64,000 nt of DNA from the NCBI GenBank assembly GCA_011523365.1, contig WTGY01000199.1, positions 1 to 64,000 of the forward strand, given 5' to 3'. Made by a program: the position numbers and the translations under genes. Source of the DNA: Caldilineaceae bacterium (GTDB lineage: Bacteria > Chloroflexota > Anaerolineae > Caldilineales > Caldilineaceae). This document shows, one piece after another, positions 1-64,000 of this stretch. The notes beneath the pieces were generated by a model. That model searched no databases. It was given only the letters and a program-made list of their open reading frames with translations, and was not told the DNA's origin. The first letter of the stretch is position 1. Each line of letters opens with the position of its first letter.

Positions 1-25
1 GGGGCTCCGCCCCCGCAACGCCCCC
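1..25. repeat. GC-rich hairpin repeat, copy 1 (window edge)
   Basis: The first 25 bases are identical to 38587-38611 and include the self-complementary stretch GGGGCTCCGCCCC. The copy is probably longer, because the second copy has a further G to the left that falls outside this window. Both copies lie in gene-free DNA. It looks like a small dispersed intergenic palindrome of REP type; function unknown. Confidence 0.6.
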
Positions 26-849
26 TCTCCTACAACCCCCGCCGCATCGAGTGTGAGGCAATATGACCCTGACGACCCGCTGCGACCGAACTTCCCCCCA
101 CCCCGCGTCTTGGCAGATTCCAAGTATGTGCCAGCGAAGGCAAGACTAGCGAGGCAACACCCATGTGTCCCCAACCTTCACCGCTTTGCCCATCGCGAGC
201 CCGCTACAGGAATACTGACGGTACATTCCCCCTAGGCAGACTGCACACAGTACACTCACCGAACATGGCTTAGTAGCTACCAACCGGATAGGTAGGGGCA
301 AAAAGGGAGTCATCACCTTTCGCTCCGATGTCAGCTCTCTATTTCCGTAACTGCTATAACTTGCATGGAGTGGCGCCGAGTAAGGAACAAAATCCCAATT
401 GGAACGAGGGTGGTAACAAACGGCACAGTCATCAGGAGCCGAATATCGATCTGGGAGCGGCCACTTGAGCGGCGTAGGCCTAAGGTGACGGGTAACGGTA
501 TCACCGACTTGAGGCAGACCGGAATGAAGATGTCTTCAGTAGGACATGTGGGCAGCGATCGGGGTAAGGCTTGCAAGCCGTCTCTATGGCCTACACGTCT
601 CCCCTTTCTACCTGATTCTCAACTTCAGTCGAGGGCCTGCCAAGAAGGCCGGAGAGATTTCGCCGCATTTTACTACGTGGGATTGTGATGGGCAAGCACG
701 AACGAAAAGCCCTGCGCGAGCACTGAGAGAGGACTGAGAACGAATACGCTGCTTTTGGATAACAAGAGGGGCATTCCCAACAAGGGAATTCGGAACTGAA
801 GTTAATGACTGCCCAGCCATCTTTGCGAATCTTACCAGAAAGGGGGGCA
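26..849. other. gene-free stretch
   Basis: About 0.8 kb downstream of the 3' end of the dimethylformamidase-like gene. Short open frames occur on both strands, but none has a ribosome-binding site, recognisable motif or composition like the neighbouring genes. I see no RNA gene and no clear terminator. Confidence 0.5.
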
Positions 850-3201
850 CTACGACGACGCAGGCGGAAGATCCTCTGAATTCGAGAATGCATCCAGTAC
901 ATTCTGGGTTATGCGTGACACGTTGTTGTCGTAATCGTTGTGAGACAGGCTCCCACACCAGCAGATCGACCCGACCGAAAAGACAGCGCCATGGTTAGGA
1001 GTTTCGAAGTAGACCATGTCGGCGCGCACATTCGGCCAGTCTCTTCCCAACAGGTTGCTATCAGTCTGCAGGTAGTCCTCGATGACCGGACTTACTGACG
1101 GCCCATGTCCGCTGGAAGAGGCCAGGACGAGCGTGTGGTGAGGTGTGCCAAGCCCGTAGTCTACTCGATCCAGCTCATCGCCCGCAGCACCCCCAAATAT
1201 AAGTCCAAAGTCGCCGATTGTTTCGTCGGCGGAGATTCCCTCGAAAATGAAAGCCGCCCTCTCATCGAAGCTGCCGGGCTGCCTCGTATAGCCAGGCGCC
1301 GGATCACTCCAGCCCTGTGCGGTAAATCCTATGCCGGTCAGCTGATTGGGCGGCTTGCCCCGGTATCGCCACAGCCCTCCCATCTCGCCGGTCGTGCTGT
1401 GGTAGCACTCTCCTGGCGGGGAGTTCCAGGCACGCGTACCGGCCATGCCGCGACGCACTTCTATGATGTGCGGTCTCTCCGGGTCAACGCTGGTTACCCA
1501 GTAGAATCCATTCCCTCCCAGATAGGCGAGTCGTCCACCTTGGGCAAGATACTCTTCCAGCGCAGCCAACATCTTTGTGGTCCAGTATTCAGGGTGCGTA
1601 CCCGTGACTATGACTCTGTAGCCTTTCAGGAGATCAAGTCCTTCGTCGTGTAGGTCTCCGTCTGCTGCAACGTCATAGGCGTATCCTCTGTGATCGAGCC
1701 AGTCGATCAGGTAGAGATCCGCGCCCAGATTTCGGCCGCTTTTGGTTAAGATATGCAAGTGCCTGGGGCGCATGTTCACGAGAGGGCGCAGGCTGGAGGA
1801 GTAACAGCAGCCGCTGCCATCCGAGTGTCTGTCATAGAGAGACATTGCGAATTCGGGCCGCTGAGCGAGGTACAGATCGAGCGGGTCTGGCGTGAATTTC
1901 CCTTCTGGCTGGGAGGCAAAGAAGCTCTGGCCGGCCTCCATCCTATCATTTGTGTAGGCCAGATAGGTAAACGTCGGCACGAGGAATAGTATTGGGGACC
2001 GGGCGGACCTGCGTGGCGGGCGTATGATGAACGGTATGTGGTCGTCCTCGCCGTCTCCGTCGAGCCTTGCAGCGTAAATGCCGCTACGAAGCCCGGTGGG
2101 AACGGTAAGTTCGAAGTCTGGTTCCCAGCCGGCATCTTCGAGGTCGTCCATGTGGAAATGAATCGCTCCGTACTGCTCTGGAGCGAGCCTCGGGTCATTT
2201 TCCGTACCAGTCCAGTTGTGGCCGGTGACAGCACGGGTGGGCATGTTTACGACTGTACAATGCAGTCCGTGCGGGCCGGAGTCCGTCACCAATGTCGAAG
2301 CATGGTCACGCGACAGATCCCAGGACGCGATCAAATGGCCTTCTGCCACTTCCGAGGGAGGAGTGCCCTGTCTCAACTGCTTAACTTCGCCGGGCTCCAG
2401 CGCACGGCCGAACAGACAGGGGCTATCGATCTTGCCATTGAAGAGTCCAAGCGCCGCCCGACTTTCAGACGGACTCGTTTCAAGACTCATAGCGGCCATG
2501 AGGAGCGGCTGGTTGTTGCGGCAGGCAATGCGGGCACCGACCGTCATTTCCAAAGAGACCGACGAGGAGTCGGAGGGCCACCGGGAGCTCGGGCATTGGA
2601 AGAGCATCAGCCTCCCGGTTTCGCTGTCGAATGAGGCAGCGACGAAATACCACTCGCGAGCCCTCATCGCGCGCCCTGTACCGAATCTGGAGTTGACGCC
2701 GCTCTCGCCCATCCATAGCTCAAGTGCGCCCTTATCACCTATTGCAAGGCATACGCCCCCCGTCTCGTCGGACCACTTACTCAGGAGACCCTGCGTCTCT
2801 CCCATCAGAGGGGTAGTCGGCCATACCCAGGCCTGGAGAGTGAAGCTGGTCAACTCCCTCAGAGGGCGGTCGTCAGTTGCGATTGCGTACGAGCCCGGGC
2901 GGGCGAACTGTCGGCGACCTGTCCTTTGACCGTCGAATTCCGATTCTACAAGCTCTTCCTTAAATCCGGGGCCCGCTGGGTTCGGATCGCCATGGACAAG
3001 GCGAACCAGCCTCGCGCTGTAGCTCGGAAAGTCCGTGCTCACCATGAAACGGATGCGTTCGCCTGGCTCAACGCTCAGTTTATCGGTATAGCCTGTCAAC
3101 TCTGTTGTCATTTTCGGCACCGTTTTTCGTGACGGACCTTGAGCTTCTTCGACCCTGTAGACAGTCATCAGTCGCCTCAGGGAACCCTGTATTGCCGCCA
3201 T
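850..3201 (-). CDS. N,N-dimethylformamidase large (beta) subunit-like protein
   Basis: A 783-residue protein resembling the large subunit of N,N-dimethylformamidase, which hydrolyses DMF to formate and dimethylamine at a mononuclear iron site. The N-terminal part (after about residue 31) looks like the family's beta-rich start. Residues ~120-310 form a LamG/concanavalin-like lectin domain (FTLQAWVWP ... GKIDSPCLFGRAL). The C-terminal ~400 residues carry the catalytic-type segment with RSPILFLVPTFTYLAYTNDR, a Tyr-rich region expected to supply iron ligands, and HPEYWT. The large subunit of characterised enzymes is about 760 residues. Met31 aligns best with family starts but has no clear ribosome site; Met12 has GAGG six bases upstream, so the first 11-30 residues are uncertain. 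No small-subunit gene lies beside it, so the substrate may differ from DMF. Confidence 0.75.
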   Translation of the reverse strand: MAAIQGSLRRLMTVYRVEEAQGPSRKTVPKMTTELTGYTDKLSVEPGERIRFMVSTDFPSYSARLVRLVHGDPNPAGPGFKEELVESEFDGQRTGRRQFARPGSYAIATDDRPLRELTSFTLQAWVWPTTPLMGETQGLLSKWSDETGGVCLAIGDKGALELWMGESGVNSRFGTGRAMRAREWYFVAASFDSETGRLMLFQCPSSRWPSDSSSVSLEMTVGARIACRNNQPLLMAAMSLETSPSESRAALGLFNGKIDSPCLFGRALEPGEVKQLRQGTPPSEVAEGHLIASWDLSRDHASTLVTDSGPHGLHCTVVNMPTRAVTGHNWTGTENDPRLAPEQYGAIHFHMDDLEDAGWEPDFELTVPTGLRSGIYAARLDGDGEDDHIPFIIRPPRRSARSPILFLVPTFTYLAYTNDRMEAGQSFFASQPEGKFTPDPLDLYLAQRPEFAMSLYDRHSDGSGCCYSSSLRPLVNMRPRHLHILTKSGRNLGADLYLIDWLDHRGYAYDVAADGDLHDEGLDLLKGYRVIVTGTHPEYWTTKMLAALEEYLAQGGRLAYLGGNGFYWVTSVDPERPHIIEVRRGMAGTRAWNSPPGECYHSTTGEMGGLWRYRGKPPNQLTGIGFTAQGWSDPAPGYTRQPGSFDERAAFIFEGISADETIGDFGLIFGGAAGDELDRVDYGLGTPHHTLVLASSSGHGPSVSPVIEDYLQTDSNLLGRDWPNVRADMVYFETPNHGAVFSVGSICWCGSLSHNDYDNNVSRITQNVLDAFSNSEDLPPASS

Positions 3202-3896
3202 GGGGGCTATCCTGGCTTCCGCTTTAGCGCAAATTTAGCACAGACGGCCCCGCCATTCAAGGTAGATTTTCGGGGGACAGGATACAGACAGAGGCGTTGT
3301 ACACCATATAGAATGGAAGGACATGGTAGAGAGAGGCCTCCTGTTCTGCCAACAAGGTGCGATGGCGCAGCGAGCTCGAATGATGCGAATCCGGCTGAGC
3401 TTCTAATGGTCAGTGCTACAATGTCTGGACCTGCATATCGCAAAGGAGCCAGAGTGCCAAAGAAAGTGGTTCTCTTTGTCCACAACATTGGCGGACCATG
3501 ATGTATTTTCAGATGATAGAAGGCCTTGGCGACCGACTTGGATTTCCATATTAATGTGCATTTGTGTTAATGTAGGACGGAGACGGGGTCGGGCAAAACC
3601 TTGGCACAGGTCTTGCGTCATGGCATTCTTGATCACAGGTGCCAGCGGTTTCGAACAGTACTCAACACCGTTAACAACTGCCGAGTCGATAAACGCGATG
3701 GGACTCACAATGGGGTGAGATTCTCGGGAGTGGACTGCAAGATGTCGTCCGCGAGTAGGACGAACCCTTGCAGTCGGGCCGAGAGTCCTTTTTCGGAAAT
3801 ATACGTCTGCCAGCCGGTTCAATATCGTGCGCAAAATTTACCGGCGACGAACGGGTTTGACGTGGAGTTATCCTGGAGAGGAACGCGGACCAAAAT
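3202..3896. other. gene-poor intergenic region upstream of copA
   Basis: About 0.7 kb between divergently transcribed genes, so it should hold the promoters of both. Apart from a 15-codon frame at 3454-3501 there is nothing gene-like. No convincing copper-responsive (CueR-type) palindrome was seen in front of copA. Confidence 0.45.
3454..3501 (+). pseudogene. 15-codon frame with good ribosome site; possible gene remnant or leader peptide
   Basis: A GTG start preceded by AAAGGAG (3442-3448) opens a frame reading VPKKVVLFVHNIGGP before TGA. A TACAAT hexamer sits just upstream at about 3417. The peptide recalls the N-terminus of ferrochelatases (KKavLLvNLGGP), and the +2 frame immediately after it reads DVFSDDRRP, again vaguely ferrochelatase-like. 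It may be a decayed gene start or a short leader; this is weak inference. Confidence 0.2.
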
Positions 3897-6521
3897 ATGA
3901 ACGAGACAAAGCAACTCACTGTCCCGGTTATCGGTATGACCTGTCTCGGATGCGCGGCGTCCGTTGAGGCCAACAGCAAGAAGGCTGAGGCCGTCAAGGA
4001 CGCTGTTGTCAACTTTGCCAGTGAGCGGCTGACGCTGACCGTAGACGCTGAGCACGGGCAAGCCAACGACGCATTGGCGGAAGTTCGCCAGCTTGTCAAG
4101 CGCGCCGGCTACAAGATACCCACCCTTACTCTTTCTTTGCCGATAGTTGGCATGTCCTGCACCGCCTGCTCCAGTGCCGTTGAGAAGGCTATCGGAGAGG
4201 TTGAGGGGGTAGTGTACACCAGCGTTAACTTTGCTTCGGAACAGGCCAATGTCGAATACGTAAGCGGATTGGGTTCGCGCGCTCCGATTGTGGAGGCCAT
4301 CCGTAAGGCCGGTTACGACACAGTTGCGTCCGCAGCGCCATCGCCCGAAGCTGCGCCGGTCATCGGCGCAGCCGGCATTGACGACGCCCCAGTCGCTTCG
4401 AACGCCCGCAGTCCCCTTCCTGCACCGCTATCGCATCAGGTTGTCGAGGAATCCGAAGAGGATGCCGAGGCCGCGGCACGGGCGGCCGCAGTTCGGCATG
4501 AGTTCGTCAGATTGCTGGTGGGCGCTGTATTCTCGCTACCCCTGCTGACAATTAGCATGGGCCGGGATTTCGGCCTGTTGGGTTCATGGGCGCACGGCGC
4601 CTGGGTAAACTGGCTGCTCTTTCTGCTGGCTACGCCTGTCCAGTTCTTCGTGGGCTGGGACTACTATGTTGGCGCGATCAAGAGCCTGCGCAATCGCAGC
4701 GCCAACATGGATGTTCTGGTGGCGATGGGCACGACGGTCGCATACGTATTTAGCTTGGCCGTGCTGGCAGCCCAGACCGTCGGCAGCGGCCTTCTCGGAG
4801 GACACGTCTATTTCGAGACCTCGGCCGTCATTATCACGTTAATCGTTCTTGGCAAGTTGCTGGAGGCCCGGGCGAAGGGCCGTACGAGCGCAGCAATAAA
4901 GGAGTTGATGGGCCTGCAGAGCCGGACGGCGCGTGTCATGCGCGATGGAGAGGAACTTGACATTCCGGTTGAAGAAGTCATGGTCGGCGACATGGTCGTG
5001 GTCCGACCGGGCGAGAAGATTCCGGTAGACGGCATCGTGGTTTCAGGGGAGTCAAGCGTCGACGAGAGCATGTTTACAGGAGAAAGCATGCCCGTGGAAA
5101 AGGCATCCGGACACCACGTATTCGGAGCAACCCTCAATGGACGCGGCCTTCTGGGAATCGAGGCCACGAAGGTTGGCCGGGAAACTGCCCTGGCGCAAAT
5201 TATCAGGCTGGTGGAGGAGGCCCAGGGGAGCAAGGCGCCCATTCAGAGGGTCGTAGACCAGGTTGCGGCCTACTTTGTACCGGCGGTGATCGTATTTGCC
5301 GGCGTGACGTTTGTCGTGTGGATGTTTGCGGGCGCCGGTTTTGTAGCGGCTCTGCTACGCGTGGTGGCCGTGCTGGTTATCGCCTGTCCCTGCGCGATGG
5401 GACTGGCTACGCCGACCTCCATAATAGTAGGCATCGGCAAGGGCGCCGGAGTCGGCATACTGTTTAAGAATAGCGTTGCTCTGGAACATACACAGAAGCT
5501 GACGGCAGTCCTGTTGGACAAGACAGGAACGATTACCCAAGGTGAGCCTGCGGTCACCGACCTGGTGGTCAGCCAGGGTTTCCCCGTAAGCAGTTCTGGC
5601 GGAACGCCCGCCCAGCAGTTGCCTGCTCCAGTTGGGGGGACTGACCTCTTGCGGCTTGCCGCCTCGGCAGAGAGGGGATCAGAACATCCTCTCGGCGAGG
5701 CAATCGTGCGTGCGGCGCATGCCAGAGGCTTGGAGCTGGCCGAACCCGCACACTTTGAGGCGCTGGCCGGTCACGGAATCGCGGCGAAGGTTGAGGAAAA
5801 GCAGGTTCTGCTCGGCAACTTGCGGCTCATGCAACAAGAACAGGTCGACTTGAACGGCCTCGTGCCCCAGTATGAAGAATTGCAGGCAGAAGCCAAGTCC
5901 GCGATCTGGCTGGCAGTGGACGGGCAGGCGGCGGCATTGATTGCGGTTGCCGACACGGTGAAGGAGGGCTCCAGGGAGGCTGTTACCTCACTACGCAAGA
6001 TGGGCCTCACGGTGGCGATGCTGACCGGGGACAATCAGGCAACAGCCGACGCGATAGCAAGGGAAGTAGGCATCAACCGTGTGATGGCAGAACTGTTGCC
6101 CGGCCAGAAAGTCGGCCAGGTGAAGGTGATGCAGGAAGAAGGATTCAGGGTCGCGATGCTTGGCGACGGCATCAACGATGCGCCTGCCCTCGCTCAGGCA
6201 GACGTAGGCATTGCCATCGGAGCCGGTACGGACGTGGCCATGGAGGCGGCAGACGTTACCCTCATCCGGGGCGACTTGCGCAGCGTACCCCAGGCTATTG
6301 TACTGTCGCAGGCGACGATGCGGAATATCAGGCAGAACCTCACCTGGGCCTTTGGCTACAATGTCGCCTTGCTTCCGATTGCCGCCGGTGTCCTGGCTCC
6401 ATTCGTATGGGCGCCGCCATTCCTGCAGCAGCTTCATCCCATTCTGGCGGCTGCCGCAATGGCGTTCTCCAGTGTCAGCGTCGTCGTCAATGCGCTGCGC
6501 CTCCGCCAGCTCCAGTTGTAA
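3897..6521 (+). CDS. copA: copper-translocating P1B-type ATPase
   Basis: An 874-residue copper-exporting ATPase of the inner membrane. Two N-terminal heavy-metal-associated domains carry C16-x-x-C19 (MTCLGC) and C88-x-x-C91 (MSCTAC), followed by an Ala/acid-rich linker (~150-200). The membrane copper site is Cys-Pro-Cys at 497-499, the phosphorylated Asp is D541 in DKTGT, and the hinge [10 protein letters not shown] is near residue 758. The first metal domain is diverged after its CxxC ([10 protein letters not shown] in place of the usual helix). GGAGAGGA lies 14 bases before ATG. The next gene, ccmF, begins 5 bases after the stop, so metal export and cytochrome c maturation are probably co-transcribed. 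CPC identifies the ion as Cu(I), or possibly Ag(I). Confidence 0.95.
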
Positions 6522-6526
6522 CGGCG

Positions 6527-8617
6527 ATGATATTCGATTTCGCTTATTTGACTCTGGTGCTGGCCCTGGTCCTGTGTGCCTTTGGCACAGCCGCAGGATT
6601 CTGGGGAGGACGGCTGGACTCACAAAAGGCGGCACAAAGCTCCGCAATTTCAGGGCACCGTAGAACAACCGGGATTGGGGCTGGCTCAGCCTGGGGTGAC
6701 AAGCTCACGGAGAGTAGCTTTCACTCGATCTATGCGGTTAGCGGATTGGTTGGTATCGCGGCCGTCATCCTGTGGTACGGTTTGTTGACGGACCAGTTCC
6801 AGATCGCCTATATCTGGAACAGCTCGGAGCGAACTCTTCCCACCTTCTACAAGTTTGCCGCGATCTGGGGCGGCCAGGCCGGTAGTCTCCTCTTCTGGAC
6901 GCTCCTGCTCAGCCTGTTCAGCACAGCCGCGGCCCTCACTTTTCGAACGAGCCAGCGCACGCTGATGCCCTATGTCAATGGGACACTGCTGGCCAACCTC
7001 CTGTTCTTCCTCATCCTGCTGGTCTTCAGCGCGAACCCTTTTGAACAGATTGGCCTTTTGCCGAGCGATGGGCGCGGTTTGAACCCGTTGCTCCAGAACT
7101 ACTGGATGGTGATCCACCCGGTCATGCTTTACCTGGGCTGGGTCGGACTTAGTGTTCCCTTTGCATTTGCAGTGGCCGCCCTCCTGAGCAAACGCCTCGA
7201 TCGGCGCTGGGTGCGGACTGTACGCCGCTGGACGCTTATCCCGTGGATGTTTCTCTCGGCCGGCATCATCATGGGCAGCCAGTGGGCCTACATGGAGTTG
7301 GGTTGGGGTGGCTACTGGGCATGGGACCCGGTGGAAAACGCCAGTTTCCTGCCGTGGCTGACCGCGACGGCATTCCTGCACAGTGTCATCATCCAGGAGC
7401 AGCGCGGCATACTCAAGGTGTGGAACGTCACACTGATCTGGCTGACATTTACCCTGGTCATCCTGGGCACTTTCACGACACGCAGCGGAATACTGAGCAG
7501 CGTTCACAGTTTCGCGCAGAGCCCTGTGGGGCCATATTTCCTCGTCTTCCTGGCCGTAACCACGGTTGGATTCCTCCTTCTGCTCTTTCATAGGATGCCC
7601 TACCTGCAAGGCGAGAATGAGATCGACTCGATTTCGAGCAGGGAAGGGGCGTTTCTGGCCAATAACTGGCTGTTTGCAGGCATCGCGTTTGTCGTGCTTT
7701 GGGGTACCTTCTACCCCATGTTCAGCGAGATACTGACCGGGGAACGCATTTCGGTTGCGGCGCCTTGGTTCAACCGGGTCGCGGGTCCGCTCTTCCTTCT
7801 GCTGTTCGTTCTGATGGGAGTAGGTCCTCTGCTTGGCTGGCGGCGAACCGGCGCGAAGGCGTTACGCCGGCAATTCACTTGGCCTCTCGCGGCGGCGCTG
7901 ATCTCGATTCCTTTTCTCCTTTTCACCAGCAGAAATGTATTTCCGGTCGTCGGGTTCGCCGTCTGCATTTTCGTCGCAGCGACGATCGTACAGGAATTCG
8001 TGCGTGGGGCAATTGCGCGTCGGCGGTCAAGGGGCGAGCCGGTGGCCTCCGCTCTGTGGGGGTTGATTCGACGCAACGGACGCCGCTATGGCGGGTACGT
8101 GATTCACTTTGGCATCGTACTGATTGGGGTTGCCATCATCGGCAACGAGTTCTACCAGTCGACGACGCACGTCACTTTGGCCGAAGGTGATGAGGTTGAG
8201 CTGTCCGGCTATTCGCTGAAATACATCGCACTCGAATCGAAGCAACAGAGCAATCATACAGAGATCAGAGCCAATCTTCAGGTCTCTGATGCTGAGACCG
8301 GACGGATCCTGGCGAAGATCTTTCCCCGCCGAAACATATATGACAAGTCACCCGACCAGCCTACCAGCGAGGTCGGGCTGCGCATGACGCCTGCTGAAGA
8401 TGTCTATGTGATTCTCAACGGTTGGGAAGGCGACGGCAGTAGTGCTACCTTCACAGTCTATGTCAATCCGCTCACAATGTGGATGTGGGTGGGCGGACTG
8501 CTCGTCGTGCTGGGCACCGTCGTTTGCGTCTGGCCCCATCCAAAGCCGGCCCGATCCTCGCGCGAAGCGACTACCCCGTTTCCCGGCGGAGCAGCTGCAG
8601 GTCCGGTGTCGGCTTGA
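6527..8617 (+). CDS. ccmF: cytochrome c maturation heme lyase CcmF
   Basis: A 696-residue polytopic membrane protein of the CcmF/CcsA heme-handling superfamily, which attaches heme to apocytochromes c outside the membrane. The tryptophan-rich WWD motif is visible ([18 protein letters not shown], about residues 258-275), flanked by many hydrophobic segments and conserved histidines such as the one in [13 protein letters not shown]-terminal soluble stretch (~550-660) precedes a last helix, as in CcmF. The open frame extends upstream into copA, but the ATG at 6527, 5 bases after the copA stop, gives the normal N-terminus [13 protein letters not shown]. Length matches CcmF (about 650). No ccmA-E or ccmG genes lie nearby, so the rest of system I must be elsewhere. 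Confidence 0.9.
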
Positions 8618-8738
8618 CTGCGATGCATCCTCGCCGCACTGCCGCTAGTCCGATCATAGTCGCACATCCAGGCATTGAAGAGCTGGCAAGGGACACAGCC
8701 TCAAACAGGAATGACCGCGTAGGCTTCCTCGCATTGCA

Positions 8739-9140
8739 ATGTGGGTAACAATTGCACTGATCAGCGTGTTGGGCATCGCAGCAGTAGGCTATGTCATTTT
8801 GCCTCTGTTTGGTCGGGCGCGCACGGTTGTCTCGGCCGAGGGAGAGGAGCTGGCCGACCTGATAACGCGCAAGGAAGTCGCATTGGAGGCGATCCGAGAG
8901 CTTGAGTTTGATCACGGGGTCGGAAAGATCGAGGCCGCGGACTTTGAGCGATTCAACCGGATACTGCGGCTTCGGGCGATCAGGCTGATTGAACGAATCG
9001 AGGCTGACTTCGGGGAACCCGATGAACTGGGCCCGGATGGCGTCCAACTGGATGAACAGTTGGAGTCTGAAGTTTACAGCAGGCGCAGGGTAGAGGATGT
9101 GCTACCGAATGAAGGCGGCAGTAGTTTACCGGAAGAATGA
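8739..9140 (+). CDS. CcmI-like c-type cytochrome biogenesis protein (short form)
   Basis: A 133-residue protein with one N-terminal membrane helix (MWVTIALISVLGIAAVGYVIL), then a helical soluble part with LITRKEVALEAIRELEFDHGVGKI and a following DFERFNRILRLRAI segment. This resembles the N-terminal region of CcmI/CycH and the short proteins that accompany ccmF in several phyla. CcmI acts as an apocytochrome chaperone; the C-terminal TPR domain of proteobacterial CcmI is absent here. It lies 121 bases after ccmF on the same strand, which supports a role in cytochrome c maturation. The last 32 bases overlap the next gene. The function is inferred from position and helix pattern. Confidence 0.65.
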   Translation: MWVTIALISVLGIAAVGYVILPLFGRARTVVSAEGEELADLITRKEVALEAIRELEFDHGVGKIEAADFERFNRILRLRAIRLIERIEADFGEPDELGPDGVQLDEQLESEVYSRRRVEDVLPNEGGSSLPEE

Positions 9141-10146
9141 TATCCGAATAGCCGAAGTGCCGCGACCTAGGGCCGGCAGCGGAGAGGTCGTCGTAAAGGT
9201 TAGGGCCTCCGGCATCTGCGCAACCGACGTCAAAATCCTGAGCGGCGCCGGGATTCCCGCCGACCTGCCTGCCATCTTAGGACATGAAGTTGCCGGAACT
9301 GTCGTTGAGGTGGGACCGGGCACTGAAGATTGTGGACTGCACTTCGGGCAGCGCGTTGCTGTCTATCCCATCGCAGCATGCGGCGAATGTCTGTATTGCC
9401 GTCAGGGACGAAACAGTCTCTGTCTGCACGAGCACGGCCTGGGACACGGCGACGACGGCGGATTCGCGGAGTACGTGAGGATCCCTGCAGAGGTTGTGCG
9501 TCTCGGCGGCGTAATTGACATCGGTGATATGCCGTTCGACCTGGCGGCGATGATAGAGCCGACCTCCTGCTGCATCGCAGCCGCCGACCAGTGCAGGACG
9601 AAAGCCGGAGACACAGTCGTTGTGGTCGGCGTGGGTCCGCTGGGCCTACTCCATACAGTGGTCTCGACGGCACTGGGCGCCAGCGTTGTCTGCGTGGATG
9701 TCAACGAGGACCGGCTGGCCACTGCAAGGAGCTTGGGCGCGAAGCGGGCGATCAATCCCGAAAACGAGGATGCGCAAGAGGTTGTACGTGAAATGACCTG
9801 CGTAGGCGCCGACGTAGTCATAGCGGCCGTCGGCTTCCCGCAAGTAATGGAGAACTACCTCCCGCTGGTTCGAAACGGCGGCGTCTTCAACATCTTTGGC
9901 GGTACACCGCGCGGGGAGACGATGACGGTTGATCCTCGCTGGATCCACTACGGGGAGATCGTATTGACGGGAACCTTTGCCTCTTCGGTGAACCAGTTCC
10001 ACAAGGCGTTCAGTTTTGTGCAGGAGCATTCTAAGGATATCGAGGCTGTGATCTCATCGCGGTGCGGCCTGGATGATATTTTGGCAGCAGTCCGGCGAGT
10101 CCAGAAGGGCGAGGGCACAAAGTCGGTTATCTTGTTTCCGGAGTGA
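9109..10146 (+). CDS. zinc-dependent medium-chain alcohol/polyol dehydrogenase
   Basis: A 345-residue medium-chain dehydrogenase/reductase. The catalytic zinc ligands are Cys37 (SGICATD) and His59-Glu60 (GHEVAGTVVEVG), with the structural zinc cluster CGECLYCRQGRNSLC. The NAD(P)-binding turn is GVGPLGLL. It therefore oxidises an alcohol or polyol, in the sorbitol/threonine dehydrogenase-like branch; the substrate cannot be read from sequence. I chose the internal ATG at 9109 because MKAAVVY is the family's usual N-terminus; this overlaps the CcmI-like gene by 32 bases. It is followed 34 bases later by the metallo-beta-lactamase-fold gene. Confidence 0.85.
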   Translation: MKAAVVYRKNDIRIAEVPRPRAGSGEVVVKVRASGICATDVKILSGAGIPADLPAILGHEVAGTVVEVGPGTEDCGLHFGQRVAVYPIAACGECLYCRQGRNSLCLHEHGLGHGDDGGFAEYVRIPAEVVRLGGVIDIGDMPFDLAAMIEPTSCCIAAADQCRTKAGDTVVVVGVGPLGLLHTVVSTALGASVVCVDVNEDRLATARSLGAKRAINPENEDAQEVVREMTCVGADVVIAAVGFPQVMENYLPLVRNGGVFNIFGGTPRGETMTVDPRWIHYGEIVLTGTFASSVNQFHKAFSFVQEHSKDIEAVISSRCGLDDILAAVRRVQKGEGTKSVILFPE

Positions 10147-10180
10147 GTCTGCATGCACAACCGGGCTTGAAGGGAATGGA

Positions 10181-10912
10181 ATGAAGATCAAGTGGTATGC
10201 ACACGCCTGTCTGCGAATCGAAGGCGACGATGTCAGCATCGTTACCGACCCCTATACACCCCATAAGTCCGGTTTTGCCGCGGTCACCGAGACGGCCGAT
10301 ATCGTCGTTCGCAGCTCAGACGACGACTCCGCCCACGCCAACGCCGACATGATCCCGGGGGACCCGGAGGTAGTGACGGCAACGCATATACTGGCATTCG
10401 AAGGCGCAGATGGTAACGGATCACCCGCGGAGCCGGAGGCTGGCCGAGACGGTTCGACTTTTCTAACTCAGGCAGGCGTCCGATTCAAAGCCATCCCGGC
10501 GATGGAGTCGATGCGCGTAAAGCTGCAGCCGCGAGACAATGCGATGTACTGTTTTGTCGTCGAGGGAATCCGGGTTGTTCATTTCGGCGATGTGGGCAAT
10601 CGCCTGGAGGCGTGGCAGCTTGATCGGATGGGAGAAGTCGACGTGGCCATTGTCCCCACCGGCGGTCCGCCCACTATCGAGCTGGCAGACCTGCACGAAG
10701 CCCTCGACATTCTGCTTCCTGCGGTGACGATCCCAATGCACTACGAACTACCAGGCTGCAGATTTCCCACGATGGCCGATGTGAAAGAGTTCACACACCG
10801 GTACCCGCCGTCGTCTGTCATGTGGGCTGACACGCCAGAAGTCGAGCTCACGAAGGCTACTCTTCCTGTGGAACCACAGGTATGGGTGCTGCAAGCCACC
10901 ACGGCAGGATAG
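10181..10912 (+). CDS. metallo-beta-lactamase-fold protein with a degenerate metal motif
   Basis: A 243-residue UlaG/UPF0173-like metallo-hydrolase fold protein: KIKWYAHACLRIE at the N-terminus, VVHFGDVGN near residue 130 and PMHYELPG near 188 are typical landmarks. The hallmark HxHxDH loop is replaced by SSDDDSAHANADM (about 45-58), so metal binding must differ from canonical members, or activity may be lost. AAGGGAATGGA precedes the ATG at 10181; the open frame runs further upstream but inside the dehydrogenase gene. The substrate is unknown. Its position behind the dehydrogenase suggests a shared pathway. Confidence 0.75.
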   Translation: MKIKWYAHACLRIEGDDVSIVTDPYTPHKSGFAAVTETADIVVRSSDDDSAHANADMIPGDPEVVTATHILAFEGADGNGSPAEPEAGRDGSTFLTQAGVRFKAIPAMESMRVKLQPRDNAMYCFVVEGIRVVHFGDVGNRLEAWQLDRMGEVDVAIVPTGGPPTIELADLHEALDILLPAVTIPMHYELPGCRFPTMADVKEFTHRYPPSSVMWADTPEVELTKATLPVEPQVWVLQATTAG

Positions 10913-10982
10913 CCATACCGCAGGGGTCAATCTCTATGTTCGGGCGCAACGCAATTGGCAGCGGCTTCTGACTCTTGGCCTG

Positions 10983-12236
10983 TCAAGCTTCTGCTTCCTT
11001 TTGCGTGTACCTGCTGCCAGACAGATGGGGAGCAGTCAGTGCACCGATTACACTTACTACCGACGCCGCGATATACAGGCCAGTCAGCCCAAACCCATCG
11101 AGAACCATTCCAAGTAACCAACTCCCCACGCCAATCCCAAGATCGAAAGCCAGATAGAAGCCGGCCGTGGCGCGCCCGCGCTGAGCCGGCGGCATGCGAT
11201 CCACGCAGATTGCAATCAGGGCAGGGTGGCTGATGCCGGATCCAATGCCCATCAGCACCGCGCTCCCGGCGAGAAGGGACATGTTCGCTGAGGCCGCCAG
11301 CCCAACTAAACCTAAGGCGTTTACAATCAGTGCAGCAAGTAACATCAGGCCGCGGTTTACCCGGTCGAGCAGACGCCCCGTCAGGATACGGGTGGCGATA
11401 ATTGAGACGCCGTAGACAGCATAGGCAGCGCCTACCGATGCCAGCTCCCTGCGCTCTGCCAGCAGCGGCAGAAAGGCAAAAAGGGCGCCGAAGCTTATGC
11501 CGAAGAGCGCGGTCGTCAGCATCGGCCCGCGTAGAGGCCTGGGCAGCGAGAACAGTTGCGCGGGACGGAATACACTGCCCGCGCGTGCGGTGGCCCGAGG
11601 GATGACCCACCAGACGAGAGCAAAGGCCAGAATCGACAACCCTGAACTCAGGAAAAACGCGCTGTGGCCGATGCCGCGGCCCCACAGCGGGCACAGAACC
11701 CCATTGGTACTGGCGCCTTCGACCGCTGGCGTACACCATGTTGGACAGGGGGAGGTTGGGCAGGCGAACCGCGGGGTGAGCAGTTCGAGTCCGGCGCTGA
11801 CTGCAGCCGGGGTCAACGTGATGGCCACATTGGCGGCGGCCCCAAACAGTGCCAGTGCGGCGCCTCTGCGTTCCGGTTCGGCCAGTTCGGCGACCAGCGC
11901 AGTCGCGGCAGTGGTAAAGGTGACGTAACCGGCCGCCTGTAGTACGCGCAGCCCAAAGAGGAGTACGGGGTTGGACGTGAAGCTCATCAAGGCCGCGCCG
12001 GCGGCCAGAGCAACCGTCCCGAACAGAATGACCGGACGGCTACCCAGACTATCACTAACAACACCTGTCAGCGGACGCCCAACCAGCGAGGCAACCCCAA
12101 ACGCCCCAAGGACCAGGCCAATTTGCCAGTCGGGCAGGCCCTCTGCCTCCAGGTAAAGGGGAATCGGTACAAGGAGGGCGTAGAAGGCGGCGAAGAACAG
12201 CAACGCCGCCGTCCACACCGTCCAGTAACGGCTCAC
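10983..12236 (-). CDS. MFS efflux transporter of the arsenic operon, with Cys-rich external loop
   Basis: A 417-residue major facilitator with about 12 hydrophobic segments and the MFS loop signature GRPLTGVVSDSLGSR after TM2. It starts at GTG 12236, two bases beyond the arsM stop, so the two are translationally coupled; the longer frame upstream is only an arsM shadow. The loop between TM5 and TM6, predicted outside the membrane, is expanded and holds four cysteines (159, 164, 168, 182), which is unusual for this family. Operon position after arsR and arsM makes export of arsenite or a methylated arsenical likely. Known arsenic MFS pumps include ArsJ and ArsK; I cannot assign it to either. 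It converges with the metallo-hydrolase gene. Confidence 0.8.
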   Translation of the reverse strand: MSRYWTVWTAALLFFAAFYALLVPIPLYLEAEGLPDWQIGLVLGAFGVASLVGRPLTGVVSDSLGSRPVILFGTVALAAGAALMSFTSNPVLLFGLRVLQAAGYVTFTTAATALVAELAEPERRGAALALFGAAANVAITLTPAAVSAGLELLTPRFACPTSPCPTWCTPAVEGASTNGVLCPLWGRGIGHSAFFLSSGLSILAFALVWWVIPRATARAGSVFRPAQLFSLPRPLRGPMLTTALFGISFGALFAFLPLLAERRELASVGAAYAVYGVSIIATRILTGRLLDRVNRGLMLLAALIVNALGLVGLAASANMSLLAGSAVLMGIGSGISHPALIAICVDRMPPAQRGRATAGFYLAFDLGIGVGSWLLGMVLDGFGLTGLYIAASVVSVIGALTAPHLSGSRYTQKEAEA

Positions 12237-12238
12237 GT

Positions 12239-13132
12239 TCAGGGCTTTCGAGCCTGGATGCTGCTGCCTGTAAAGCGCTGTAACAGGTCTTGTAGCATGT
12301 TCGGGCTCAGATTCGTCAGCGCAGGCGGCAGTTCGCCGTTGAAGTCTTCGGTGGTATAGCGCTGTTCGATGGTTATGGCAATGTCTTGGAAGCCGGCGGC
12401 CTGAAGCAAATGAGTGAATTCGCTGATCGTCAAAGCACCGGAAATGCAACCTGCCCAACTCAGTCCAGCCCGAATCTGTTCCTCGCTCACCGGCATGCCG
12501 GAAAGATCGCCGTCAACAACGATATCTGAAATCGCAACCCGCCCTCCCCGTCTGAGTACGCGGAAGGCCTCGTTGAGGACCTTCTCCTTGTCGGTGGTGA
12601 GATTCACAACGCAATTGGAGATGACCGCGTCGACGCTATCGGCCGGAAGAGGGAGGTCTTCGAGGTCTCCCTTGCGGAACTCTACGTTAGTCGCTCCGGC
12701 CTTGTCGGCGTTACGGCGAGCCAGCTCTAGCATGCTGTCGTTCATGTCGACGCCATAGACGTAGCCGGTATCACCGACCTGACGGGCAGCGAGCAGCACG
12801 TCGAGTCCGCCTCCTGAGCCGAGATCGAGGACAGTTTCGCCGGGAGCTAGGGAGGCGATAGCATTGGGATTGCCGCAGCCCCGGCTGCTATTGACGGCCG
12901 TGTCGGGCAGTTGGCTCAAGTCTTCCAGGTCGTAGAAATCGCTGCCGCAACAGTCCTGACCCCCTCTGCCCTTAAGCTGCTGTTCGGCTACGCGCCCGTA
13001 GTGCAACTGTACCTCGGCGCGTATGGCCTCGGGATCGTTAAGCGCAGGCCGCTGGCTGTGAGAATCGGCTGCGCAGCAACCCTCTGTCTGCATTTCACCT
13101 GGCTTCTGCGCCAATTCAGTTTGGGATGCCAT
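12239..13132 (-). CDS. arsM: arsenite S-adenosylmethionine methyltransferase
   Basis: A 297-residue methyltransferase that methylates As(III) using SAM. The SAM site is VLDLGSGGGLDVLLAA, followed by GVDMNDSML. Cysteines characteristic of ArsM are present: C19-C20 near the N-terminus, C61-C62 (QDCCGSDFY), C86 (SRGCGNP), C174 (ISNCVVNL) and C229 (WAGCISGAL), matching the three arsenic-binding cysteines of characterised enzymes. I chose the ATG at 13132, which has GGAG nine bases upstream; it overlaps the end of arsR by 17 bases. An in-frame ATG at 13153 is possible. Second gene of the arsR-arsM-MFS operon. Confidence 0.92.
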   Translation of the reverse strand: MASQTELAQKPGEMQTEGCCAADSHSQRPALNDPEAIRAEVQLHYGRVAEQQLKGRGGQDCCGSDFYDLEDLSQLPDTAVNSSRGCGNPNAIASLAPGETVLDLGSGGGLDVLLAARQVGDTGYVYGVDMNDSMLELARRNADKAGATNVEFRKGDLEDLPLPADSVDAVISNCVVNLTTDKEKVLNEAFRVLRRGGRVAISDIVVDGDLSGMPVSEEQIRAGLSWAGCISGALTISEFTHLLQAAGFQDIAITIEQRYTTEDFNGELPPALTNLSPNMLQDLLQRFTGSSIQARKP

Positions 13133-13529
13133 GAGTGTGTTCTCCATTATCATGAAGGATCTGATTCAGAAACTGTTGAAGCGTCGCAACACCTTCCGTT
13201 GCCGCCGAATAGTAGATCCAAGTGCCCCGCCGTTCGCTGACGACCAGACCCGCTCTGCGAAGCAAACGCAAGTGATGGGAAATCGTTGGCTGCGATAGGG
13301 CGAAATGGGACTCGATGTGGCAAACGCACATCGGGCTAGACTGCAGTGAAAGCAACTCCAGAATCTTTAAACGAACAGGGTGGCCGACGGCTTTGAAGGC
13401 TGCCGCCATTGAGTCCGTCGCTGCATCGGTCGCGTTCAATTTAGCTAAGAATTCGCCGACGGGCTCTACTGACAGTTCCGGGACACTCACGTCCCTTGAA
13501 CGCCTGGCTGGTGCCTTTTCAATTGCCAT
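13116..13529 (-). CDS. arsR: ArsR-family arsenic-responsive repressor
   Basis: A 137-residue winged-helix repressor. The recognition helix region reads ALSQPTISHHLRLLRRAGLV, and the As(III)-sensing pair is Cys68-x-Cys70 (MCVCHIE), the arrangement of the classical ArsR alpha-3N/alpha-3 sensor. ATG 13529 follows GGGAG by about nine bases; the frame is open further upstream, but that part covers the promoter. A perfect palindrome over its own promoter (13630-13655) should be its operator, giving autoregulation of arsR-arsM-MFS. Confidence 0.93.
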   Translation of the reverse strand: MAIEKAPARRSRDVSVPELSVEPVGEFLAKLNATDAATDSMAAAFKAVGHPVRLKILELLSLQSSPMCVCHIESHFALSQPTISHHLRLLRRAGLVVSERRGTWIYYSAATEGVATLQQFLNQILHDNGEHTHGIPN

Positions 13530-13620
13530 CGTGCTCGCTCCCACTTGACCGAAGGTGACTAAACCATGAATCCGCACAACGTAGGCGAGACAAAGTCCTG
13601 GAATTGCGTCCGTGCAAGGC

Positions 13621-13649
13621 ATTATACTCTTTATATTGATGTTTGTCAA
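13621..13649 (-). promoter_or_regulatory. consensus sigma-70 promoter of the ars operon
   Basis: On the - strand, TTGACA (13649-13644) and TATAAT (13626-13621) are separated by exactly 17 bases. Both hexamers match consensus perfectly. The expected start is about 85 bases before arsR. Confidence 0.85.
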
Positions 13650-13655
13650 TATAAA
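13630..13655. promoter_or_regulatory. ArsR operator palindrome
   Basis: A perfect inverted repeat with 10-bp arms, TTTATATTGA (13630-13639) and TCAATATAAA (13646-13655), and a 6-base centre. It covers the -35 box and most of the spacer of the ars promoter. Size and AT-rich character fit operators of the ArsR/SmtB family, so binding here would block RNA polymerase until arsenic is sensed. Confidence 0.85.
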
Positions 13656-13728
13656 CACGCGAAGCGATTACACATAGAATAAGAGAATCCTGTGAGATTG
13701 GACGGTCTACGTGATAAAATCCCAGTCC

Positions 13729-15042
13729 ATGAACCCACTTACAATTTCCCAACTGACTTCGCACGTCACCTCACTGTTTGAGCAAGACGAGTTGCTCCAG
13801 GATGTCTGGGTCTTGGCCGAGGTCAGCCGGTGGACGAGGGCGGCCAGTGGGCACATTTACTTCAGCATGAAGGACAGCGGCGCGGTCATCAACTCCGTGA
13901 TGTGGCGAGGAAACGCACACCGGCACGCTTGGCTCCCAATAGAGGGCGACCAGATTTTGGCGCACGGGCACGTGACCGTCTACCCGGAGCGCGGCCAGTA
14001 CCAGTTCTACGCAGATGAGATACGGCCTGCTGGCCGGGGGCAACTATATGCCCAATTTGAGGCTCTCAAAGAAAGGCTTGCCGCCGAAGGACTCTTTGAG
14101 GCGGCGCGCAAAAGACCGATTACCGCAAGACCGCGGCGCTTAGGCATTGTCACGAGCCAGAGCGCGGCCGCGTTTCGGGATGTCCTGCGCGTCCTCGGTC
14201 AGCGCTGGCCTCTGGCTGAGGCGGTGCTTTTTCCGACGCAGGTCCAGGGGACAGAGGCCCCCGGGCAGATCGCAGCAGCGCTAAGGGCCGCAAACAGTAT
14301 CGCGGGTGCGTCAACTTCTGGCGGCGCCTTCATCGAAGAAGATCGTGACGAATTACCCCTACTGTTTGCTGACAACGGGCGTGGTTCTTCCGATGCGCCG
14401 TCTGAGAAGTTTGCAAAAGGCGAGGGCTTGCTGGATACGATTCTACTTGTACGGGGTGGCGGGTCGATAGAGGATCTGTGGGCTTTCAATGACGAGGTCG
14501 TGGCCTACGCAATTGCCCAGAGCCGTGTGCCCGTCGTAACCGGAATCGGCCACGAAACCGATTTCACGATCGCTGATTTCGTCGCCGACTTCCGTGCCCC
14601 CACGCCGACTGGGGCAGCGGTGGCGGCGACGCCGGACCGCTGGGAGCTACTGCGGGATGCGAAGCAGATGGAGGCGTGGTTGCTCCGAAACGGTATGGGT
14701 GCCGTTTCTGAAAAGTTGGCACAGCTTGACGAGTTGCGGCGCCGTCTGGTGCGCAGCGCGCCACTGCGCCAGATTGACCTCGCGCGTCAGCGGCTGGATG
14801 AAGCCGAAGATCGACTTCGGCGCGTTCTGACCGTTGAGTTGCGCCGCAGGAAGGAGCAGCTTTCCTCTGCCAACGCACGGTTGGAAGGCCTGAATCCTTC
14901 AGCCGTGCTCTCACGCGGGTACAGTATTGTGCAACGGGTCGACGGAGCGGTAGTCAGTGCCCCCGGGCAGACCTCCATAGGAGAGCGATTGCAGGTCCGC
15001 TCTGCAGGCGGAGCCTACCCTGTGGTGCGTGAGAGCGACTAA
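13729..15042 (+). CDS. xseA: exodeoxyribonuclease VII large subunit
   Basis: A 437-residue catalytic subunit of exonuclease VII, which degrades single-stranded DNA. The N-terminal OB-fold includes SGHIYFSMKDSGAVINSVMW. The catalytic domain shows RLGIVTSQSAAAFRDVL, VRGGGSIEDLWAFNDE and GIGHETDFTIADFVAD. The C-terminus has long helices and the usual VLSRGYSIV ending. Residues ~190-233 are a hydrophilic insertion between the helix IAAALRAAN and the strand DTILLVRGGGS. No xseB lies beside it. The in-frame GTG at 13711 is a poorer start. TAAAAT eight bases before the ATG could serve a leaderless transcript, but no -35 box supports this. Confidence 0.92.
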   Translation: MNPLTISQLTSHVTSLFEQDELLQDVWVLAEVSRWTRAASGHIYFSMKDSGAVINSVMWRGNAHRHAWLPIEGDQILAHGHVTVYPERGQYQFYADEIRPAGRGQLYAQFEALKERLAAEGLFEAARKRPITARPRRLGIVTSQSAAAFRDVLRVLGQRWPLAEAVLFPTQVQGTEAPGQIAAALRAANSIAGASTSGGAFIEEDRDELPLLFADNGRGSSDAPSEKFAKGEGLLDTILLVRGGGSIEDLWAFNDEVVAYAIAQSRVPVVTGIGHETDFTIADFVADFRAPTPTGAAVAATPDRWELLRDAKQMEAWLLRNGMGAVSEKLAQLDELRRRLVRSAPLRQIDLARQRLDEAEDRLRRVLTVELRRRKEQLSSANARLEGLNPSAVLSRGYSIVQRVDGAVVSAPGQTSIGERLQVRSAGGAYPVVRESD

Positions 15043-15130
15043 GAACAAACAGGCCCCGAGTTTATCCAGCAAGTGCCGGACCGATTGCATTGCCATGCCG
15101 CAATCTGTCAGGAGTCCTGGAATAGACCGC

Positions 15131-16513
15131 CTACGTCAACGATCCGCGAATCTCCTCGATGGCAGGGTCGATCTCCTCGATCTTCGCGTACTCTTCATCC
15201 CAGAAGATTTGGCTGGCCATGCCCTGGATCAGGTCATGGCTATAGCCGAAACGGGTCCACAGTTCGCGTTTCATGCTCTGGAGGCGGTCGTGTTGGCCGG
15301 GCCGGCTGAGCTCTATAATCTCGCCAACTGACGCTCCCAGGAATACGGCCTTAGCCCAGGCCTCCAGCGTATCAATGTCCGGCCTGCCGCCATGGCGCTC
15401 GTAGAGGTCGGCGCTTACCGACGGATATCGGTCGTAGCTATCGGTGGCAATGGTGACGACGTTGTCCTGCGCGCCCAGGCCGAGGTACTTGGCGGTCTTG
15501 ATTGCGCCAACGATGTTACAGATGCAACTCGGACCGAACTTGCCCCGCAGCGCCTCCGCTTCCCGGCTCTCCAACCCGAGACGGTCAACCAGAGCGTCCG
15601 TTCCTGACTGTGCTACCTCCATCCCTTGAACGGTCTCCTCGTCGTTGATAAGCATGAGGAGATCGGTGTTGAAGACGTTGTGGATCAGCGTAACCATCTT
15701 GTCGCCGATGCCCTCGATCCGGTGCTGGCCCTGGCCGCCGTCGAAAAGAGTCGAGCACTGGCGCGGTTCAAGGGCCACAATTCGGGCATCGGGGTAGAGT
15801 GACTTGACATGGTCTCCCGCTGCCAGCGTGCCGGCGCTGCCGGGCGCGCTGACGAACGCGGCAACCTGGCCATTGCCGACCTGGGCGGCTGCCTTTTCAA
15901 CTGCATCGCCGGTAACGTGGCGATGAAAGCGGTAGTTGGGCATCAGCTCGAACTGCGCGAGCACAACGTATAGCTCCGGCTTACTGACGTAACCGCTATG
16001 CGTGCGCTCCAGCGTTAGGATGACGTCCGATTCGGTCCCGGGTGTTAAATCCAGTTCGCCGCCATAATTGCGGATGCGCTCGTACCGCTCCTGGCTCATC
16101 GTGTCGGGCATAACGACGACAGCCTGGTAACCTTTTAATGCGCTGACGTAGGCCGTCCCGATGCCGAAGTTTCCTGTGCTGGGGCCGATGATCCTACGGT
16201 CCCCCGGTCTCAAGTCGTTGAGCGCCTCGGCCTCAGCCAGCGTCGTATAGGCAGGACCGACCTTCATCGAGCCGCTGGGAAAGTTACGCCCGCTGAGTAC
16301 GATGATATTTGCTTGGACGCCGGTCAGTTCCTTAGGCAGGATGATGTGCTCTACAACTGAACCGGTGTTCTTCCAATTGATGTTAAAGAGGTTGAGCGGG
16401 GCAAGTTCGTTTGTCGACAGGGCCGAATGCGCGTTTTCCCGAACACTGGTTGGGAGCCGAGTCGGGTCCCGCATTTCTGCGTAAGTTGGGCCTGGTACGA
16501 TTTGTCGGGTCAC
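15131..16513 (-). CDS. PLP-dependent fold-type II enzyme, cysteine synthase-like
   Basis: A 460-residue pyridoxal-phosphate enzyme of the tryptophan-synthase-beta/cysteine-synthase fold. The cofactor lysine is in RNFPSGSMKVGPAY, the substrate loop is GPSTGNFGIG, and the phosphate-binding glycine loop is APGSAGTLAAGD. It is longer than plain cysteine synthases (about 310) and lacks a recognisable CBS domain pair, so the reaction (beta-replacement, elimination or threonine/serine deamination) is open. Translation starts at GTG 16513 behind GGGGAGAG. It converges with xseA; no terminator hairpin was seen between them. Confidence 0.8.
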   Translation of the reverse strand: MTRQIVPGPTYAEMRDPTRLPTSVRENAHSALSTNELAPLNLFNINWKNTGSVVEHIILPKELTGVQANIIVLSGRNFPSGSMKVGPAYTTLAEAEALNDLRPGDRRIIGPSTGNFGIGTAYVSALKGYQAVVVMPDTMSQERYERIRNYGGELDLTPGTESDVILTLERTHSGYVSKPELYVVLAQFELMPNYRFHRHVTGDAVEKAAAQVGNGQVAAFVSAPGSAGTLAAGDHVKSLYPDARIVALEPRQCSTLFDGGQGQHRIEGIGDKMVTLIHNVFNTDLLMLINDEETVQGMEVAQSGTDALVDRLGLESREAEALRGKFGPSCICNIVGAIKTAKYLGLGAQDNVVTIATDSYDRYPSVSADLYERHGGRPDIDTLEAWAKAVFLGASVGEIIELSRPGQHDRLQSMKRELWTRFGYSHDLIQGMASQIFWDEEYAKIEEIDPAIEEIRGSLT

Positions 16514-16583
16514 TGCGAACTCTCCCCTGGTTTAGACTTTGGCGTGACAACTCAGTTTTGAGTCGTGCGAACAGTATTCAAAT

Positions 16584-16596
16584 CGTATCAGATACG
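16584..16596. promoter_or_regulatory. short perfect palindrome upstream of the PLP enzyme
   Basis: CGTATC-A-GATACG lies about 70 bases before the start of the - strand PLP gene, within 200 bases that hold no other gene. It could be an operator; no clear promoter hexamers accompany it. Confidence 0.25.
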
Positions 16597-16707
16597 CGTA
16601 CCTATGGCGAACCTAAACAGGTTGAGCGAGAAGGACAACGCATTTTCAGTAAGTGGTTCGGGTTTCGGGCAATGGCCCATCGAGTTATTCGCTTAGCTCA
16701 CAAGGCC

Positions 16708-17466
16708 TCAGTCCCCACGCCAGTCCATCTTTCGATCGACCATCCAAAAGCTGACAAGAATGCACCAAGACAATACGGTGGTGTCTAGCAGGAGACGAGA
16801 AGAGAGGGGACCCAAGAGAACTTGGCGCAATGCAGAGGCGGCATATGTCGCCGGGCTCAGGAAGCCTATCCAGACCAGCCAGTCAGGCAGGCGTTCTGGA
16901 GGAATCAATACAGGTCCGATCGTCAACATCAAAATCGTCAGCAACCGTCCAACGGCTGAGGCTTCCTCCGGTGTCCGAAAACTGACGCCTATCAGCGCGC
17001 CAAGGCCTGCGAGAGGAAGGGCGCAAAGCGGTATGACTATGAAAGCCAGCTGATGTATATGTAGCTCCAACTCCAGTATCCAGGCTCCGCCGAGGAGTAC
17101 AACGAACAGCGACGGCAGGAACAGGACAAAGAAGGCGGAAGACGCCGCAAGTATCAGAACGGCCTTACGAATCGGTAAGGTGGCGAAATAATCCAGACTG
17201 CCTGCCGTCTTCAGGTAAGCAAAATGACTGATCAACTTCCCCATGTGTTCAAAGAGTAGCGCCATTACCAGATTTCCGACCAGGACAAAGGAGAGCGCGT
17301 TGGCGCCCAAATCGCGGGCGAATGAGCCGAGCAATAGGATCCCAAACACTGGCAGGACTGTTCCCGTCAACGCAAGGTTTCTCCATCCCCATCGCCAGTT
17401 GCTCAACTCAATGAGAAACAGGTCCCAGAACTGCAAAGGCAGCGGAAGGGAAAGTCTTGCTTTCAT
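16708..17466 (-). CDS. ABC-2 type transporter permease
   Basis: A 252-residue membrane protein with six hydrophobic segments and the ABC-2 feature LPDWLVWIGFLSPATYAASALRQVL near the C-terminus. It is the permease of an exporter, paired with the ATPase encoded immediately upstream; their stop and start share one base (TGATG), so subunits are made in step. Half-transporters of this sort commonly export drugs or lipids; the substrate is unknown. Confidence 0.88.
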   Translation of the reverse strand: MKARLSLPLPLQFWDLFLIELSNWRWGWRNLALTGTVLPVFGILLLGSFARDLGANALSFVLVGNLVMALLFEHMGKLISHFAYLKTAGSLDYFATLPIRKAVLILAASSAFFVLFLPSLFVVLLGGAWILELELHIHQLAFIVIPLCALPLAGLGALIGVSFRTPEEASAVGRLLTILMLTIGPVLIPPERLPDWLVWIGFLSPATYAASALRQVLLGPLSSRLLLDTTVLSWCILVSFWMVDRKMDWRGD

Positions 17467-18389
17467 CAGGTGTAGTGCAGGTAAATGTCTTCCAACGTGG
17501 CTGAGCTGAGTTGGAAGTCGTCGATACGAGCGAGGTCTATAGCAGACAAAGTTGCATCGACCTGATCCTGGTCAAGCCGGACTAACCAGTGACCTTTTGC
17601 CAGTTTCTGCGGCCGCAGACCAATGGGAAGGTTCGGAGGCGACTCTGGCTGGAAGCGCAGTTCCAGGCGAAGCTCCCTGCTTAGCCTTTTCTTCAAAGTC
17701 GAGGGTTTGCCCAGTGCCACCAGCCGCCCTTTATGCAGGATGCCCACCTGTTGAATTATCTTCTCGGCCTCAATCGCGTCGTGGGTTATGAAAATGATCG
17801 TCGTACCTTTTTCCCTGTTTTCGGCGCGCAAAGTCTGCCAGACATGCCTGCGTCTTTGCGGGGCCAGCTCGTTGGTCGGTTCATCCAAAATAAGAATCGG
17901 CGGCTGCCCAGCCATGGCCGCGGCAAGTTGCAGCAAGCGCTGCTGACCGCCCGAAAGGCGCGAACACTGTGCGGTTCGTATGGCATGCAGGTCCCATAAC
18001 TGCAAGAGTCTTTCACGTTCGCGGCTTGCTTCCCGACGACTACAGCCGCGGAGGTGGGATGTGAAGTACAGTGCCTCACTAACGGTGAGGGAATTGAGCG
18101 CGCGAGCGGCCTGCGGCATGTATCCTACGTGCCTGGGTACGTGGAGGGGATCCTCTTGCACAGGCCGGCCGTAGAGTCTGACCGTTCCTCTTGTGGGCTG
18201 CAAGAGGTTTACCATCTGTTTGACTAGTGTACTCTTGCCCGCGCCGTTGTCGCCCAATAGTCCGAATATTTCGCCCTCGACGACATTGAAGCTAATGCCG
18301 TCATTGGCTGGTGTGTTCGTACCCGGGTAGAGTTTCGTGAGTGAAGAGACCGAATAGACCGAATAGACGCTGGAGGACATATCCCTCAT
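17466..18389 (-). CDS. ABC transporter ATP-binding protein (ABC-2 exporter)
   Basis: A 307-residue ATPase with Walker A GLLGDNGAGKST, signature LSGGQQRLLQLA, Walker B LILDEP and H-loop FITHD. The D-loop reads NELAP rather than the usual NGLDP. A C-terminal extension of about 90 residues follows the nucleotide domain, as in many exporter ATPases. The N-terminus holds a short repeat, SVYSVYSVSS, from a duplicated 9-base unit, so it may vary in length between strains. Two nearby Met codons could start it (18389 or 18380); neither has an ideal ribosome site. Confidence 0.88.
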   Translation of the reverse strand: MRDMSSSVYSVYSVSSLTKLYPGTNTPANDGISFNVVEGEIFGLLGDNGAGKSTLVKQMVNLLQPTRGTVRLYGRPVQEDPLHVPRHVGYMPQAARALNSLTVSEALYFTSHLRGCSRREASRERERLLQLWDLHAIRTAQCSRLSGGQQRLLQLAAAMAGQPPILILDEPTNELAPQRRRHVWQTLRAENREKGTTIIFITHDAIEAEKIIQQVGILHKGRLVALGKPSTLKKRLSRELRLELRFQPESPPNLPIGLRPQKLAKGHWLVRLDQDQVDATLSAIDLARIDDFQLSSATLEDIYLHYT

Positions 18390-18483
18390 GTTTTGGGCGA
18401 AGGTGGAAACATGGAACTGGAACAGAAACAGGCAGAAAGACCTTGGCCGTCTTCCTCACGTAGGAGACCACGCAAAACCATTC

Positions 18484-19836
18484 TCAAAGCTTCATGATCT
18501 CTGCTACGGCATCCAGATCCGGTGGTATGACCGCGGGTTCACCCGCGATCCGCATGGCGGACGGAACGTCCTTCAGGCCATTGCCTGTACTGATAACGAC
18601 GACAGTTTCACCTGGTTCCAACAAGCCTAGGCTCTGAGCCAGCTGGAGCCCCGCGAAGGCCGTCGCGCCGGCCGGTTCAGCAAAGACGCCGCCCAGACGG
18701 GCCAGTGGCAGAATTGCCTGCAGAATGGCCTCGTCTTCGACAAGCAGAAAGGCGCCGTCGCTTTCGCGAACCGCCCGCAAAGCCTTTGTCGCGTCGCGCG
18801 GTGCGTTGACACTGATCGAGTCTGCTGCCGTCTCGGCTACGACCGGCTGCGGCACCTCCAGGCCATCGCGCCACGCGTTGTGAATGGCGGCGCTGGCCGT
18901 GGACTGTATCCCAAATATACGTGGCACCCTTTCGGTCCATCCGAGAGTGTGCAGTTCCCAAAAGCCCTTGTAGACGCCTCCAATGATTGACCCGTCTCCG
19001 ACAGATACAAAGACGGAGTCGGGCGCGATGAACAGAGCATCGTTACCAGACTTGCCGTCCTGTCTGGCGATGTCCCCTGCCTCCGCCAGCTGTGCGGCGA
19101 TCTCAAAGCTGACCGTCTTCTTGCCTTCGGTCATGTAAGGATTGTAGCCCGTATTGCGATTGTACCAACCGAATTCGTCACAGGCGCGCACGCACAGATC
19201 GAAGGCGTCGTCGTACGTGCCGTCGACTGCAAGGACACGGCTGCCGTAGACGAGGAGCTGGGCGATCTTGGCCTGCGGCGCCGAACGGGGAACAAAGATG
19301 ACGCTGGAGTGTGCGGCAGCCGCGCTCATCGCGGCCAGCGCGGCTGCGGCGTTGCCCGTGCTGGCGGTTGCGACAACCTCGCGCCCCGTCTCGCGGGCGC
19401 GTGCGACCGCGACGGCCGATGCTCTGTCCTTGAAAGAGCCGGATGGGTTTCGGCCGTCGTCTTTCAGGAAGAGATTTTGAAGGCCCAGTGTTTTGGCAAG
19501 GCGATTTGCGCGTAGCAGAGGGGTGTCTCCCACCGGAAGCGGTGGTAGAGAATCCGGTTTAACGGGAAGCAGGGGCCACCAGCGTTCTATTGTGCGGCCA
19601 GCTGAGGAAGACCGGAAAGAAAAGGGACTGGCACGGCCGCCTTCAGATGGACCCGCTCGGCCCTTTCGCATAGCACCAATTGCGTCATAGTCGTATACGG
19701 CGTCGAGATGGCCCAGGTCGCTGCCGCGGTTGGGACGGCATGAGCAGACATAATCCACCGAACCGGGCGAAAAGGTACGACCGCAGCGAAGGCACTGTAG
19801 TCCTGTCAGAAACGTCTCCGATTGTGGAGATGGCAT
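18484..19836 (-). CDS. thrC: threonine synthase
   Basis: A 450-residue PLP enzyme converting O-phosphohomoserine to threonine. The cofactor lysine lies in DDGRNPSGSFKDRAS, preceded by DTPLLRANRLAKTLGL, and followed by ATASTGNAAAALA. The N-terminus bears a small Cys cluster (CLRCG ... VCSC) as in the longer threonine synthase class. ATG 19836 has AAGGAA about nine bases upstream; the alternative ATG nine codons earlier lies within likely promoter DNA. It stands alone without hom or thrB. Other fold-type II amino-acid enzymes are possible but less likely. Confidence 0.87.
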   Translation of the reverse strand: MPSPQSETFLTGLQCLRCGRTFSPGSVDYVCSCRPNRGSDLGHLDAVYDYDAIGAMRKGRAGPSEGGRASPFSFRSSSAGRTIERWWPLLPVKPDSLPPLPVGDTPLLRANRLAKTLGLQNLFLKDDGRNPSGSFKDRASAVAVARARETGREVVATASTGNAAAALAAMSAAAAHSSVIFVPRSAPQAKIAQLLVYGSRVLAVDGTYDDAFDLCVRACDEFGWYNRNTGYNPYMTEGKKTVSFEIAAQLAEAGDIARQDGKSGNDALFIAPDSVFVSVGDGSIIGGVYKGFWELHTLGWTERVPRIFGIQSTASAAIHNAWRDGLEVPQPVVAETAADSISVNAPRDATKALRAVRESDGAFLLVEDEAILQAILPLARLGGVFAEPAGATAFAGLQLAQSLGLLEPGETVVVISTGNGLKDVPSAMRIAGEPAVIPPDLDAVAEIMKL

Positions 19837-19860
19837 TGGCCCATTTCCTTGAATATGGCT

Positions 19861-19889
19861 CATACTTTATTTCGGTATGGTATAGTATG
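19861..19889. promoter_or_regulatory. inverted repeat in the thrC promoter region
   Basis: Nine-base arms CATACTTTA and TATAGTATG (8 of 9 pair) with an 11-base spacer lie 25-50 bases before the thrC start. The - strand sequence around it is AT-rich with TATACC as a possible -10. It may be a repressor site; not matched to a known regulator. Confidence 0.3.
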
Positions 19890-20032
19890 AGGGATGGTGG
19901 CGTTTAGCAAGTCGATACTCCGATGCATACACGAAGTGAAGTTTGCACGCGGCTGAATTAGACTTCACCGAGGGATAAAGTCTGAGATCCGGAGCGTCCG
20001 CGTCAGGCCAAAATGGGGACGTAGGTTCGACA

Positions 20033-20467
20033 ATGACCGTTCTTGCCAGGAGTGAAGTGAATGTCAGCGTTCTGTCATGGCGAGTGCTGGTAACCATTGA
20101 CGTGTTCTCATATCTGGTCTTTGCCATTGCCGGCCGTATCATGCACAGCTCGGGAGGGCCCGCAGACTGGCTGTCCAATACGCCCCGCATCGTCACCCCA
20201 TTTCTGGTAGGATGGTTTGCCGCGGCCCTCCTCCTCGGGGCATACCCTCGGTCAGGCGGTATCGGACTGCGTAGATTTGCCCTGAGCTCGGTTATGGCAG
20301 TCCTCGTCGGGAACGCCATCGGGTTTGCCTTGCGGGCCACCGTGTTTGGCGACGGAGTCGACCGGGCTTTTGTCCTGGCAGCCGTAGGGCTGACCACTCT
20401 GGTGCTGGTTGGGCTGCGCCTGCTCTACCTATGGGTTTCGACGTTGAGGAGTAAGGAAAGTGGCTAG
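20033..20467 (+). CDS. DUF3054 family membrane protein
   Basis: A 144-residue protein with four hydrophobic helices. DVFSYLVFAIAGR near the N-terminus and TPFLVGWFAAALLLGAY are typical of DUF3054, a family of small membrane proteins without known function found mainly in actinobacteria and Chloroflexota. It is divergent from thrC with about 200 bases between them and no operon partner. Confidence 0.75.
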   Translation: MTVLARSEVNVSVLSWRVLVTIDVFSYLVFAIAGRIMHSSGGPADWLSNTPRIVTPFLVGWFAAALLLGAYPRSGGIGLRRFALSSVMAVLVGNAIGFALRATVFGDGVDRAFVLAAVGLTTLVLVGLRLLYLWVSTLRSKESG

Positions 20468-20756
20468 CGTCGGGAAGAGTAAAATGCAGGAACGAAGAAA
20501 ATCTGTCCCATGTTCTGGCCAATGCCGGTGTCAGGAAAACCGGATACTTTCCAGGAGACCACCTCCGGACTCTGATTCAGGCCATTCTGCAACCATCCCC
20601 TTTCTGCAGCGTAATTTGAAGTGGTAGAAAGGAAAAGTTTTCGGTGAAGGACTTCTGTTTATTTAGAGCCCGTGAAGGAGACCGCCGGATCCTGAGATCC
20701 GCCCGCCGCCGTCCGGTGGGCGCCCGTTAACTCGAAAGGAGATGGGCAGAAATCTT

Positions 20757-21893
20757 ATGCGAATCGCCCTCTTTAGCGACATATACAAACCCTATATAAA
20801 CGGTGTCGTAAATCACGTGGGACTGTTGAAGGAGCACTTCGACCGCTGGGGTGAGCAGGTCTATCTTTTTGTTCCGGAGCAGGACAAGAAGACCGTGGAT
20901 GAAAGTAACGTCATCCGCCTCCCCAGCATTCCGATCGCCGACACAGGTTATCACTTGACAGTCCGGGTAGACTCGCGATGCCGTGACATTCTGAAGCTGA
21001 TGGACGTAATTCACGTTCACCATCCATTTATCAGCGGCAGCTTCGGACTCAATTTTTCGCGGCGCTACGACATTCCGCTGGTCTTTACGAGCCATACCCG
21101 TTACGACCTGTACGTGCAGCAGCATCTTCCTCTGGTGCCGGAAACAATCTCCGATACAGCCTTGCACGCGTTTTTCCAGCGATTCAGCCAGCGGTGCAGC
21201 GCTATTATCGCCCCGAGCCAGAGTGCGGCCGCGGTCATGCAGACATGGGGTATCCAAGGACGCGTCGCCGTCATTCCCAACGGCATAGAACTGGGCCAGT
21301 TTCAAAGTCCTGAACAAGAGGCGACGCGGACCGAGTTCAGGATCCCGGGGAATGCTGTCGTGGGCGTTTTCGTTGGGCGTATCAGCCAGGAAAAAGCCGT
21401 AGACCGCCTCCTGGGAATCTTCGCCGCACTGAAAGAAGAGATCCCCAACCTCCATCTGTTGCTTGTCGGGGGCGGACCCAGCCTGGACGAGTGTCGTCAG
21501 CTTTCACGTAACTTAGGGATGGATGGGCGGGTGACGTTTACGGGGCCAATTTCATATGAACGCATAGCCGGCGTCCTCGGCGTCGCCGACTTCTTTGTGT
21601 CCGCCAGCGTGAGTGAAGTGCATCCGCTGACCTTCATTGAGGCCGCGGCCGCGGGTCTTCCTGCCGTTGGAATCGACTCCCCCGGCGTGGCCGAAATGAT
21701 CCTCGACGAAGAGACCGGTTTCTTGACAGAGAATAACGACCTCAGCTTCGGACTTCGCATAATGAAAATGGCGCAGGACGCACGTTTGAGGCGGGAGATG
21801 GGGTGCGCGGCGCAAAGTTACAGCCAGCGATTTTCCGCCCACAACAACGCACGCGAAGTCCTGGCGCTGTATCAGTCGTTGCAGGAGCAGTGA
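20757..21893 (+). CDS. GT4-family glycosyltransferase
   Basis: A 378-residue GT-B glycosyltransferase. The acceptor domain starts MRIALFSDIYKPYINGVV and contains VIHVHHPFISG. The donor domain shows VAVIPNGIEL, VGRISQEKAVDRLL and the family-4 ExFxxxxxE-like segment EVHPLTFIEAAAAGLP. This resembles diacylglycerol glucosyltransferases and mannosyltransferases that build membrane glycolipids. The ATG at 20742 sits directly against AAAGGAG, too close to start, so the ATG five codons later was preferred. It is monocistronic as far as can be seen. Confidence 0.85.
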   Translation: MRIALFSDIYKPYINGVVNHVGLLKEHFDRWGEQVYLFVPEQDKKTVDESNVIRLPSIPIADTGYHLTVRVDSRCRDILKLMDVIHVHHPFISGSFGLNFSRRYDIPLVFTSHTRYDLYVQQHLPLVPETISDTALHAFFQRFSQRCSAIIAPSQSAAAVMQTWGIQGRVAVIPNGIELGQFQSPEQEATRTEFRIPGNAVVGVFVGRISQEKAVDRLLGIFAALKEEIPNLHLLLVGGGPSLDECRQLSRNLGMDGRVTFTGPISYERIAGVLGVADFFVSASVSEVHPLTFIEAAAAGLPAVGIDSPGVAEMILDEETGFLTENNDLSFGLRIMKMAQDARLRREMGCAAQSYSQRFSAHNNAREVLALYQSLQEQ

Positions 21894-22297
21894 TTCAAGC
21901 CGAAAAGGGCAAACGGATCGAGACTGCAACTGAACCATTTCTCACCTGAGTCAGCCCACCGCATCTGGAAAAGCAAGACAGTGGCAGGCCGCACAACGCC
22001 CGCGCGAGTCAACTTCCCTGGAGAGGGGAAGGAGATGGCGGCACTTCATCTAGGACGGAAGTAATGTGGAGAGAGGCGGCTTCGATTGTAGCTTTCGGGG
22101 TAAGGAATTGATTCTAACGGAGCGGTCGCGCACAAGGAATTTAGGTGGCCGGGGGACCCGTTTTTTGCTCATTTGAAGGGCGAGCGTCGGTGTACTCACT
22201 TTCGGATAGAGAAAACTGGCATTGCGCTCTATTTGCAGATGCTGTATTATGATTTCAATGCATTGTCGTCGTCTTCCCTCTTTAGGAGAGTTCAGAT
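21894..22297. other. 404-base intergenic region
   Basis: No gene or RNA was recognised. Its 3' end carries the promoter of the PIN-TRAM gene (22222-22250). Confidence 0.5.
22222..22250 (+). promoter_or_regulatory. sigma-70 type promoter of the PIN-TRAM/cysS/rlmB cluster
   Basis: TTGCGC (22222-22227) and TATTAT (22245-22250) are 17 bases apart, with a TG one base before the -10 box (extended -10). The start codon of the first gene lies 47 bases downstream. Confidence 0.6.
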
Positions 22298-23425
22298 ATG
22301 CGTTGGGCGTTGCTGCTAAGGGGTCTGGTCACCTTTGTTTTTGTCCTGCTGGGATGGGAACTAGGCAGGCAGTTAACAGGGGTAGAGGCTCTTGAGAGTT
22401 TGACGCTCTCGTCAGCGCGCCTGATTATTCCTCTCTCAATCGTCAGTGGAGTCATTGGGCTCTTCACAGCCCCGTGGCTTACGGTCAAACCTGCCAATGC
22501 GCTTCGGTCGAGCTTGCGGCAGATTCCCACCGTACAGCTTATGGCCGCGACTGCGGGAATGGCGATCGGATTGGCCATCGCCGCTCTACTGGCTTATCCA
22601 CTCTCGCTCTTGCCCAATCCGTTCGGTACAATACTGCCCTTTGTAGGCGTCATCGTTATGGGCTACCTGGGTGTAACGATGATGGTACTGCGCCATCGAG
22701 AAATACTCAACTTCTTCCGCTTTCCCAACGGAAGCGAGAACGGCAGGGATCTGCCGATGTTGCCGCTCTTCGCAAAGGGCGGCCGGCCGCAGCATTCGGA
22801 TACCATGCTGCTGGATACCAGCGTCATTATAGATGGACGTATCGCCGACGTGGCCGAGACAGGCTTTCTCTGGGCAATACTTGCAGTCCCGAGATTCATT
22901 CTGAATGAACTCCAATATATCGCGGATTCGGCCGAAGTTTTGCGTCGCAACCGCGGCAGAAGAGGACTTGAGATTCTTGACAGGCTTCAGAAAATCGAAG
23001 GAGTCAATATCGTCTTCCTGGACCAGGATCCGGCGGAAGCACAGCAAGTGGATGAAAAGCTGGTCTACCTGGCCCGCGAAATGAGCGCAGCAATCGTTAC
23101 CAATGACTACAACTTGAACCGGGTTGCCAAACTGCAAGGCGTGCGCGTCTTGAACATCAACGAACTGGCTAACGCTGTAAAGTCCGTGGTACTTCCCGGG
23201 GAAGAGATGACGATCCAGGTGATTCAGGAAGGTAAGGAGATGAATCAGGGGGTCGGTTACCTGGATGACGGAACGATGGTGGTCGTGGAGCAGGGCAGGC
23301 GCCACATGGGCGCGCGGCTTTCTGTGCGTGTCACCAAGGTGTTGCAGACTAACGCCGGTCGCCTGATATTTGCCGTTCCTGAGGAGGTACAGGAGCGACG
23401 CAGAACTTACGAGTCAGTTCGCTGA
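22298..23425 (+). CDS. PIN/TRAM domain membrane protein, YacL family
   Basis: A 375-residue protein with four N-terminal membrane helices, then a PIN nuclease domain (~170-290; DTSVIIDGRIADV, VPRFILNELQYIAD, IVTNDYNLNRVA supply acidic metal ligands) and a C-terminal TRAM RNA-binding domain (~300-365; QGVGYLDDGTMVVVE). This is the YacL/PilT-like architecture, presumed RNA-directed but uncharacterised. AGGAG precedes the ATG. Clustering with cysS and rlmB echoes the radA-yacL-ispDF-gltX-cysS-rlmB order known from Firmicutes. Confidence 0.88.
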   Translation: MRWALLLRGLVTFVFVLLGWELGRQLTGVEALESLTLSSARLIIPLSIVSGVIGLFTAPWLTVKPANALRSSLRQIPTVQLMAATAGMAIGLAIAALLAYPLSLLPNPFGTILPFVGVIVMGYLGVTMMVLRHREILNFFRFPNGSENGRDLPMLPLFAKGGRPQHSDTMLLDTSVIIDGRIADVAETGFLWAILAVPRFILNELQYIADSAEVLRRNRGRRGLEILDRLQKIEGVNIVFLDQDPAEAQQVDEKLVYLAREMSAAIVTNDYNLNRVAKLQGVRVLNINELANAVKSVVLPGEEMTIQVIQEGKEMNQGVGYLDDGTMVVVEQGRRHMGARLSVRVTKVLQTNAGRLIFAVPEEVQERRRTYESVR

Positions 23426-23475
23426 TCGCGCCAGAACCCACTTGACAACCCGGTGACCCAGCGAGAAGGACATCG

Positions 23476-24888
23476 ATGACGCTCAGCATCTATAATACCT
23501 TGACCCGCAGGCGGGAACCATTCGAAACATTGGAAGAAGGACGTGTGCGCATGTACGTCTGCGGGCCGACGGTATACGCAGACGCCCATATCGGCCACGC
23601 GATGAGCGCCATCGTCTTCGATATGATCCGTCGATACCTGGAGTTTACCGGGCACGACGTAACCTACGTAACCAACTTTACCGACGTCGATGACAAGATC
23701 ATCATTCGGGCCCAGGAGACGGGTCAGGACCCCTTTGAGTTGGCGCAGTACTTTACCGACAAGTACTTGACGCATCTCAGCGATCTGAATATCAAGCCGG
23801 CCGACTCCTATCCGCGCGTGACGAGCGAAATCTCAAACATAATTCGAGTGATCGAGGAACTGGGCGAAAGCGATTACGCCTACTCTGTGGATGGAAGCGT
23901 TTACTTTCGGGTCGAAAAAGATGACGATTACGGGAAGCTCAGCCGGCGACGGCAGGAAGACGCAGTAACCGGCACGCGTGTCGCAGGCGAAGAAGGCAAA
24001 GAGAATGAAGCGGATTTCGCCCTCTGGAAGGGGGCCAAGAAGGGCGAGCCTTCATGGGAAAGCCCGTGGGGACCTGGCCGGCCCGGATGGCACATTGAGT
24101 GTTCAGTCATGTGCCTGCACCACCTGGGCGAGAGAATAGACATTCACGGCGGCGGCAACGACCTGATCTTCCCGCATCACGAAAACGAAATCGCCCAGAG
24201 CGAGAGTCTCACCGGCAAGCCGTTTGCCCGCTATTGGGTCCACAACGGGATGCTCCAGCTGTCGGGCGAAAAGATGAGCAAGTCCATCGGAAACCTCGTC
24301 ACCATCGACAACTTCCTGAATCAGTACTCAGCCGATGCGCTCCGCATGCTGATCTTCTCGGGCCACTATCGCAAGCCGGTCTCGTATTCCGATGAGTCCA
24401 TCGGTTCGGCCGTGAGAAGCACTGCCCGTCTGCGAGGAGGCCTGCGCCCGGCGACGGGAACCGTAGCCGTGGGCGAAGAGGTCAACAATCTGCGCGAAAC
24501 AACAGAGTCTGCGCGCAGCGGCTTCTGCCAGGCGATGGACGACGACTTCAATACAAGCGCGGCTCTGTCGCACATTTTTGAGCTTGTAAGGGCGATCAAT
24601 TCGGCCCGGGCCGCGGGTGTCTCCGGCCCGTTCTTCCAGGCGGCCCAGGATACTTTGCGTGAACTGGCCGCCGTCCTTGGCCTTTCGCTGGCCGAATCCG
24701 ACGTCAGCGACGGCGAGGTGCTCGCCGCCAAGCCGTTTATCGACCTGCTGGTCTCTGTGCGCACGACACTGCGAGAGCAGAAGCAGTGGACGGTGGCCGA
24801 CATGGTTCGTGAAGGGCTCGCAGCCCACTCGGTCCAGTTGGAGGACACACCGGACGGTACAACCTGGCGCATCGAGGACGCCAGGTGA
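23476..24888 (+). CDS. cysS: cysteinyl-tRNA synthetase
   Basis: A 470-residue class I synthetase charging tRNA-Cys. The ATP-binding HIGH sequence is at 38-41, preceded by the zinc-ligand region VCGPTVY; KMSKS is at 266-270; [11 protein letters not shown] and [15 protein letters not shown] are family landmarks. Length is normal. GAGAAGGA lies upstream of the ATG. The final four bases overlap rlmB (GTGA). Confidence 0.97.
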
Positions 24889-25655
24889 GCGAACTGCTCG
24901 TCGGACGGCACGCCGTCCTGGAGTCTCTGCGTGCCGGACGGCGACACTACTACCGGCTGTGGCTGGAAGGCGACGGCCGCACCCCCCCTAAAGGCAGCCT
25001 CGCAGAGATCGTACAACTGGCCCACAAAACCAAAGTCCCTACCAGGCACGTGGAGGGCGGTATATTTGACCGCATTCGACGTGCGCAGTTGAATCCGCAG
25101 GGCGTTGCGCTGGAAACGGGCCCGTACCCCTACGTTGAGCTGGACGACATTCTTGACCTCGCGGTCCGCAATCCGGACCCCCTGCTTCTTGTCCTCGACC
25201 ATCTTGAGGATCCGCGAAATCTTGGCACCCTCTTTCGCAGCGGTGAGGCGTTCGGCGTCGAGGGCGTCATTCTTCCCGAACGCCGCGCCGCAGGCATCAC
25301 GCCCGCGGTCAGCAACGCCTCCTCCGGGGCCGTGGAACACATCCCTGTTGCGCTGGTGGGTAACGTCAACCGGACCATCGACCTCCTCAAAAAATCGAAT
25401 ATCTGGACCGTCGGACTGGATCTCGGTCCTGAAGCGATCTCGCTCACCGATGCCGACCTGAGCGGCCCGCTGGCTGTCGTCGTCGGCAACGAAGGCAAGG
25501 GGCTCAGCCGGCTGGCGCGGGAAAAGTGCGATTTCTGCGTTACCATCCCCATGGCGGGCTCGGTAGACAGCCTCAACGCAGCCATCGCCGGCAGCATCGT
25601 GCTCTTTCATGCATTTCAGGCGCGTGCGCCTTCGGAAGATGCTCTTGGTGTCTGA
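24885..25655 (+). CDS. rlmB: 23S rRNA 2'-O-ribose methyltransferase, RlmB/TrmH family
   Basis: A 256-residue SPOUT methyltransferase. It has an N-terminal substrate-binding domain ([17 protein letters not shown]), then motif 1 [20 protein letters not shown], motif 2 [13 protein letters not shown] and motif 3 [18 protein letters not shown] that form the knotted SAM site. RlmB methylates G2251 of E. coli 23S rRNA. Translation begins at GTG within the cysS stop (GTGA overlap). Confidence 0.92.
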
Positions 25656-25679
25656 GGTCAAGGCATCTGCTGGCGGGTG

Positions 25680-25728
25680 CAGGGACTTTCTTCTTTTCGC
25701 AGCAGAAAATTCAGATTCCCAGTCCCTG
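25680..25728. terminator. possible terminator between convergent genes
   Basis: Arms CAGGGACT (25680-25687) and AGTCCCTG (25721-25728) pair perfectly, with a nested TTTTC/GAAAA helix in the loop. It lies between rlmB and the convergent pterin dehydratase gene, but no strong T-run follows, so this is a weak call. Confidence 0.3.
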
Positions 25729-25751
25729 AACCTGAAGGAATGCCCCGCAGA

Positions 25752-26096
25752 TTAACTACGCAGCCACTCTTTGGGCCGCGAGCGGGGCTCGTCCCCGCCC
25801 TTTCGCGGCCAGCGAACCGTTTCCTCTATCTTCTGGGCCAGGTCGAAGTCCTGCTGCGTCAGTCCCCCTGCGTCTTGCGTTGTCAGGAAAATCTCAACCG
25901 AGCGATAGTTGAGGACTATCTTTGGATGGTGGTAGGCGGCTTCGGCCAGAAATCCGACAGCGTTTGCCGTCATCAGCGTCACGCGCCAGTTGGCCGTATC
26001 GAACCGCCTGTACAACTGGCCTTCGCGCAGTGCCCAAGTGGGCAGGTTTTCCTCAAGCCACTTGCGGACTTCCTCTTCATCTTCCCATTTTGCCAT
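25752..26096 (-). CDS. pterin-4a-carbinolamine dehydratase-like protein
   Basis: A 114-residue protein of the PCD/DCoH family, which dehydrates 4a-hydroxytetrahydropterins. The hallmark histidines occur in AEAAYHHPKIVLNYRSVEI, followed by TQDAGGLTQQDFDLAQKIE. The first part (WALREGQLYRRFDTANW) aligns with the dimerising beta sheet. No aromatic amino acid hydroxylase is nearby; many bacteria lacking one keep this gene for pterin recycling or molybdopterin-related roles. Confidence 0.8.
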   Translation of the reverse strand: MAKWEDEEEVRKWLEENLPTWALREGQLYRRFDTANWRVTLMTANAVGFLAEAAYHHPKIVLNYRSVEIFLTTQDAGGLTQQDFDLAQKIEETVRWPRKGGDEPRSRPKEWLRS

Positions 26097-26253
26097 CGGT
26101 TACCCTACTTTCACTCGAGAATGTCGCCCCATTCCACTGCGCACGAATCTGTGCCGAAAACAAAAGGGCGATCTTCATTTTCCCGCCCCCCGCTCCAATC
26201 GTGAAATCTGTTTCAAGCAGACTTCGAATGCGGTAAAGCGTGGCGTCATGTTA

Positions 26254-26259
26254 TATAAT
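26254..26259 (+). promoter_or_regulatory. -10 box upstream of the cytochrome c gene
   Basis: A perfect TATAAT lies 73 bases before the start codon. No good -35 hexamer is present at 16-18 bases. Confidence 0.35.
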
Positions 26260-26331
26260 AGCGGCTGGATTCCGAGACATACCTGTTCGCAGTAGCGAAT
26301 GAACTGCTTCAGCTCGCGATGGAGATAGTGA

Positions 26332-26871
26332 ATGGTACGTCGTAAGTTCTACCTGTTTGCAATTGTTTCCTTCCTTATCGCAATCGTCGTGGTCAGTGCT
26401 TGTGCGCCGAATCCGCGCCTGCAGTTAATTTCGCCCAATATGGTCGTACTGGCGGAGGGAGAGACGTTTGTGCCGCCCACACCGACGCCGCGGCCGCGTA
26501 TCGCCGGTCTCAGCGACGAAGAGATCCTGGCCGGGTTGCCGCAGGCGGTCGTCGCGCTGATCCCTGGCGATGCTGCCAGAGGCCTCGATCTGACTGTGCC
26601 CCACAACTGTATTGGTTGCCACGTAACCGACAACAGCCTTGTTGACGTGGCGCCGACATGGTTTGAAATAGCAGATACCGCAGTTGGTCGCGCAGAACAG
26701 CTGGCGCTTGCCGGGCCCGCGCTGTACCTCTACAACAGCATAACAAATCCGAATGAACACATCGTCGGCGGCTATACTTCTGACGTAATGCCATTGACTT
26801 ACTCTGAAGATCTGAGCAATCAGGACATGGCGGATCTTCTGACCTATCTGCTTACTCTGCGGGCCGAGTAG
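26332..26871 (+). CDS. membrane-anchored monohaem cytochrome c lipoprotein
   Basis: A 179-residue exported lipoprotein. The signal peptide ends in a lipobox with Cys24 (VVSAC), followed by a Thr/Pro linker (TPTPRPR). One haem site C93-I-G-C96-H97 and a likely axial Met153 (SDVMPLTY) give a class I cytochrome c domain. It would carry electrons at the outer face of the membrane and would be a client of the cytochrome c maturation system that includes CcmF at 6.5 kb. It is monocistronic, with a terminator just behind. Confidence 0.88.
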   Translation: MVRRKFYLFAIVSFLIAIVVVSACAPNPRLQLISPNMVVLAEGETFVPPTPTPRPRIAGLSDEEILAGLPQAVVALIPGDAARGLDLTVPHNCIGCHVTDNSLVDVAPTWFEIADTAVGRAEQLALAGPALYLYNSITNPNEHIVGGYTSDVMPLTYSEDLSNQDMADLLTYLLTLRAE

Positions 26872-26903
26872 GCTCAGATCGTCTGCAAACTATCTAAAAC
26901 ACA

Positions 26904-26935
26904 GGAGCCTGGCCCCACAGTGGCCGGGCTCCTTT
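26904..26935. terminator. intrinsic terminator of the cytochrome c gene, probably bidirectional
   Basis: GGAGCC and GGCC pair with GGCC and GGCTCC around a 7-base loop (26904-26932), with single-base bulges, then TTT. It lies 33 bases after the cytochrome stop and 12 bases before the end of the convergent gene. Confidence 0.75.
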
Positions 26936-26946
26936 CGCGTCCGTAA

Positions 26947-27927
26947 CTAGCGCTCAATAGACTCCCTATCAGCCGACGGGGCCAGAAGAGCGCGCAAGGC
27001 CCGGATGTCGGCGGGCGAAGTTCGGCAACAACCGCCGATGAGACGCGCGCCGGCGGCCAGCCAGGATGCCGCCTGCCCAGCAAACCGATCCCCTTCGCTG
27101 CCTGGTATCCATGTTCGGGCAGGAGCGTCCCACAGCTCACCGCTGTTGGGATAGCAGACAAGTGGCTTGGCTGTTTTCTCAAGGGCCATTCGCAGCAGCG
27201 GCTCGGCGAAAACGGGCGCTGAGCAGTTCAGGCCTACGGCAACAATGGCTGACGACCTTTCGGCCAGTGCCACACAGGCGGCAAACGGCTCGCCGCTGCA
27301 CACACTCTCCCCGTCGCGGCAACTGAAGCTTAGCCAGGCAGGCGTATGCCGGTATTCGTCCAACAGTTCAACAAGGACTTCGCCTTCCTGCAAGCAGGGG
27401 ATCGTTTCGAAGGCCAGCAGATCCGGTTCAGCTGCAAGGAGCGCGTCCACCCGGGGGCGGTGCCAATCTTTCAATTGGTTGTTTGAAATGTTGAAATCGC
27501 CGCGATACTCGGACCCGTCGGCCAAACAGGCTCCGTAGCTGCCGACGGAGGCGGCGACCAGAGGGCGCTTTCGGCTTGGATCCTCGACGGTGTCGTGCAG
27601 TTCCTCCCAAAAGCAGTCACGCGCCTGCTGCGCGATGCGCACGCTGCTCTGCAGCAAAGCAGCGCTCTCGGCACGGCTCAGACCGCGGCGTGCCAACCCC
27701 TCGAAGCTGGCTTGATAGCTTGCACTGATGGCAACGTCCGCGCCGGCCTCGTAGTAGTCAAGATGGAGCTGGCCGATCGAAGCTGGATCTTCGATCAGAA
27801 GCCGTGCCGACCACAGCTCGTCGCTCAGATCGAAGCCTCTCCGCTCCAACTCAGTCGCGAGGGCGCCATCGAGGATGACGACACCCTGGTCGGCCAGGAA
27901 TGGTTCGAGTGGGTCGCCTGAGTTCAT
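26947..27927 (-). CDS. homocysteine S-methyltransferase family protein
   Basis: A 326-residue zinc-dependent methyltransferase (MmuM/BHMT-like) moving a methyl group from a donor such as S-methylmethionine to homocysteine. Zinc ligands are visible in GLNCSAP and GGCCRTSP; the N-terminus [15 protein letters not shown] is typical. The start codon overlaps the aminopeptidase stop (ATGA), so the two are translationally coupled on the - strand. The donor is not predictable. Confidence 0.87.
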
Positions 27928-29222
27928 CCCAGAACGGCGGGCGTGTAGCGGCCCTCACGCATGATCGCGAGTTCGGTGCCGTCGCTCAGGTGGCCCGTGA
28001 CATCGAGCGTCGCCGTCCCAATCATCACGTCCAGGTGGAGATCCGAGTTGTTCACGCCGGCCTGCACCAGCTCCTCTTCCGAAAGGTCGGCGCCGCCTTC
28101 CAGCCCGATGGGGTAAGCCTTGCCAAATGCGACATGGCAGGCAGCGTTCTCGTCGAAGAGAGTGTTGTAGTAGGTAAGACCACTCCTGAAAATAGGGGAT
28201 GACACGTCAACGAGGGCGACCTCGCCGAGAAAGCGAGTGCCGTCGACGGCGAAGAACTGTTCGTAGGTCTCCTGGTCGTCTCCCGCCGAGAATTCGACAA
28301 CCTTCCCTTCTTCAAAGCGGAACCATGCCTCGGCAACTTCCCGGCGGAAAGGGAAACTGGGGCGGGACGTTCGGGTCCAACCGTTTACCCGTAGGCGATG
28401 AGGCGTAGTGAACAGCTCCTCGGTGGGAATGTTTGGGAGGAAAATGGGAGTTGCGCAGTCGCCGCCCTCATCATTTGCTTCGGTACCAAGTCCACTGTTG
28501 CCTCCGGCCCAGTGCGGCCGATCTGTCAGGCCGATCGTCAGGTCGGTGGAGGGCTGTCCATCTGTACCGGGCGCAGGGTCGAAGAAGTGGAGGGCGCGCA
28601 CCTGCTTGGACTGCAGCGTTGAACGCGCCGCCGCCAGATGGTTGAGATGCGTCCGCCAGGCCGAGAGCGGATCGTCCGCATCCAAACGGATAATCCGGCG
28701 AATCTCCTCCCAGAAGCGTTCCAGCGCTTCTTCCGTGGGAAGGTTGGGAAAGACCTTCTGCGCCCAGGCTGGCGTAGGCAGGGCCGCCACGTTCCACTGC
28801 TGCTTCATCTCCATCATCGACGAACGCCACGCCATCGTGGCGCGGTATTCGGCTGTCTGCAGGATGCGCAGCTTATTGGGATCGAGCTGGGCGGGGAGCG
28901 ACGGATCTTCCTCGCCAACTAGGCTGATGGCGGCCCACCTGTCATCCTTTCTTTCGTTAGCGATGGCTTCAATATAGCTGGGAAGGTGCTCGAGTTCCTC
29001 CTCCGAACTCCTGCCGGCGCGAATGCTCTGCAGGCGCATGTCGTTGTATTCGATGGCGACGAACTTGGCACCGGCATCATAGGCGGCGGAGGCCAGGGCC
29101 AGCGCGAACTCACGATGAACGGGCTCAGTGCGAATATCAAGCGATTGGCCCGGTTGCAGGTTGACGCCGAGTCGGATTAGGAGGTTGGCGTACTGTTCAA
29201 TGTCCCTTTCGGAATATGTCAT
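27924..29222 (-). CDS. M29-family aminopeptidase
   Basis: A 432-residue thermophilic-type metallo-aminopeptidase (aminopeptidase T / PepS / AmpS family). The C-terminal metal site is recognisable in [30 protein letters not shown] and [12 protein letters not shown], giving Glu, His and Asp ligands for two metal ions. The N-terminal half ([20 protein letters not shown]) is the dimerisation part. It is first of a two-gene operon with the homocysteine methyltransferase. Confidence 0.92.
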
Positions 29223-29286
29223 GGTTAGTCTCTATCCTGTGTACTGTTTGAAGCGCTAATCTGCGGCGAAATGATTGGCGTCTGAC

Positions 29287-29315
29287 TTGACAATCATGGT
29301 TCAGCTATCTACAAT
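29287..29315 (+). promoter_or_regulatory. promoter of tRNA-Lys
   Basis: TTGACA (29287-29292) and TACAAT (29310-29315) with a 17-base spacer lie 14 bases before the tRNA, the position expected of a dedicated tRNA promoter. Confidence 0.8.
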
Positions 29316-29329
29316 GTTGTCTGGCTGAC

Positions 29330-29402
29330 GGCCCACTAGCTCAACTGGCAGAGCAGCGGACTCTTAATCCGCGGGTTCGGGGTTCGAATCCCTGGTGGGT
29401 CA
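29330..29402 (+). tRNA. tRNA-Lys (anticodon CTT)
   Basis: All four arms fold. The 7-bp acceptor pairs GGCCCAC with GTGGGTC, then T8-A9 and D stem GCTC/GAGC. The anticodon stem GCGGA/TCCGC encloses loop CTCTTAA with anticodon CTT. The T arm contains GGTTCGAATCC. The discriminator base is A at 29402. CCA is not encoded. It reads lysine codon AAG. Confidence 0.95.
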
Positions 29403-29409
29403 CTCCGGA

Positions 29410-29446
29410 GCGGGAGGACTCTTTTGGGTCCCCTGCTTTTTTGTTT
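29410..29446 (+). terminator. terminator behind tRNA-Lys
   Basis: GCGGGAGGAC can pair, imperfectly, with GTCCCCTGC across a short T-rich loop, and six T follow (29440-29446). Placed directly after the tRNA. Confidence 0.6.
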
Positions 29447-29531
29447 GAGCTGTCCACTGCTTCAGGAAAAGGGTAAATTCCGGCGGCCCCCAAAACTGTG
29501 GTCATACTACTGACCGTCTTACAAATCAGAA

Positions 29532-29563
29532 ACCCGCTGCTCTTTGACTTCCAGGCAGCGGGT
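29532..29563. terminator. stem-loop behind rpmG
   Basis: A perfect 9-bp stem ACCCGCTGC/GCAGCGGGT with a 14-base loop lies 85 bases beyond the rpmG stop (rpmG is on -). On the - strand it is followed by TTCTGATTT, a weak T-run. Probably the rpmG terminator, and a second block for tRNA readthrough. Confidence 0.5.
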
Positions 29564-29647
29564 CTCGTATTGCATGCGGTTGGGAAACCACTGATCTCTT
29601 GGTGACGCAAGTTTCGCGGCAGTCAGGCAATGGTCTCAGAAGTGCCT

Positions 29648-29809
29648 TTACCTTGTCTCCCGGTAAACGACGTGCTTTCGCAGCACCGGGTCATACTTCT
29701 TCAGTTCCAGTCTCTTGTCGTTGTTGCGCCGGTTCTTGGACGTCAAATAGAGATGATGGCTCTCTGTGCTGCGCATCTTCACCAGCTGACGGGGTCCTCT
29801 CTTGGCCAT
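29648..29809 (-). CDS. rpmG: 50S ribosomal protein L33
   Basis: A 53-residue protein beginning [21 protein letters not shown] and ending [16 protein letters not shown], unmistakably L33. It lacks the CxxC pairs, so it is the zinc-free form. GGAGG lies seven bases before the ATG, which fixes the start within a longer open frame. It is monocistronic with its own promoter. Confidence 0.96.
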
Positions 29810-29981
29810 TTTAGCCTCCGGTTCAAATCCTGGAGCAACGGTGTGGCTTGCCTGATGGACCAACCAAACACCGGCGCCGCAGCTTACAGTCCCAAACAGC
29901 ACCCGGTTGGCAGACTGTTCGGGACAGATGGGAAAAGAGCAGAAAGCCGCTCTCTTTGGGACGTAACAATCTTCGCAGCAG

Positions 29982-30010
29982 ATTATAGACGTTCCAGGTT
30001 CGGAAAGCAA
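29982..30010 (-). promoter_or_regulatory. promoter of rpmG
   Basis: On the - strand, TTGCTT (30010-30005) and TATAAT (29987-29982) are 17 bases apart. This implies a leader of about 165 bases before rpmG. Confidence 0.65.
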
Positions 30011-30059
30011 ATTTTCACAGTCCGAGGCGACTCTGGCGAAGCGACTTACTGTACCGGCG

Positions 30060-30087
30060 TTGCCCCCTGCCCGTTTTCCGCTACAAT
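30060..30087 (+). promoter_or_regulatory. promoter of the oxidoreductase/hydroxyacid dehydrogenase pair
   Basis: TTGCCC (30060-30065) and TACAAT (30082-30087) with a 16-base spacer lie about 115 bases before the next + strand gene, back to back with the rpmG promoter. Confidence 0.45.
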
Positions 30088-30200
30088 GACAAGCATCTGA
30101 GAGCGCAGGCAAAATTGGATCACGTCGAACCCGCCCAATTGGACTCGCAAAGGGGCCGAGTCCCAATACATTCCAAGGGAAAGGACAAAGTGTAGCTAAG

Positions 30201-31355
30201 ATGAAAGGACCTGTACGCGTTTCCTTGATGGGCCTGGGTCAGCGGGGGCTGCAACACTTGAAATCGCTATGGACACTTCAGCAACAGGGCGCGGTCCGCC
30301 TCGTGGCCTTGGCCGACGCATTTGAAGCCAATCTGGAAACCGGGAAGATCCGCGACTACGTAGAAGGGTTCGAGTCTGACGGCGTCCTGCATACAACCGA
30401 CTTTGAGGCGCTCTTGGAACAGGAACCGGATGCACTCTACGTTTGCATTCCGCCCAATGTTCACTCTGGGGAGGTCGTGCGCGCCGCTGAGGCAGGGCTG
30501 CATCTGTTCGTCGAAAAGCCGATGAGCCTCTACTTGGACGAAGCGCTGGAGATGGAGGCGGCAATTAGTGGTGCCGGCGTGCTCAACACGGCCGGATTCC
30601 AGCAGCGCTTCGACGGCCGCCACGAGGCAATTCACCGCCACCTGCGTGAGGGCAGACGACCGCTAATGGCCTGCTACACCTATCATGGTCCGCTTGAAGG
30701 GCACAACGTCAAGCACCACCAGACCGAACTGCACGGGGGGCCAGCCAATAGAGTATGGACTGCCAACCGGGCCTGGAGCGGCATGACGGTCGTCGAAGGT
30801 GGCATCCACCTCCTCGACCTCTGGCGCTACTGGTTCGGCGATGTCGAGTGGGTGCAGGCCCATTACCAGCACCGGCCTGAGGCTGATGTCCACGACGGAG
30901 CCGACAATCCCTATACCTACAGCGCCCTCTTCGGTTTTGTCGGCGGTGCAACAGGGACAATGACGCTTTCGCGTTTGCGCAAGGTCTACGCCGACCATGG
31001 CGACCACCAGGTCCTGTGGACGGAAGGAAGGGCCGAGATCGGCTGGGAGGGCGTCACAACGTACGAGTACCACGGCCCATACCCTCCGTCGCAGCCGCCC
31101 CCCCAGGATAACGTTACAACAACACTCTACGAAGGGCGGGGCGGTGACGACACGTTTGCCATAAGTAAAGTCTTTGCCCAGGCCATCGCCGAAGGACGGC
31201 CTGAGCTGATCCGCTCGCCTTTCAGCGACGCCATGAACAGCCTGGCTGCCGTTATCGGGGCCAACGTATCCGATGATCTGGGCGGTGAGCGGGTTTACCT
31301 TGAACAGCTGCTGCGGGCGGAAAGCTTCGCGGCGTACAGGCGCAAGCCATCTTAG
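30201..31355 (+). CDS. Gfo/Idh/MocA family oxidoreductase
   Basis: A 384-residue NAD(P)-dependent oxidoreductase of sugars or cyclitols. The N-terminal Rossmann fold has [14 protein letters not shown] and [32 protein letters not shown]; the EKP lysine is catalytic in the family. The C-terminal alpha/beta domain includes [17 protein letters not shown] with a conserved His. The 2-hydroxyacid dehydrogenase gene follows after 20 bases, so both probably serve one sugar-acid pathway. The substrate is unknown. Confidence 0.88.
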
Positions 31356-31375
31356 CAACGAGAGGACTGAATTCA

Positions 31376-32326
31376 ATGAACTTTCTCATCTATCCACCTC
31401 TGTCCCCTGAAGAACTTGAGCAGGTGCGGGCGGTATCGCCGGAGCTGGAGATCGTCAACGCGCTGACCGAAGAGGAAGCGCTCTCCGCGATTCCACAGGC
31501 GGTCGGCATGTACGGAAACCTCACGCCAGCCCTGCTCGCGCGCGCCGAGAGCCTGCGCTGGCTGCAGACCCCGATTGCCGGCCTTGAGCACTACATGTAT
31601 CCGGAACTTGCCGAGAGCGAGGTCGTGGTCAGCAACATGGCCAAGATCTACAGCGACATGATTGCCGACCATGCATTCTGCTTCATTCTGATGTTCGCCC
31701 GCGGCATACATCTCTACATGCGCCGCCAGATTCAAGGCGAGTGGCGCAAGGGGACGCCCGTACGCCATTTGGGCGACTGCACATTGGGCGTTATCGGGCT
31801 GGGAGGAATTGGGTCGGAGCTCGCCCGCCGCGGCAAGGCGCACGACATGCGCGTAATCGCCGTAGATGCGCGGCCCGACGCGGCGCCGGGACGCAGCCTC
31901 GATCTGGACGCGCTCTGGCCGCAAGAGCGGCTTCACGATCTGCTGGCAGAGGCGGACTTCGCTGTCAGCTGCGTACCCCAGACGCCGGATACCGTCGGAT
32001 TGATCGGCGCCGCAGAGATCGCCCGCTTGAAGCCAACGGCATACCTGATCAACATCAGCCGCGGGGTCGTCGTCAAGCTGGACGCGCTGGTCGCGGCACT
32101 GGAGTCGGGCGCCATCGCCGGGGCGGCGCTGGACGTTTACGAGACGGAGCCGCTTCCGGCGGAGCACCCTCTGTGGAAGATGGAAAACGTCATCCTTACC
32201 CCCCACGTCGCTGCCGACAATCCCCACGTACCCCAGCGCCGCATCGACACGCTGAAGGACAATCTGCGCCGCTATCTGGCCGGAGAGACGCCCCGAAACA
32301 TCGTGGACAAACGCCGTCTCTTCTAG
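31376..32326 (+). CDS. D-2-hydroxyacid dehydrogenase
   Basis: A 316-residue NAD-dependent dehydrogenase of the D-isomer-specific family. The NAD-binding motif is GVIGLGGIGSELARRG; INISRGVVV carries the catalytic Arg; YETEPLP carries the Glu; LTPHVAADNP carries the His acid/base. GAGAGGA lies upstream of the ATG. It reduces a 2-keto acid, or does the reverse, and is paired with the preceding Gfo/Idh/MocA gene. It converges with livF. Confidence 0.92.
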   Translation: MNFLIYPPLSPEELEQVRAVSPELEIVNALTEEEALSAIPQAVGMYGNLTPALLARAESLRWLQTPIAGLEHYMYPELAESEVVVSNMAKIYSDMIADHAFCFILMFARGIHLYMRRQIQGEWRKGTPVRHLGDCTLGVIGLGGIGSELARRGKAHDMRVIAVDARPDAAPGRSLDLDALWPQERLHDLLAEADFAVSCVPQTPDTVGLIGAAEIARLKPTAYLINISRGVVVKLDALVAALESGAIAGAALDVYETEPLPAEHPLWKMENVILTPHVAADNPHVPQRRIDTLKDNLRRYLAGETPRNIVDKRRLF

Positions 32327-32375
32327 TCTTGACCGCCGGATCTCAAACCTGCTGCGGGGACGCCGCGCCGGACCG

Positions 32376-33128
32376 TCAGATGCCAAGATATGCTTCGGCT
32401 ACCTGCGGGTTGGCCAGAAGGCTGTCGGCCGCGCCGCTCAGCACGATGTTGCCGGTCTCCAGAACGTAACCTCGGTCGGCAACCTGAAGCGCGGCCTGCG
32501 CGTTCTGTTCCACCAGCAGGATCGTCGTGCCCTGGGCGTTGATCTCGCGAATGATCTGAAATATCTGCTGCACGAGCAGCGGGGCAAGTCCCATCGAAGG
32601 CTCGTCGAGAAGGAGGATGCGAGGACTGCTCATGAGCGCACGCCCGATCGCCAGCATCTGCTGTTCGCCTCCGGAGAGCGTGCCGCCCGGCTGGCTGAGG
32701 CGCTCCTTCAGACGCGGGAAGAGTTCGAAAACTCGTTCCAGGTCATCGCGGACGCCGTCGCTATCGGTGCGTGCGAAGGCGCCCATCGCCAGATTTTCCT
32801 GAACCGAAAGACGGGCAAAGATCTTGCGCCCTTCAGGTGACTGGGAAACGCCCAGCCTGGCCACCTCGTGGGCAGGCATTCTGTCCAGTCGAATACCGTT
32901 TTCGCGGCCGGGAAGGGAACTGCTGCCTCCCCCTTGTGGGCTATCCTGAAAGTAGATCGCGCCGGCGCGGGCGGGCAGAACGCCGCTGATAGTGTTGAGC
33001 GTGGTCGTCTTGCCCGCGCCGTTCGAGCCGATCAGCGTAACCACTTCACCTTCATTCACGCGCAACGAAATGCCCTTGAGCGCGTGAATGTGGCCGTAGT
33101 AGGTGTGCACGGAATCCAAAATCAGCAT
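32376..33128 (-). CDS. livF: branched-chain amino acid-type ABC transporter ATPase LivF
   Basis: A 250-residue ATPase, last gene of livKHMGF. Walker A is GSNGAGKTTTLNTISG, signature LSGGEQQMLAIGRALM and Walker B LLLDEPSMGLAP; the PSMGLAP sequence is characteristic of LivF. It starts three bases after the livG stop. It drives import of hydrophobic amino acids or, in related systems, amides and urea. Confidence 0.93.
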   Translation of the reverse strand: MLILDSVHTYYGHIHALKGISLRVNEGEVVTLIGSNGAGKTTTLNTISGVLPARAGAIYFQDSPQGGGSSSLPGRENGIRLDRMPAHEVARLGVSQSPEGRKIFARLSVQENLAMGAFARTDSDGVRDDLERVFELFPRLKERLSQPGGTLSGGEQQMLAIGRALMSSPRILLLDEPSMGLAPLLVQQIFQIIREINAQGTTILLVEQNAQAALQVADRGYVLETGNIVLSGAADSLLANPQVAEAYLGI

Positions 33129-33131
33129 GTG

Positions 33132-33932
33132 TCAAGCGCTCGCCGGCCCGGCCGTCTCCTGCACGGCGACCTCGGGCCCAAGGTAAGCCTCAACTACGCG
33201 TGCGTCAGCGCGGACCTCCTCGGGCGTCCCTTCGGCGATCTTCTCCCCGTAATCCAGAACGGCAACACTCTCTGATATACTCATCACGACCTTCATGTCG
33301 TGCTCAATCAGAAATATCGTGATCCCCTTCTCGTCGCGCAGCCTGTGGACGAGTTCCATCATGCGGTCGGTCTCGCTCGGATTCATGCCGGCAGCCGGCT
33401 CGTCCAGGAGCAGCAGACGCGGTTGACTCCCCAATGCCCGCGCAACCTCAAGCAGCCTCTGGTCCCCGTATGGCAGGTTGGTGGACACGACCTCCTCGCG
33501 GCCGTGCAGGCCGACGAAACTGAGCAGCGCCCTGGCAGATTCTCGTGCCGCGTGTTCCTCTTCCTGTTGGCGACGCGTGCGCAGGACCGCGCTCCAGTGG
33601 GACGCGTGCAGCCGCAGATGCTGGCCGACCAGGACATTCTCAAGCGCGGTCATTCTGCCGAAGAGGCGGATGTTCTGGTATGTACGCGCAACGCCGCGGT
33701 CCGTGATCTCGTCCGGCCGCAGACCGATTAGCGAGCTGCCATCGAACAGAATCTCGCCCACTTCCGGCCTGTGCAGTCCCGTCAGGCAGTTGAAGAGAGT
33801 CGTTTTGCCCGCCCCATTTGGGCCGATCAGCGACGTGATAGACCGCTCTGCAATTTCAAGGTCCACATTGTCGACGGCAGTCAGGCCGCCGAACACCTTG
33901 GTGACGCGTTGTAGGCTGAGGAGGGCCGTCAT
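33132..33932 (-). CDS. livG: branched-chain amino acid-type ABC transporter ATPase LivG
   Basis: A 266-residue ATPase with Walker A GPNGAGKTTLFNCLTG, LivG-type signature LPYGDQRLLEVARAL and Walker B LLLDEPAAGMNPSE. The usual LivG insert region (around RTRRQQEEEHAARESA) is present. The ATG overlaps the livM stop by four bases. Confidence 0.93.
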   Translation of the reverse strand: MTALLSLQRVTKVFGGLTAVDNVDLEIAERSITSLIGPNGAGKTTLFNCLTGLHRPEVGEILFDGSSLIGLRPDEITDRGVARTYQNIRLFGRMTALENVLVGQHLRLHASHWSAVLRTRRQQEEEHAARESARALLSFVGLHGREEVVSTNLPYGDQRLLEVARALGSQPRLLLLDEPAAGMNPSETDRMMELVHRLRDEKGITIFLIEHDMKVVMSISESVAVLDYGEKIAEGTPEEVRADARVVEAYLGPEVAVQETAGPASA

Positions 33933-35851
33933 CTGACCTCCTCCTCTCCATTGGCAAGCTCCGGAGAGGCTGCCCCCTGCTCCCCTGAAACAAGCCCCTC
34001 CATAAGTTCACCGCTGTCGTCAAACCCCGCCTCATCAGGATCGGTGCCTTGCGTGCGGCGGCGGGCCGAGGGAAGGATACCGGCAGGACGCACGATCATC
34101 ATGATGACCAGAAGGGCGGCGAAAGTAACGATTCGGTACTCGTCGACGCCCCGCAACACCTCCGGCAGCCCCTTCAGCGCCAGTGCCCCCAAAACTATGC
34201 CGGCAGGGCTGCCGATACCCCCCACAATGATGAGTGCCAGGGCGTCAATCGAGACAAAAAGCGTGAAATTCTCAGGAAAGATATTGATCTGTCTGGCGGC
34301 GTAGAGCTGGCCCGCCATGCCTGCAAAGGTTGCCCCGATGGCGAAGGCGAGCAGCTTCGTGCGCACGAGATGCACGCCGGTGGCCTCGGCTACGTCTTCG
34401 TCTTCCTGCATGGCGAACCAGGCGCGGCCCAACCGTGAATCGTTCAGGCGAATCGCAACAAATGCAACGAGGGCTGAGCTGATCAGGGCCAGCAGGAAGA
34501 TCCAACCCTGCGAGCTGAGCAGACCGAAGGTGACACCGGCAGGTGACATGCCAAACAGCGCCGGCTGCGAAATCTCAAGTATGCCGCGCGGTCCGTTGGT
34601 CAACTCGCCCAGATTCAGCATGAAGAGCCGGATGATTTCCCCAAATCCAAGTGTTACGATGGCCAGGTAATCCCCGCGCAAACGCAGAACGGGAATTCCC
34701 AGCAGTACGCCCCCGATAGCTGCCGTCAGCATCGCAACCGGCAGGGCCATCCAATAGCCCAGCAGGGGACTGTCCGGAGAAATGCCCATCAGGATAAGCA
34801 GACCGCTGATGTAGGGCGAGGAAAAGGGAGCCGAAAGGAAGGCGTATGTGTAGGCGCCGATGGCAAAGAAGGCCACGTAGCCCAGGTCCAGCAGCCCTGC
34901 ATACCCGACCACGATGTTCAACCCCAGGCCCATCATGACGAAAATGAAAACAAGACCCATGACGGAATTCTGGAACTGGTCGAGGATGAAGGGCATCGAA
35001 ACGACGCCGATGCCGAGCAAAACCGCCACGATCCTCTGTTCCCGTCCGGGTCTGGATAACCGCAATGCAAAGAGCCCACTGCCGGTGGCGATCAGAGTGA
35101 GAAGCAGGCGGACCGTCCCCTCATTTGTGCCGAAAGCAGTTACGCCGGGGAGTCCAATCCACGCGATGTAAGCGAGCAAAACAAAGGGAAGGGCGATGCC
35201 GGCGAAGCGGCCAACCGACCCCAGAGTGGGGCCGGAGACGTGCGCTGCAAGAAAACCGCTACGCGCTGCTGTAGTCAGATTGCTGCCTCCTGCACTTACG
35301 GCCAGACCGGCAAGCGTGCCGGCGCCCGCAAACAGGAGGATCTGAAGCAGAAACCGAATGAACGAGACTTCCGCTTGCACAATCTGTCCGGGAGATACCC
35401 CAATCAAGGCGGCGACGTTGATAGGGACGATCTTGTCCAAAACAGGTTGGATCGCAACGCCATTGCCCATCGCAGCGGCAAAGATGCCGCTCACGATCGC
35501 AATGAGCAGACCCGTTGTCAATCCCGCCAACAGCCCTCTTAGAGCTAAGGCTGTTCCTGGGCGAGCAGTAAGGAGCGCATGCAAATAGGACCGGTCTGAA
35601 TCAGCATTCGCGCCAATCTCCCAGCCCGGTTTTCCCTCGTCACCCTCTAGCCCTTGCTCCGGATTTCTTGCGAGATGGTGCGCGGCTTCGCGGCGCAAGT
35701 TCAGCCAGAAGAACAGGGCAGAAATGAGCGCCAGCACCGGCAAGGCAGAACCGCCTATGCGGCCGGGGATGCCGATGAGGATCAGGTAACTCAAGAAGGC
35801 GAAGCCGACAAGCCCGGTCCTGATTGCGCCTGCCGCAGATTGGAGAGCCAT
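33929..35851 (-). CDS. livM: branched-chain amino acid-type ABC permease LivM with large N-terminal extension
   Basis: A 640-residue permease, about twice the usual LivM. The C-terminal ~330 residues are standard LivM (GLGLNIVVGYAGLLDLGYVAFFAIGAYTYA, LRLRGDYLAIVTLGFGEIIRL, GGIGSPAGIVLGALAL). The first ~300 residues add several membrane segments and a charged loop (about 52-85) not found in E. coli LivM. The C-terminal tail after the last helix is acidic. The stop of livH shares its last base with the start here. The extension may alter assembly or gating; its role is unknown. Confidence 0.9.
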   Translation of the reverse strand: MALQSAAGAIRTGLVGFAFLSYLILIGIPGRIGGSALPVLALISALFFWLNLRREAAHHLARNPEQGLEGDEGKPGWEIGANADSDRSYLHALLTARPGTALALRGLLAGLTTGLLIAIVSGIFAAAMGNGVAIQPVLDKIVPINVAALIGVSPGQIVQAEVSFIRFLLQILLFAGAGTLAGLAVSAGGSNLTTAARSGFLAAHVSGPTLGSVGRFAGIALPFVLLAYIAWIGLPGVTAFGTNEGTVRLLLTLIATGSGLFALRLSRPGREQRIVAVLLGIGVVSMPFILDQFQNSVMGLVFIFVMMGLGLNIVVGYAGLLDLGYVAFFAIGAYTYAFLSAPFSSPYISGLLILMGISPDSPLLGYWMALPVAMLTAAIGGVLLGIPVLRLRGDYLAIVTLGFGEIIRLFMLNLGELTNGPRGILEISQPALFGMSPAGVTFGLLSSQGWIFLLALISSALVAFVAIRLNDSRLGRAWFAMQEDEDVAEATGVHLVRTKLLAFAIGATFAGMAGQLYAARQINIFPENFTLFVSIDALALIIVGGIGSPAGIVLGALALKGLPEVLRGVDEYRIVTFAALLVIMMIVRPAGILPSARRRTQGTDPDEAGFDDSGELMEGLVSGEQGAASPELANGEEEVR

Positions 35852-36924
35852 CAGGCTTTCTTCTCGCTCAACACTTCACCGAACAGTCCCGTAGGCCGGA
35901 AAATGAGTATGAGCACGAGCAGGCTGAAGGCGATCACGTCCTTGTATTCGGTGGGAATGCCCAGTGCGCTGGGACCGATCGCTTCGATCAATCCGAGAAT
36001 GAGCGCGCCGAACATTGCTCCCGGAATGTTGCCGATTCCCCCGAGCACGGCGGCCGTGAAGGCTTTGAGCCCCGGTATAAACCCGCTGTTGAACTTCACG
36101 ACCGTGTTATGAAAGCCGAGCATGACACCCGCCGCCCCGGCAAGGGCCGACCCCAACATGAACGTGACGACGATGACTGCGTTGACGTCAACACCCATCA
36201 GCGATGCCGTGGCGCGGTCTTCGGCGACCGCACGCATGGCGCGCCCCAACTTTGTACGTTGGATGATGAAATACAGGGCCAGCATCAGGAGTATCGAGGT
36301 GATGAAGATTATGGCCCCCGTGTAGGGAATGAACACATCGCCCAGCCGCAGACCGCCCGAAATCAGGGCAGGTTTGCGATAGCTGTGCGGGCTTACCCCG
36401 AATATAAGCAGCACCGAGTACTGAAGGAAAAGTGACGCGCCGATTGCGCTGATCAGGGGGACCAATCGCGGCGCCTGCCGCAAAGGCCGGTAAGCGAGGC
36501 GTTCCAGGGCCACCCCGATTAGGACCGAAGCCGCCATCCCGATGACCATGATAGTCAGCAAGGCGATGACAACGATCGCCCACGGTCCCTCCATCCAGCC
36601 GCGCGCCAGGGCAAATTGGAGAGCGAAGTAACCGGTAATGCCGCCGATCATCATGACTTCGCCGTGGGCGAAGTTGATCATGAAGAGGATTCCGTAAACG
36701 AGCGTGTAGCCCAATGCCACCAGGGCATAGACTCCGCCCAGAACCAGGCCGTTAAGTGCCTGGGAAATCCAGAATGAGGCAGGGTAGCCCTCCGCCAGCC
36801 CTACGGTGGTAACCCTCCACACGACGAGAATTACGATGGCAGCGCCAAATGCCCGGGTGAAGTGTTTCAGGGCTGCACGACCATCCGTGCCTGCCGCCCG
36901 CGCCGTCACCGGCCTGGAAGTCAT
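35851..36924 (-). CDS. livH: branched-chain amino acid-type ABC permease LivH
   Basis: A 357-residue permease with QALNGLVLGGVYALVALGYTLVYGIL, INFAHGEVMMIGG and GGIGNIPGAMFGALILGLIEAIG, the standard LivH landmarks. The frame is open further upstream over the intergenic stem-loop; the ATG at 36924 was chosen because it leaves a normal N-terminus, though no good ribosome site precedes it. It pairs with LivM to form the channel. Confidence 0.9.
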   Translation of the reverse strand: MTSRPVTARAAGTDGRAALKHFTRAFGAAIVILVVWRVTTVGLAEGYPASFWISQALNGLVLGGVYALVALGYTLVYGILFMINFAHGEVMMIGGITGYFALQFALARGWMEGPWAIVVIALLTIMVIGMAASVLIGVALERLAYRPLRQAPRLVPLISAIGASLFLQYSVLLIFGVSPHSYRKPALISGGLRLGDVFIPYTGAIIFITSILLMLALYFIIQRTKLGRAMRAVAEDRATASLMGVDVNAVIVVTFMLGSALAGAAGVMLGFHNTVVKFNSGFIPGLKAFTAAVLGGIGNIPGAMFGALILGLIEAIGPSALGIPTEYKDVIAFSLLVLILIFRPTGLFGEVLSEKKA

Positions 36925-36957
36925 TGTCGTTTTGGAAGAGTTGATGGAGAGTTGAGC

Positions 36958-36985
36958 GGAGAGGGAACTCTCAGGTTCCCTCTCC
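36958..36985. terminator. perfect 11-bp stem-loop between livK and livH
   Basis: GGAGAGGGAAC (36958-36968) pairs fully with GTTCCCTCTCC (36975-36985) around a 6-base loop, 15 bases after the livK stop. No T-run follows on the - strand, so it more likely limits 3' decay or partly attenuates transcription than ends it, keeping the binding protein in excess over the permease. Confidence 0.7.
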
Positions 36986-37000
36986 TTTGGGCTTGGAGGG

Positions 37001-38257
37001 TTACTCCATACCGAAACCGGAAACCTGGCTGAAACCGCCTTCTGCGACCTGGAAGATCTGTACACCGCCTGCGCCGCATTCGCCTATGCCGTCGCACTTG
37101 ATGGTGCCGGTCAGTCCCTCAAATGCATCGACTGAGCGGATAGCGGAGATCAGTTCCTCTCTGTCTATTACGAGGTTGCCGCTGTCATCAACGGAGGCAA
37201 CCGCTTTAATCGCGGCCGCAATCAACTTCACCGAATCGTAGCTCTGACTGTGGAAGGGACCGAGATCGTCGGGGCTGACGCCGTATTTTTCCATGTACTT
37301 GGCGTCGAACTCCGCGTTCATCTCTTCCGAGTCGGCGCCGGCAACGAACGAAATGTAGGTGCCCTCAGCCGCGTCGCCGGCAGCTTCGAGGTACTGCTGT
37401 GTGTAGGCGCCGTCAACGCTCATGAAGGCCGTCTCCTCGAGACCGGGAGTCTCCGTCATCTGCTGGGCGATCAGGCCGGCCTCAGTCGAGTAGCCGCCGA
37501 AGAAGATGAGCTGCGGCCCGTCTGCACCAACTCTGGCCAGCATGGCGCGAAAGTCGGTATCTCCTACCTGGACGCCTTCAAAGCTGGAGACTTCGCCATC
37601 CAGAGCGGCAACACCGCTCTGGAAGATTTCCGACAGCCCCTTTCCATAGTCGGAGTTGTCGTGGACAACCGCGACCTTGGTGAGTCCGAGATTGTTGACC
37701 ACAAAGTCGGCGTCGATGGCACCCTGGAGGGCATCGCTCAAGGCTACGCGGTTACAGACGTCGCAGTCGGCGGAAGTGATGTCCGGGTTGGTGGCGCTCG
37801 GACTGACAAAGGGGATCCGCGCCTCCTGAAGAATCGGTACCAGACCGAATGTCTCGCCGGAGCAAGTGCCGCCGGTAACGGCGACTATTGTCTCGTCGGC
37901 CGCGAACTTATTGCCAACGTTTGTGCCTTGCGTACCGTCGCAGGCACCGTCCTCAGCCACCAGCTCAAACATGAAGCCTTCAAGGCCCCCCATGGCGTTG
38001 AGGTCGTCGATGGCCAGTTCCGCGCCGTGGCGGATATTTAGACCGGGGTCAGGTATCGGTCCGGTCAGGGCAAAGGAGCCGCCGATCCGGATCACCCCGC
38101 CCGAGGCGATGACCACCTTCCCGCTCATGTCTGCAGCGGCTTCCTCCATGGGCGCCTCTTCTGCAGGGGCTTCGGCCGCCGGCTGCGGTGCCACGCATGC
38201 GGCTAACATCAGCGCGGCAACCAGGAACAGACTGAAAAACCTAAGTTGCTTTGTCAT
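37001..38257 (-). CDS. livK: branched-chain amino acid-type ABC substrate-binding lipoprotein
   Basis: A 418-residue type I periplasmic-binding protein, lipid-anchored at Cys21 (LMLAAC). An Ala/Glu/Pro linker precedes the binding domain, which starts IRIGGSFALTGPIPD. Two cysteine pairs (DGACDGTQ ... GGTCSGE and DCDVCNR) may form disulfides. AGGAGG lies seven bases before ATG inside a small palindrome. First gene of livKHMGF. The ligand may be a branched-chain amino acid or another hydrophobic or amide compound. Confidence 0.92.
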   Translation of the reverse strand: MTKQLRFFSLFLVAALMLAACVAPQPAAEAPAEEAPMEEAAADMSGKVVIASGGVIRIGGSFALTGPIPDPGLNIRHGAELAIDDLNAMGGLEGFMFELVAEDGACDGTQGTNVGNKFAADETIVAVTGGTCSGETFGLVPILQEARIPFVSPSATNPDITSADCDVCNRVALSDALQGAIDADFVVNNLGLTKVAVVHDNSDYGKGLSEIFQSGVAALDGEVSSFEGVQVGDTDFRAMLARVGADGPQLIFFGGYSTEAGLIAQQMTETPGLEETAFMSVDGAYTQQYLEAAGDAAEGTYISFVAGADSEEMNAEFDAKYMEKYGVSPDDLGPFHSQSYDSVKLIAAAIKAVASVDDSGNLVIDREELISAIRSVDAFEGLTGTIKCDGIGECGAGGVQIFQVAEGGFSQVSGFGME

Positions 38258-38371
38258 TTGGACCTCCTAGGTCAAAACGCCTTCCATGAGAGTGGGAGTT
38301 ATGTCCAGGTGTAAGGCACCTTATGCGACTAGGAAACAAGCTAGTCCCAAAATAGGGAGATTCTCAATCCA

Positions 38372-38401
38372 ATTATAGTTGAATGCGCCAAATTCAGGCA
38401 A
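38372..38401 (-). promoter_or_regulatory. promoter of the livKHMGF operon
   Basis: On the - strand, TTGCCT (38401-38396) and TATAAT (38377-38372) are 18 bases apart, giving a leader of roughly 110 bases. A GACTAG/CTAGTC inverted repeat (38327-38346) lies in that leader. Confidence 0.6.
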
Positions 38402-38518
38402 GACCATTTCCCAGAAACCTGCATCCCAATATGGGGGTGAACTTTCCTGTCCCTCGGGTAGCAACGGTGCCGGGTCCAGTCCACTTTCAACCCTGAAGTA
38501 GTTGAAGCGCCTTCTCTG

Positions 38519-38546
38519 ACCACTAACCACTAACCACTGACCACTG
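38519..38546. repeat. four-copy 7-bp tandem repeat
   Basis: ACCACTA twice, then ACCACTG twice, in direct tandem. It lies in the gene-free region upstream of livK, 40 bases from the GC-rich hairpin repeat. Confidence 0.7.
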
Positions 38547-38586
38547 CAGTTTGGGCGGTCGGGCCTAGTCGGCCCTCCCTTGTGCG

Positions 38587-38611
38587 GGGGCTCCGCCCCC
38601 GCAACGCCCCC
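38587..38611. repeat. GC-rich hairpin repeat, copy 2
   Basis: Identical over 25 bases to the first bases of the window. The core can fold as GGGGGC-TCC-GCCCCC. Intergenic, as is copy 1. Confidence 0.65.
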
Positions 38612-40085
38612 CCAACAACATGCCTCATCGACCGGGTGCCGATATTCGTAACGGGTGCCTAATCGAAAGTGTCCAGCCAGACCACGTCCCGCCAGTCCCA
38701 TCAGATCCCCGCAGGTGCCGGCCCTGTTCCTGCCCTCGCACCCGCCCCAACTGACGGACTCCACCGTACGGCCAGGCCTGGGGCCTGACCTGTTGGCTAT
38801 ATGCGAAGCACAGGTGACTGAAACCTCAATCCCCCAAACTATTGAAACCCGAACTCAAAAGTTGCGCGAAAATGTCACCAAAATGGCGTCCATTCTGTGC
38901 TAAAATGTAACTGAAATGATCTGACCGTCAACGGATTCCTTGCAAGAAAGGACAGTTCCAAAAGAAGACAAGCACGCGTCGCCGAAACCACGACTGCAGC
39001 GCCCCATCCTTCGTCCACGCCAGTTTGCCCGAAATTCAAGCAGGTAGTCGCCGTGAGTCTTCCCTCCGCGAACTCATTCTGGAGGACGCCCAAACCAGGA
39101 GCCGACCCCCGATACGGGCCGGCAGACGCCAATAGCGCTCCTGCAAAAGAGCCAAAGGGAAACCCAACCGACATAGCCCGACTTGATCCGACTTTAATCG
39201 CACAAACGGAAAACGCTCGCAAACGCACGCAAACTCTCGTGAACTCTTGTAAACTCTCGTACAACACACGCAAACACTCGTCACACTGCGCCCGCGACCG
39301 AAGACACCCGCCATCCTGAAAATCCAAAAAAATCCAGCAAATCCTGATTCAGACAACCCGCAAACGCACGCAAACTCTCGTGAACTCTTGCAAACTCTCG
39401 TACAACACTCGCAAACACTCGTCACACTGCGCCCGCGACCGAAGACACCCGCCATCCTGAAAATCCAAAAAAATCCAGCAAATCCTGATTCAGACAACCC
39501 GCAAACGCACGCAAACTCTCGTGAACTCTTGCAAACTCTCGTACAACACTCGCAAACACTCGTCACACTGCGCCCGCGACCGAAGACACCCGCCATCCTG
39601 AAAATCCAAAAAAATCCAGCAAATCCTGATTCAGACAACCCGCAAACGCACGCAAACTCTCGTGAACTCTTGCAAACTCTCGTACAACACTCGCAAACAC
39701 TCGTCACACTGCGTCCGCGACCGAAGACTCCCGCCATCCCGATAATCCAAAAAAATCCAGCAAATCCTGATTCAGACAACCACGCAACCAAAAAGAGCCC
39801 TGACAGGCCTGTCGGCTTACCGTTTCTGCTGAATAGAGATCGGCCTTCCCGATATCTCAGAGAAACCAACCAAGTGAATGCACTTTGAAGGCTTTTCCTA
39901 CCTGCGAATCAAATTGCGACTGCCCTGCTCCCTTCAGTGCCCGATATCGTCAGAAGCCTGAATATGTGGTAAACTCTGCACGCGCAGCCAAACTTTCGCC
40001 CATGCCTGCTTGATGGACATGTCATTAGGCACAGGAGGACGTTTGGCCTTTCTGTGTGCATTTACCATTCCACTCTACCCTTCAC
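38612..40085. other. gene-free region containing the 141-bp tandem repeats
   Basis: Together with the livK upstream region this makes about 1.8 kb without a convincing gene. Open frames at 39036-39869 (-) and 39388-39888 (+) exist only because the repeat unit is a multiple of three. Outside the repeats I see nothing recognisable. Confidence 0.6.
39220..39782. repeat. four 141-bp tandem repeats
   Basis: Units begin at 39220, 39361, 39502 and 39643. Units 2 and 3 are identical by eye; unit 1 differs from them at about two bases and unit 4 at several, and ends imperfectly. Each unit has an internal half of CAAAC/CTCGT words spaced 9-11 bases and a half of ATCC words spaced 9-10 bases. There are no unique spacers, so it is not a CRISPR array. 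Confidence 0.95.
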
Positions 40086-42152
<2,067 letters not shown>

Positions 42153-42157
42153 CAGGC

Positions 42158-42187
42158 TTGTCAGCAGTCCCGTCTTTCAGCTAAAAT
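42158..42187 (+). promoter_or_regulatory. promoter of coaE-dnaJ
   Basis: TTGTCA (42158-42163) and TAAAAT (42182-42187), 18-base spacer, 44 bases before the coaE start. Confidence 0.55.
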
Positions 42188-42230
42188 AGGGCCAAATCGG
42201 GGCAACCATCTGCAAAAGGTTAAAACAGAA

Positions 42231-42863
42231 ATGTCGCGAAAATCGCTGGTAATCGGGTTGACTGGAAACATCGCTACGGGCAAGAGCACGATTCTCAACT
42301 ACCTGATGGAAAAATGTGCCTTCATCATCGATGCTGACAAGCTGGGCCACCGCGTGATCGAGCCGGGCGGTCAGGCTTACGATGCCGTTGTGCGCGCTTT
42401 CGGACGCGAGATTCTGAGAGAAGACGGTACGATCGATCGCAAGAAACTTGGCAAAATCGTCTTCTCAAATCCGCTTGATCTGGGCAGGCTGGAGAAGATT
42501 GTCCACCCTAAAATCTTCGACTTGGGCAAGCAGGAGATTGCCGACAACGACGCCCCCATTATCGTCCTGGAAGCAATTAAGCTTCTTGAGGCGGGCCTGA
42601 TGTCCACCCTTTGCGATGAAATCTGGGTCGTCACCTCCAGCTTGACTACCCAGCTGCGTCGACTTCTGGAATCGCGCAGTATGGAGGAGAGCGAGGCCCG
42701 GCGAATGATCGATCTGCAGCCTCCCCAGGCCGCCAAGGTAAACCAGGCCGATCGCGTCATCGACAACGATGGAAGCCTTGCTGAGTTGCACGCTCAGCTG
42801 GACGCAATCTGGGATGACCTGAAGCGGCGCTATCCGCGGCGGATGACGGCGCTTCCAAGATAG
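42231..42863 (+). CDS. coaE: dephospho-CoA kinase
   Basis: A 210-residue P-loop kinase for the last step of coenzyme A synthesis. Walker A is GLTGNIATGKST; DADKLGHRVIEPGGQAYDAVVRAFG and IVHPKI are the family's substrate-binding landmarks; QADRVIDNDGSL ends the fold. AAAGG precedes the ATG. It is followed closely by a small membrane protein and dnaJ. Confidence 0.95.
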   Translation: MSRKSLVIGLTGNIATGKSTILNYLMEKCAFIIDADKLGHRVIEPGGQAYDAVVRAFGREILREDGTIDRKKLGKIVFSNPLDLGRLEKIVHPKIFDLGKQEIADNDAPIIVLEAIKLLEAGLMSTLCDEIWVVTSSLTTQLRRLLESRSMEESEARRMIDLQPPQAAKVNQADRVIDNDGSLAELHAQLDAIWDDLKRRYPRRMTALPR

Positions 42864-42879
42864 AGGAGTCCGAAAGAAA

Positions 42880-43071
42880 ATGGACTTTTTGAGACGTTTC
42901 TGGGCCGATCATACAGTCCTGTCCAATTGGACTGTCCTTGCCATCGGTTTTGTCGTGATACTGCTTTTCAGCGCAAGAAACGTTGGCTTTGACGGCGCGC
43001 AGTGGGCTGCCTTAATCGGGGTAACCGTGGGCTTGGCCGGACTGTGCGCATGGATCATCAGCTGGGAATAA
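42880..43071 (+). CDS. small two-helix membrane protein, function unknown
   Basis: A 63-residue protein with two hydrophobic segments (NWTVLAIGFVVILLFSA and WAALIGVTVGLAGLCAWII). It lies 16 bases after coaE and 4 bases before dnaJ, so it is translated as part of that operon. GAGGAG lies upstream of the ATG. No family recognised. Confidence 0.65.
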   Translation: MDFLRRFWADHTVLSNWTVLAIGFVVILLFSARNVGFDGAQWAALIGVTVGLAGLCAWIISWE

Positions 43072-43075
43072 CTTA

Positions 43076-44197
43076 ATGAGCGAAAAGCGCGACTATTACG
43101 AAGTGCTTGGCATCGAGCGGGGCGCTGATGAACAGACTCTCAAGCGTGCCTTCCGCAAGCTGGCGCAGCAGTATCATCCGGACGTGAATCCGGAGGAAGA
43201 CGCCGAAGCAAAGTTCAAGGAAATCAACGAGGCCTACCAGGTATTGAGCGATCCCCAGAAACGGGCCGTCTATGACCGGTTTGGGCATTCCGGTCTGGGT
43301 GGATCAGGAGGCTTCAGCGATTTCAGTCAAGGATTCGGCGACCTGGGAAGCATATTCGAGGAGGTTTTCGGATTTGGCGGCATGGGGCGCGGGAACCGGC
43401 GGGCGCCCCGCCGTGGCGCCGACCTCCGCGTAGACATCACGTTGAGCTTCGAAGATGCAGCATTTGGCACGCAAGAGGAAATTGAGGTGCCGCGCATGGA
43501 GGACTGTGACGCCTGTCAGGGAAGCGGCGCCGAGCCCGGTACCACCCCCGAAAGATGTCCAACCTGCGGCGGCAGCGGCGAGGTACAGCGCCGTCAGCAG
43601 AGCCCGCTGTTTGGTACGATAGTCACGGCAGCTACCTGCCCCGCATGCCACGGAGAAGGCGAAGTTATCTCTACGGCTTGCATCCAATGCAACGGCCGTA
43701 AGCGAGTTCAGGTTACCCGCAAGATCAAGGTCAATGTTCCCGCCGGCGTTGACAACGGAACACGCATTCGCCTGGCAGGAGAGGGCGAAGCCGGTACCTT
43801 GGGGGGTCCGCGCGGCAATCTGTACGTAATGATCAGCGTTGAAGATCATCCCGATTTTGTAAGGGATGAGTTCGATATCCATCTGGAATTGCCCATCAGT
43901 ATCCCGCAGGCAACGCTGGGCGCAACGGTAGACATCCCTACTTTAGGGGGCGGGACGGAAAGTCTCGACATTCCTGCCGGAACGCAAACAGGTAGGAGTT
44001 TTCGTAAGGCTGGAATGGGTATCGCCCGCCTGCAGCGCAGCGGGAGAGGCGACATGATCGTAACGGTTAAGCTGGTGACGCCAACCGACCTGAATGACGA
44101 GCAGGAGACGCTGATGCGTCAACTGGCCGAAAGCCTGGGCGATGACGTGCATGAACCGCGGCGAGGCCTCCTCGACCGCATCTTGAGGCCTGAGTAG
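43076..44197 (+). CDS. dnaJ: chaperone DnaJ
   Basis: A 373-residue type A Hsp40. The J domain (1-70) has YHPDVN with the HPD triad; a Gly/Phe-rich stretch follows; the zinc region has four CxxCxGxG-like repeats (CDACQGSG, CPTCGGSG, CPACHGEG, CIQCNGRK); the C-terminal substrate-binding domains are complete. It works with DnaK and GrpE, whose genes are not in this window. Confidence 0.96.
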   Translation: MSEKRDYYEVLGIERGADEQTLKRAFRKLAQQYHPDVNPEEDAEAKFKEINEAYQVLSDPQKRAVYDRFGHSGLGGSGGFSDFSQGFGDLGSIFEEVFGFGGMGRGNRRAPRRGADLRVDITLSFEDAAFGTQEEIEVPRMEDCDACQGSGAEPGTTPERCPTCGGSGEVQRRQQSPLFGTIVTAATCPACHGEGEVISTACIQCNGRKRVQVTRKIKVNVPAGVDNGTRIRLAGEGEAGTLGGPRGNLYVMISVEDHPDFVRDEFDIHLELPISIPQATLGATVDIPTLGGGTESLDIPAGTQTGRSFRKAGMGIARLQRSGRGDMIVTVKLVTPTDLNDEQETLMRQLAESLGDDVHEPRRGLLDRILRPE

Positions 44198-44248
44198 CAG
44201 ATCACTGGCTAGCTCGCGACATTAGTGTCCCGTAACGGCCCCCCGAGT

Positions 44249-45169
44249 TTAGGCGGCAGGGTTGCGGAATCGGGTCAGAGCGGCCAGTTTGGGCCAGGAC
44301 TGCAGCAGGATTCCGGCCAGTATCAGCAAAAGTCCCGATACCGCTGACGCGTGCACTGGTTCGTTGAGAAAGACCCTTACTAGCGGCAAGGAGAGTACAG
44401 GCGTCAGGTAGAGCAGGTTGGAAACGATGAACGTCTCCCCGTGTTCCAGCGCCTTGAACCAGAAAAGGTAGCTGACACCGTTGACCAGCAGGCCGTTATA
44501 GAGTATCCAACCCCAAACCGACGCGGACGGTAGCGGCAGATTGCCAGTCACGGCGACGGCCATTCCTGAGCATATGAGGGCGGCGCAAAAGTAAATGAAC
44601 GCAGCAATCGTCAGGTCAAATTTTGCCCGGTTGCCCAGGATTGAGAAGAGGGCAAAGACGAATGCGCCGCAGAGGGCCAGCAGGTTTCCCGACAAATTCT
44701 CCACTTGAAACGATACCATCTGCCCCCGAGTTACAATCAACACGACGCCACCGAAACTGATCGCAATTGCAGTCAGGCGGACAGCCGTTAACCTCTGGCC
44801 CAGCAGCGGCACCGCCAGCAGACTGACCAGAATAGGCCAGGTGTAGGCGAGAACGAAGCCCTCCGCTGCTGAGGTATTCGCAAAGGCGCCGTATAGAAGC
44901 ACGTAATAGAGGAAGGCCCCCAAAAAGCCCAGCCAGCTCAGATGAGCGAAGTCACGCAGCGAGTACTGGAAAAGGATGGCACACTTGCGTTGCCACAATG
45001 CCAGCATTCCAAGAGCAATCGCCGAGAACACTGTGCTGTAGAAGAGCATCTGCAGATTGTTCAACTCAACCAGGATCTTCTTCGAGGCCACCGGAATCGA
45101 GGCCCACAACAGAATACACAGGGCGAGGTTAAGATAGGATTTCTTGCGCAGGGTCATAGCAAAGGACAA
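44249..45169 (-). CDS. EamA/DMT family transporter
   Basis: A 306-residue protein with ten hydrophobic helices in two EamA halves (SYLNLALCILLWASIPVASKK and the repeat starting LLALCGAFVFALFSILGNRAK). Members export amino acids or metabolites. A TTG at 45169 has AGGA eight bases upstream; an ATG four codons later is the alternative. It converges with dnaJ and is divergent from prmA. Confidence 0.85.
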   Translation of the reverse strand: MSFAMTLRKKSYLNLALCILLWASIPVASKKILVELNNLQMLFYSTVFSAIALGMLALWQRKCAILFQYSLRDFAHLSWLGFLGAFLYYVLLYGAFANTSAAEGFVLAYTWPILVSLLAVPLLGQRLTAVRLTAIAISFGGVVLIVTRGQMVSFQVENLSGNLLALCGAFVFALFSILGNRAKFDLTIAAFIYFCAALICSGMAVAVTGNLPLPSASVWGWILYNGLLVNGVSYLFWFKALEHGETFIVSNLLYLTPVLSLPLVRVFLNEPVHASAVSGLLLILAGILLQSWPKLAALTRFRNPAA

Positions 45170-45292
45170 AGTGGAATTCCTGGGCCCGAAGCGTCAAAGT
45201 GGCATGAAGCGACATCCCAATCCAGCAGGAGTGTGATAGTACCGCGCGGTTGCGGGCACTCCAAGAACCGAAAGCGGTCGAACAAACCCTTC

Positions 45293-46270
45293 ATGTACGA
45301 AGACGAGCTAGTCGAGATAGCAGTTGAGGTCGACGGCGAGGCTGCCGAGGCCGTCGTTGAGCTCTTCAACCGCTACAACGGCGGCGACTGGATTGAGGAC
45401 AGCGCAGCCGGTGAAGTCTCTGGCGGCGGGGCGGTGGTGGAGTCGACCGGCTATGACGACTTCGGCAGCCCGGTGCCTGGCGAATTCAGGATGCTGGTGA
45501 AGACCTACCTTAAGCCGGGCCCGCGCGGCCGCAGGACTCGGAGGCAGATTGAAGAGGGGTTGTGGCGACTGAGCCTCCTGTATCCGATGCCGGAACCAGT
45601 CGCGCGAACTGTACGGGAGGAAGACTGGGCGCACGCCTGGAAGCGGCACTACAAGCCCTTTCGCATAGGCCGGCGTGTGCTGCTGACCCCGGCTTGGGAA
45701 GAGCCGGAGCCTCTGCCCGGCGACGTAGTTGTCCGGCTCGAACCTGGCATGGCATTTGGCACGGGTCTGCACCCTACGACGCGACTCTGCATGGCTGCCC
45801 TGGAGAAGTGGTTGCGGCCTGGCGACGCCTTCTTGGATATTGGAACGGGAAGCGGTGTCCTCTCCATCGCGGCCGCAAAGCTGGGCGCAGCGCCGGTTTG
45901 GGCGACCGACATTGATCCGCTGGCCATCCGGGCTGCGAAGGACAACGCTCTGCGCAACGAAACTGCGCTTTCACCTGACGAACTGCACATTGAGCAAGGA
46001 TCTGTGCCTGCGGGCCAGGCTGGTCGCTTCAACGTAATCGCCGCCAACATTCTGGCGGAGGTCCTGGTTGGCCTGTTTGATTGTGCCTATGACAACATAC
46101 CCCTTGCCGAGCCTCTTGCTCCAGGAGGCCACCTGATTCTATCAGGCATCCTCGAAGAGAAGTCGGGGATGGTTCTGTCGGCCGCTGCTCCACATGGGCT
46201 GAAGGAGGTCGAGCGCAGGCAGGAGGGGGACTGGGTCGCTCTGGTGGTGCGAAGAGAACATGCCGGCTGA
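45293..46270 (+). CDS. prmA: ribosomal protein L11 methyltransferase
   Basis: A 325-residue SAM enzyme trimethylating ribosomal protein L11. The N-terminal substrate-recognition part is followed by GMAFGTGLHPTTRLCM and SAM motif FLDIGTGSGVLSIAAAKLGA, then ANILAEVLVGL (the NxL active-site-like motif). The open frame extends 117 codons upstream, but that overlaps the divergent transporter; ATG 45293 gives normal length. The last 11 bases overlap rsmE, a conserved gene pair. Confidence 0.92.
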   Translation: MYEDELVEIAVEVDGEAAEAVVELFNRYNGGDWIEDSAAGEVSGGGAVVESTGYDDFGSPVPGEFRMLVKTYLKPGPRGRRTRRQIEEGLWRLSLLYPMPEPVARTVREEDWAHAWKRHYKPFRIGRRVLLTPAWEEPEPLPGDVVVRLEPGMAFGTGLHPTTRLCMAALEKWLRPGDAFLDIGTGSGVLSIAAAKLGAAPVWATDIDPLAIRAAKDNALRNETALSPDELHIEQGSVPAGQAGRFNVIAANILAEVLVGLFDCAYDNIPLAEPLAPGGHLILSGILEEKSGMVLSAAAPHGLKEVERRQEGDWVALVVRREHAG

Positions 46271-47021
46271 CGTTCGCAGCAGGGTCGGCAGAGACCATTG
46301 GTTCTTCCTGACGGGAATGCGCGTCGAGCGCGACCGGAGGGTCGATCTGACGCCCATTTCACACCAGCTGCGCAATGTCCTGCGCCTCAGGCAGGGCAGC
46401 CTGATCACCTTGCTCGACGGGAGTGGCGCGGCCTATTCGACCCGGATCGAAGCTCTTGATGCTGAATGGGCGATGGGTCGCGTATTGAGCAAGGAGTCCG
46501 TGCAGGGTGAGCCCGGCGTCGAGCTGACTCTCTACCAATGCGTGTTGAAGCGGGAACGATTTGAGTGGGTGCTGCAGAAAGGTACCGAGCTGGGCGTGAG
46601 CAGGTTCGTTCCGGTAATCAGCAGCCGGACGGTGGTGCGCCCTGCAGTGAGACTGCTGCCAAAATATGAACGCTGGCGCGCCATCATTCGGGAGGCGGCC
46701 GAGCAGTGCCGTCGAGGCCGGCTTCCCTCCCTCGGAGACCCACTCTCTTGGGACCAAGCCGTTGAGCAGGGCACATGCCACCGTATTTTGGCCTGGGAAG
46801 AGGCAGACGAGACCAATTCAAGGTGGCGTCCCGATCTAGGCAAAGCGGGCCAGGTTTCTCTGCTGGTTGGGCCTGAAGGTGGTATCAGCAGGGAAGAGGC
46901 ATCAGTGGCAACCCAACGGGGGTGGCTCCCGATGTCGCTTGGCCAAAGAGTTTTGCGCGCCGAGACCGCGGCGGTTGCTGCATCAACGATCGTCCTGCAC
47001 ACTGCTGGCGAGCTTGGTTGA
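46260..47021 (+). CDS. rsmE: 16S rRNA (uracil1498-N3)-methyltransferase
   Basis: A 253-residue SPOUT methyltransferase. The N-terminal PUA-like part includes HQLRNVLRLRQGSLITLLDG; the knotted domain has KGTELGVSRFVPVISSRTV, IREAAEQCRRGRLP, LLVGPEGGISREE and LGQRVLRAETAAVAA. The gene overlaps prmA by 11 bases. Confidence 0.94.
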   Translation: MPADVRSRVGRDHWFFLTGMRVERDRRVDLTPISHQLRNVLRLRQGSLITLLDGSGAAYSTRIEALDAEWAMGRVLSKESVQGEPGVELTLYQCVLKRERFEWVLQKGTELGVSRFVPVISSRTVVRPAVRLLPKYERWRAIIREAAEQCRRGRLPSLGDPLSWDQAVEQGTCHRILAWEEADETNSRWRPDLGKAGQVSLLVGPEGGISREEASVATQRGWLPMSLGQRVLRAETAAVAASTIVLHTAGELG

Positions 47022-47076
47022 AAGGACGATGCCTTGAATAGTGATCGGCCGTGACCGAACGAATTCGCGACTACGC

Positions 47077-47106
47077 TTGACAGGCTACTTGCTTTCATCG
47101 TACAAT
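47077..47106 (+). promoter_or_regulatory. promoter of the sugar-type ABC operon
   Basis: TTGACA (47077-47082) and TACAAT (47101-47106), 18-base spacer. The first gene starts about 390 bases further on, so the transcript would have a long leader. Confidence 0.65.
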
Positions 47107-47506
47107 CGCTCCGTCCATACTGCGAGCTTCTAATATCACTTCACCAGTCTTTAGGTTCCTTCCAGTGGAAGACGCGCCACCTCGAGACGAAGACGCGCGC
47201 AAAATGAATGACCGGTGCTTCGAGCGTCCGCCAGGGTTGGACGAATCTGGCTTCAAACTGGATCAGGAAATTGGTCCATGCGCTTCGATTATTCAGGCTG
47301 AAGAACCGTGGGTCAATTCAGCCTCAGATCACCACTTGGCAAGTGCGACCATATGGACAGCTTGACCGAAGCCTGGCTGCCAAATGGTCTTCGCTGCGCT
47401 CGCATGAGTAACTGCAAGGTGGCCCACGTCCCTTGAGAACACACCTACTACTTGAAATGATTGGGAAGCACTGGCATTTAACCAACGAGGACAAAGGAGA
47501 GGCACG
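47107..47506 (+). other. long untranslated leader of the ABC operon
   Basis: About 400 bases between the only good promoter and the first start codon. I found no gene and could not match a known riboswitch by eye. AAAGGAGAGG just before 47507 is the ribosome site of the binding protein. Confidence 0.4.
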
Positions 47507-48610
47507 ATGAAGAGCAAGAGGTATCTGTTCGCAGTCCTGGTTCTGGCGCTGGCGGTAATTGTTTTGACGGCGTGCGAGACCCAGACAGTAGAGGTCGAGG
47601 TTACGCGCGTCGTTGACGTCACGGCGACGCCTAGGGCTGTCACATTCCATGAAGCGTCGGCAATCGAGGAAATGACCGCACCACATCAATGCAAGCCTTT
47701 GGCAACGCTCCCAACCGAATTCTCTCAGCCGTGGCGCTTGGGATTCATCAATCCCAACCTGGCTCATCCGTTCTTTGGTGAGTGGTCGGGGGCGATGAAG
47801 ACGGCCGCCGAATTTTACGGCGTGGAATTCTTTGAGTCGGATGCGGCCGGCGACTATGCGACCGAGCCGGACCTGCTGGAGACCCTGCTGTTGAACGACC
47901 TGAGCATCGTGGGAGCGCACGGACCCAATGTGTATGAAGGCCTTGCCCTGCGCGCGCTCGATGAAGGCATCCAGTTTATCGGCATTGACAACGGCCCCAG
48001 CGAATACACGCCGATTGTATACGGTATCCCCGATGGGATCGCCGGTATGCGCGGCGCGGAGTTACTGGTTGAGGGCGTCAGGTTACGCCAGCAGGAAGAT
48101 TGGGCCGGCCGCGAGTTGTTCTTCATTGAACTGACCCACGGCGGCATTCCTGCCTGCGTCACGCGCACCGGTTCAGCCGCTTCGACCTTCCAGGAGGCGA
48201 TGGGGCTGGACGACGATCATGTCTTGATGGCCGACCTGACCACGGGCCGCTCGGCCGAGGACATGGTGAACGACGCCATGACAGCGAATCCGGAAGGCGT
48301 CTTCGCAATGATTCCCTGCTGGGACGGCCTCGGCATTGGCCCGTACAATGCCGTTGCCGAAGCGGGCAACGAGGCCGACGTTATGCTCGTCACGCTGGGA
48401 GGCGACGAACCGCCGGCCAAGTTCCTGAAAACGAGGCCCATGGGCTACTACGGCTTCATCGAATTCCAGCCCTACTGCGAGGGCTGGGGCTGGGTCGAGG
48501 TCGCGCTCGCCACGCTGGAAGGCCTGCCTTTCGAAACCTACCAGGTACGCAAAGCGATCACACAGGAAACCGTTGATCAGCGGTACGCCGAACTCTACGA
48601 GTCCGAGTAG
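47507..48610 (+). CDS. sugar-type ABC transporter substrate-binding lipoprotein
   Basis: A 367-residue lipoprotein, anchored at Cys23 (VLTAC), with a type I periplasmic-binding fold of the ribose/galactose group: WRLGFINPNLAHPFFGEWSGAMKTAAEFYGV begins the domain, and GVFAMIPCWDGLGIGPYNAVAEAG is the hinge region. The partners downstream are two RbsC-like permeases and an ATPase. Ligand unknown; sugars, sugar alcohols or autoinducer-like molecules are typical. Confidence 0.88.
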   Translation: MKSKRYLFAVLVLALAVIVLTACETQTVEVEVTRVVDVTATPRAVTFHEASAIEEMTAPHQCKPLATLPTEFSQPWRLGFINPNLAHPFFGEWSGAMKTAAEFYGVEFFESDAAGDYATEPDLLETLLLNDLSIVGAHGPNVYEGLALRALDEGIQFIGIDNGPSEYTPIVYGIPDGIAGMRGAELLVEGVRLRQQEDWAGRELFFIELTHGGIPACVTRTGSAASTFQEAMGLDDDHVLMADLTTGRSAEDMVNDAMTANPEGVFAMIPCWDGLGIGPYNAVAEAGNEADVMLVTLGGDEPPAKFLKTRPMGYYGFIEFQPYCEGWGWVEVALATLEGLPFETYQVRKAITQETVDQRYAELYESE

Positions 48611-48636
48611 GGCTGACGCCTGAAGTACAGAAATTC

Positions 48637-48665
48637 GAGGGTGGGGCTCATCAGGCCCCACCCTC
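48637..48665. terminator. perfect 11-bp stem-loop between binding protein and permease genes
   Basis: GAGGGTGGGGC (48637-48647) pairs fully with GCCCCACCCTC (48655-48665), 7-base loop, 27 bases after the binding-protein stop. The following sequence is TCTACATTGG, not a T-run, so partial attenuation or transcript protection is likelier than full termination. It mirrors the livK-livH stem-loop. Confidence 0.7.
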
Positions 48666-48715
48666 TCTACATTGGAACTGATTCCTTTTTGAGACACAAG
48701 AGGTAGCAGACAAGC

Positions 48716-49732
48716 ATGGCAGCGGGGAGTCCGACAAAGCCGGCTGGCTCACATTATGCCGCTAGCGACGGCAGAAACCGAAGTAAACGAATAATCCAGT
48801 TCCTGTTGGACAATGGGCTGTTTATCGCCTTCGTCTTGGAACTCATTTTGTTTGCAGCCGCAGCCCCGGATCTCTTCATCAGGGCGAGAACGTTGGAGGC
48901 AATCCTCCGCCTGAGTGGGCCCGCAGGCATCGTGCTGGCTTCGTACACGATTACACTTATCTCCGGCCAGATCGACTTGTCTACGGCGCAGGTAGGGGGC
49001 ATGGCCTCACTGATGTTTGCAGCCGTCTTCCAGCTGCTGGAATGGCCGCTCGGGGTCGCGCTGGCCCTCACCGTCCTCTTGACGATCGCAGTCGGCCTTC
49101 TGAGCAGCTACCTCATCAAGCAGGGCATTCCGTCATTCGTGTCCACGCTGGCCGTCGGCGTCGTCTGCGGGGGAATCGGCTTTCTCATAATCAACCTTAC
49201 CAATCAGCCGGGCATGATCCGCTTGGTCCGCCCGCCGCTGCGGGACATCGCCAATTTCGAAATCATTGGCGTCCCTTTTGTCATTCCCTTGATGTTTGTC
49301 GCATACGCAATTGGGTGGGTGGTATTGAACCAGACCCGGTTCGGCGCCCATATCTATGCCATGGGCGGGAATCCGGCTGCCGCGGCTCTCAATGGCATCA
49401 ATGCCATCCGGATTGCGCGCATCGTGTTGGTTACCAATGCCGTCATCACCGGCATGGCCGGGATTTTAATCGCCGGTCGGCAACTGGCTGCGCAACCCGG
49501 CGTAGAAGGACTGGGCCAGTCGCTGACAGCCGCACTATTCGCAGGAGTGGCGCTCTCAGGGGGCAGTGGCAAGATCGAGCGCACGCTGATCGGTCTCCTG
49601 TTTCTGTCCACTCTGACGATTGGCCTGGGTATCCTGAACGTTGCCGCCCCCGTGCGGCAATTGATCTTCGGATCGGCTTTTGTTTTTGCCATATTGCTGG
49701 ACAGCATCCGCCAGCAGCTGGAATCGAGATAG
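48716..49732 (+). CDS. sugar-type ABC transporter permease 1 (RbsC-like)
   Basis: A 338-residue permease with about ten membrane segments. ASYTITLISGQIDLSTAQVGGMASLM and FGAHIYAMGGNPAAAALNGINAIRIARIVLVTNA are the RbsC-family landmarks, the second being the ATPase-contact loop. It forms a heterodimer with the next product. Confidence 0.9.
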   Translation: MAAGSPTKPAGSHYAASDGRNRSKRIIQFLLDNGLFIAFVLELILFAAAAPDLFIRARTLEAILRLSGPAGIVLASYTITLISGQIDLSTAQVGGMASLMFAAVFQLLEWPLGVALALTVLLTIAVGLLSSYLIKQGIPSFVSTLAVGVVCGGIGFLIINLTNQPGMIRLVRPPLRDIANFEIIGVPFVIPLMFVAYAIGWVVLNQTRFGAHIYAMGGNPAAAALNGINAIRIARIVLVTNAVITGMAGILIAGRQLAAQPGVEGLGQSLTAALFAGVALSGGSGKIERTLIGLLFLSTLTIGLGILNVAAPVRQLIFGSAFVFAILLDSIRQQLESR

Positions 49733-49743
49733 GGAACAGTTAG

Positions 49744-50739
49744 GTGTTTGTCCGACTCACCCAAGGCCAACTGCCGATGGCAAGACGGAGGCGGGAGCAG
49801 CTCCTGTTCCTGATGGACAATGGCATCTACGTCGTAACGGTCTTATTGTTTATCGCCTTCATCTTTCTTGCACCCTACTTCTTCACCTCCCGCAATCTTG
49901 TCAACATCCTCATCAGTGCTTCGCTTGCCGGCATCGTTACGGCAGGATACACCGTGGCAATCCTGGCTGGGCAGATCGATACGTCTACGCAGGGCGTACT
50001 GGCGGTCGCTACGGTAACGACGGCTCTCCTGTTCGAGGAGGTGGGCGCGTCACTCCCGATGACGGTTGCTTTTGCGCTCCTGGCCGGTATCGCCGCGGGT
50101 CTTTTCAACGGGCTCATCGTCGTGAACGGTAAGATCGTTGCCTTCGTTGCGACGCTGGCGACGCAAGGAGTGATGTTGGCGATCGCGCTTTTCCTCAGTG
50201 GGGGCCAAACAATAACGATCGCCCGCGAGGGGCTGCAGGAGGCTGTTTTCATACGCGTGTTTGGGATCCCCTCGTCGGTGTGGATCATGTTTTTCTGCTA
50301 CATTGTCGGCTATGTCATGTTGACGCAGACGAAGCTGGGCGCTCACATTTACGCCACCGGCGCCGACTATCGCGCTGCCCTCCTGAGCGGAGTTCCAGTT
50401 GACAGAGTAATCCGTATCGCGCTGGTGATCTCAGCCCTGACCGCGGCTCTGACCGCCGTCCTGGTGACGGCACGCGCGAAGCAGTCGGCCATGTTCGGGC
50501 TGGCGATTGCAGGCAGCGTGGACTTTGTTACTGCCCTGACCGCAGTTCTACTGGGAGGCTTCAGTCTCTTTGGCGGCGTCGGCCGCATCGAGCGTAATTT
50601 AGTGGCAGTGCTGTTTCTAACGATCCTGGGCAACGGTCTGCAGCTGATGGATGTTCCCACCGGTATTATTCTAATAGTGCGCGGCTTTGCACTGGTGCTG
50701 GCCGTCATCCTCAGTGTTCTGCGGGCGCGCATGACCTAG
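49744..50739 (+). CDS. sugar-type ABC transporter permease 2 (RbsC-like)
   Basis: A 331-residue RbsC-family permease with GYTVAILAGQIDTSTQGVLAVATV and LGAHIYATGADYRAALLSGVPVDRVIRIALV. The start is GTG 49744 behind AGGGA; an ATG 11 codons later is possible. It begins 11 bases after permease 1, a paralogous pair from tandem duplication. Confidence 0.9.
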   Translation: MFVRLTQGQLPMARRRREQLLFLMDNGIYVVTVLLFIAFIFLAPYFFTSRNLVNILISASLAGIVTAGYTVAILAGQIDTSTQGVLAVATVTTALLFEEVGASLPMTVAFALLAGIAAGLFNGLIVVNGKIVAFVATLATQGVMLAIALFLSGGQTITIAREGLQEAVFIRVFGIPSSVWIMFFCYIVGYVMLTQTKLGAHIYATGADYRAALLSGVPVDRVIRIALVISALTAALTAVLVTARAKQSAMFGLAIAGSVDFVTALTAVLLGGFSLFGGVGRIERNLVAVLFLTILGNGLQLMDVPTGIILIVRGFALVLAVILSVLRARMT

Positions 50740-50773
50740 GCCCGGCTTCCTGGCATCGAATACGGAGTAGAGC

Positions 50774-51523
50774 ATGGCGAGCGAAGACGCTATTCTGGAG
50801 ACGATAGACCTGGACAAGTCCTTTGGCGCCGTGCACGCGGTGCGAACCGTCAGTTGGAAAGTCTATGAAGGACGTGTGAACGCGTTGGTTGGGGACAACG
50901 GTGCCGGCAAGTCCACTCTGATCAAGCTGATCAGCGGTGCGTTGCTGCCAAACAGTGGGGGATTTCGCGTGCGCGGGCAAGAGACCCGGATAGGGGGGCC
51001 CGCGGGAGCTTTCGGGCTTGGAATCGCCGCCGTCTACCAGGATCTGGCTCTTGTCGAAAATCGGGACGTGGTAATGAACATGTTTCTGGGCAGCGAACTG
51101 ACCCGCGGGCCCGGGCAGATCTTTCTGGACCACAAGGGCATGTTGAGGCAGGCGCACGAGGTGCTCGACGACATTCATGCCCGCATTCCAAACGTTCGCG
51201 AGATGGTCCGCAACCTGTCCGGCGGACAGCGTCAGGCCGTCGCGGTCGGCAGGGCGCTGATCCGCGGCGGTGAAATCATCATCATGGACGAGCCCACGGC
51301 CGCACTCGGTGTAGAGCAGACCCAGGAAGTCCTGCAGCTCATCGACACCTTGCGAGACCAGGGCAAAACCATCATTCTCATCAGCCACAACATTCAGCAG
51401 GTCTTCGAAATCGCCGACTACATTTCAGTTATGTTTCACGGTGAGCTCATTGGCACACGTTCCAGAGACGAAGCGACCGAGGCCGAAGTAGTGGCCATGA
51501 TTATGGGGAAGCGCTCGCCTTAA
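50774..51523 (+). CDS. sugar-type ABC transporter ATPase (single domain)
   Basis: A 249-residue ATPase with Walker A LVGDNGAGKSTLIKL, signature LSGGQRQAVAVGRAL, Walker B IIMDEPTAALG and H-loop ISHN. It has one nucleotide domain, as in FrcA, not the two of RbsA, so it must act as a homodimer. The unusual His to Asn position (ISHNIQQVFEIAD) is common in this group. Fourth gene of the operon. Confidence 0.9.
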   Translation: MASEDAILETIDLDKSFGAVHAVRTVSWKVYEGRVNALVGDNGAGKSTLIKLISGALLPNSGGFRVRGQETRIGGPAGAFGLGIAAVYQDLALVENRDVVMNMFLGSELTRGPGQIFLDHKGMLRQAHEVLDDIHARIPNVREMVRNLSGGQRQAVAVGRALIRGGEIIIMDEPTAALGVEQTQEVLQLIDTLRDQGKTIILISHNIQQVFEIADYISVMFHGELIGTRSRDEATEAEVVAMIMGKRSP

Positions 51524-51544
51524 TGTGTCGGAGTTGAAACGGCA

Positions 51545-54514
51545 ATGTTCAGGCGAATGTGGGCACTGTTGTCCAAGCGAATCGGCCCGGCGTTCAGTCC
51601 CGTCTTGCTGGCCGCCAGGCGCCTGAAGGCCGAAGCATGGCTGGCTGCCGCGATGGCTGTCGGCCTGCTGGCAGCCGTCGCATTCACAACCAGCATTCCC
51701 ACCTACAGCAACGCTGTCTATGTCCGCCTGCTGAGAAAGGAGTTACACGAGAAGACGAAGAACTACCCTCCCTTCTCCTTCATGTTCCACTTTCTTGGGG
51801 CCAAACACGGGTACCCCGAGTATGATGACGTTCGGTCGGTAGACACCTTCCTCACCAACCAGGCGGCGGGCAGTTTGGGGCTGCCGCGCACAACCGATGT
51901 CCGGTTCTTCCAAACAGTGCCATTCTCCATCTTTCCCCAGGACGCTGAGACACTGGCGATCGCGCACTCTGCCACTGCCGAACTGAGTTTCGCGTTCCAG
52001 AGCGGTCTTGAGCAGAAGATTACAATTCTGGAAGGCCGATTTCCTGAAGGCGCAGGTCTGTTTTCGAGTCGGTCCGCTCCGGTCGAGGCCATTATCAACA
52101 TAAACCTGGCCGAAAAGATGGGGTGGCAGGTTGGCGAAACATTTATCGCCTTCTCCAAGGCGCCCGCCGACTCGGAGGAGCCGCCAAGCCAGATTCCACT
52201 TCAAGTCGTGGGCGTCTGGCAGATGACCGACCGTCATGACGAGTACTGGTTCTACAACCCATTCGCCCTCATCAGGAATCAGCTATTGGTGACGGAGGAG
52301 GCCTTTGCCAGGCAGATTGGCCCTGCTTTGAGCGGCGAGATTGCGGTTGGGGCCTGGTACATGGTGCTGGACGGAGAGTCCTTTGAAGTCAGGCAGGCCG
52401 GCGCATTTCTGGAGAGGCTACGGCGCGTCGATCAGAGAGCCGGCGCGTTACTTCCCGGTACTTCCTTGCTGGTTGCGCCCAGCAGTTCAGGCCTGAAAAG
52501 GTACCAGCATGCAGCGCAGTCGATGACGCAGTCGCTGTTTGTAATCGCTCTGCCGATTTTCGGATCAATTGCGGCCTATCTCTGGCTTGTTGCCAGAGTC
52601 TATGTGGAGAGAAGACGGGCCGAGATCTCGCTACTGCGAAGCCGCGGCGCGTCGGCGAGTCAGGTCGCGGTCATGGTCGTGTTGGAGGGGATTGTATTGG
52701 GCTGCGTTGCCTGGGCCGGCGGCGTGCCGGTCGGCAGTAGAATAGCCCAAATCATCGACAGGACTCAGGGCTTCCTGGAGTTCGGCGGCAAGTCGGTTTC
52801 CCCCATGACAATCACTCCGTCCGTGGAGCGCATCGCCATTTTGACGGTCGCCCTGGCACTCCTGTTCATCCTGGTGCCCACACTGGACGCGACACGGCAC
52901 ACCCTGGCGTCATACCGGCGAGAAAGGGCTCGCGGACGCTGGAAGTGGCGGCACGGCCTTGGTCTCGACCTGCTCATACTTCTGGCCGCCGGTTACGGCA
53001 CATTCAGGCTGCGCAGTGAGGGTGGTCTCGTTCCGACGGGACCGGCAGACTCGGACGCCATCGGGCCTATGCTCGATCCATTGCTATTTGTCACACCGGT
53101 GCTCTGGCTTCTTGGGTTCGCGCTGTTGGGCGTACGCGCCCTGACGCCCCTCATGCTGGCAATCTCCTGGGTGTCCAGACAGTTGGAGGGTTTGGGTCTG
53201 CTGCTTGCCGTACGGCGGCTCGCCCGGTCCACGGGAAACTTTCGCATCCCGCTCCTGCTGCTCATTGTGACGCTCAGCCTTGCCGTGTTTACGGCTTCGC
53301 TGGCACAGACCATGGGCAGACAGATTGCAGCCGAGATTCGGTACCGAATCGGCGCAGACATGCGCTTGACGGAGGTTGGCGAGAGCATAGAACTCGATCC
53401 CCTGGGAATCTCCACTTCAATCAGCATTGAAGGTGCTGATACTGACACCGTTCAGCGGGAATCAGCATCCGCCGAGGGTTACACGACGTGGTCATTTCTG
53501 CCGGTTGCGGAACACAACACTGCACCCGGAGTGAAGGCGGTTGCAAGGGTGGGGAGATACAGGGCACTTGCCGAAGTCGGTCAGTGGAAACAGGCGGGGC
53601 ACTTCATCGGGATCGACCGGACCGACTTCCCGGACGTCGTCTTCTGGCGACCTGACTTTGCACCTAGCAGCTTGGGTTCACTGATGAACGCTCTGGCTGT
53701 CAAACCCAATGGCGTGCTGGTCCCAAACAGCTTCCTGCGCGAGATGGTCCTGAAAGAGGGGGATGATTTGCGCGTGGCTGTGTCGATCCCCGAACAACGC
53801 AAGGAGCTGACCTGGCTCGAAGCACCGATCGAATTCCGCATTGTTGGCAGCTTTGACAGGTTTCCTTCCTGGGAGCCCGAGCATGGACCGGTCCTGGTTG
53901 GCAACCTTGACTACGTGTTTGAGCGCGCCGGAGGACAGTTCCCTTTTGATGTCTGGCTACGCACCGTACCTGACCCGAACTATGACCTGATCGAACAGGA
54001 TCTGCGGGATAAAGGTTTTCAGATATTGGGATGGGATGCGCCGGGACCCTGGGTTCTGCAGGCTCTGCGAAGGCCGGAGTTCCAGGGCGTCGTTGGGCTG
54101 CTTTCAATTGGGTTTGTGGCCTGCACACTCCTGACCATTCTGGGATTTGTCCTCTTCACAATATCGTCATTTCGCGTGCGGGCGATCGAGACGGGCGTAT
54201 TGCGCGCCCTCGGTTTCACGCCTCGTGAGGTAATCGCATTCATGGGATGGGAGTTAATCATTCTTCTCCTGTTCGGCTTGACTTTCGGCACGGGGATCGG
54301 AATCTGGACCAGCGGTACATTCATACCCTATCTGCAGAGCGGAATCGCCCCAGTGCCTGCAATTCTTCCCCTGGCGCCTCAGATTGCGTGGCCTCGGGTC
54401 TATCAGGTCTATCTCGTTTTGGGTACACTTTACCTCTGTTCAACGGCACTTCTGACGTTTTCGCTGATGCGGTCACAAGTTACTCAAGCTATTAAGATGG
54501 GCGAAACGGTCTGA
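51545..54514 (+). CDS. large FtsX-family permease without a partner ATPase
   Basis: A 989-residue membrane protein: one helix at ~32-55, a long external domain (~56-330), then two FtsX core domains, one at about 330-450 (ERRRAEISLLRSRGASASQVAVMVVLEGIVLG) and one near the C-terminus (RAIETGVLRALGFTPREVIAFMGWELIILLLFG), with more helices and a second external domain between. Members act in lipoprotein or peptide export or in mechanotransmission with a MacB-type ATPase. No such ATPase lies adjacent; the gene starts 21 bases after a sugar-type ATPase. The partner must be elsewhere. Confidence 0.82.
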   Translation: MFRRMWALLSKRIGPAFSPVLLAARRLKAEAWLAAAMAVGLLAAVAFTTSIPTYSNAVYVRLLRKELHEKTKNYPPFSFMFHFLGAKHGYPEYDDVRSVDTFLTNQAAGSLGLPRTTDVRFFQTVPFSIFPQDAETLAIAHSATAELSFAFQSGLEQKITILEGRFPEGAGLFSSRSAPVEAIININLAEKMGWQVGETFIAFSKAPADSEEPPSQIPLQVVGVWQMTDRHDEYWFYNPFALIRNQLLVTEEAFARQIGPALSGEIAVGAWYMVLDGESFEVRQAGAFLERLRRVDQRAGALLPGTSLLVAPSSSGLKRYQHAAQSMTQSLFVIALPIFGSIAAYLWLVARVYVERRRAEISLLRSRGASASQVAVMVVLEGIVLGCVAWAGGVPVGSRIAQIIDRTQGFLEFGGKSVSPMTITPSVERIAILTVALALLFILVPTLDATRHTLASYRRERARGRWKWRHGLGLDLLILLAAGYGTFRLRSEGGLVPTGPADSDAIGPMLDPLLFVTPVLWLLGFALLGVRALTPLMLAISWVSRQLEGLGLLLAVRRLARSTGNFRIPLLLLIVTLSLAVFTASLAQTMGRQIAAEIRYRIGADMRLTEVGESIELDPLGISTSISIEGADTDTVQRESASAEGYTTWSFLPVAEHNTAPGVKAVARVGRYRALAEVGQWKQAGHFIGIDRTDFPDVVFWRPDFAPSSLGSLMNALAVKPNGVLVPNSFLREMVLKEGDDLRVAVSIPEQRKELTWLEAPIEFRIVGSFDRFPSWEPEHGPVLVGNLDYVFERAGGQFPFDVWLRTVPDPNYDLIEQDLRDKGFQILGWDAPGPWVLQALRRPEFQGVVGLLSIGFVACTLLTILGFVLFTISSFRVRAIETGVLRALGFTPREVIAFMGWELIILLLFGLTFGTGIGIWTSGTFIPYLQSGIAPVPAILPLAPQIAWPRVYQVYLVLGTLYLCSTALLTFSLMRSQVTQAIKMGETV

Positions 54515-54632
54515 TGACTTCGTCGGACTCTGAGGGGCGGCCCCGCTTGGCATTTGACCCGAAGCGGCCCGAATGTCCTGCAGTTAGCATTCTGAGAATA
54601 AGCATTTACGTACGCTCAACGGCCACCCAAAA

Positions 54633-55610
54633 ATGGAAGAGATAGTCATACAGACGCCCGCCCGCCTACATTTCGGCCTCCTCGACTTGCACGGCGGACT
54701 GGGGAGAATCGATGGCGGCATCGGACTGGCTCTCGAAAAGCCCAGGACAGTCATTTCCGCCAGGCGCAGCAGCGGCTGCGATGCCTCCTGCCCGATGGAG
54801 CGAGCATTCGAAGGACGTCTCGAGACTGCGCTTCAAGCTGTCTGCAGCCAATATGGATTCCCGGGCGCTTCGGTCTCAATCGCGGAAAGGGCGCGCCCCC
54901 ACTCTGGCCTTGGCAGCGCCTCCCAGACGCTCGTGGGCGCGGGGATTGCCGTCTGCGCGCTCTACGGTCTGGATCCCTGCGTAAAGGAGATCGCAGGTCT
55001 CGTTGGACGGGGAGGGACGTCCGGTATCGGCATTGGAGCCATCCAACAGGGAGGATTCATTTTGGATGGGGGACACCGGTTTCGCCGCGGCGAGGAAAGC
55101 AAATCCGGGTACTCGCCCTCTTCCGCCTCCGTAGGCGTTCCTCCCCCGCCAATCTTGGCGCGCTACGACTTTCCCGATTGGGACGTCCTGATCGTAATTC
55201 CCCAAGGGGAGGGCGCCAGCGGTGACCGCGAGCGCGACCTCTTCGTGGAGGCCTGCCCTGTCCCGGCAAGTGAGGTGGAAAAGATGTGCCGGATACTTTT
55301 GATGCAAATGCTGCCCGCGGTCCTGGAGGAGGACCTGGAGACGTTTGGAGCCGCAATGGAGGCCTTTCAGGGCTACGGGTTCAAGGTTTTTGAAGCCAAG
55401 ACTCAGGGCCCTTTGGTTTCGCAATGCGCAGATTTCCTGCGGTCCAACGGAGGCACAGGCGTGGGAATGAGCAGCTGGGGTCCGACTCTGTTTGCTTTCG
55501 GAGACGATCTGTCAGCACTGCGGGACAAGGCGGAAAGATGGCTCTTGGGCCGAGGAGGGGGAGAGGTCATTTTGACCCGGGCAAACAATCAGGGCTTCAG
55601 GAAGCTGTGA
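54633..55610 (+). CDS. beta-ribofuranosylaminobenzene 5'-phosphate synthase-like GHMP-fold protein
   Basis: A 325-residue homologue of beta-RFAP synthase, which joins p-aminobenzoate (or 4-hydroxybenzoate) to phosphoribosyl pyrophosphate with loss of CO2 at the start of tetrahydromethanopterin synthesis. It begins QTPARLHFGLLDLHGGLGRIDGGIGLALE and carries the GHMP phosphate loop RPHSGLGSASQ (88-98), then GRGGTSGIGIGAIQQGGFILDGGH. The reaction in this organism is inferred. It is followed 108 bases later by a TrpF homologue. No other methanopterin gene is in the window. Confidence 0.82.
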   Translation: MEEIVIQTPARLHFGLLDLHGGLGRIDGGIGLALEKPRTVISARRSSGCDASCPMERAFEGRLETALQAVCSQYGFPGASVSIAERARPHSGLGSASQTLVGAGIAVCALYGLDPCVKEIAGLVGRGGTSGIGIGAIQQGGFILDGGHRFRRGEESKSGYSPSSASVGVPPPPILARYDFPDWDVLIVIPQGEGASGDRERDLFVEACPVPASEVEKMCRILLMQMLPAVLEEDLETFGAAMEAFQGYGFKVFEAKTQGPLVSQCADFLRSNGGTGVGMSSWGPTLFAFGDDLSALRDKAERWLLGRGGGEVILTRANNQGFRKL

Positions 55611-55718
55611 AGACCGGTGGGCAATTTTGGAGTCTCCCGTTCGAACCAAGTGGCTAAGGTTATCGCCGGTTGCAATTCGATTCCCTGAGCGGGATCAACG
55701 GAGGGTGGAGCTGAGCAA

Positions 55719-56390
55719 ATGACGGTCCTTAAGCTTTGCGGTACGACAAGTGCAGGAGATGCGCGGCTCGGGCGGGGGGCAGACTTTTGCGGTGTCCTGG
55801 TCGGTGTGGAATGGTCGGAGCGAAGCTTGTCACTGGAAGCTGCCGCGGAAGTGACAAGGGCTTCGGGCGTGAGAAACGTCATCTTACTGTGCAATCCAAG
55901 CCTAGAGTTTGCAGGGGCGGTCTCGAGAACACTGCGCCCTCATGCGCTGCAGCTCCATTGCCACGAAACCCCGAAGCTCGTTTCTGAGTTGAAGAAATCC
56001 CTTTCCTGCGAGATTTGGAAGACTGTACACCTGCCCAGCCTGGACGGACAGGCAATACCCGAAGAGTATGCCGCCGCTGGGGCGGACGCGCTGCTGGTGG
56101 ATTCGGTTGACGTGAGCGAGGGCTTCGAACGGCTGGGAGGGACCGGCAAGGTAGGCGACTGGACAGCGGTGACAGCACTCAAGGAAAAGATTGACATCCC
56201 AATCTTTCTGGCGGGCGGGATCAATCCTGATAACGTCGCCGACGCCGTCCGTCAGGTGCGGCCGCACGGGATTGACCTTTGTAGCGGCGTAGAGGTGCGA
56301 AGGGGCAAACGCGATCCAATTAAGGTGGAAAGCCTGATTCGGAGATTTCGAGGAGCGGCAGCGAAACTCACCCACATGCCAACGCCGTGA
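55719..56390 (+). CDS. phosphoribosylanthranilate isomerase-like (beta/alpha)8 protein
   Basis: A 223-residue TrpF-family barrel. The general base and acid of TrpF are kept: Cys7 (LKLCGTT) and Asp128 (ALLVDS). The phosphate-binding end is recognisable (GGTGKVGDW, FLAGGINPDNV, GIDLCSGVEVRRGKRDP). It is not beside other trp genes. Position behind a beta-RFAP synthase homologue allows a role on an aminobenzene ribosyl phosphate instead of, or besides, tryptophan synthesis; this is inference. Confidence 0.78.
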   Translation: MTVLKLCGTTSAGDARLGRGADFCGVLVGVEWSERSLSLEAAAEVTRASGVRNVILLCNPSLEFAGAVSRTLRPHALQLHCHETPKLVSELKKSLSCEIWKTVHLPSLDGQAIPEEYAAAGADALLVDSVDVSEGFERLGGTGKVGDWTAVTALKEKIDIPIFLAGGINPDNVADAVRQVRPHGIDLCSGVEVRRGKRDPIKVESLIRRFRGAAAKLTHMPTP

Positions 56391-56424
56391 GCAGAAACGT
56401 CAGGTGGGAACTATTGCGGGAAGG

Positions 56425-57237
56425 TCAACTCTGTCTTTGCAGTTCGAATCCTTCGCCGGCGGTTCGCCGCGAAATTGAAGGACGACCTGCCAGGTCAGGG
56501 AAAGTAGGGCTGGGAAGAGCTTGCCCTTGAGCAAGGAGTTGCTCTGCTATCTTCTGTATCCCGCGCTGGCTCGTAATCAACGCCTGGTGCCGCAGCGTCC
56601 ACACCGCTATGTTCCTGGCTGCAGGAATGCGAGAGTTGAATGGCGGGAGAATCATCAGGTCGAATGGGCTCCAGAGTGAGACAAAGGGTATACTGGCAAG
56701 GCTTTCGGCGTCGGCGTTCAGATCGCTGAGGAATTTGCTGTTGGGCCGCAGCTGCATTGCGCCGGGAAGGGCGCTGGCGTAGGCCATCATCGTGCCGAAA
56801 TGGGGCGCGGCCACCGTCAGAAGGCGATTGGTGCGGGCCAATCCCCCCAAACGCTGAATGTAGTAGCGTGCAACAATGCCGCCAAGGCTGAAGCCGACGA
56901 AGTCGAGCTTCTGATAGGAAAGAAAGTTCCTGTCTACGAACTCGGCCAACTGTTGAGCTAGCGACTCCAGCGGAACGCTGCAATCGCTTGGTGCAAGCGT
57001 CACCGCGTGGGGCTCCAGTCCCAGGTCGGTCAGATAGGAAGCCAGAGGGTTGAATACGGAAGCTTCATCCTTGTAGCCATGTACAAGAACCGTTCGGTTT
57101 CGCCTAGTCTGCTCCAGAGGAGACACCGGTGGCAATGGTACCGTGCCTTCGATGTTTTGACCTGCGGGAGGCAGCTCCCAAACAGATTGCGCGGCGTCCT
57201 GGTACTGTTGCCACAAGCGTCTGCGAATCGTCGACAT
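56425..57237 (-). CDS. alpha/beta hydrolase, lipase-like
   Basis: A 270-residue hydrolase. The oxyanion region is TVLVHGYKDE and the nucleophile elbow is GFSLGG, with VAAPHFGTMMAY following as in triacylglycerol lipases of the LipA/PGAP1-like group. The Asp and His of the triad probably lie near SPFDLMI and LRHQALI. The ATG at 57237 has AAAGGAG upstream and was preferred to one 22 codons earlier. No export signal is seen. Confidence 0.8.
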   Translation of the reverse strand: MSTIRRRLWQQYQDAAQSVWELPPAGQNIEGTVPLPPVSPLEQTRRNRTVLVHGYKDEASVFNPLASYLTDLGLEPHAVTLAPSDCSVPLESLAQQLAEFVDRNFLSYQKLDFVGFSLGGIVARYYIQRLGGLARTNRLLTVAAPHFGTMMAYASALPGAMQLRPNSKFLSDLNADAESLASIPFVSLWSPFDLMILPPFNSRIPAARNIAVWTLRHQALITSQRGIQKIAEQLLAQGQALPSPTFPDLAGRPSISRRTAGEGFELQRQS

Positions 57238-57504
57238 ATTGTTTGCTGCTCCTTTGAATCCTTTCTGTCCAGCCTGAACTTCTACTCTAACATAGTCAAT
57301 CAAGAAGCTGAAACAGCCATTTTCATGCAGATTCGGAGGAGCAATTCTTTAGCATTTCCACCCTTTAGGATAGAATACGAGACAGTTCGTAAAAAAGGTA
57401 TGGCGGCTTCTTTCCACAAGAAAGCAGGTCCTTCGGACCTTAGCAGGTAGACCGGTGCTCCGGCGCCATCCAGGCACAAGAAGGCAAAGCCATTGGGAGG
57501 AAAG

Positions 57505-57969
57505 ATGAGAACTGAACTTACTACCGGCTCCCCCGCCCCGACATTTGAAGCCAAAACGGACAGTGGCGACACCGTCAATTTGACTGACTACCGCGGACAG
57601 AAAGTCGTACTCTACTTCTACCCCAAGGACGACACCCCAGGTTGTACAACCCAGTCATGCGGATTCCGCGATATCCATGCTGAGTTTGAGGAGAAAAACG
57701 CTGTCGTTTTCGGTATTAGCCCCGATGGCCAGGAGAGCCACGAGAAGTTCCGGACTAAGTTCGATTTGCCGTTCACATTGCTCGTAGATGAGGATCACTC
57801 GATTGCCGAAGCCTATGGCGTATGGGGCGAACGCACGATGTACGGTCGCACATTCATGGGCATCTTCCGCAGTCACTTTGTAATAGACGAAAAGGGGGAC
57901 CTGATCGAGGTTTCCTACAATGTGGCTCCAGCAGACAGCCCGACAGGTGCACTAGCAGCCGTATCGTAG
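57505..57969 (+). CDS. bcp: thiol peroxidase, Bcp/PrxQ type peroxiredoxin
   Basis: A 154-residue peroxiredoxin reducing peroxides with thioredoxin. Peroxidatic Cys47 and resolving Cys52 occur in DDTPGCTTQSCGFRD, the atypical two-Cys arrangement of Bcp. ATG 57505 stands behind GGGAGGAAAG. It is divergent from the lipase-like gene; in the 270-base gap AGGTCC-TTC-GGACCT forms a small hairpin (57427-57441). Confidence 0.95.
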   Translation: MRTELTTGSPAPTFEAKTDSGDTVNLTDYRGQKVVLYFYPKDDTPGCTTQSCGFRDIHAEFEEKNAVVFGISPDGQESHEKFRTKFDLPFTLLVDEDHSIAEAYGVWGERTMYGRTFMGIFRSHFVIDEKGDLIEVSYNVAPADSPTGALAAVS

Positions 57970-58076
57970 AGAAAGGGACCAACCGGCCCGGCGGCCGCTT
58001 GGACTGGATTCAGTCCGGACTAGGCTGCGGCTTCGCCGAGCGTTTCTCCTTTCACCTTGATTGCGGCGGTCGGGCG

Positions 58077-58271
58077 CTACGGAATCCCTCCGCTGACATA
58101 GGCCCTCCACAGGCCAAACGCGAAATACACACCGACTACGATCACGAGCAGCGTCAGGATCGTGTTCCACTGTCCGCGGATTCGTTTGAACTCGGACCAG
58201 ACCGTTTTGGGCCTTATGAGGACGATGAGAACCAGAAGGAGAACTACCAGCAGCAGTCGGCGGATGGTCAC
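58077..58271 (-). CDS. small two-helix membrane protein, function unknown
   Basis: A 64-residue protein with hydrophobic segments LLLVVLLLVLIVLI and TILTLLVIVVGVYFAFGLW separated by a basic loop. No family recognised. It is divergent from the next gene with 28 bases between start codons. Confidence 0.5.
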   Translation of the reverse strand: MTIRRLLLVVLLLVLIVLIRPKTVWSEFKRIRGQWNTILTLLVIVVGVYFAFGLWRAYVSGGIP

Positions 58272-58299
58272 AGGAATCCAATTTCGCTAGTATCCAAGA

Positions 58300-58974
58300 A
58301 TGGATAGTACCTGGCTGTTAGACCTACTCACAGCGTCTCCGACAAGGGCGGGCATGTGGCTGGCACTGAGCTTCACGCTGGCTGGCGCAACAATATTGGT
58401 AACCCGCCTTATTGCTCCGGAACTCGAGCGATTGGTGCGGATTGTACGATGGGTCCAGATCCCGTACCTTGGGCTGATCCTGGGGGGACTGTCTCCCCGC
58501 CTGATGGGATTGACCGTGGTGGGGTGGGATTCTCGATACACCGCAGGCTTGGTCCTGCTCGTGGGGCTGCTCGTCCTCCTGGTTCTGATTCGCATTCGAT
58601 TGCACACGGAAGCAGATGCCTTTGACGCCGTCGCACTTACGGGCCGGTCCTGGACCCCATCACTCATTGAGAGCTGCGCTCAGGAGTTTCATTGGTGTTT
58701 TCTGCGAGGGGCGGTTTGGGAGCTTTTGTACCTTTACGTTCCTGCACTGATTTCACCCCAATACTGGGCCGTTTGGATCGGGGCCGCAATCTCTCTGCCC
58801 GGAATCTATTCTCACCCAATTTCACTCTCGGACCGGCTCCTGACGGCACTGGTCCTGATAGCAACCTCTAGCCTGTTCCTGGTCACGCAAAGCTTCTGGC
58901 TATGCTGCTTTCTTCATTTGGGTATACGGGTCATCCTCCTGTGGAACCAGCCCGCCCAGCAGCAGGCAATTTGA
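58300..58974 (+). CDS. polytopic membrane protein, function unknown
   Basis: A 224-residue protein with seven or so hydrophobic helices. EFHWCFLRG (about 129-137) and CFLHLGIRVILLWNQ near the C-terminus faintly recall motifs 1 and 3 of CPBP intramembrane proteases (EExxxR and HxxxN/D), but the double Glu is missing. I do not assign a function. Confidence 0.6.
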   Translation: MDSTWLLDLLTASPTRAGMWLALSFTLAGATILVTRLIAPELERLVRIVRWVQIPYLGLILGGLSPRLMGLTVVGWDSRYTAGLVLLVGLLVLLVLIRIRLHTEADAFDAVALTGRSWTPSLIESCAQEFHWCFLRGAVWELLYLYVPALISPQYWAVWIGAAISLPGIYSHPISLSDRLLTALVLIATSSLFLVTQSFWLCCFLHLGIRVILLWNQPAQQQAI

Positions 58975-59010
58975 CTTGGGACACAGGAGATTGATGGCTG
59001 CACAAAGCCA

Positions 59011-59301
59011 TCAGAGGAAAAGCCCCACAACTAGCATCACTGCAAATAGCCCGGCCGAGACGATCAGCAGCTGCTTCAGGTCGGAAAAGACCCGGCTGTA
59101 CTCCACGTTCCAATCCGCTTGAGTCTTCCTGGCCTGACTAGGCGCCGTCTGGACGGGCCGCGCCGTCGTCTTGGGTACGTCTTGAGCGGGGGCGGTTGGA
59201 GCGGTACGTTCGTCCTGATCTCTATTCGCACTCAGTTCGCTGAAGCTGCGGGGATTTGCCTTACTGGGGCTATGACGTCGTCTTCGCTTGCGTCGTGCCA
59301 T
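59011..59301 (-). CDS. basic single-helix tail-anchored protein, function unknown
   Basis: A 96-residue protein: an Arg/Lys-rich N-terminus (MARRKRRRRHSPSK), a Pro/Thr/Ala-rich disordered middle and a C-terminal membrane helix (LLIVSAGLFAVMLVVGLFL). A start five codons upstream is possible. Its own promoter lies at 59352-59381. Confidence 0.6.
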   Translation of the reverse strand: MARRKRRRRHSPSKANPRSFSELSANRDQDERTAPTAPAQDVPKTTARPVQTAPSQARKTQADWNVEYSRVFSDLKQLLIVSAGLFAVMLVVGLFL

Positions 59302-59351
59302 CCCTTTGTCCTTCATGGTCTCGGATCGGTGAATACTACATCCGAGTCGCC

Positions 59352-59381
59352 ATTATACCGAAACCGAATACCATTTCCCAA
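59352..59381 (-). promoter_or_regulatory. promoter of the tail-anchored protein gene
   Basis: On the - strand, TTGGGA (59381-59376) and TATAAT (59357-59352), 18-base spacer, about 50 bases before the start codon. Confidence 0.5.
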
Positions 59382-59473
59382 CTTTCCGGATGAAGGAGAT
59401 TCCTGAAATGGCGTTGACTTAAGGAAAAAGTCTGTGCGGATGCGCGCGAAATGCTACGCGTAGGCTGTAGTCT

Positions 59474-60241
59474 CTACGTGGAGCAGTAAACGATTTCAGG
59501 CGTCTTCAGTTGGGCGGCCAGGGCGCCTACGAAGCCATAAGGAAGAGTCAAGGAGTGAATGTGGAAACCTCTTCCGGGGAGAGAACCATCTACGTCGGGT
59601 AGGGATGGCGCGTCGCCCTTCAGGCCTTTGAGGTCGGGCAGATCTGGCAGCATTTGCAGACCGACACCTTCAGCTTTGGCTAGGGCTTCTTGGCGGGTCC
59701 AGGCCTGGAAGAATTCGAGTTCGTTATCCACAGCTGCCGGACCCCCGGCACGCAGTGGCTTAACCTTCACCGAATGGCAGGAATCGAGGCCGCCCTGGAA
59801 CTGCACTGGCCTCAGCCTTTCGATATCTATTCCTATGGGCTCCCCTAGGCCCACTGCAATAGCGGCCTTCTCGCCCGAATCTGAAACGCTGAACTGCAAG
59901 TCGGAACAGAGGTCGGGGGCGAGAGAGGGTTTCCCATGGGCGTTAAGAACGAACATGATCTCTTTGGGCGGGTGGTCGAGGTAGTCCCCAAGGATAGAGC
60001 GAAGCAATCCGCGCCGGACGATGAATCGGCGTGCCAATCGCCGGGAAGAGAAACGCCTGACCTTTTGCCACTCTTCAGCAGCCAGCAAGTCCTCGCATAT
60101 GGCAAGGTACTCTCCGTCCAAGGCCAGGTCCAGGACCCATACATGCAGAACAGCCTCTCCCAATGGCGGCGTGCAGCTGTCTGACCCAATACCAAGCCCA
60201 CCGTGTGCGCGATCTAGGCAACTGCGCGGCGTCCTTTCCAT
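59474..60241 (-). CDS. 4'-phosphopantetheinyl transferase, Sfp type
   Basis: A 255-residue enzyme attaching the CoA phosphopantetheine arm to carrier proteins. The magnesium/CoA motif is GIDIE (137-141) and the second motif WTRQEALAKAEG (Glu185, Lys189). The P-loop-like sequence reads FSVSDSGEKAA, with Asp replacing the usual His of SHS. GGAGG lies six bases before ATG 60241, fixing the start; it overlaps the glycosyltransferase gene by 28 bases. No polyketide or peptide synthetase is nearby. Last gene of the carotenoid/lipid operon. Confidence 0.85.
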   Translation of the reverse strand: MERTPRSCLDRAHGGLGIGSDSCTPPLGEAVLHVWVLDLALDGEYLAICEDLLAAEEWQKVRRFSSRRLARRFIVRRGLLRSILGDYLDHPPKEIMFVLNAHGKPSLAPDLCSDLQFSVSDSGEKAAIAVGLGEPIGIDIERLRPVQFQGGLDSCHSVKVKPLRAGGPAAVDNELEFFQAWTRQEALAKAEGVGLQMLPDLPDLKGLKGDAPSLPDVDGSLPGRGFHIHSLTLPYGFVGALAAQLKTPEIVYCST

Positions 60242-61344
60242 AGTGGTCCTCCATGTCGCCAGTGCCACCACATCGACTGACCCGCGATAAAGGTCATCAA
60301 CAACACCGAAATTGGAAGCAGCAACGCGTCCACAACACGTTGCCCAGTCCGCCAAGCTGATAGAGCCCGAACCGAGAGACCGGCGCATATGAGTAACAGG
60401 GCCCAGTACGGATGCCAGGGAACGGGCTGTCCGGCAATGCCAAGCCCGAGCAGGCCCCATGGAACGATAAAGACAACCCAATGAAAAACTGCTCCGGCGA
60501 TCAGGCCGGCTGTGCCCCCGTACCCCGCAAGAATATTCTTTGCATAGCCATCACGCACTGTCCGCCAATCTCTGTACATACGACAGGTGACAAGCCCTTC
60601 GGCTTCGGCCATTCGCAAACGCAAGCCAGCCTTCTTGACGCACCGAGCCAGTCCGATGTCATCCAAAATATTATCTCGTACGCAGGCATGACCCCCCAAG
60701 CTATCATACGCGGCGCGTCTGAAGGCGATGCACTGTCCATTGGCCGCAGCCAGCAGAGAGAAGCCTGTTCGGTGGACGCCAACCGCCGGTAGGTAGGCAT
60801 GGACGGCGAACGCCATGAGAGGAACGCAGAGACGTTCCGGCCAGGACTTTGTCCGCTGTGTAGCCATGACCGCGAGCATGTCGGTGCCGTTGCACTCAAT
60901 TTCGTATAGCATCGCGTTCAGCGCCTCGGGATGCCAGTGCACATCGGCATCGGTAAAGACGAGGATCTCTCCTCCCGCCTGTTCGCCAAGTTGTTGACAA
61001 GCCCAGTTCTTGGCTATCCACCCTGATGGAATGGGCTTGCCTCTGATTATACGCATGCGGTCGTCGTTCTGAGAAGCTTCCAACGCAGCCTCGTCAGTTC
61101 CGTCATCGGAGTCATCGTCTAGAACGAGCAACTCCAGCTGAAAATAAGACTGAGATAACAGGCTTTGCACCGATCGTCCGATCACCTCGGCCTCGTTTCT
61201 TGCCGGGACCAGCACGGAAACTTTGGTCGCACTGCACGGGGGAGGTTTGGGTTTGAGGCTGGGAAAGCTTAGCAGATTGGACAGTAGGATTAGAATCATT
61301 CCCGACAGCGCGGCAGAGGCGAATGTCAAGAGCAGAACTGTCAT
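60214..61344 (-). CDS. GT2-family membrane glycosyltransferase, CruC-like
   Basis: A 376-residue glycosyltransferase. One N-terminal helix precedes the GT-A catalytic domain (VSVLVPARNEAEVIGRSVQSLL, LDDDSDDGTDE, FTDADVHWHP with the metal DxD-type motif, DDIGLARC), and 3-4 membrane helices follow. This is the layout of carotenoid glucosyltransferase CruC and related ceramide glucosyltransferases. With CruF two genes upstream, glycosylation of a 1'-hydroxycarotenoid is likely. The start overlaps the plsY stop (ATGA). Confidence 0.83.
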   Translation of the reverse strand: MTVLLLTFASAALSGMILILLSNLLSFPSLKPKPPPCSATKVSVLVPARNEAEVIGRSVQSLLSQSYFQLELLVLDDDSDDGTDEAALEASQNDDRMRIIRGKPIPSGWIAKNWACQQLGEQAGGEILVFTDADVHWHPEALNAMLYEIECNGTDMLAVMATQRTKSWPERLCVPLMAFAVHAYLPAVGVHRTGFSLLAAANGQCIAFRRAAYDSLGGHACVRDNILDDIGLARCVKKAGLRLRMAEAEGLVTCRMYRDWRTVRDGYAKNILAGYGGTAGLIAGAVFHWVVFIVPWGLLGLGIAGQPVPWHPYWALLLICAGLSVRALSAWRTGQRVVDALLLPISVLLMTFIAGQSMWWHWRHGGPLWKGRRAVA

Positions 61345-61928
61345 CGCGGGAGTGGAAGTCGTATCTCGGGCCGTTCAGCCAGGTCGAGGCGGTGCTTCCA
61401 GGCGACAATCAGTCCGTTGCCAAGCCAGGCAAGTAGATTAGCGCCCGTGGACCCGGTCACAGCCAGGAAAACCAGCAGGCCGATAAAGGCGAAGATTACC
61501 GCCCACCCATCGATCGAGACTGTATAATAAGCGAGTAGAAGCAGCGTTCCGAGGACGAACAGAGTACTCCATCCGGTCAGTCCCGCCCAGATTCCAAAGG
61601 TGACAGCTACCGCTTTTCCCCCTTGCAGGCGAAGAAAGATTGGGAAAGCGTGACCTGCTACCGCGGCCAAGGGAACCGCGGCAAGCGCCCAACCCTGCAG
61701 GCCCGCGATCTCCTGGGCGGCAAGCACAGGCAGCCAGCCTTTCAGTCCGTCGAGAACGATGACGACGAGGCCTAGCGTCCTGCCTCCGGCACGTATCACG
61801 TTCGTGCCCCCAGGATTGCCATCACCGAACTGTCGAATCTCTTTTTCAAGTAATAGACGGCCCAGCCAGACCGAAAAGGGCAGGCTTCCACAAAGGTAAG
61901 CAATCAGCGTCCACAGAATGACATTCAT
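61341..61928 (-). CDS. plsY: glycerol-3-phosphate acyltransferase PlsY homologue
   Basis: A 195-residue membrane protein using acyl-phosphate as donor in the family. Motif 1 GSLPFSVWLGRLL, motif 2 FGDGNPGGTNVIRAGG and motif 3 GHAFPIFLRLQGGKAVAVTFG are visible; motif 3 deviates from the usual GGKGVAT. ATG 61928 overlaps the upstream stop (ATGA), and its own stop overlaps the next start. Being locked between carotenoid hydratase and glycosyltransferase genes, it may supply phosphatidic acid or might acylate another acceptor. Confidence 0.87.
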   Translation of the reverse strand: MNVILWTLIAYLCGSLPFSVWLGRLLLEKEIRQFGDGNPGGTNVIRAGGRTLGLVVIVLDGLKGWLPVLAAQEIAGLQGWALAAVPLAAVAGHAFPIFLRLQGGKAVAVTFGIWAGLTGWSTLFVLGTLLLLAYYTVSIDGWAVIFAFIGLLVFLAVTGSTGANLLAWLGNGLIVAWKHRLDLAERPEIRLPLPR

Positions 61929-62797
61929 CTGGGAAGGGCAGCAACCTTCAGCCATGCCAATGCAACGAAAACCCCCATACCGATAAAACCGGCTGCGGCT
62001 ACGCCTGGTTGACCGAAGTACAAGCCCATGCCCAGAGAATTCAGCAACCACACTGTCGTGTATACAACGAGCAGTGCACCTTGCGGAAGTGCTCTGGAGT
62101 CGATGTAGAAGGATAGACCAAACGTAATTGCGGTAGCAACCAGAATCCAGCCTGCGAAATTGATGGCAGGAACGCCGTAGTAGCTGCCCGGCGATTCCCA
62201 ATGCCATATGCCCCAGGCAACCATTTGCGGATCAAGGAACAGGTCCCAGGCCGTGAATGCCAGTCCCGCGGTCAATGCAAAAACTGCCCTGGTCTTCCAT
62301 GTGGGACGGGACTTCCCGTAATCCCCTTTCGAACAGATGGCTGTCCCGGTAGCCCAGGCCGGGGGTATCATCATGAGCCACGCAAGGGGAATCTGTACAG
62401 GAACGTCCCCGACTTGGGGCCTGAATGCGTGGGAATAGGTATAGCGCCCGAACGGAAACCCTGTGTTGTGACCGACGAACTCTGCAAGCCATGCCAGCGC
62501 GACAACCAAGACGCCAAATCCGATAGTCGCTCTTGTCTTCAGTGCTGGAAAGATTAGGCTGAGAACCAGGCCAACTTGAAGTAGGACTGCCAGCGACAGA
62601 GCCAGAAGTAGAGTAGGCCGGTCACCCAGTCGAACCACATGGGGCACCAATACCATCAGGATCATCCAGAGGCACAGCAATACGCGGCTGCCAACATTAA
62701 TCTGGTCGCGCAGTTCGCCTAGTATCGGGCCTGTCCTTCTTGGGAAAGATTCAACATTACTGAAGCCGATAGCCAGGCGACGGAAATTCACTGGCAT
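61925..62797 (-). CDS. cruF: carotenoid 1',2'-hydratase-like protein, CruF family
   Basis: A 290-residue membrane protein of the CruF/DUF422 family, which adds water to the psi end of carotenoids such as gamma-carotene. Landmarks are AEFVGHNTGFPFGRYTYSHAF, PVQIPLAWLMMIPPAW, AWDLFLDPQMVAWGIWHWESPGSYYGVPAINFAGW. GGAGAAGG lies before ATG 62797, which overlaps the preceding gene by 10 bases. Together with a lycopene cyclase and a CruC-like transferase it defines a monocyclic hydroxy-carotenoid glycoside route. Confidence 0.87.
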   Translation of the reverse strand: MPVNFRRLAIGFSNVESFPRRTGPILGELRDQINVGSRVLLCLWMILMVLVPHVVRLGDRPTLLLALSLAVLLQVGLVLSLIFPALKTRATIGFGVLVVALAWLAEFVGHNTGFPFGRYTYSHAFRPQVGDVPVQIPLAWLMMIPPAWATGTAICSKGDYGKSRPTWKTRAVFALTAGLAFTAWDLFLDPQMVAWGIWHWESPGSYYGVPAINFAGWILVATAITFGLSFYIDSRALPQGALLVVYTTVWLLNSLGMGLYFGQPGVAAAGFIGMGVFVALAWLKVAALPR

Positions 62798-63573
62798 CGT
62801 TCGCCTTCTCCCAATAGGTAAGCCAGCATTCGCATGAGCCACGAACATTGAGGAGTGGACGGGTTTGATTCGGTTGCTTCCGAACGCAACACAGGTAGCA
62901 CCTGAGTAGGATAATGTGCCGGATTGTCAGCTACGTCAGTGTCCTCAGCCGCTGGCGGTACCACAACCGGCGTCCAGTAGTCGCGCAGTTTGCGCGCGAA
63001 AGCGGGATCGCCGCCTAGCACTTCTCGTTGGCCCACGACGAGAGTATACCGGCCAACCGACTCCTGGGGATGCCAAACAACGACAACCGCTTCGCCTGCC
63101 GAGGGAAACGTTATTCGGCGCCTCTGCCGCCTCCAATAGGCGGTACGGCTGAACGGCTCAAAGAAGACGGTAGCCTCAACAGCCTCCAACAGTTCTGCTC
63201 CCATCTGCATCGAGACGAGTTCAATAGCATCGGACGGAAGTTCAGAAACTGACTCTTTGTCCAGTCCGACCGCGATCACGCCTATGGTAGGGGCAAAATG
63301 CTGCTGTCCCTCGATCTGCGGGATGGTCAGTCCGATTTCGATCGTCTGGCGGGCCGAAACCGTAAATGAGAAGTAATCAACGTCCCCTGGCCGTTCAAGT
63401 GTCGAATATAGGGCCGTTGAAATCTCCGGGTCGCTGACCGACATAGGGCTGGAAGGCGTCGAGTCCGGATTCTCGAAAAACGGCTGATGGGCAAGCGCGA
63501 CATCGGACAGGGCTACGGCGCAGAGCAGGGCCAGTAACATAACATAAGGTCGGAGAACATTAGGTGTCTTCAT
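62788..63573 (-). CDS. secreted protein of unknown function in the carotenoid operon
   Basis: A 261-residue protein with a signal peptide (LRPYVMLLALLCAVALSDVALAHQP) and a beta-rich domain (DVDYFSFTVSARQTIEIGLTIP) resembling the pre-peptidase C-terminal type of jelly roll. A basic YWRRQRRR segment and a C-terminal Cys pair follow. It lies outside the cytoplasmic membrane and is not anchored by any obvious signal. TGAGGA precedes ATG 63573, which overlaps the cyclase stop (ATGA). Role in the pathway unknown. Confidence 0.7.
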   Translation of the reverse strand: MKTPNVLRPYVMLLALLCAVALSDVALAHQPFFENPDSTPSSPMSVSDPEISTALYSTLERPGDVDYFSFTVSARQTIEIGLTIPQIEGQQHFAPTIGVIAVGLDKESVSELPSDAIELVSMQMGAELLEAVEATVFFEPFSRTAYWRRQRRRITFPSAGEAVVVVWHPQESVGRYTLVVGQREVLGGDPAFARKLRDYWTPVVVPPAAEDTDVADNPAHYPTQVLPVLRSEATESNPSTPQCSWLMRMLAYLLGEGERCQ

Positions 63574-64000
63574 TGCGGATTCCTCAGACTGCCCGGTATC
63601 CAACGCGCTCTCTCATGGCTCTCTCTGGCGATCATTAGTGTTACGCCAAACACGACCATTGACGTCGTCAATAGAAAAAAGATGGATTCCTCCAAGGGAA
63701 GATTTCCGCCGAATGCAAAGCCTAAGGACTGTTGCGGATCAATTGTCCAGGTCCCGGACTGGATGGCAAGGGCGTCAGCGAGCGACAAGAGGAAGGTTCC
63801 AGGTAGAAGTGTCCAGAGCACTACGCCTCGGTAATGCCATAGGATGTCGGCGCCGAATGCCAGCTGAACTGAAATTGGAAACATCCCCCATACCAGCTCC
63901 AAACCCAGATAGGTGGCGGGTGGCTGCCCCATACCCAGCAGAAAAACGCCAAACAGCCAAAGTGACAGAGTCAGCCCGGCCGAAAACAGGCGAAGCCGCG
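63570..64000 (-). CDS. lycopene cyclase domain protein (5' end outside window)
   Basis: The last 142 residues of a membrane protein; the frame stays open to the window edge. ADILWHYRG, DPQQSLGFAFGGNLPLEESIFFLLTTSMVVFG is the signature of CrtY-type (CarR/CrtYc-CrtYd) lycopene cyclases, whose Pro-x-Glu-Glu forms part of the active site. It would cyclise lycopene ends to gamma- or beta-carotene. First visible gene of the operon. An in-frame ATG at 63932 is internal, because the hydrophobic helix continues upstream of it. Confidence 0.82.
   Translation of the reverse strand, partial: RLRLFSAGLTLSLWLFGVFLLGMGQPPATYLGLELVWGMFPISVQLAFGADILWHYRGVVLWTLLPGTFLLSLADALAIQSGTWTIDPQQSLGFAFGGNLPLEESIFFLLTTSMVVFGVTLMIARESHERARWIPGSLRNPQ

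Follow-up and report, generated by a model that had tools for sequence, protein, structure and literature searches.

A beta-RFAP synthase homologue paired with a TrpF-like isomerase in a Chloroflexota genus: a candidate aryl C-riboside pathway

Beta-RFAP synthase (RFAPS), best known from methane-making microbes, is regarded as the enzyme that commits to methanopterin. Methanopterin synthesis includes a ribofuranose-to-ribitol step that requires chemistry of the C-riboside-opening kind, and the literature that we found names no confirmed enzyme for it. A role in the making of methanopterin had been suggested for a HisA-type isomerase (cited in PMC8141765), and deletion of the HisA-like gene (MJ_0703 / Orf17) in M. 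extorquens leaves methenyl-dH4MPT in place, with loss of methylofuran (PMC8141765). Chorismate lyase has been named for hydroxybenzene (PMC8183095). Our literature search for RFAPS with TrpF or in Chloroflexi, which was thin on subscription papers and is weak evidence of novelty, found no paper.

The window, that is, the whole stretch of 64,000 nucleotides analyzed here, belongs to a 5.67 Mb Chloroflexota assembly that is 99% complete. On its plus strand, at 54633-55610, lies a gene for a 325 aa protein with GHMP kinase domains (Pfam) that scores over the cut-offs of both the NF040726 beta-RFAP synthase profile (332.2 bits; cut-off 328) and TIGR00144 (300.6 bits; cut-off 113.5) and, judged by these profiles, is a full-length member of the RFAPS family. 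The closest solved structure is ForT (E 5e-44), whose PRPP turn (PMC8183095) is kept in the window protein. Residues D18 and R25 are invariant in 12 of the 12 sequences aligned and correspond to D19 and R26 of MTH0830, an Asp/Arg pair that affects pABA binding (PMC6787355); R11 and H90-S95 are also conserved in the alignment. In the RFAPS tree, the TrpF-linked enzymes form, together with that of G516, a single clade (support 99) that lies away from the enzymes of methanogens, Poribacteria and DUF6513 clusters. We propose that the window protein might act as a PRPP-dependent, decarboxylating aryl C-riboside 5-phosphate synthase. A solitary and highly divergent RFAPS homologue of another Chloroflexota genome (L011 in G042, 8572-9588, minus strand), near which TrpF was not found, is possibly another use of the family; that genome has folP and is without DUF447 or MCH.

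The second gene of the pair, at 55719-56390, lies on the same strand with 108 nt between the two open reading frames, and both genes evolve under purifying selection (NG86 dN/dS about 0.1-0.18). Its 223 aa product matches PF00697 (PRAI) with 93.7 bits (cut-off 22.7), and the predicted fold (pLDDT 88.7) aligns with T. maritima TrpF at Z 25.6 and rmsd 2.2 over 200 aligned residues, whereas the best non-TrpF structure reaches Z 19.1, well below the solved TrpFs. On the evidence of the profile and the model, the product is a TrpF-fold isomerase, and the preliminary description of a beta-RFAP synthase homologue beside a TrpF homologue is confirmed in both reading frames and both families. It had also placed the pair away from trp genes, and rightly so: a canonical trpC-X-trpF-aroC locus is present on a separate contig (159) of the same genome. 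The refutation that it had named, with no other trpF in the genome and no linkage kept in relatives, failed on both of these counts. Given that separate locus, the window copy is a paralogue and not the tryptophan enzyme. Both the paralogue and the canonical gene were found in every genome of the genus searched, except G403, which has the canonical gene only.

The linked TrpFs form one clade (94/89), separate from the canonical TrpFs of their own and related genomes. Against the NCBIfam TrpF equivalog (cut-off 215) both copies of the window's genome fall short, the paralogue with 124.5 and the canonical one with 193.8. Cys7, Arg35 and Asp128 (window numbering) and the phosphate-site glycines are invariant in 23 of 23 linked TrpFs, whereas linked and canonical proteins diverge at strand ends (positions 55-58, 81 and 104) and in the loop that follows Asp128; we assume for these catalytic, phosphate-site and pocket positions the roles that they have in TrpF. 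Such a residue pattern would be expected of an enzyme that had kept its chemistry and changed its substrate, and we propose that the enzyme may be a ring-opening isomerase of a C-riboside, although we know of no TrpF that acts on C-ribosides. With all catalytic residues of phosphoribosylanthranilate isomerase in place, activity on that substrate is possible, and the copy might then be a redundant isomerase that stands beside RFAPS by chance. This is very improbable considering that the window genome, G403 and four of the five outside-genus genomes checked have a canonical trpF, that the linked copies form a separate clade and are lost along with RFAPS and the dehydrogenase described below, and that the linkage recurs in altered gene order. 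TrpF homologues of two other Caldilineales genomes (L241 in G438 C78 and L269 in G439 C181) form a tandem pair adjoining a sugar-kinase-like gene; this pair is degenerate, without the catalytic Cys, and was set aside.

Within the genus, RFAPS is present in 15 of the 16 other members and in every one of the 16 RFAPS-bearing genomes, the window's included, it is followed by the adjoining TrpF paralogue; in G402, where contig ends split the RFAPS gene, its tail still precedes TrpF. Neither RFAPS nor the TrpF paralogue was found in the single-contig congener G403, and the eight further genera sampled from the family gave no RFAPS. Upstream genes for a sugar ABC transporter and FtsX were rejected as members of the unit, since G409 and G411 do not have them next to the pair; because the pair persists there without them, RFAPS and TrpF are considered a unit of their own. 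An alpha/beta hydrolase gene (Pfam) at 56425-57303 on the minus strand, convergent with the TrpF-like gene, is present in all genus loci that reach that far and was not found at loci outside the genus. An Rfam search of the RFAPS-TrpF locus gave no match. Elsewhere in the window, a 141-bp unit with an inner 10- and 20-bp periodicity is repeated in tandem at 39218-39787, in four copies that are nearly identical (98% matches), and the open reading frame 39036-39869 over them is probably no gene. Since the genomes of the genus are related, its 16 cases are not independent, and the argument for linkage rests on rearranged operons outside the genus and on the distribution of a dehydrogenase that is not linked to the pair within it and yet keeps to its pattern through one loss.

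With respect to the first of these, a scan of GTDB contigs yielded 80 RFAPS loci, and TrpF was found at seven loci of the genus and at L094, L095, L096, L100 and L101, assigned by their bin titles to Deltaproteobacteria (L094, L095), Chloroflexi (L096) and Caldilineales (L100, L101). No TrpF was found at the remaining 68 loci, which belong to methanogens, other archaea and Poribacteria and some of which are short. A sixth case outside the genus, L274 in G692, came from the survey of the phylum; all of the named outside-genus genomes are metagenome bins, some of them incomplete. In all six outside loci a polyol-type Zn-dehydrogenase gene lies behind TrpF, and in L094, L095 and L096 the dehydrogenase is followed by a DhnA-type class I aldolase, with the order RFAPS-TrpF-dehydrogenase-aldolase in L095 and TrpF-dehydrogenase-aldolase-RFAPS in L094 and L096. 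The preliminary description had asked whether the pair is conserved across Chloroflexota: the linkage is kept in the genus and found again in distant bacteria, but RFAPS is not spread through the phylum as a whole, with matches in 7 of 400 sampled Chloroflexota genomes, several of them weak.

Other RFAPS settings were also encountered. G516 carries an RFAPS of the linked clade, and the 20 kb read there contain no TrpF. There (L270, 9134-16982) and in G480 (L271) a linked-clade RFAPS lies directly behind a thiolase gene, and in G516 a BadF-type ATPase and two genes for HgdB-type dehydratases are close by; the thiolase of both loci and the HgdB-type genes of G516 fit a CoA chemistry, but TrpF is missing from the stretches read. 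The neighbors of Poribacteria RFAPS genes (an efflux pump, NifU, a sigma factor) were uninformative. Many methanogen RFAPS genes are fused to or stand beside a domain that we take to be chorismate-lyase-like. In L102 (Methanoregulaceae, 9452-13475) the RFAPS has such a domain fused at its N-terminus, and behind it come genes for a DhnA-type aldolase and an MDR dehydrogenase. These two proteins, which share only about 31% identity with their bacterial counterparts, were kept as a lead only, and an aldolase and dehydrogenase together as in L102 were found in no other methanogen locus examined.

The preliminary description overlooked the dehydrogenase of the window itself, a polyol-type, Zn-dependent medium-chain enzyme of 345 aa encoded at 9109-10146 on the plus strand, 45 kb from the RFAPS-TrpF pair. 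It is 65.6% identical to the dehydrogenase of the L095 operon, which is closer to the window copy than to its counterparts in L094, L096, L100 and L101. An orthologue (76-92%) is present in 16 of the 16 RFAPS-bearing genomes of the genus, whereas G403 and the other genera have no orthologue, just distant family members at <=43% identity. RFAPS, the TrpF paralogue and the dehydrogenase thus share one pattern of presence and absence, and the three genes very probably belong to one pathway. The dehydrogenase contains Pfam ADH_N and ADH_zinc_N domains, four structural-zinc Cys and, in the alignment, a Glu-Pro motif that we take to be that of polyol dehydrogenases; in seven of the seven bacterial dehydrogenases aligned the second Rossmann strand ends in an acidic residue, as is usual for NAD, which suggests that the enzyme is probably NAD-linked. 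A gene for an MBL-fold hydrolase (PF13483) at 10181-10912 on the plus strand, 35 bp behind the dehydrogenase, is syntenic with it at each of the 10 loci read in the genus and was not found at the outside-genus loci; its synteny makes it a possible additional member of the module.

The closeness of the window RFAPS to ForT as the nearest solved structure and the sponge-derived origin of the genus (bin titles) might be taken to indicate a C-nucleoside-like natural product, as in formycin synthesis, with RFAPS ribosylating an aromatic acid and the product being secreted. Such a product, however, needs neither a furanose-opening isomerase nor a sugar-chain dehydrogenase; the window protein retains Asp18 and Arg25, for which ForT has no equivalents, and nearly all members of the genus keep the module, so that we consider a C-nucleoside-like product very improbable. 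The linked pathway on aryl ribosyl phosphates suggested in the preliminary description is consistent with the conserved unit, with the non-tryptophan TrpF and with the recurrence of the linkage alongside a dehydrogenase and sometimes an aldolase.

That pathway does not appear to lead to methanopterin. MCH (PF02289, methenyl-H4MPT cyclohydrolase), one of the genes that the preliminary description had singled out, has no match anywhere in the genome, with matches in the control archaea. DUF447 (PF04289) has no match in G000, G410, G414 and G403, and is found with RFAPS in G002. Genomes of the genus, both with and without RFAPS, carry folP and one further Pterin_bind protein. With both tested markers missing and folP in place, this gene content lends no support to a methanopterin-type cofactor and, on present evidence, suggests no methanopterin C1 metabolism here; the pterin-like cofactor envisaged earlier is not supported by the other linked genes either, which encode enzymes of the sugar-chain dehydrogenase and aldolase kinds. 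The RFAPS score, which only just exceeds the cut-off curated for the methanopterin enzyme, might still recommend ordinary tetrahydromethanopterin biosynthesis with the remaining genes elsewhere in the genome, but both markers are lacking from a genome that is 99% complete, and true clusters pair a divergent RFAPS with DUF6513 or DUF447 and have no TrpF, which occurs at 0 of the 68 other loci; we therefore hold this explanation to be extremely improbable.

From the genes, their families, linkage, co-occurrence and conserved residues, we infer the reactions, their order, the substrates and the end product of a small aryl C-riboside pathway. In the first step, RFAPS would couple PRPP with 4-amino- or 4-hydroxybenzoate to give a 4-substituted phenyl C-riboside 5-phosphate, CO2 and PPi. 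In the second, the TrpF-like enzyme would open the furanose in a carbon analogue of the TrpF Amadori reaction: Asp128 would protonate the ring oxygen, electrons would flow through the ring from the para NH2 or OH, and removal of the C2' proton by Cys7 would yield a 1-aryl-1-deoxyribulose 5-phosphate. Chemically, such an isomerization on an aryl C-riboside is reasonable, since an amino or hydroxy group in the para position can expel the ring oxygen as the anthranilate nitrogen does. In the third, the polyol-type dehydrogenase would work on the sugar chain, either oxidizing or reducing it. We give the first two steps as drawn a somewhat better than even chance of being correct, and an even one to the pathway that comprises both of them and then a dehydrogenase step.

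For the third step we favor oxidation of a secondary hydroxyl (C4), which would produce a 2,4-dione, an aryl version of the LsrF substrate. LsrF is a thiolase whose substrate is the dione 3-hydroxy-5-phosphonooxypentane-2,4-dione. It is the nearest solved structure to the linked aldolase, which keeps the Schiff-base lysine, at the alignment position that is changed to Ala in 4p2v; with a score of 262.7 against a cut-off of 297 for the NCBIfam LsrF profile, the linked aldolase is called LsrF-like only. LsrF also binds ribulose 5-phosphate (PMC2728841). In the aldolase-bearing lineages alone, a fourth step would cleave the dione into arylacetyl-CoA and dihydroxyacetone phosphate; this end product is favored there because LsrF is the nearest structure, the lysine is kept and the dione resembles the LsrF substrate. 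No aldolase orthologue was found in the window's genus, and none in the stretches read at L100, L101 and L274. Since the genus has no orthologue, its last step differs or is missing: cleavage would be carried out by another enzyme or be absent, and the hydrolases at 10181-10912 and 56425-57303, conserved neighbors in the genus, might conceivably stand in for the aldolase. We regard the branch of oxidation and cleavage as tentative, and still more doubtful the complete new pathway that would lead from amino- or hydroxybenzoate and PRPP via a TrpF-opened C-riboside to a C6-C2 aryl product and triose phosphate.

Alternatively, the dehydrogenase could reduce the 2-ketone to 1-(4-aminophenyl)-1-deoxyribitol 5-phosphate, so that the aryl ribitol found in methanopterin would be made by a new route; FolP would then couple it to a pterin, or it would serve to build some other molecule. 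The enzyme is of the reversible polyol/sugar-phosphate type, and NCBIfam matches of its orthologue include galactitol-1-phosphate 5-dehydrogenase; moreover, FolP is present and reduction would explain the aldolase-free lineages. It would, however, leave the aldolase of L094-L096 unexplained, the Rossmann residue is of the NAD type, and both MCH and DUF447 are absent, with no linked pterin gene at any locus read; reduction thus seems unlikely to us.

Should the oxidative or the reductive reading of the shared first steps be true, RFAPS would gain a second biological role, in folate-using bacteria, and a TrpF-type enzyme would have been recruited for the opening of a C-riboside. RFAPS genes in metagenomes could then not be taken by themselves to indicate C1 or methanogenic metabolism.

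Among known systems, LsrF is the nearest solved structure to the L094-L096 aldolase, shares with it the Schiff-base lysine, and binds C5 sugar phosphates; that aldolase nevertheless falls below the LsrF cut-off, comes with no lsr genes and is without an orthologue in the window's genome. MJ_0703 / Orf17 offers the parallel of a HisA-type barrel isomerase suggested for methanopterin synthesis, but belongs to another family (PF00977). ForT / PyfQ, full-length homologues of the window RFAPS, exemplify PRPP-dependent, decarboxylating C-riboside formation outside methanopterin, and the literature found describes no TrpF-like partner for them; ForT, in contrast, uses a pyrazole dicarboxylate and is without equivalents of D18 and R25. 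TrpF, like HisA and PriA, shares with the window isomerase the fold, the catalytic Cys, Asp and Arg and the phosphate site, whereas the window copy falls in a separate clade, with changes in the pocket at 55-58, 81 and 104, a longer loop after Asp128 and no trp neighbors. Finally, the methanopterin beta-RFAP (RHP) synthase and the window protein are alike in full-length family membership over the cut-off, in the pABA-affecting Asp/Arg and in the PRPP turn, but the window enzyme, in genomes without MCH or DUF447, belongs to a clade of its own that is linked to TrpF and the dehydrogenase.
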